NCBI GenBank assembly: GCA_030705745.1 | Contig: JAUZPT010000021.1 | Location: 1-17,325, forward strand | From: Bacillota bacterium | GTDB taxonomy: Bacteria; Bacillota; Bacilli; Bacillales; Cytobacillaceae | Reading direction: 5' to 3' | DNA: 17,325 nucleotides | Shown here: positions 1 through 17,325 of the stretch, in pieces | How positions within the stretch are numbered: the first letter of the stretch is position 1 | How the letters are laid out: every line of letters starts with the position of its first letter | Notes under the pieces: generated by a model | Seen by the model: only the letters and a program-made list of their open reading frames with translations | What the model was told of the DNA's origin: nothing | Databases searched by the model: none | Position numbers and translations under genes: made by a program

Positions 1-6
1 AATTTA

Positions 7-24
7 ATCAAACGTTTGATCAAA
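7..24. promoter_or_regulatory. Palindromic operator-like site at the left edge
   Basis: ATCAAACGTTTGAT at 7-20 is a perfect 14-bp palindrome, and the overlapping TTTGATCAAA at 15-24 is a second perfect 10-bp palindrome, so the half-site ATCAAA/TTTGAT recurs. This is the form of a dimeric repressor operator (TetR- or LacI-like). It does not fit the CcpA cre ends. It lies beyond the terminator of the 491-residue gene, so if it is an operator it probably serves a gene to the left of the window. The assignment is inference only. Confidence 0.35.
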
Positions 25-26
25 CA

Positions 27-66
27 AAATGAGGCTGGCTCTATATGAGTCAGCCTCATTTTTTCA
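27..66. terminator. Bidirectional Rho-independent terminator
   Basis: AATGAGGCTG at about 29-38 pairs with CAGCCTCATT at 51-60, extended by flanking A/T pairs, and T-rich sequence follows on both strands. It sits directly after the stop codon of the leftward 491-residue gene and ends that operon. Its symmetry would also stop a rightward transcript entering from the left. Confidence 0.85.
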
Positions 67-1539
67 TTTGTTTTCTGACTGTGGTTTGTAGATGATTGTT
101 CCGTCTTTTTCCTTCGTAATTTTTTCGCGCATCATGCTCAATTCCTGCAACGGATCCACCACTGTGTCTTGACCGAATAAATCGAAGAGACCAAGTAATT
201 CCTGCCACCCATCCTGCCATTTTTTTATATTATCCATCATGGATGCATCATTTTTGCACAGCTCAGTTATTGGGATTTTGTTCTTCGATGCTTCATCGAT
301 TAATTTCAGTGCGAGTTCTTTTGTAATCGTTCCATTTGCATCCTTTAATTGATTGCAAGGGGATACCTCTCCCTTAGCCGATGAAGAATTCGGTCCTGAA
401 TCCCTGCTGCCCGTTGTTGAAATTACCTGGCCAAGTACCGGTTTATGAGGGGCTTGCGTCTTCATTATCACATGTTTAAGCGTTCCCGTAACCGGTTTCT
501 GAACTGAATTTAGAGAAAGCTTCCCTTTATCAAGGGTTTTAACAACAGGATCGGCCAGCTTTTTTGTTTCACCTACTGCCCTTTGTAACGGCTTTCGAAG
601 TGCTCCTGAATGTTCCTGAAGTGCTCCAGCAGCTTCACCTACTGTTTTTTGCAAAGGACCAAATAATCTGCCTACACCTTTTTGCAGCGTGTCGGTTAGC
701 CCGCCAACTGTCTTTTGCAGTGGATCGGTTAATCCACCCACTGTCTTTTGCAGCGGAGCAGTTAATCCATCTACTGCATGTTGCAATGAATCGCTTAAAC
801 CGTTAAGTGGCTTAGTGGCCAATCCTGCAAGAGTGGGGTCAACAGGTTTCAGAAGACCATCCTCTTGTTTAAGCTGGCCCATGCCGCCAATCGAGCCGAG
901 GTTTCCATTATCCATTTTATTATCGCCACACATCAATGGCAGATGTCCGCTAGTAATTTTTCCAATTTCGCTATCCAACTCATTAACAGGAAGAGTTGCT
1001 AAATCCTGGAGCATTTTTATTTCGTTTGGTTTTTCAGGACCAGCGTTCCCGGTAATCGTTTTCAACGTTAATTGATTAATATTGCTGTCTTCTGCATTCA
1101 TATAGTGAGCCACCATGACGACATTTTCCAATCCTGCCTCAGGAATGGGCGTTAATGCTTGAAGGCAAGCCCCTTTGAAAGTAATCGCCGAAGCATCCAC
1201 AGTCATTCCGTTCATCGTCACCGGGCCATCTGCCTTTAGCGTTACACTTATGATGCCTTGGGGGGTTTGAAGCTCTTTTGTTAACTTCATTCCATAGATT
1301 GTTGCAGATGCATAATGAAAACGCAGCATAGGCTTACTAGTGTTGGAAGCGGTTTCTTGATTGACGATAGTCGCTACCATTCCTGAACCGATAACCCTGT
1401 CAGCCTGGATGATAAATCCATCCAAACTGGTATCCGCTGTCTGTGCTGATGCATTTTGAGAAAATAAAGAAGTCAGAAGCATTAAGTGGAGACATAGGCT
1501 TATCAAAAGAATTCTTTTATTTATGTTTTTCCTCCTCAT
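64..1539 (-). CDS. Secreted protein: DUF6230-like domain plus 11-residue repeats
   Basis: This is a 491-residue protein of unknown function. Residues 1-32 form a Sec signal peptide ending near ASAQ. Residues 40-160 (starting GFIIQADRVIGSG) resemble the DUF6230-like protein two genes upstream: F-x2-Q-x-D opening, G-x-G turn, an 'IYG-x-KL' strand, a 'V-x-LKADGPV' strand, a 'DAS-x-I' segment and a closing N-Q-L-x-L strand. Residues 247-323 are seven 11-residue repeats of the form GLTDPLQKTVG. Residues 390-470 form a separate charged segment with ITKELALKLIDEASKNK and a W-x3-W motif. Cysteines at 125, 204, 395 and 428 could form two disulfides. The start has AAAGGAG ten bases upstream overlapping the previous stop (TAAAGGAG), so translation is probably coupled. 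The AGGAGG in codons 2-3 has no usual start codon after it. It is the last gene of the trio. The gene being real is nearly certain; the function is unknown. Confidence 0.85.
   Translation of the reverse strand: MRRKNINKRILLISLCLHLMLLTSLFSQNASAQTADTSLDGFIIQADRVIGSGMVATIVNQETASNTSKPMLRFHYASATIYGMKLTKELQTPQGIISVTLKADGPVTMNGMTVDASAITFKGACLQALTPIPEAGLENVVMVAHYMNAEDSNINQLTLKTITGNAGPEKPNEIKMLQDLATLPVNELDSEIGKITSGHLPLMCGDNKMDNGNLGSIGGMGQLKQEDGLLKPVDPTLAGLATKPLNGLSDSLQHAVDGLTAPLQKTVGGLTDPLQKTVGGLTDTLQKGVGRLFGPLQKTVGEAAGALQEHSGALRKPLQRAVGETKKLADPVVKTLDKGKLSLNSVQKPVTGTLKHVIMKTQAPHKPVLGQVISTTGSRDSGPNSSSAKGEVSPCNQLKDANGTITKELALKLIDEASKNKIPITELCKNDASMMDNIKKWQDGWQELLGLFDLFGQDTVVDPLQELSMMREKITKEKDGTIIYKPQSENK
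571..801 (-). repeat. Seven in-frame 33-bp tandem repeats
   Basis: Seven consecutive 33-bp units encode residues 247-323 of the secreted protein. The consensus is G-L-T-x-P-L-Q-K-T-V-G; the central units are closest to each other and the outer ones (EAAGALQEHSG, ALRKPLQRAVG) have drifted. A degenerate eighth unit may follow at residues 324-334. The period of 11 with L, L and V at fixed positions suggests an amphipathic helical (possibly coiled or lipid-facing) rod or spacer. Confidence 0.85.
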
Positions 1540-1554
1540 ATTTCTCTAACTCCT

Positions 1555-1944
1555 TTACCCTGTTTGGACTGTTGTTTCTGAAAACTCAGCTGCCACCTTT
1601 TCCTTTTTATTTATTGGAGCCATCCGCCAAGCAATTAAAAGGGAACCACCGATAATGCCCAAAATTGTTCCAATGAGAAATCCCCCTAGCGCCCCAATAA
1701 CAGACAATATTGAAAGAAAAATAGTGAAAACACCCAACAGTTTCGAAGAATTCGGAAAAAATAGAGCCAGTATCCCAATCAAGGTGATTAGTCCACCAAA
1801 CAATAAACCGATGACTGCTAAAGATCCTGGAAGAAATGCGCTTAAAAATAGATTCATTGGAATCCATAAGATTAGAAGGCCGCTTAGAATTGTAACGATA
1901 GATCCCCAGAATGGCCTCCGCTTTCTCCACTTTTGTTTTTCCAT
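1555..1944 (-). CDS. DUF6114-like small membrane protein
   Basis: This 129-residue protein has about four hydrophobic segments after a basic N-terminus. It carries the pattern I associate with DUF6114 proteins of Actinobacteria: RPFW near residues 10-13, 'SGLLILWIP', a G-rich 'GLLFGGLITLIGILALFFP' stretch and the closing 'GGFLIGTILGIIGGSLLIAW'. In Actinobacteria such genes usually sit beside a DUF6230 gene, as here. The start has GGAGG seven bases upstream; the stop overlaps the ribosome binding site of the next gene, and the gap to the preceding gene is only 20 bases, so it is operonic. It may be the membrane partner of the two exported DUF6230-type domains; that role is inference. The family call is from memory of the motif pattern, not a search. 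Confidence 0.8.
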   Translation of the reverse strand: MEKQKWRKRRPFWGSIVTILSGLLILWIPMNLFLSAFLPGSLAVIGLLFGGLITLIGILALFFPNSSKLLGVFTIFLSILSVIGALGGFLIGTILGIIGGSLLIAWRMAPINKKEKVAAEFSETTVQTG

Positions 1945-1964
1945 TGATTTTCCTCCCTACTTTC

Positions 1965-2537
1965 CTACTTTTTGATTTTTTCCACTGTCAATCTCATTCC
2001 GCTCATATTAATCGTTTTCTGAAATAAATAGTGTGTCTTCAGCTTTGCGTTCTCTAAAACAATCGATGAGGAGGTTTGCTGAAACTGTTTTGTCCAATCA
2101 TCACTTTTCTTTTCTTGAAGCGTCAGGTTTTGGAATTTCGCATTGGCTTCAATAAGTCCTGCATCCTGTTGAAGGCCGGTAATTTGAACAGGCTTGGAAG
2201 CAACGATCTTTACTCTGATCCAATCAGAACCTACTTTAAAATCCTTGTATAATTGCAAATGGTCGATCGTTAAATTTTCAATCAAGTTAGTTCCTTCAGG
2301 TACAGAAGATTCGCTGCTCGTTTCACCCATTTTCGGATAAAATGTATATCCGGTTCCCTCCAGCTTGTCAAATTGAACGTAAAAATCACCTACACCAGCA
2401 AGCGGCACCGCATATGCCACTCCAGACAACCCGAATGTAACAAGTAACAGCCCAAGCAATAAAACCCCACTAGCCATCGAAGTCCAGAAAACCTTTTTAT
2501 TCGTTGATCCTTCTACTAGCTGAACAGCTGATTCCAT
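1965..2537 (-). CDS. DUF6230-like exported/anchored protein
   Basis: This 190-residue protein is the first gene of the operon. I chose the ATG at 2537 (MESAVQL) because AAGGAGG lies six bases before it; an upstream ATG twelve codons earlier has no such site. Residues about 17-43 form one hydrophobic segment ending SGVAYAV, either a signal peptide or an N-terminal anchor. The rest looks beta-rich: F-x-VQFDKLEGTGY, then 'LTIDHLQLYK', 'VKIVASKPVQITGLQQDA', 'AKFQNLTL' and the closing 'MSGMRLTVEK'. This layout, including the short MES start, matches actinobacterial DUF6230 proteins, some labelled 'cholesterol esterase' in databases; no catalytic motif is visible, so I do not adopt that name. It resembles the N-terminal domain of the 491-residue protein of the same operon. 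Confidence 0.8.
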   Translation of the reverse strand: MESAVQLVEGSTNKKVFWTSMASGVLLLGLLLVTFGLSGVAYAVPLAGVGDFYVQFDKLEGTGYTFYPKMGETSSESSVPEGTNLIENLTIDHLQLYKDFKVGSDWIRVKIVASKPVQITGLQQDAGLIEANAKFQNLTLQEKKSDDWTKQFQQTSSSIVLENAKLKTHYLFQKTINMSGMRLTVEKIKK

Positions 2538-2552
2538 ATGAAACCTCCTTGT

Positions 2553-2573
2553 TTGAATTTTTAAAAAATTCAA
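2553..2573. promoter_or_regulatory. 21-bp palindrome, candidate operator of the DUF6230 operon
   Basis: TTGAATTTTT at 2553-2562 and AAAAATTCAA at 2564-2573 are perfect 10-bp inverted arms around one central base. The site lies 15 bases before the start codon of the first operon gene, directly upstream of its ribosome binding site. It is AT-rich, so chance is not excluded, and it has no T-tract or GC stem that would make it a terminator. The upstream promoter is not clear: a TTGAAA lies further upstream but has only a poor -10 partner. An operator role is inference. Confidence 0.45.
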
Positions 2574-2616
2574 TAATTAAATTTACCTTACCCAAGTTTT
2601 CAACAAACTAACACTA

Positions 2617-2656
2617 CAAAAAAAATAAAAACCTATCCAAAATACAGATAGGTTTT
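2617..2656 (-). terminator. queF terminator
   Basis: On the minus strand AAAACCTATC (2656-2647) pairs with GATAGGTTTT (2637-2628), followed by a long T-rich tract to about 2617. It lies ten bases after the queF stop codon and insulates the DUF6230 operon downstream. Confidence 0.9.
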
Positions 2657-2666
2657 CGTAATAAAC

Positions 2667-3164
2667 TTAACGATTATCAATTTTTTCCGGATACAAATCA
2701 TGATTCATCAAACGGTACTCAGCCATTTGCTCATATTTCGTTCCTGGTTTTCCGTAGTTTGTATATGGGTCGATGGAAATTCCGCCTCTAGGTGTGAACT
2801 TGCCCCAAACCTCGATGTAGCGCGGATTCATGAGTTTGATTAAATCATTCATGATGATGTTCATGCAGTCTTCGTGGAAATCGCCATGGTTGCGGAAGCT
2901 GAACAAATACAGTTTTAGTGATTTGCTTTCAACCATCTTTTCATCAGGAATATAGCTGATATAAATAGTCGCGAAGTCCGGTTGGCCTGTTTTCGGGCAT
3001 AGGCTTGTAAACTCCGGGAAATTCATTTTTACAAAATAATCACGGCCAGCATGTTTATTATCAAAAGCCTCGAGCACGTCTGGTGTATAGTCAAATAAAT
3101 ATTTTGTACCTTGATTGCCGAGGAGCGTTACTCCATTCAATTCTTCATCTGTTCTACCTGCCAT
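2667..3164 (-). CDS. queF: NADPH-dependent preQ0 reductase QueF
   Basis: QueF reduces 7-cyano-7-deazaguanine (preQ0) to preQ1 with two NADPH, the last free-base step of queuosine tRNA modification, in the cytosol. The 165-residue length matches the short, unimodular QueF of Bacillus subtilis. The thioimide-forming cysteine is in [13 protein letters not shown] (Cys56), with the acid Asp63 seven residues later, the same spacing as Cys55/Asp62 in B. subtilis. The [11 protein letters not shown] stretch and the [12 protein letters not shown] segment are also family features. AAGGAGG lies nine bases before the ATG. It stands alone, not with queCDE, and its leader carries a preQ1 riboswitch and terminator, so end-product repression by attenuation is expected. 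Confidence 0.97.
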
Positions 3165-3210
3165 TTTGAATTGCCTCCTTTTTCTATATAAACCGATTTA
3201 TCGTCTGAAA

Positions 3211-3238
3211 ACAAAAACCCATATCCTAAGGATATGGG
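3211..3238 (-). terminator. Riboswitch-controlled attenuator hairpin of queF
   Basis: On the minus strand CCCATATCC, loop TTA, GGATATGGG, then TTTTTGT. This strong intrinsic terminator lies in the queF leader, between the preQ1 aptamer and the start codon, where the expression platform is expected. Ligand binding should favour this hairpin and stop transcription. Confidence 0.9.
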
Positions 3239-3252
3239 GAAATTTCACCAAT

Positions 3253-3292
3253 CCATAGTTTTTTATAGAGGGTATGAGCTATGAACCTCTGT
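3253..3292 (-). ncRNA. preQ1-I riboswitch aptamer
   Basis: On the minus strand AGAGGTTC (3290-3283) begins stem P1 and pairs with CCTCT of ACCCTCT (3273-3267). An A-rich tail, ATAAAAAACTATGG (3266-3253), follows, with CTA able to pair with the TAG of the loop to give the H-type pseudoknot. This is the well-known class I preQ1 aptamer pattern. It lies upstream of queF on the same strand with a terminator 14 bases after it, so it is a transcriptional off-switch for queF. Confidence 0.95.
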
Positions 3293-3329
3293 CGATTTGA
3301 CGGTTTAAAAGTTGATAATTACCATAGTA

Positions 3330-3358
3330 AATATAGATAAAAAGAACCTCTATGTCAA
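3330..3358 (-). promoter_or_regulatory. Sigma-A promoter of queF
   Basis: On the minus strand a perfect -35 TTGACA (3358-3353), a 17-base spacer and TATATT (3335-3330), five of six matches to the -10. Transcription should begin near 3323, giving a leader of about 160 bases that contains the preQ1 aptamer and attenuator. Confidence 0.8.
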
Positions 3359-3379
3359 TACCTTTGCTACATGTAGGGG

Positions 3380-3409
3380 TTGCAATTTGCGGAGTGCAGA
3401 GGGTACAAT
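3380..3409 (+). promoter_or_regulatory. Probable mscL promoter
   Basis: TTGCAA (3380-3385), 18-base spacer, TACAAT (3404-3409). The -10 is good (five of six), the -35 moderate. It points toward mscL, about 43 bases before its start, and is back to back with the queF promoter with some 20 bases between the two -35 boxes. Confidence 0.45.
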
Positions 3410-3452
3410 CCCTTTAAAGGAAGGTGTATTTTCGATTTACAGGAGGCATATA

Positions 3453-3842
3453 ATGTGGAATGACTTTAAAAAATTTGCGATAAAAGGAAATGTCATTGAT
3501 CTGGCAGTCGGTGTCATTATTGGTTCCGCTTTTGGCAAAATTGTAACCTCCCTCGTTAAGGATATGATAATGCCGTTAATTGGCCTTATGATGGGGGGAT
3601 TTGACTTTACGAAGTTTTCCTACCATTTCGGTAAATCCGAGATAAAGTATGGTCAATTTATTCAAACCGTTTTGGACTTTTTCATTATCTCCTTCTCTGT
3701 CTTTGTCTTTGTAAGAATCCTTCAACGTTTCAAACGAAAGGAAGAAATTACAAAAGAAGAGGAAACAATCGATAAAAAAGAAGAATTGCTAATGGAAATC
3801 AGGGACTTATTAAAAGAACGCAGTGAACAGCCTTTGCGATAA
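3453..3842 (+). CDS. mscL: Large-conductance mechanosensitive channel MscL
   Basis: MscL is the homopentameric membrane channel that opens near lytic tension to release solutes on osmotic downshock. The 129-residue product has the family layout: N-terminal amphipathic helix (MWNDFKKFAIKGN), pore helix TM1 with the conserved VIDLAVGVIIGSAFGKIV segment, a short periplasmic loop, TM2 (FIQTVLDFFIISFSVFVFV), and a charged cytoplasmic bundle with KKEELLMEIRDLL. I chose the ATG at 3453 because AGGAGG lies six bases before it; the reading frame extends further upstream but without a ribosome site. Confidence 0.97.
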   Translation: MWNDFKKFAIKGNVIDLAVGVIIGSAFGKIVTSLVKDMIMPLIGLMMGGFDFTKFSYHFGKSEIKYGQFIQTVLDFFIISFSVFVFVRILQRFKRKEEITKEEETIDKKEELLMEIRDLLKERSEQPLR

Positions 3843-3957
3843 TGGAAGTCAACATCCTATCTTACAAACGATTAAAGCATATTTCGAAAAAAATGAAACT
3901 ATCCGGCACCCTTGTCCGTATGATAAACTAACAAAAAACAATGAGGTGATCGATTCC

Positions 3958-4593
3958 ATGTATACTAAAGCATCAAATGCATATCTCCCATCAGTTCTGA
4001 GGACATTTGCACTATCACTGGCCATCGCTTTTCTTGGTACGGCAGCTGGAGTTTTCCTACCTGCTGGTTTATTCTTGCCGATTGCTGTCCTTGAAACAGG
4101 AATGCTGTTATTCGCCTTTTTCTTAAGACGCAGAAAAGCCATCTCCTATCCGTTTTTATATGTTTTCACTTTCCTTTCGGGTGTAACCACCTTCCCGATT
4201 GTTGCCCATTACACGGCTGCAGCCGGTGGAAATACTGTCTTTCTTGCTTTGGCAACGACCGTAACAGTATTTAGCGGCCTTTCAATTTATGCGGCAAAAA
4301 CTAAAAAAGATCTTTCTTTCTTAGGTGGGATGCTGCTTGCAGCTTTGCTCGCACTCATTGCCATTTCTATCTTTTCTATTTTTTGGCCATTAAGCTCGAC
4401 TGCTATGCTCGCTTATTCATTTATCGGAGTTTTGGTATTCAGCGGCTATGTGCTATTTGATATCAATATGATGAAACAGCATGGGGTAAGAGAAGAAGAT
4501 GTTCCCATGATGGCATTAAGCCTTTATCTTGATTTCATCAATTTATTTATTAGCCTTTTGCGTATTTTCGGGATTATTTCAAGCAGAGATTAA
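3958..4593 (+). CDS. yetJ: Bax inhibitor-1 family protein, YetJ-like
   Basis: This 211-residue protein has seven hydrophobic segments and belongs to the TMBIM/BI-1 family; B. subtilis YetJ (about 214 residues) is a pH-sensitive calcium leak channel. The two aspartates forming the pH-sensing pair in YetJ (Asp171, Asp195) have counterparts in VLFDINMM (Asp168) and LYLDFINLF (Asp192), at the same spacing of 24. The C-terminal LDFINLFISLLRIFG motif is typical. I place the start at 3958 (MYTKASN), with GAGGTG nine bases upstream. The frame stays open back into the end of mscL, but no better start is visible there. It lies 115 bases after mscL and has its own strong terminator; co-transcription with mscL is possible. 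Confidence 0.9.
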   Translation: MYTKASNAYLPSVLRTFALSLAIAFLGTAAGVFLPAGLFLPIAVLETGMLLFAFFLRRRKAISYPFLYVFTFLSGVTTFPIVAHYTAAAGGNTVFLALATTVTVFSGLSIYAAKTKKDLSFLGGMLLAALLALIAISIFSIFWPLSSTAMLAYSFIGVLVFSGYVLFDINMMKQHGVREEDVPMMALSLYLDFINLFISLLRIFGIISSRD

Positions 4594-4644
4594 GATATTT
4601 TTCCCCTGCTATCAACGAAACTTTTACTATTACTAAACCTTTTT

Positions 4645-4680
4645 AAAAGAGCGCCAGGAAAACTTCCTGGCGCTCTTTTG
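4645..4680 (+). terminator. Strong terminator after the YetJ-like gene
   Basis: AAAAGAGCGCCAGGAA (4645-4660) and TTCCTGGCGCTCTTTT (4664-4679) form a perfect 16-bp stem with a three-base loop. The T-tract is within the stem end. Confidence 0.93.
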
Positions 4681-4833
4681 CAAGTAATAAAAATCACTCT
4701 ACGTTGGAATTTAAACGTTTTCTTCACACTGACAGGTTTTTTTTATCGCATAATGGGTACATATATATATAAGCAATATAAACAAGAACGAAAATCAAAA
4801 AGCGTTTTTCAAAAGAAGGAGGAAAATCCAACT

Positions 4834-5103
4834 ATGAAAAATTCACGTAGTGTAAGTCCATACGTTTTTGCTGGTGTCGGTGTGGGGGCTCTTTTATGGT
4901 TTGCATTTAAACCAAACAAAGAGAGCATTCAGGATTTCGTTCAATCCATAAAACAGAAGGTTACATCTGCAAGGGCTACTCAAGGTCTTCCCATTGAAAA
5001 GGCAGGGCATCCAGATCCACATGATATCGATGATAACAATATGGTTAGTGAAGGTGCAATGTACGGAGTTCATTATTATAACAAGACCGAACAAGAAGCC
5101 TAA
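4834..5103 (+). CDS. Small membrane-anchored protein, unknown function
   Basis: This 89-residue protein is not assigned to a family with certainty. Residues 8-24 (SPYVFAGVGVGALLWFAF) form one short hydrophobic segment, followed by KPNKESIQDFVQSIKQKV, a layout like YtxH-type proteins. The C-terminal half holds HPDPHDIDDNNMVSEGAMYG, which is acidic and looks conserved rather than random. AGGAGG lies eleven bases before the ATG at 4834, slightly long. The frame is open upstream to 4678, but the ribosome site and hydrophobic start favour 4834. A hairpin terminator overlaps its stop, so it is probably a single-gene unit. Confidence 0.75.
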   Translation: MKNSRSVSPYVFAGVGVGALLWFAFKPNKESIQDFVQSIKQKVTSARATQGLPIEKAGHPDPHDIDDNNMVSEGAMYGVHYYNKTEQEA

Positions 5104-5128
5104 GGGAATGCTTTTCCTTTAGGTTTTT
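5099..5128 (+). terminator. Terminator overlapping the stop of the small membrane protein gene
   Basis: CCTAAGGGAA (5099-5108) pairs with TTCCTTTAGG (5114-5123) with one G-T wobble, followed by TTTTT. Confidence 0.8.
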
Positions 5129-5182
5129 CCTTATAAGCATAAAAGTATATTTATTCCGTGGGATAAAGTTGGAGGACATGTT

Positions 5183-5899
5183 ATGGGCTATTTATTTATT
5201 GTCATTTATGCCATCATTATCCTGGCTGTGATTGAGATTAACGTAATATTTTTCACGCTGACAGGTCTTGAAAAACACATCTCAAGATTTCAAGTGATTT
5301 CCATGCTTACTGGAACCGGCTTTACAACCGGAGAATCAGAACTGATTATTGCCCATCCTGTTCGCCGAAAATTAAGCGCCTTTTTAATCTTATTTGGTGC
5401 CTTTTCCTTGGCGGTTATTATTTCTTTTATAAGCAATATATTGGCAAAAACATTCTTAACAAAGGAAATCGCGTATGTTGCAATCGCACTCATCGTCATT
5501 TTGATCTTCCTGAAAATTCCTGGAATGCAAAAAAATCTCTCGAAAAAATTTAAAGGAGAAATGAAAAAACACTTTCATGTAAAAGACCTCCTCATAAAAG
5601 ATGTGCTATTGAAAAATGAAGCTGATAATATTATTGAAGTTCCAATTCATGAGTCTTCCCCCTACATTGGCAGTACATTCCGAGAGAAAATAAAAGAATC
5701 CGATGATATAAATATTCTATATATTAAACGTGGAGACTTAATGCTTCGCAAAGAACGCTTGCGCGAAACACTTCAAGCTGGGGACAAATTGCTTCTATAC
5801 GGTGATAAAACTGCCATTGGAGAAATGTTCAGCGCAGAAATTAAGAACCTCGAAAAAAAGAAGGTAAACGACGAAGAAACACTAAAATCTGTTTTGTAG
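5183..5899 (+). CDS. Three-TM protein with Trk-like loop and TrkA_C domain
   Basis: This 238-residue protein has hydrophobic segments at about 3-27, 62-86 and 93-112, then a cytoplasmic RCK_C/TrkA_C domain at about 135-215 (VKDLLIKDVLL, EVPIHESSPYIGSTFRE, INILYIKRGD, 'LQAGDKLLLYGD'). RCK_C domains bind nucleotides and regulate K+ or cation transport. The loop between the first two segments, FQVISMLTGTGFTTGESELI then 'HPVRRKLSAFLILFG', resembles the selectivity-filter loop and following helix of Trk/Ktr K+ transporters, which is unexpected in such a short protein. GGAGG lies seven bases before the ATG at 5183; an ATG five bases earlier is out of frame. The RCK_C call is sound; channel function is inference. 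It may instead be a regulatory subunit of a transporter encoded elsewhere. Confidence 0.85.
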   Translation: MGYLFIVIYAIIILAVIEINVIFFTLTGLEKHISRFQVISMLTGTGFTTGESELIIAHPVRRKLSAFLILFGAFSLAVIISFISNILAKTFLTKEIAYVAIALIVILIFLKIPGMQKNLSKKFKGEMKKHFHVKDLLIKDVLLKNEADNIIEVPIHESSPYIGSTFREKIKESDDINILYIKRGDLMLRKERLRETLQAGDKLLLYGDKTAIGEMFSAEIKNLEKKKVNDEETLKSVL

Positions 5900-5950
5900 C
5901 CGATGATTCCGATTCACTTGAATGGAATAGTTAATCTGTGAATACATTAT

Positions 5951-5979
5951 TAAAGCCCCTGCTAAGTGCAGGGGCTTTA
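5951..5979. terminator. Bidirectional terminator
   Basis: TAAAGCCCCTGC (5951-5962) and GCAGGGGCTTTA (5968-5979) form a perfect 12-bp stem with a five-base loop between the converging TrkA_C gene and the lipoprotein gene, serving both. Confidence 0.9.
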
Positions 5980-5992
5980 ATGATGTATATAC

Positions 5993-6478
5993 TTAGTTTA
6001 CTTCCTTACTGAAACTTGGTTGTAACATTTTTGCATCTACAAAAATTTTGCCTAGCTTTTGTTCCCCTTGTGCAAAAGTTGCATTGGCAGCGTCAAGAGA
6101 TGGTTTATCCTTTTTCAATTCGTCAGCCTTAGCTTGGTACGAATCAGCAAAATCCTTAAGGACTTCTTGTAAATCCGCTTTTTGTTTTTTGAGTTCTGCC
6201 GGGATGGCATAAGCTTTTACTTCTTCTGCTACAGCCGCAGCCGAAGCACTTGCAGGTGCTTTCATTTCCGGTGTTGGTGTATCAGCCGATTCGTATGTAT
6301 TGAGATCCGCATCTTTTGCGTTGATTTTTTTGCTTAGGCCCATGTAAAACTTAACTAATGCCGTTTTAACCTCTTTAGCAGAAACAGCAGGCGCTACTTT
6401 CTTTTCGGATTGCGTAGAGCAAGCAGATAAGCCAAGTGCCAATGTAACAGCAGAAACAAACAGTACTACTTTTTTCAT
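5993..6478 (-). CDS. Lipoprotein of unknown function
   Basis: This 161-residue product starts at 6478 (MKKVVLF), with GGGGG eight bases upstream; the longer frame from 6514 would bury the signal peptide. Residues 1-19 are a signal peptide, and LSAC with Cys20 is a clear lipobox, so it should be lipidated and anchored to the outer face of the membrane. The mature part is an Ala/Lys-rich, mostly helical sequence with a short PTPEMKAP linker and C-terminal helices such as 'ELKKQKADLQEVLKDFADSY'. No enzymatic motif is seen. It lies 120 bases after liaR in the same direction, with no obvious terminator between. A TTGAAA and a TATATT lie upstream but only 15 bases apart, so its own promoter is unclear. 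Confidence 0.8.
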   Translation of the reverse strand: MKKVVLFVSAVTLALGLSACSTQSEKKVAPAVSAKEVKTALVKFYMGLSKKINAKDADLNTYESADTPTPEMKAPASASAAAVAEEVKAYAIPAELKKQKADLQEVLKDFADSYQAKADELKKDKPSLDAANATFAQGEQKLGKIFVDAKMLQPSFSKEVN

Positions 6479-6598
6479 TTTCTTTTCCCCCATAAATTCT
6501 TTAATAAAAACCACCTTTTACACAATATAATAAATTGTATAAAATTTCAAGAATTTACCTCAGAACAATTCATCACTTTTCTTCGACAATTCCTAATC

Positions 6599-7231
6599 TT
6601 ATTCGACAAGTGAATGCTTAAATGCGTAAATGACCGCCTGAGTACGGTCCTGAACCTGAAGTTTGCTTAAGATGTTACTGACGTGCGTTTTGACTGTTTT
6701 CAAGGCAATGAACAATTCATCCGCGATTTCCTGGTTCGCTTTCCCTTCCGCCATAAGCAGAAGAATTTCCAGTTCGCGAGCAGTCAGTTCCTCATGGAGA
6801 AGGTGCTGATTTTTTTGGCGCATTTTCACCATCATCTTCCCTGTTACCTCAGGCTCTAGTACAGATTGTCCATTGAAAGTAGCACGAACAGCATTCGCAA
6901 TTTCACCCGCTTTTGATGTTTTCAGCATATAGCTTGTTGCACCTGCTTCAAGGGCTGGATAAACTTTTTCATCATCCAAAAAGCTCGTGACAATGATTAC
7001 TTTGGCTTCAGGCCACTGTTCAATGATTTTTCTTGTCGCTTCAATACCATCCATTTCTTTCATGACTAAATCCATCAATATTATATCCGGGCGAAGCTTG
7101 AGGGCAAGTTCAACACCCATTTGCCCATTATCTGCTTCACCGACAACCTCAATATCCGGCTGTGCCGCTAAATAGGCGGAAACGCCGATTCTTACCATTT
7201 CATGATCATCCACGAATACGACTCTAATCAT
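6599..7231 (-). CDS. liaR: Response regulator LiaR (NarL/LuxR family)
   Basis: This 210-residue regulator should receive phosphate from LiaS and activate the envelope-stress genes. The receiver domain (1-120) has the acidic pair DDH at 8-10, phospho-acceptor Asp54 in ILMDLVM, the Thr of 'IIVTSF' and the Lys of MLKTSKAG. A LuxR-type HTH fills about 147-205 ([15 protein letters not shown], '[23 protein letters not shown]'). The start at 7231 (MIRVVF) matches LiaR of B. subtilis and has GGGGA eight bases upstream. It overlaps the liaS stop by eight bases, so the two are translationally coupled. Confidence 0.95.
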
Positions 7232-8270
7232 TTTTATCGTCCCCATTTCCCATTGCCGGCACCTTCACCTCGAGGCGAGTTCCCTTATTTTTCACACTCA
7301 CAACCTTCAATGTTCCACCGACTTCAACTGCCCGTTCATGCATATTTTGCATTCCGTAAGAGCCAGCTTTTGCATCTTCCTCCTGAAAACCAATTCCATC
7401 ATCGACCACGCGCATAATAATTAGGTCTTCCCTTTTAATTAATAATACTTCCAAGCTGCTTGCCTTTGAATGCCTGAGAGTGTTCGAAACGGACTCTTGG
7501 AGAATTCGAAAAAGATGATCCTCCACCCCTTTATCAAGTGGAAACGGCTCAACCTTCCAATGAATATTCATCGTTACTTTTTGAGATAATTCTATTAAAA
7601 GTTCCTCAATTCCTTCTTGAAGCGTTTTACCCTTTAAAGCAACTGGACGTAGGTGAAGCAATAACGCGCGCATTTCAAGCTGTGATTGATGAATCATTTC
7701 TTCTACCATTTTCAGCTGTTTTGTTTCCCTATTATTGGAAGGCTCTTTTGTTTCGTTAATGGCTGACATCATCATCGAAGCAGCAAATAACTGCTGACTG
7801 ACTGAATCATGCAGCTCCCTTGCCAGTCGATTTCGCTCCTGCGAAATAATTTCCTGTATCCGGCCTTCTACATCTTCAACCTTTTCAGTCGCGAGACGCT
7901 GTGACAGCATGACCTGTTCGGTCATTTGCTTGCCAATCCTTTCGATTCGGTCGATAATAAAATGCATTTCTGTATTGCTTGCTCCATCTTTCCGATCAAA
8001 AATTCTGCCTTCCTCAAGTTGAGAAAGTGATTGATCCACGAAATGAAGCTGATTTTTCCAGTAAACTCCTGAAATCATTCCAAATAGAATTCCTATTCCT
8101 ACACTGCATATCGGAATAAAGAGTACAAAAGGAATGTTCATAAAACGATGATCCAGAAGTTCAGTCCAATGATTGAATGGAAATATCCATAAGTAGGCGA
8201 AGGAAAAGAAAATGGCGAGCATAAAAGAAAAACCTGATGCCCATACAATTTGGCGCTGGACCGAGCTCAT
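7224..8270 (-). CDS. liaS: Sensor histidine kinase LiaS
   Basis: This 348-residue HPK7-type kinase has two TM segments (about 13-31 and 46-70) with only a short extracytoplasmic loop, typical of intramembrane-sensing kinases responding to cell-wall antibiotics. A HAMP-like and coiled linker follows (72-140), then the HisKA_3 domain with phospho-acceptor His154 in [16 protein letters not shown]. The HATPase region holds '[19 protein letters not shown]', VVDDGIGF and a G-box [11 protein letters not shown]. The ATG overlaps the liaF stop as ATGA. LiaF normally keeps this kinase inactive until stress. Confidence 0.95.
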
Positions 8271-9004
8271 ATGCGTACCACCTCTAAATTCCCAACAATC
8301 AGTGATGTAAATATTTTAATTTTTTGCCCTGACTGCTCATAATTCGGTGTTTGCAAATGATAGACCTGATTAAAGAGTTTGGTTTCCTGCAATCCAAAAA
8401 TCGAGGTAGACCCCGCCATTACCGAATGATGAAGGCTGACTTCAACATCATATGGAACAAGGATCCGGACATTTCCGATAAAATTGCGGACAAATACAAT
8501 TGTTTCTCCTTTTGGCAAAAATGTATTGCTGAAGTCTATGATTGTATCTCCTACGCCGGCCTGAATATTAATATCGTTCCATTCATACGCATGGCTAGGT
8601 GTCTTTTGTTGACCAACAAGAATATTTTCGAGTAAAGGCTTTGTTCTAATTATCGTTTCTGCTTGATTAACCGATTCCTTCTGGTTAATCAATGGTGTAA
8701 TCTTCTTTGGGGTCCGCTTTGATTGGGAAAACTGAACAATAAAATGGATCAGAATTGCTACCAGTAAAAATTTAAACGTCATCATTGTAAAAATGCTCGT
8801 ACACGTAAAAATAATTCCGCCCCAAAACAAAATTTTACCCTTTTTTTTCGCCATTCTTTTACGGCCAAGATAAATCATCATCGCTGAAATAAACAGGGAA
8901 AAAATAAGTCCGCTGTTAAAAAAAGCAATCTCCATTAATAGGACAAAGATTCCGATGATCACAATCCAGCTCGGATAATCCTTTTTCAAGCTTTTCAGCA
9001 TCAC
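8267..9004 (-). CDS. liaF: LiaF, membrane inhibitor of the LiaRS system
   Basis: This 245-residue protein has three or four hydrophobic segments in residues 10-95 and a soluble C-terminal beta-rich domain (about 125-245) of the LiaF/DUF2154 'cell wall-active antibiotics response' type, with 'IQAGVGDTIIDFSNTFLPKG', FVRNFIGNVRILVPYDVEV and a closing [10 protein letters not shown]. LiaF represses LiaS in unstressed cells. The first codons are GTG-ATG; a GAAGGGA site lies seven bases before GTG and ten before ATG (9001), so either may be used. The gene overlaps liaS. B. subtilis has liaG before liaF; none is present here. Confidence 0.92.
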   Translation of the reverse strand: MMLKSLKKDYPSWIVIIGIFVLLMEIAFFNSGLIFSLFISAMMIYLGRKRMAKKKGKILFWGGIIFTCTSIFTMMTFKFLLVAILIHFIVQFSQSKRTPKKITPLINQKESVNQAETIIRTKPLLENILVGQQKTPSHAYEWNDINIQAGVGDTIIDFSNTFLPKGETIVFVRNFIGNVRILVPYDVEVSLHHSVMAGSTSIFGLQETKLFNQVYHLQTPNYEQSGQKIKIFTSLIVGNLEVVRI

Positions 9005-9042
9005 TTACGCTTCCCTTCTAATAAATAGTTCATTTATAACCC

Positions 9043-9068
9043 AAAAGGCGCAGAAATCTACGCCTTTT
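9043..9068. terminator. Hairpin between liaH and liaF
   Basis: AAAAGGCG (9043-9050) and CGCCTTTT (9061-9068) form an 8-bp stem with a ten-base loop, after the liaH stop and before liaF. The T-tract is short (TTTT) on either strand, so termination is probably partial. This would give more effector than regulator transcript, as described for the liaIH/liaGFSR junction in B. subtilis. Confidence 0.6.
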
Positions 9069-9086
9069 TAGAATACCATGTTTTGT

Positions 9087-9734
9087 TTATAAAATGGACT
9101 TGCTTTCTTCACTTTTCAATCCTTTTTCCAATTCGGCGATTCGCGCATCAATGGTATGGCGGAAGTAGGAGCTGTTCACCTGCTGCTCCAGGCGGTCAAG
9201 ATAGTTTTCGATTTTCTCAAAGCGTGAAAAATTGCTGTCCGAAAAGCTATTGAACTCCAGCACCTTATTGATACGATTATGGGCACGTGTCACATTTTCA
9301 CGTCCCATTAGTTCCAAACGACGGATATTCATATCCTTCAGTTTATGCTTCATCTCTTCATATTTTTTTTCTAAAACACTCAATTGTTCAATGGCAGTAT
9401 TCATAGCTGTCTGCAAATGCTGTGCACGGTCTGCATATTGCGTATGTTCCTGTGCGGCAAAATCAGCAAGATTTGCTTCCCCTGCTTGAGAGGCTATTTC
9501 GGCCTGGCGTTTTCTTTTCTCTGCAAGTTCAATGGATTGTTGATATTCACGCGTGAACTCTTCAATTAATGCATGCTGGCGCTCAACCAGTTTCCTTACC
9601 TTTTCTGCTTCCTTCTCTGACTGAAGAAGATAATGATTAAGCATTGAAATCGGATTTTCCTTTTCCTTTTGATCGAGCACTTCATGTAAATCAGCATAAA
9701 CCACATTTTTTAATTTTGTTAATAAGTTTGTCAT
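9087..9734 (-). CDS. liaH: PspA/IM30 family protein, LiaH-like
   Basis: This 215-residue protein is almost wholly alpha-helical and coiled-coil, as in PspA/IM30/Vipp1/LiaH. It starts with a short amphipathic helix (MTNLLTKLKNVVYADLHEVL) that binds membranes; the ENPISMLNHYLLQSEKEAEK segment is the family hallmark after the first turn. Long heptad-rich helices (about 30-150) and a C-terminal helix ('IDARIAELEKGLKSEE') follow. Such proteins form large rings or scaffolds that stabilise damaged membrane. GGGAG lies eight bases before the ATG. Its place ahead of liaFSR supports the LiaH role; a housekeeping PspA paralogue remains possible. Confidence 0.92.
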   Translation of the reverse strand: MTNLLTKLKNVVYADLHEVLDQKEKENPISMLNHYLLQSEKEAEKVRKLVERQHALIEEFTREYQQSIELAEKRKRQAEIASQAGEANLADFAAQEHTQYADRAQHLQTAMNTAIEQLSVLEKKYEEMKHKLKDMNIRRLELMGRENVTRAHNRINKVLEFNSFSDSNFSRFEKIENYLDRLEQQVNSSYFRHTIDARIAELEKGLKSEESKSIL

Positions 9735-9780
9735 GTATAACTCTCCCTTTAATTGTTATCGATTCTTTGCTTTCCAATTA

Positions 9781-10125
9781 CTACAAGTGTTTTAAATTGT
9801 TCCATTGCTTTTCGAAATTCATGAATGGATCGCTTTCTTCTTTTACAATGGTTTTGTTTTTGTTCCATTTTTTATACACGAGATACAGAACGTACGCCGC
9901 AACAACTCCGATAAGGGCTGGTACGTTGTGAATCGTTGCTAATAAAACGATGACCCCGATAATCCCCAATCCAATTTTCGCTTTGGTTGTTTCCGCCTTT
10001 AAAAATTTCTTGAAAATGAAGTACAAAAGCAAAGTGCTGACCGCTAAACCGACCATTGGCCCGATTGTTGATAAAAGCACCATTGCGGCAATTCCTCCTG
10101 CTACAAGTAAACCGATTTTTTTCAT
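9781..10125 (-). CDS. Small membrane protein, lmo0954/LiaI-like
   Basis: This 114-residue membrane protein is placed directly before the PspA/LiaH gene (46-base gap). I start it at 10125 (MKKIGLLVAGG), with AAGGAG nine bases upstream. It has three hydrophobic segments (about 4-20, 22-38, 45-82) with 'IGLGIIGVIVLLATI' and a cytoplasmic tail KWNKNKTIVKEESDPFMNFEKQW. This form matches the lmo0954 family found beside PspA in Listeria and Bacillus, and its position is that of LiaI, the membrane anchor that recruits LiaH. Recruitment of the PspA protein by its acidic/aromatic tail is inference. It should be the first gene of the lia transcript; I could not identify a LiaR box or a convincing promoter upstream. 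Confidence 0.82.
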   Translation of the reverse strand: MKKIGLLVAGGIAAMVLLSTIGPMVGLAVSTLLLYFIFKKFLKAETTKAKIGLGIIGVIVLLATIHNVPALIGVVAAYVLYLVYKKWNKNKTIVKEESDPFMNFEKQWNNLKHL

Positions 10126-10224
10126 TTTTATTTGCTCCTTTCGCTTTCTTGATATCATCTTACCTTGATTCAAAGCTTTTCATAACGAACCGTAGCCAGA
10201 TTTTCATATACGACCTGAGACGTA

Positions 10225-10263
10225 GAAAGGGTCAGCCCCTCATATAGAGGAACTGACCCTTTC
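10225..10263. terminator. Terminator after the LysM-CAP gene
   Basis: GAAAGGGTCAG (10225-10235) pairs perfectly with CTGACCCTTTC (10253-10263), with an inner CCTC/GAGG stem. It lies 13 bases after the stop of the leftward CAP gene and shields the lia locus from read-through. Confidence 0.88.
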
Positions 10264-10276
10264 GTAATCCTTCTGG

Positions 10277-10891
10277 TTATTTGGAGATAAACATTTGGCA
10301 CCAATAGTATCTTTGCGAGCCACCTTTTGAAAATCCCACGCCGATTCTCGTAAAACTCCTGCTTAAAATATTTGCCCTATGTCCTGGGCTGTTCATCCAA
10401 GCTGTCACAACCTCTTGTGGGGTCAACTGCCCTGCAGCAATATTTTCACCATCAGAGTGATAAGAAATACCAAAATTTTTCATCATTGTGAATGGATCGC
10501 CGTAGGTTGGGCTGGTATGAGAGAAGTAGTTTTTATCTCTCATATCGTTTGCCTTATAGCGAGCAACGCGGGATAATTCCCAATCCGCAGTCAGTGGGGG
10601 GAGACTGTTTTTCGCTCGCTCCTGATTGGTCAATTGGATGACCTGTTGTTCAATGCTCTTAGTGGCATTAAAATTAGGGATATTAACCTTTTCACCTGGA
10701 TAAATCAAATTAGGGTTTTTAAATTGCGGGTTAGCAGCAATGATTTCTGAAATGCCTACTTGATACCTGACAGCGATTTTCCAAAGCGAGTCACCTGGCT
10801 GTACCGTATACACTGTCTGCGCAAAAGAGACCGCCGGCATACAAAATAGGGAAAGCAAAAACATGAAACAGATCAAGTACGATTTTTTCAT
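10277..10891 (-). CDS. Secreted LysM + CAP (SCP) domain protein
   Basis: This 204-residue exported protein has a signal peptide at 1-24 (cleavage near SFAQ), a LysM peptidoglycan-binding module at about 26-70 (YTVQPGDSLWKIAVRYQV, 'NPNLIYPGEKVNIP'), and a CAP domain at about 85-203. CAP hallmarks are 'LTNQERAKNSLPPL', 'ARYKANDMRDKNYFSHTSP', 'GENIAAGQ' and 'WMNSPGHRANILS'. This resembles the YkwD/SafA-type proteins of Bacillus, seen in spore coat or cell wall; bacterial CAP proteins have no agreed enzymatic activity. I chose the ATG at 10891 because a GGAGGAG site precedes it and it begins the signal peptide; eight extra codons are open upstream. A weak TTGTTT/TATATG pair, 16 bases apart, precedes it. 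Confidence 0.93.
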   Translation of the reverse strand: MKKSYLICFMFLLSLFCMPAVSFAQTVYTVQPGDSLWKIAVRYQVGISEIIAANPQFKNPNLIYPGEKVNIPNFNATKSIEQQVIQLTNQERAKNSLPPLTADWELSRVARYKANDMRDKNYFSHTSPTYGDPFTMMKNFGISYHSDGENIAAGQLTPQEVVTAWMNSPGHRANILSRSFTRIGVGFSKGGSQRYYWCQMFISK

Positions 10892-11086
10892 CACTTCACT
10901 TCTCCTCCTTCGCATATAGCATTTTGTATAAAGGAAACAAATATACCCAAATGACCGTTATTTTCAATGAAAAATGTTGAATATCCGAAAAAGCAGATTA
11001 CATTATGTGCCTTTGTGGAAACAGGTAAGAAGAATATTTTTTATTGCGGTGCTGAAACTAAAAAGGTGAGTTTGGAGGAAAAGGAA

Positions 11087-11467
11087 TTGGAGCATTTATC
11101 ATGGATCACATATGTAATGCTAATATTGGCAAGCTACCGTTTAACCCATTTAATCGTTTTTGATAAAATTACAGAATTTATCCGCAGGCCGTTTGTAAAA
11201 AAGGTCGAAGTCAAAACAGAAACAGGAACGAAATCGAAGGAAGTGCCCACCTCCTTGTTCGGCTATCTTCTGAAATGTTATTGGTGCGCGGGAATTTGGA
11301 GCGCCATTTTTCTTGGAGGTTTATACCTCCTGTTTCCGAAAATATCCTTTGTACTCATCCTTATCCTTTCAATTGCAGGGGGACAGTCAATCCTTGAAAC
11401 TTTCGTCGGCGTTAATATTAAAAAAGTTGAATATTACGCGAAAAATGGACAAGGTGATAAAGAATAA
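11087..11467 (+). CDS. DUF1360 membrane protein
   Basis: This 126-residue protein belongs to DUF1360 (compare B. subtilis YngL), function unknown. The N-terminal segment WITYVMLILASYRLTHLIVFD and the CYWCAGIWSA motif at the start of the C-terminal hydrophobic region are the family signatures; the C-x2-C could bind metal or be redox active. 'FIRRPFVKKVEVKTETG' links them. I place the start at a TTG at 11087, eight bases after GGAGG, giving the usual family length. An ATG at 10967 in the same frame would add 40 residues but has no ribosome site, and the added sequence does not look like the family. Confidence 0.85.
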   Translation: MEHLSWITYVMLILASYRLTHLIVFDKITEFIRRPFVKKVEVKTETGTKSKEVPTSLFGYLLKCYWCAGIWSAIFLGGLYLLFPKISFVLILILSIAGGQSILETFVGVNIKKVEYYAKNGQGDKE

Positions 11468-11507
11468 AAACGAGAGAACCCAAGCGTTACCGGGTTCTCT
11501 CGTTTTT
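11466..11507. terminator. Bidirectional terminator between converging genes
   Basis: AAAAACGAGAGAACCC (11466-11481) and GGGTTCTCTCGTTTTT (11492-11507) form a perfect 16-bp stem, with A and T tracts that serve both the DUF1360 gene and the converging CBS gene. Confidence 0.93.
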
Positions 11508-11527
11508 GATAGTCATATTCCCATTAC

Positions 11528-12271
11528 CTATCGATTTTCAGTCTTGATCAAATCCCATGGGCTGATGATGCCGATGGGCATTTCCTTTTCAGAACCACTT
11601 TCGGTGATGATGACGGCCTCGAGCTTGTCTCTTTTTTGCACGCGTTCTTCGAACAAGTCCTCCAATTCGAAAATATTCATTTTTTTTGAAACGAACTTAA
11701 CCGTATTTGTATTTTCAAACGGTTTAATATCACAAAGCTTTTGGCCGGTTAGATCAATCGTATTTCCCTTTAACCGCCCTGCAAAATAACTTCTCATTCC
11801 ACCCTCTGTCAGAAGGAAGGAAAATCGATTTTCATTATAAATAGGGAACTGCGTAAACGAATAATTTTCCATATCCACTAAAATATCTTTAATTTCATCT
11901 TGTGATTCATACGTTTTTACTTTATCTGATGCGATTGTCAAAATAGACGGTGGTGTTTTTAAGAAAGCAACAATGCTTTCGATTTGTTCAACGACCTCCA
12001 AATGCGGTTCAGCAATGTAAAAATCACGTCGGCTTTTTTCATGGATTAAAGCGTTTCGCAGACGTGCATAGCTTTTTAAATCATCGAAATAGCGGCGGAT
12101 GGAGGCGTGTTCATTTCTCGCTTGATGCAACAGCTCTATAAAATGGTCATTGTCATGAAATTTAACCAAATTTCTTAGTTCATCATGAATTTGGTTGAAC
12201 GCTACTTCAAATCGTTCCGACTTTTCTCTTTGTCTGTCTATTTTTTCGGACCCGTGCATCTCTTGAACCAT
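11528..12271 (-). CDS. HEPN-like N-terminal domain fused to a CBS pair
   Basis: This 247-residue cytosolic protein is not identified by name. The start at 12271 has AAAGGGAG ten bases upstream; the frame is open a further 26 codons but without a ribosome site. Residues 15-108 are helical and contain YARLRNALIHEKS, where R72-N73-x3-H77 fits the R-x4-6-H motif of HEPN domains, many of them RNases in defence or toxin systems. Residues about 110-245 look like two CBS motifs: 'ILVDMENYSFTQFPIYNENRFSFLLTEGGM' and, later, 'LEAVIITE' with PIGIISPWDLIK. CBS pairs bind adenine nucleotides and gate attached domains. It lies 99 bases after the kinase gene, same direction, and ends at a shared terminator. 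The CBS part is fairly certain, HEPN is probable, and activity is unknown. Confidence 0.8.
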   Translation of the reverse strand: MVQEMHGSEKIDRQREKSERFEVAFNQIHDELRNLVKFHDNDHFIELLHQARNEHASIRRYFDDLKSYARLRNALIHEKSRRDFYIAEPHLEVVEQIESIVAFLKTPPSILTIASDKVKTYESQDEIKDILVDMENYSFTQFPIYNENRFSFLLTEGGMRSYFAGRLKGNTIDLTGQKLCDIKPFENTNTVKFVSKKMNIFELEDLFEERVQKRDKLEAVIITESGSEKEMPIGIISPWDLIKTENR

Positions 12272-12370
12272 TTCACTACAACTCCCTTTACATTCCGTTA
12301 TCAAGATTCGTTTATTTTCCCCTTTTTCCTTTAATAAATCATGCCCCAATGTTCCACCAGCTAATAATTT

Positions 12371-13282
12371 TCAGAATGAATTCACGGCCAAAAGCAGGCC
12401 TTCCTGCGCTCCGGCGACGACTTCTGGATGCTGTTGATCCGCACCATACAATAATAAAAACAATAATGTATAAATGGCTTTAAACCTTGCCAATTGCTCG
12501 GTTTCCTCATCGATTTGTCCATATATCCCAAAAAAGATTTTTCTTGCTTCCACCGGAAAGAAACTGTAAACAAACGAAAGGTCGACGGCAGGATGGCCAA
12601 TATGCGTATCGCCCCAATCAATGACTCCACAAATTTTCTCTTGAGGATCGATCACAATATTTCTAAAATGTAAATCTCCATGTACTAGCTTTTGGACAGG
12701 ACTAACTTCGATATGCTGAATGGTTTTCGCATACAAAGCAAATTCATCAGCAGAGGGCAACAACTTCAGCACTTTCGCTTTTTCAATATTTTCAACAAGA
12801 CGCATTTTTCTTTTTTCTATATTCAGTCTGTGAAGGCGATCAGGCGGCACAAGGCAAGTTCTAGCTGATGAAACTGGATAAGTGTGCAGTACTTTCAAAA
12901 ATCCAGCCATTTCTACAGCTGATTTTATTCGCTGTTCATGCGTTAACGTTCCAGGAATGCAGCCCTTAACAATCCTATACCCAAGAAAGGGCCAAGGATA
13001 TCCATTTCCCGGCTCCCCCCGAAAAATGGGCTCTGGAATTTCCAAAGGAAGACGTGGGTACAACTGAGGCAAAAGCCTATTTTCAGTTTCAAGCAATTCA
13101 ACAGCAACTTTCCTTCGTGGAAAACGAAAAACATATTCGTTATTTACCATAAAAACAGTATTGTCGAAACCTTTTCCCAATACTTTGATTTGTGAAAGTG
13201 AAATTTCCGAGAATTGCGCTGAAATCAGTTTTTCTGCTTCTTGTTCCTCCAAAGTGTATTCAGGTGACCATGGATCTGTCAT
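12371..13282 (-). CDS. Aminoglycoside phosphotransferase (APH) family kinase
   Basis: This 303-residue protein has the APH/choline-kinase fold. N-lobe: 'VLGKGFDNTVFMVNNEYVFRFPR' (nucleotide-loop-like, then the lysine-bearing strand position occupied by FRFPRRK), with Glu67 in 'LLETENRLL'. C-lobe: LVHGDLHFRNIV, with catalytic Asp203 and Asn208, and 'GVIDWGDTHIGHPAVDLSF', with the metal-binding Asp222. Family members phosphorylate small hydroxylated molecules (aminoglycosides, macrolides, sugars, choline); the substrate here cannot be told. A resistance role is not shown by the sequence or context. GGAGGG lies six bases before the ATG. It follows the PLP enzyme gene, but a hairpin separates them. 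Confidence 0.92.
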   Translation of the reverse strand: MTDPWSPEYTLEEQEAEKLISAQFSEISLSQIKVLGKGFDNTVFMVNNEYVFRFPRRKVAVELLETENRLLPQLYPRLPLEIPEPIFRGEPGNGYPWPFLGYRIVKGCIPGTLTHEQRIKSAVEMAGFLKVLHTYPVSSARTCLVPPDRLHRLNIEKRKMRLVENIEKAKVLKLLPSADEFALYAKTIQHIEVSPVQKLVHGDLHFRNIVIDPQEKICGVIDWGDTHIGHPAVDLSFVYSFFPVEARKIFFGIYGQIDEETEQLARFKAIYTLLFLLLYGADQQHPEVVAGAQEGLLLAVNSF

Positions 13283-13312
13283 TCCATTCCCTCCAATTGT
13301 GTTAACAATGTT

Positions 13313-13344
13313 AAAAGAACCCTGCAGACGCGCAGAGTTCTTTT
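13313..13344. terminator. Terminator after the PLP enzyme gene
   Basis: AAAAGAACCCTGC (13313-13325) pairs with GCAGAGTTCTTTT (13332-13344) with one G-T or mismatch position. On the minus strand it follows the stop of the cystathionine-type gene and ends in TTTT. Confidence 0.85.
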
Positions 13345-13348
13345 GCTT

Positions 13349-14491
13349 TTATGACAAAGATTGTTGTATGGCTTTTTCAAATTGCGCAATGATGTCATCT
13401 GCATGCTCAATTCCTACCGAAACCCGGACAACTCCCTTAGTAATTCCCAATGCCTCGCATGCCTCCGCGGGCAACGCACGGTGCGAGGTTGTCAGAGGAT
13501 GGGAAACGGTTGTCTCTACACCTGCCAAGGTTGGCGCGATTTTAATCCAGCCAAGTGAGCGGAAAAACTGATTGATGTCAGCTGCTTTCGACAATTCCAC
13601 CGTTACCATAGCCCCATAACCGGATTGGTCTTCATCAAACGGATAAAATACTTTCTCAATATGTTCATTTTCCTTCAATGCTACCGCCAGTTTTCGGGAG
13701 TTTTCCGTTTGGGCTTTCATTCGTAAAGCAAGAGTCTTAATTCCGCGGCATGTCAGCCAGGCCTCAAACGGACTTACGTTTGCTCCAAGATTTACAATTT
13801 TCGATCGTGCCCTTCCAATCAGTTCTTCCGTTCCAACAATGACGCCCGAAGTTACATCACTGTGTCCACCGAAGTATTTTGTCGCACTATGTACAACGAG
13901 ATCCACACCGGCTGCATACGGACGGCAATGGTACGGGGTCGCAAAGGTGTTGTCAACCAATGTTAATAGAGAATGTTTTTTAGCCAACTTTACAACGGCT
14001 TCAATATTTTCAACTCTCAACAGTGGATTGGTAATCGACTCAGTAAACAAAAGCTTTGTTCGATCGGTAATTGCTTTTTCGACATTATCAAGATTAGAAA
14101 AAGAAACAAAGCTTGTTTCAATGCCAAAATCCATTAACTCTTCTTTTAGCATATGGAAGCTTCCGCCGTATAAATCGTCTGCTGCAATAATATGGTCTCC
14201 GCTTTTCACTACCGCAAGGACACCCGCAAGAATGGCTGATAAACCCGAGGATGCGGCTACACCATCAGGTGCACCTTCAAGACGGGCTGCTGCCTCGCCA
14301 AGCTCATCTGTATTAGGATTCCCGACGCGCGAATACAAGTATTGTCCATTTCCTTGATAAAAGCCCTCCAATTCATCCAAATCTTTAAACGTGAACGCTG
14401 ACGTTTGATATATCGGTGTCACCTTGCTTGCAATACTTCGCTGTTCTTTTTTTTCTCCATGTAGAACCTCAGTCTCAAAACGTTTCTCCAT
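13349..14491 (-). CDS. Cystathionine gamma-synthase/lyase-type PLP enzyme
   Basis: This 380-residue enzyme belongs to the Cys/Met metabolism PLP family (cystathionine gamma-synthase, gamma- and beta-lyase, methionine gamma-lyase). The PLP lysine is Lys205 in VVHSATKYFGGHSDV; the phosphate-binding YSRVGNP (Arg55) and the cofactor-stacking Tyr108 in DDLYGG are present, as is the NTFATP segment. The C-terminal 'TLAGVETTVSHPLTTSH' is the substrate-carboxylate region. I chose the ATG at 14491: AAAGGA lies eight bases before it, while the ATG three codons upstream abuts that site, and the promoter -10 lies just beyond. The exact reaction cannot be fixed from sequence alone; lyase or synthase in sulfur amino acid metabolism is likely. 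It is divergent from yhfW. Confidence 0.93.
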   Translation of the reverse strand: MEKRFETEVLHGEKKEQRSIASKVTPIYQTSAFTFKDLDELEGFYQGNGQYLYSRVGNPNTDELGEAAARLEGAPDGVAASSGLSAILAGVLAVVKSGDHIIAADDLYGGSFHMLKEELMDFGIETSFVSFSNLDNVEKAITDRTKLLFTESITNPLLRVENIEAVVKLAKKHSLLTLVDNTFATPYHCRPYAAGVDLVVHSATKYFGGHSDVTSGVIVGTEELIGRARSKIVNLGANVSPFEAWLTCRGIKTLALRMKAQTENSRKLAVALKENEHIEKVFYPFDEDQSGYGAMVTVELSKAADINQFFRSLGWIKIAPTLAGVETTVSHPLTTSHRALPAEACEALGITKGVVRVSVGIEHADDIIAQFEKAIQQSLS

Positions 14492-14513
14492 TGTCCCCAT
14501 CCTTTTTGGAAGG

Positions 14514-14542
14514 AGTATAGCAATTTCATAATCTTTCGTCAA
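14514..14542 (-). promoter_or_regulatory. Sigma-A promoter of the PLP enzyme gene
   Basis: On the minus strand TTGACG (14542-14537), a 17-base spacer and TATACT (14519-14514); each box matches five of six consensus bases. The transcript should begin near 14507, giving a leader of only about 16 bases. There is therefore no room for an S-box or T-box, and control must act at initiation. Confidence 0.85.
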
Positions 14543-14543
14543 T

Positions 14544-14574
14544 CATGTAGTAGTTATTGATTTGTGACTACATG
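14544..14574. promoter_or_regulatory. Inverted repeat in the divergent promoter region
   Basis: CATGTAGT (14544-14551) and ACTACATG (14567-14574) are perfect 8-bp arms, 15 bases apart. The left arm directly abuts the -35 box of the PLP enzyme promoter. The right arm lies inside a possible yhfW promoter (TTGATT 14557, TAGTAA 14579). A regulator bound here could act on both genes. Inference. Confidence 0.45.
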
Positions 14575-14582
14575 GGAATAGT

Positions 14583-14613
14583 AAAAAAATACGCTCAAAA
14601 TATGCGTTTTTTT
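14583..14613 (+). terminator. Terminator-like hairpin in the yhfW leader
   Basis: A-rich AAAAAAATACGC (14583-14594) can pair with GCGTTTTTTT (14604-14613) with a bulged T, followed by T-rich sequence. It points toward yhfW but lies before it, between divergent genes, where no upstream transcript needs ending. It may be an attenuator or only chance AT-rich pairing. Confidence 0.35.
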
Positions 14614-14649
14614 ATCAGGTAAACTTTAAAACTAAAAGGAGGATTTCAC

Positions 14650-16182
14650 TTGAGTAACATGGAGAAGATTTCTCAATTTCCTTTGGCATTTTGGCGTGAG
14701 ACTAAATTGCCAGCCTTCGATAAACTTAACGAAGATATAACGGTGGATGTAGCCATTGTAGGCGGTGGAATTACAGGAATAACGGCTGCCTATCTTCTTT
14801 CCAAGGAAGGCCTAAAGGTGGCTGTCCTCGAGGCAGGTTCAATACTGAATGGAACAACAGGCCATACAACCGCAAAAATTACTGCGCAGCACGGATTAAT
14901 TTATGATGAACTAATCCACCACATCGGAGAAGAGAAGGCTAAATTATACTATAAGTCACATGCGGAGGGGCTTGAATTCATCCGGAGCCTCGTTTTGGAA
15001 CAAGGAATAGAGTGCGATTTTAGCAATGAAGATGCCTTTATCTACGCCTCGACAGACGAATATGCGGAAAAAATCGAGCAGGAATGGAAAGCATATCAAA
15101 CGCTCGGTATTGAAGGCAGCCTTTGCGAGAGCATCCCATTTCCTATTGATATAAAAAATGCTTTACGCATGAATCATCAGGCTCAATTTCACCCTCTTAA
15201 ATATTTGGCAGGATTGCTCGATAGTGCATTGCATTCTGGATGCGCTGTGTATGAAAATACCACTGCGATGGATGTTGAAGACGCAGATTCCGACGAACCG
15301 AAAGTGGTGACGAGAGATGGCCATAGCATTTCCTGCCGCCACGTCATTTCCGCCTCCCACTTTCCTTTTTATGATGGTATGGGCTTTTATTTTGCGAGAA
15401 TGCATCAGGAACGGTCGTATGTGATTGGAGTCAAAACGGAAAAAGAATTTCCAGGCGGCATGTATATTAGTGTAGATGATCCAACCCGCTCCATTCGTTC
15501 TACTCCTGTTGAAGGAGGTAATCTGGTCATAATCGGAGGGGAAAATCACAAAACAGGACAAGGACCTGATACATTTGTTCACTATGAAGCACTGCAGGAC
15601 TTTGCATATCATGTTTTAGGGACATCGGAAATATCCTACCGCTGGTCAGCACAGGATTTGATTACTCTAGATAAAATTCCTTATATTGGACCAGTAACAA
15701 AAAAGAAAGAAAACATTCTCATCGCCACCGGCTATAAAAAATGGGGTATGACAGGCGGAACGTTAGCAGCACGCTTGCTTTGCGACTATGTTTTAAAACA
15801 GGAAAATCCTTATAAAGAAATCTACACACCCTCTCGCTTTGACGCAGACCCGAGTTTTAAAAATCTAGTCAGTACAAATGCCGACGTCGCAACACACCTT
15901 ATTAAAGGAAAACTCGAATTTGTACCTAAGGATCCGGATGATGTTCAAAATGGTCAGGGCTGTGTGGTGATGTACAACGGTAAAAGAAGCGGCGCCTACA
16001 GGGATGACTCTGGACATCTGTTCATGGTTGATACCACCTGTACTCATCTAGGGTGTGAATGCGAATGGAACCATGCTGAAAAAACATGGGATTGCCCATG
16101 CCACGGCTCCCGTTTTTCCTACAAAGGTGACGTCGTCGACGGCCCTGCACTGGATCCTTTGAAAGTGTTGGGTGAGGAATAA
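14650..16182 (+). CDS. yhfW: FAD-dependent oxidoreductase with Rieske domain, YhfW-like
   Basis: This 510-residue protein matches the YhfW type of Bacillus. An N-terminal DAO-type FAD fold has VAIVGGGITGITAAYLL (dinucleotide loop at 38-43) and a ribose-binding acid in VAVLEAG. A late FAD contact lies in 'NILIATGYKKWGMTGG'. A C-terminal Rieske [2Fe-2S] domain has C464-x-H466, 15 residues, then C482-x2-H485 (CTHLGC and CPCHGS). Electrons probably pass between FAD and the cluster; substrate is unknown, and the DAO fold suggests an amine or amino acid. The start is TTG at 14650: AAGGAGG lies eight bases before it, while the ATG three codons later is 17 bases away. It is monocistronic and divergent from the PLP enzyme. 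Confidence 0.94.
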   Translation: MSNMEKISQFPLAFWRETKLPAFDKLNEDITVDVAIVGGGITGITAAYLLSKEGLKVAVLEAGSILNGTTGHTTAKITAQHGLIYDELIHHIGEEKAKLYYKSHAEGLEFIRSLVLEQGIECDFSNEDAFIYASTDEYAEKIEQEWKAYQTLGIEGSLCESIPFPIDIKNALRMNHQAQFHPLKYLAGLLDSALHSGCAVYENTTAMDVEDADSDEPKVVTRDGHSISCRHVISASHFPFYDGMGFYFARMHQERSYVIGVKTEKEFPGGMYISVDDPTRSIRSTPVEGGNLVIIGGENHKTGQGPDTFVHYEALQDFAYHVLGTSEISYRWSAQDLITLDKIPYIGPVTKKKENILIATGYKKWGMTGGTLAARLLCDYVLKQENPYKEIYTPSRFDADPSFKNLVSTNADVATHLIKGKLEFVPKDPDDVQNGQGCVVMYNGKRSGAYRDDSGHLFMVDTTCTHLGCECEWNHAEKTWDCPCHGSRFSYKGDVVDGPALDPLKVLGEE

Positions 16183-16228
16183 ATAGAAGCCCCCTGGATC
16201 AAAATGGGAAGGGGCACTTTCACTTCAA

Positions 16229-16265
16229 CCCAAAAACCCCTCCATCAAACGGAAGGGGTTTTGGG
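16229..16265. terminator. Hairpin between converging yhfW and the small gene
   Basis: CCCAAAAACCCCTCC (16229-16243) pairs with GGAAGGGGTTTTGGG (16251-16265) apart from one bulge on each side. It lacks a T-tract outside the stem, so efficiency is uncertain. A second weaker pair, GCCCC (16190-16194) and GGGGC (16211-16215), lies right after the yhfW stop. Confidence 0.65.
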
Positions 16266-16309
16266 CTGAATGTTAGATTGCCAATCAATTTTACTATCCA
16301 CTTAGGAAA

Positions 16310-16444
16310 TTAGTTATCCTTCGGACGATTTCTTTTCAAATCTTCCCCAGTCGAAAACTCAACCAGCTCCGAGCTCGTTTTGCCTTTTTTTGCATTATTA
16401 TTGCTTTGGGCGTTTTTGTTTCCTAATTTCGTTTTTCCCAACAC
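16310..16444 (-). CDS. Small basic protein, unknown
   Basis: This is a short gene of about 44 residues. It is rich in Lys, Asn and Gly at the start (GKTKLGNKNAQSNNNAKKGK), with an acidic middle (SSELVEFSTGEDL) and tail KRNRPKDN. The N/K/Q-rich head and small size recall small spore or cytoplasmic proteins of Bacillus, but I recognise no family. AAAGGAG directly abuts the ATG at 16450, which therefore cannot be the start. GTG at 16444 (six bases away) or TTG at 16441 (nine bases, giving MGKTKL) fit; I list GTG. It follows the amidase gene in the same direction by about 50 bases. Confidence 0.6.
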   Translation of the reverse strand: MLGKTKLGNKNAQSNNNAKKGKTSSELVEFSTGEDLKRNRPKDN

Positions 16445-16475
16445 TACCATCTCCTTTTTCGTTATCAATGGTAGT
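16443..16475 (-). promoter_or_regulatory. Inverted repeat enclosing the ribosome site of the small gene
   Basis: ACTACCAT (16443-16450) and ATGGTAGT (16468-16475) are perfect 8-bp arms with a 17-base loop. In the minus-strand RNA the loop contains AAAGGAG and the 3' arm covers the possible start codons, so the stem could affect translation. It could equally be a protein-binding site or chance. Confidence 0.35.
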
Positions 16476-16495
16476 ATGATGAAAATCCAGCCTCA

Positions 16496-17325
16496 TTATT
16501 CCGCTTCAAGAATAGGCTTTTTGCGCATTTTCGTCCTTTTTTCAAATACATGAGCGACTTTAATTAAGACCGGTTCGCTAAAAGCGCTTCCTGAAAACGT
16601 GACTCCAACAGGTTCTCCCTCCGTTGTATACCCAGCTGGCACCGCAATCGTCGGATAGCCTGCCTTGGCACTTATATGGGACGCTTCGTCACTTGGAAAC
16701 ACAATCGCGTCCAATTGATGCTCTTTTAAAGTAAAATCAATTCCTTGCTCCGTTGAATGATATAAATCAAATTCCAAAGCGCTGATATACGCTTCTTCAG
16801 TAAGGGAACCGCTCATTTTTTCCGATTCCTGCATGACCGCCTGACCATATTTCAGCATCTTCTCTTCATTATTTTTGTTAAAATCAATGACATCTCTTAA
16901 GGTACGAACTGGGATTGAAGGATGGAGTGTGTGCAAGTATGCATTTAGTGCCGGTTTAAATTCATACGTCAACACATCATAATTCCATTTGGCCTTTGCA
17001 GATGGAATCACAATATCTTCTACAATGGCTGCACCTGACCCCTTTAAGACATCAACCGCTTTCTCAAAAATCTCCTTCTTTTCTTCCTTCAATTCATCAA
17101 CAAACCCTTCTCGCGCAATTCCAATTCGAAGGCCTTTCAAATCATTTCCTTTCAAATTCAATATTAAATCCTTCCAATCGAGCGGATTCGTTTTCGTTAT
17201 CGTATCGTTTTCATCAACTCCCATTAAAGCAGTCAGCAGAATCGCCGCATCCTCCACGGTTCTTGCCATCGGCCCCGCAGTATCACGAGAATGCGCGATG
17301 GGGATGATGCCACTTCTGCTTATTA
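16496..17325 (-). CDS. Amidase signature family enzyme, C-terminal part
   Basis: The gene runs off the right edge: the frame stays open from 17269 to the window end, giving ISRSGIIPIAHSRDTAGP before the internal Met, so about 275 C-terminal residues are seen. IAHSRDTAGPMARTVEDAAILL is the conserved stretch that follows the catalytic Ser-cisSer-Lys region of amidase signature enzymes; those catalytic residues lie outside the window. The C-terminal 'KAGYPTIAVPAGYT' and 'GEPVGVTFSGSAFSEPVLIKVAHVFEK' are also typical. Such enzymes hydrolyse amide bonds in the cytosol or envelope; the substrate is unknown. GatA is unlikely, since the C-terminus does not have GatA-type features and no gatB/gatC is seen. 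A small gene follows in the same direction. Confidence 0.92.
   Translation of the reverse strand, partial: ISRSGIIPIAHSRDTAGPMARTVEDAAILLTALMGVDENDTITKTNPLDWKDLILNLKGNDLKGLRIGIAREGFVDELKEEKKEIFEKAVDVLKGSGAAIVEDIVIPSAKAKWNYDVLTYEFKPALNAYLHTLHPSIPVRTLRDVIDFNKNNEEKMLKYGQAVMQESEKMSGSLTEEAYISALEFDLYHSTEQGIDFTLKEHQLDAIVFPSDEASHISAKAGYPTIAVPAGYTTEGEPVGVTFSGSAFSEPVLIKVAHVFEKRTKMRKKPILEAE

Follow-up and report, generated by a model that had tools for sequence, protein, structure and literature searches.

The results suggest that a three-gene operon in the window (the whole 17,325-nucleotide stretch of Bacillota DNA analysed) is one instance of a conserved envelope module, comprising a DUF6230 protein, a DUF6114 protein, and a DUF6230-like protein with a repeat arm, that on balance probably acts on long-chain hydrophobic molecules, n-alkanes being the likeliest, both outside the cytoplasmic membrane and at it, and supplies oxidation inside the cell. 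All three genes lie on the minus strand: gene 1 (DUF6230 protein; 1965..2537; 190 aa, ATG start), gene 2 (DUF6114 membrane protein; 1555..1944; 129 aa), and gene 3 (secreted protein with repeat arm; 64..1539; 491 aa), with intergenic spacings of 20 bases (gene 1/gene 2) and 15 bases (gene 2/gene 3), as originally predicted. Two hairpins flank the trio. The first (26..62), directly 3' of the gene 3 stop codon, is near-symmetrical, was scored on the plus strand only, and is the probable terminator of the three-gene unit; the second (2627..2657, minus strand) is the intrinsic terminator of the upstream neighbour queF (2667..3164, minus strand) and sets queF apart from the operon.

Profile searches confirm the family assignments of the original prediction for genes 1 and 2. 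The gene 1 product scores 38.5 bits against DUF6230 (PF19741; Pfam gathering score 27.5), and the gene 2 product scores 101 bits against DUF6114 (PF19609; E 7.3e-29; gathering score 27.9). Gene 1 has a signal segment followed by a beta-domain (AlphaFold pLDDT 83); comparison of the DUF6230 model with known folds returned no solved structure resembling it, and therefore no lipid pocket is shown. Gene 2 has a basic N-terminus and four hydrophobic segments, in agreement with the predicted four-TM protein. DUF6114 matches under the cut-off were not counted, that of the B. subtilis control included, and weak matches on ~540-aa ORFs (L017, L019) were transporter-like (MFS) by eye. In one genus, DUF6114 is fused to an AMP-binding acyl-CoA ligase, and the DUF6114 C-terminus, where the fused ligase sits, should face the cytosol.

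The connection to alkanes comes from the kinship of gene 1 with P16 and P21, two membrane proteins that alkanes induce in Geobacillus thermoleovorans B23 (Kato et al., 2009; PMC2676291). The peptides of Kato et al. match DUF6230 genes: P21-14 at 16/16 and P21-20 at 19/19 residues in a Geobacillus locus (L146), and P16-N at 14/15 read residues in two further loci (L070 and L077). The window gene 1 protein matches P16-N at 11/15 read residues, at the AYA junction, and its sequence indicates probable cleavage after residue 43, AYA|VPLAGVGD, the site corresponding to that of N-terminal removal in P16 and P21. Gene 1 thus shares with P16/P21 both homology and the same mature N-terminus, and in a tree without support values it is closer to the P16-type genes L070 and L077 than to the P21 gene of L146. 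We conclude, from sequence comparison, that DUF6230 is the P16/P21 family. P16 and P21 were isolated without the N-terminal segment, yet in the insoluble fraction (PMC2676291); the original description of gene 1 as exported or anchored therefore holds for the export signal, whereas anchoring is called into question by loss of that segment in P16 and P21, insoluble though they are. The name 'cholesterol esterase', met via N-terminal peptides, is not adopted; Kato et al. found the whole-protein similarity to be negligible (PMC2676291).

P16 and P21 are reported to be induced by long-chain alkanes at both protein and RNA levels, more strongly with increasing chain length, and not to be induced by palmitate or triglycerides (PMC2676291). 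The earlier statement that the function of the operon is unknown is accordingly outdated: P16 and P21 are alkane-induced DUF6230 proteins (PMC2676291), and P21 lies beside a reported alkane monooxygenase (PMC10867098). Because the best-studied part of the module is induced by alkanes, the module probably aids uptake of long greasy molecules. Disruption of the P16 and P21 genes is reported to have failed (PMC2676291), and therefore no phenotype exists; the P21 mRNA is reported to be ~700 bases long and so to match a single gene (PMC2676291), which counts against co-transcription in the P21 locus.

Gene 3 is related to gene 1 at greater distance. It scores 18.3 bits against DUF6230, under the Pfam gathering score of 27.5, and profile-profile comparison gives kinship to DUF6230 with probability 98.3 (E 2.2e-14); we therefore describe it as carrying a DUF6230-like domain and not as a Pfam member, so that the predicted kinship stands and formal membership does not. 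Searching with gene 1 alone recovers the gene-3 homologues from two genomes of the same genus (5.6e-6 and 5.0e-4), and in the tree, again without support values, the gene 3 domain forms a mostly separate branch from DUF6230 genes. The architecture is a signal peptide, a diverged DUF6230 domain (~40-165), a repeat arm (~245-335; 535..807, minus strand), and a C-terminal helical domain; four cysteines are conserved, in 47 to 51 of 54 homologues. The arm has period 11, with units like GLTDPLQKTVG, and its lag-11 identity was reached by 0/2000 shuffles. Profile-profile, segment, and shuffle evidence thus bears out the domain shared by genes 1 and 3, their export signals, and the repeat arm, all anticipated in the original prediction. 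The best repeat lag varies across 90 gene 3 homologues, being most often 14 (30), 11 (25), or 7 (20), and several arm units have two prolines, making an amphipathic-helix reading of the arm insecure. A Pfam apolipoprotein match (E 0.025) was not accepted as membership, and no solved-fold relative of gene 3 was found.

The variable length of the arm among homologues would also fit a surface role, in which the arm and the secreted DUF6230 proteins form a coat on the cell or attach to oil droplets or other surfaces, with DUF6114 serving as anchor or export helper. The operon of Lentibacillus salicampi adjoins a sortase, an LPXTG surface protein, and a GDSL lipase, with one DUF6230 copy ending in an LPDTA-like anchor, and P16 and P21 are seen as bands on stained gels (PMC2676291), both consistent with adhesion; the fusion of DUF6114 to acyl-CoA ligase, however, fits a pure adhesin poorly, and we regard such a role as unlikely.

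A locus survey shows that the trio is conserved together in related genomes; given this and the family assignments above, neither outcome named as refuting the original prediction was observed. It is plausible that the three products form one putative envelope complex. A gene-3-type DUF6230-like gene lies downstream in 74/81 loci; no gene 3 lies near DUF6114 in six loci of bacteria, one from Caldibacillus and five from Geobacillus, of which one comes with just 1.5 kb of flank. In the Geobacillus loci found, DUF6114 adjoins the genes for P21 and P16-type proteins, with gene 3 present as well at L146, the P21 locus. The module is common to heat-loving bacteria and, in part, to salt-loving archaea. 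A downstream secreted protein of Halomarina (L088, 7230-9131) failed the profile for domain kinship and is therefore not counted as gene 3; by eye it has 11-residue-like repeats. A plasmid collection yielded a single distant DUF6230 match (Natronococcus) and no DUF6114. No actinobacterial record occurs among the 80 loci listed or the named entries of the 120 of 239 proteins listed, both searches having been seeded with Bacillota sequences; PMC12835213 names a DUF6230 gene of Streptomyces.

A LuxR-type regulator is divergent to the module in 62/80 loci, and the conserved dyad CC[GT]ACA-NN-TGT[AC]GG, a candidate operator, has 41 upstream sites in 39/80 loci vs. 5 elsewhere in 950 kb. The interval separating queF from gene 1 in Neobacillus terrae contains the regulator gene and, with one mismatch, the dyad; the corresponding interval of the window has neither. 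Alignment shows that the proximal promoter region (TAGTG.TAGTTT...GGGTAAGGTAAA; 2578..2616, minus strand) is common to same-genus relatives and that the distal part, including the dyad, is missing in the window. The regulator, the dyad, and R2lox were apparently lost here by clean deletion next to queF. The palindrome noted in the original prediction, A+T-rich TTGAATTTTT-N-AAAAATTCAA (2553..2573), is indeed present upstream of the operon, between promoter region and start codon, but is absent from the upstream regions of 13 relatives inspected and is rejected as an operator; the conserved upstream element is the other dyad. A sigma-B-like promoter, weighed by eye, was unsupported.

The module also travels with R2lox and alkane-oxidation genes. 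Products of L146 and L145 match R2lox (PDB 4hr0) at 2e-201 and 1e-129, respectively. L145 has a contiguous cluster of acyl-CoA dehydrogenase, enoyl-CoA hydratase, SDR, thiolase, R2lox, acyl-CoA ligase, LuxR regulator, two DUF6230 genes, DUF6114, and gene 3; L146 has one running from thiolase to R2lox, P21, DUF6114, and gene 3. In the window's order, 31/249 sampled genomes have DUF6114 over the cut-off, and R2lox occurs in 18/31 of these vs. 21/218 others (p 3e-9; by genus, 11/18 vs. 8/88, p 5e-6), with urease as control showing no association (8/31 vs. 46/218, p 0.64); in the class of Halomarina, R2lox occurs in 13/13 DUF6114 genomes vs. 29/132 others (p 2e-8). Relatedness among the genomes inflates the p values. 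In 7 genomes, from 5 genera, R2lox is found no more than 10 kb from DUF6114; the haloarchaeal R2lox-like matches are 31-39% identical, and their listed coordinates put none of them that close. At E 1e-40, R2lox is missing from 13/31 DUF6114 genomes of the order sample, the window's genome included. A Pfam scan of 18 ORFs in the window found no R2lox, and the window's genome gave no LadA-type match (TIGR03860). With no neighbouring regulator and dyad, and no R2lox found in an assembly 85.7% complete, the module here would be rewired or serve another hydrophobic substrate.

Retention of the module in R2lox-free genomes bears on two further explanations. The module could shield the membrane from alkanes or other hydrophobics, or export them, travelling with degradation genes as oil demands both; this would give the same induction pattern, and Kato et al. 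left uptake, tolerance, or degradation all possible (PMC2676291). Inward flow agrees better with the expected cytosolic location of the fused ligase and with how closely the module is linked to ligase, thiolase, and R2lox genes, and we consider protection or export fairly improbable. Alternatively, the module could serve general envelope or lipid homeostasis (membrane or wall lipids), the alkane response being one use and the window copy purely housekeeping, as might be suggested by its spread beyond R2lox genomes, by some loci in which it adjoins AarF/ABC1 kinase and SCP2 genes, and by the window copy having lost regulator and dyad. However, absence of the module from most sampled genomes of the order argues against a housekeeping function, and fatty acid and triglyceride gave no induction (PMC2676291); homeostasis is thus the least likely explanation, and a quite unlikely one.

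According to the preferred reading, handling of alkanes on the way to oxidation, long-chain alkanes switch on the module, as shown for P16 and P21 in Geobacillus, with the divergent LuxR-type protein presumably acting on the dyad. The gene 1 beta-domain, freed of its signal segment, and gene 3 with its arm would hold or pass the molecule across the wall space; the four-helix DUF6114 protein would take it over in the membrane; and R2lox, whose activity others have reported, would oxidise it, with alcohol/aldehyde dehydrogenases, ligase, and beta-oxidation enzymes following in an order suggested by the gene clusters. To our knowledge, how water-insoluble long-chain alkanes are delivered to oxidising enzymes in cells without an outer membrane is not settled. 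More tentatively, and as a possibility only, we propose a candidate uptake machine for long-chain alkanes and similar molecules in single-membrane cells, common to bacteria and haloarchaea, in which a secreted beta-domain pair, one member with an extendable repeat arm, would deliver to a four-helix membrane protein coupled (by fusion in one genus) to an acyl-CoA ligase in the cytosol, R2lox serving as oxidase and a GAF-LuxR protein as hydrocarbon-responsive switch. Two Pfam families with no assigned function now have a concrete role that can be tested, a third partner, a candidate regulator and candidate binding site, and a Geobacillus test case. The trio as one system appears in no title or abstract opening among the open-licence PMC papers listed in searches on DUF6230/DUF6114, R2lox, P16/P21, or Geobacillus alkane uptake.

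Of known systems, P16 and P21 share with the window copy the DUF6230 family, a small secreted beta protein, and the mature motif, VP[IL]xGVGxF in P16; the P16/P21 paper, in the part available, describes single proteins without DUF6114, gene 3, regulator, or operator (PMC2676291), and the window copy differs in having lost regulator and dyad and in having no R2lox nearby. GkR2loxI (GK2771) of Geobacillus kaustophilus HTA426 is an R2lox for which alkane monooxygenase activity was reported in 2024; in its alkane gene cluster the adjacent GK2770 is P21, and its authors call P21 and P16 transporters by inference (PMC10867098). The same kinds of enzymes recur by the module in L143-L146, in contrast to the window, which has no such cluster. 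FadL and FadD take up fatty acids by vectorial acylation. The module resembles them in the idea, prompted by the DUF6114-ligase fusion, of an envelope or membrane carrier joined to an acyl-CoA ligase in the cytosol, and differs in that its hosts are monoderm and that no sequence or fold kinship to FadL is shown.

The operon in the window comprises three leftward genes: gene 1 (1965-2537; 190 aa from an ATG start), gene 2 (1555-1944; 129 aa) and gene 3 (64-1539; 491 aa). Re-derivation of the coordinates returned the positions of the original prediction, the genes being 20 and 15 bases apart. The intrinsic terminator of queF upstream (2657-2627) and a hairpin downstream (26-62) suggest that the trio forms a single transcription unit. 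The predicted families were borne out by Pfam, where gene 1 scores 38.5 bits against DUF6230 (cut-off 27.5) and gene 2 scores 101 bits against DUF6114 (cut-off 27.9). Gene 3, at 18.3 bits against DUF6230, stays under the cut-off of 27.5; profile-profile comparison recovers the domain that genes 1 and 3 had been proposed to share (probability 98.3, E 2.2e-14). AlphaFold models of the two proteins (pLDDT 83 and 74) have the same strand order, and no solved structure resembling either model was found. In a tree without support values of 86 domains, chosen by locus out of 195, gene-3 domains lie mostly on their own branch, those of loci L125 and L143 falling elsewhere. Gene 2 has four hydrophobic segments. 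In gene 3 the only such segment is the signal peptide; after it come the DUF6230-like domain, an arm built from 11-residue units (GLTDPLQKTVG) and, at the C-terminus, a helical domain. The arm had likewise been predicted, and its 11-residue periodicity was reached by 0 of 2000 shuffles. The commonest best repeat lags in 90 gene 3 homologues are 14 (n = 30), 11 (n = 25) and 7 residues (n = 20), and four gene 3 cysteines are conserved in 47 to 51 of 54 aligned homologues.

We scanned named genomes with a DUF6114 alignment and took the best 80 of 95 loci. Bacilli make up almost the whole set, which also includes one Alicyclobacillaceae MAG and a single haloarchaeon, Halomarina. The results indicate that the trio is conserved in relatives, as predicted: with the window included, a DUF6230 gene lies within 3 kb upstream of DUF6114 in 81/81 loci (two upstream frames in seven), and 74/81 have a DUF6230-like gene no more than 3 kb downstream, counts biased toward a conserved trio because the profiles were iterated from window proteins. 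Profile-independent support comes from single-sequence matches of gene 1 and from the gene 1/gene 3 profile comparison. Gene 3 was not found within 3 kb in seven loci: five Geobacillus (one with a flank of only 1.5 kb), one Caldibacillus and Halomarina. The module is patchy, since a single-sequence search with gene 1 gave a match in just 10 of 41 genomes (the window's genome, itself matched, and 40 relatives). In Halomarina rubra (L088), a secreted protein downstream of DUF6230-DUF6114 (7230-9131) carries repeats of the type TTGTVGDVVDN and resembles gene 3 in architecture only, as its possible counterpart in archaea. L128-L133 (genomes G498, G526 and G550) show tandem arrays and up to six over-cut-off DUF6114 copies per genome, together with DUF6230 genes; by eye, a DUF6230 gene in L129 (7776-9836) has PKD-like repeats. 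Neobacillus/Mesobacillus-like loci (L024, L037) sit in public records under the titles Paenibacillus sp. BSR1-1 and Chryseobacterium sp. ISL-80, names that look wrong.

Upstream of the module, an opposite-strand protein cluster is present in 62/80 loci (best 80 of 95), at a median distance of 214 bases from gene 1 (61 loci). One scanned member has GAF and LuxR-type (GerE) domains; the regulator of L145 has GerE alone (E 1e-3). A conserved dyad, CC[GT]ACA-NN-TGT[AC]GG, occurs at up to one mismatch as 41 sites in 39/80 loci between -400 and +30 of the first gene, compared with 5 sites in 950 kb elsewhere, and was not found at that threshold in 41/80 loci. The dyad is a natural candidate site of the LuxR-type regulator, which would thereby control the module. 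In the window, no dyad site was found and no regulator adjoins the operon; the window's genome (85.7% complete) gives HTH-sized matches only. In Neobacillus terrae, of the same genus, queF is followed by the regulator, the dyad (one mismatch) and then gene 1. The terminator of queF in the window leads straight into the proximal promoter region, still alignable with same-genus relatives. The simplest reading of these alignments is that the window lost approximately 1.7 kb by deletion. Lacking dyad and regulator, its copy may be constitutive or otherwise controlled. Elsewhere in the window, genes for a LiaR/LiaS-like two-component pair, for a LiaF-like protein and for a PspA/IM30 protein form a leftward row (6599-9734), and a gene for a secreted LysM-CAP protein (10277-10915) comes after it; the group resembles a cell-envelope stress cluster.

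In some relatives the module is linked to clusters of R2lox, an R2-like ligand-binding oxidase. The L146 cluster contains SDR, thiolase, AarF-type kinase, alcohol and aldehyde dehydrogenase-like genes, R2lox (PDB 4hr0, E 2e-201), P21, DUF6114, gene 3 and a regulator-like gene (names read by eye, save R2lox and the DUF genes). The L145 cluster contains acyl-CoA dehydrogenase, enoyl-CoA hydratase, SDR, thiolase, R2lox (PDB 4hr0, E 1e-129), an AMP-binding ligase, the LuxR regulator, two DUF6230 genes, DUF6114 and gene 3. L143, which has an aldehyde dehydrogenase, and L144 are similar in appearance. L140, L141, L143 and L146 also encode, beside the AarF-like kinase, a small conserved protein of ~110-155 aa with the motif FYRQSGGPGNP/FYDQSGGPNNP; the L143 copy, the sole one scanned, has no Pfam match at 1e-3.

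Among 249 genomes of the window's order, 31 have DUF6114 over cut-off, 39 have R2lox (E 1e-40) and 18 have both (Fisher 3e-9); by genus, R2lox occurs in 11/18 with DUF6114 vs 8/88 others (p 5e-6), and in 7 genomes from 5 genera the two genes lie 2.8 to 9.9 kb apart. A urease control, counting the 54 genomes with matches below 1e-40 and leaving out weaker ones, gave 8/31 vs 46/218 (p 0.64). A broader sample of the phylum (398 genomes, 8 with DUF6114 over cut-off) has DUF6114 in 5/6 R2lox genomes, one genus supplying four of the five. In Halomarina's class (145 genomes), R2lox-like matches (E 1e-20) occur in 13/13 genomes with DUF6114 vs 29/132 others (p 2e-8), being 31-39% identical and possibly including other R2 proteins; by listed coordinates, no such match is within 10 kb of DUF6114. 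Because genomes share descent, all these co-occurrence p values are too small. G445, one of the DUF6114 genomes of Halomarina's class, has a more distant R2lox-like protein of the PDB 4hr0 group (L135, 2594-3646; ~1e-14) ~5 kb from DUF6114. The window's 85.7% complete assembly gave no R2lox or LadA-type match, so its own module may serve another hydrophobic substrate.

In L011-L013 (three genomes of one genus), DUF6114 lies inside an open frame of 872-875 codons, and the L011 product is a fusion of DUF6114 (1.3e-22) to an AMP-binding acyl-CoA ligase (4.5e-108). A basic N-terminus ahead of four helices would place the end of DUF6114 in the cytosol, the compartment in which a ligase would work. 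By eye, an AarF/ABC1-like frame lies upstream of the long frame. Ligase, thiolase and SCP2 genes lie near the module in some halophilic loci. In Lentibacillus salicampi (L053), the operon is preceded, upstream of the DUF6230 pair, by genes for a sortase, a DUF6801/Ig-like LPXTG surface protein and a GDSL lipase, and one DUF6230 copy has an LPDTA-like wall anchor at its end. Upstream of the pair, L061 and L071 have genes of the same clusters.

The known counterparts are P16 and P21 of Geobacillus thermoleovorans. According to Kato et al. (2009, PMC2676291), long-chain alkanes induce both, as protein and as RNA; induction rises with chain length, and palmitic acid, triglycerides and dicyclopropylketone give none. 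Both are in the insoluble fraction, P21 mRNA is of single-gene size, and attempted disruptions failed. Published peptides of the two proteins match the DUF6230 gene of L146 (P21-14, 16/16 residues; P21-20, 19/19) and those of L070 and L077 (P16-N, 14/15 read residues). We conclude from these peptide identities that DUF6230 is the P16/P21 family. The mature P16 N-terminus, VPISGVGEF, aligns with AYA|VPLAGVGDF in the window. The N-terminal segment of gene 1, predicted to export or anchor the protein, is therefore probably a signal peptide that is cleaved off and not an anchor. The module proteins may form a complex and would bind hydrophobic molecules, with flow presumably inward. Kato et al. 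leave uptake, tolerance and degradation all as options; a 2024 article (PMC10867098) reports alkane oxidation by GK2771, an R2-like ligand-binding oxidase adjoining the P21 gene, and names P21/P16 transporters by inference. We consider uptake the best reading of the module's role.
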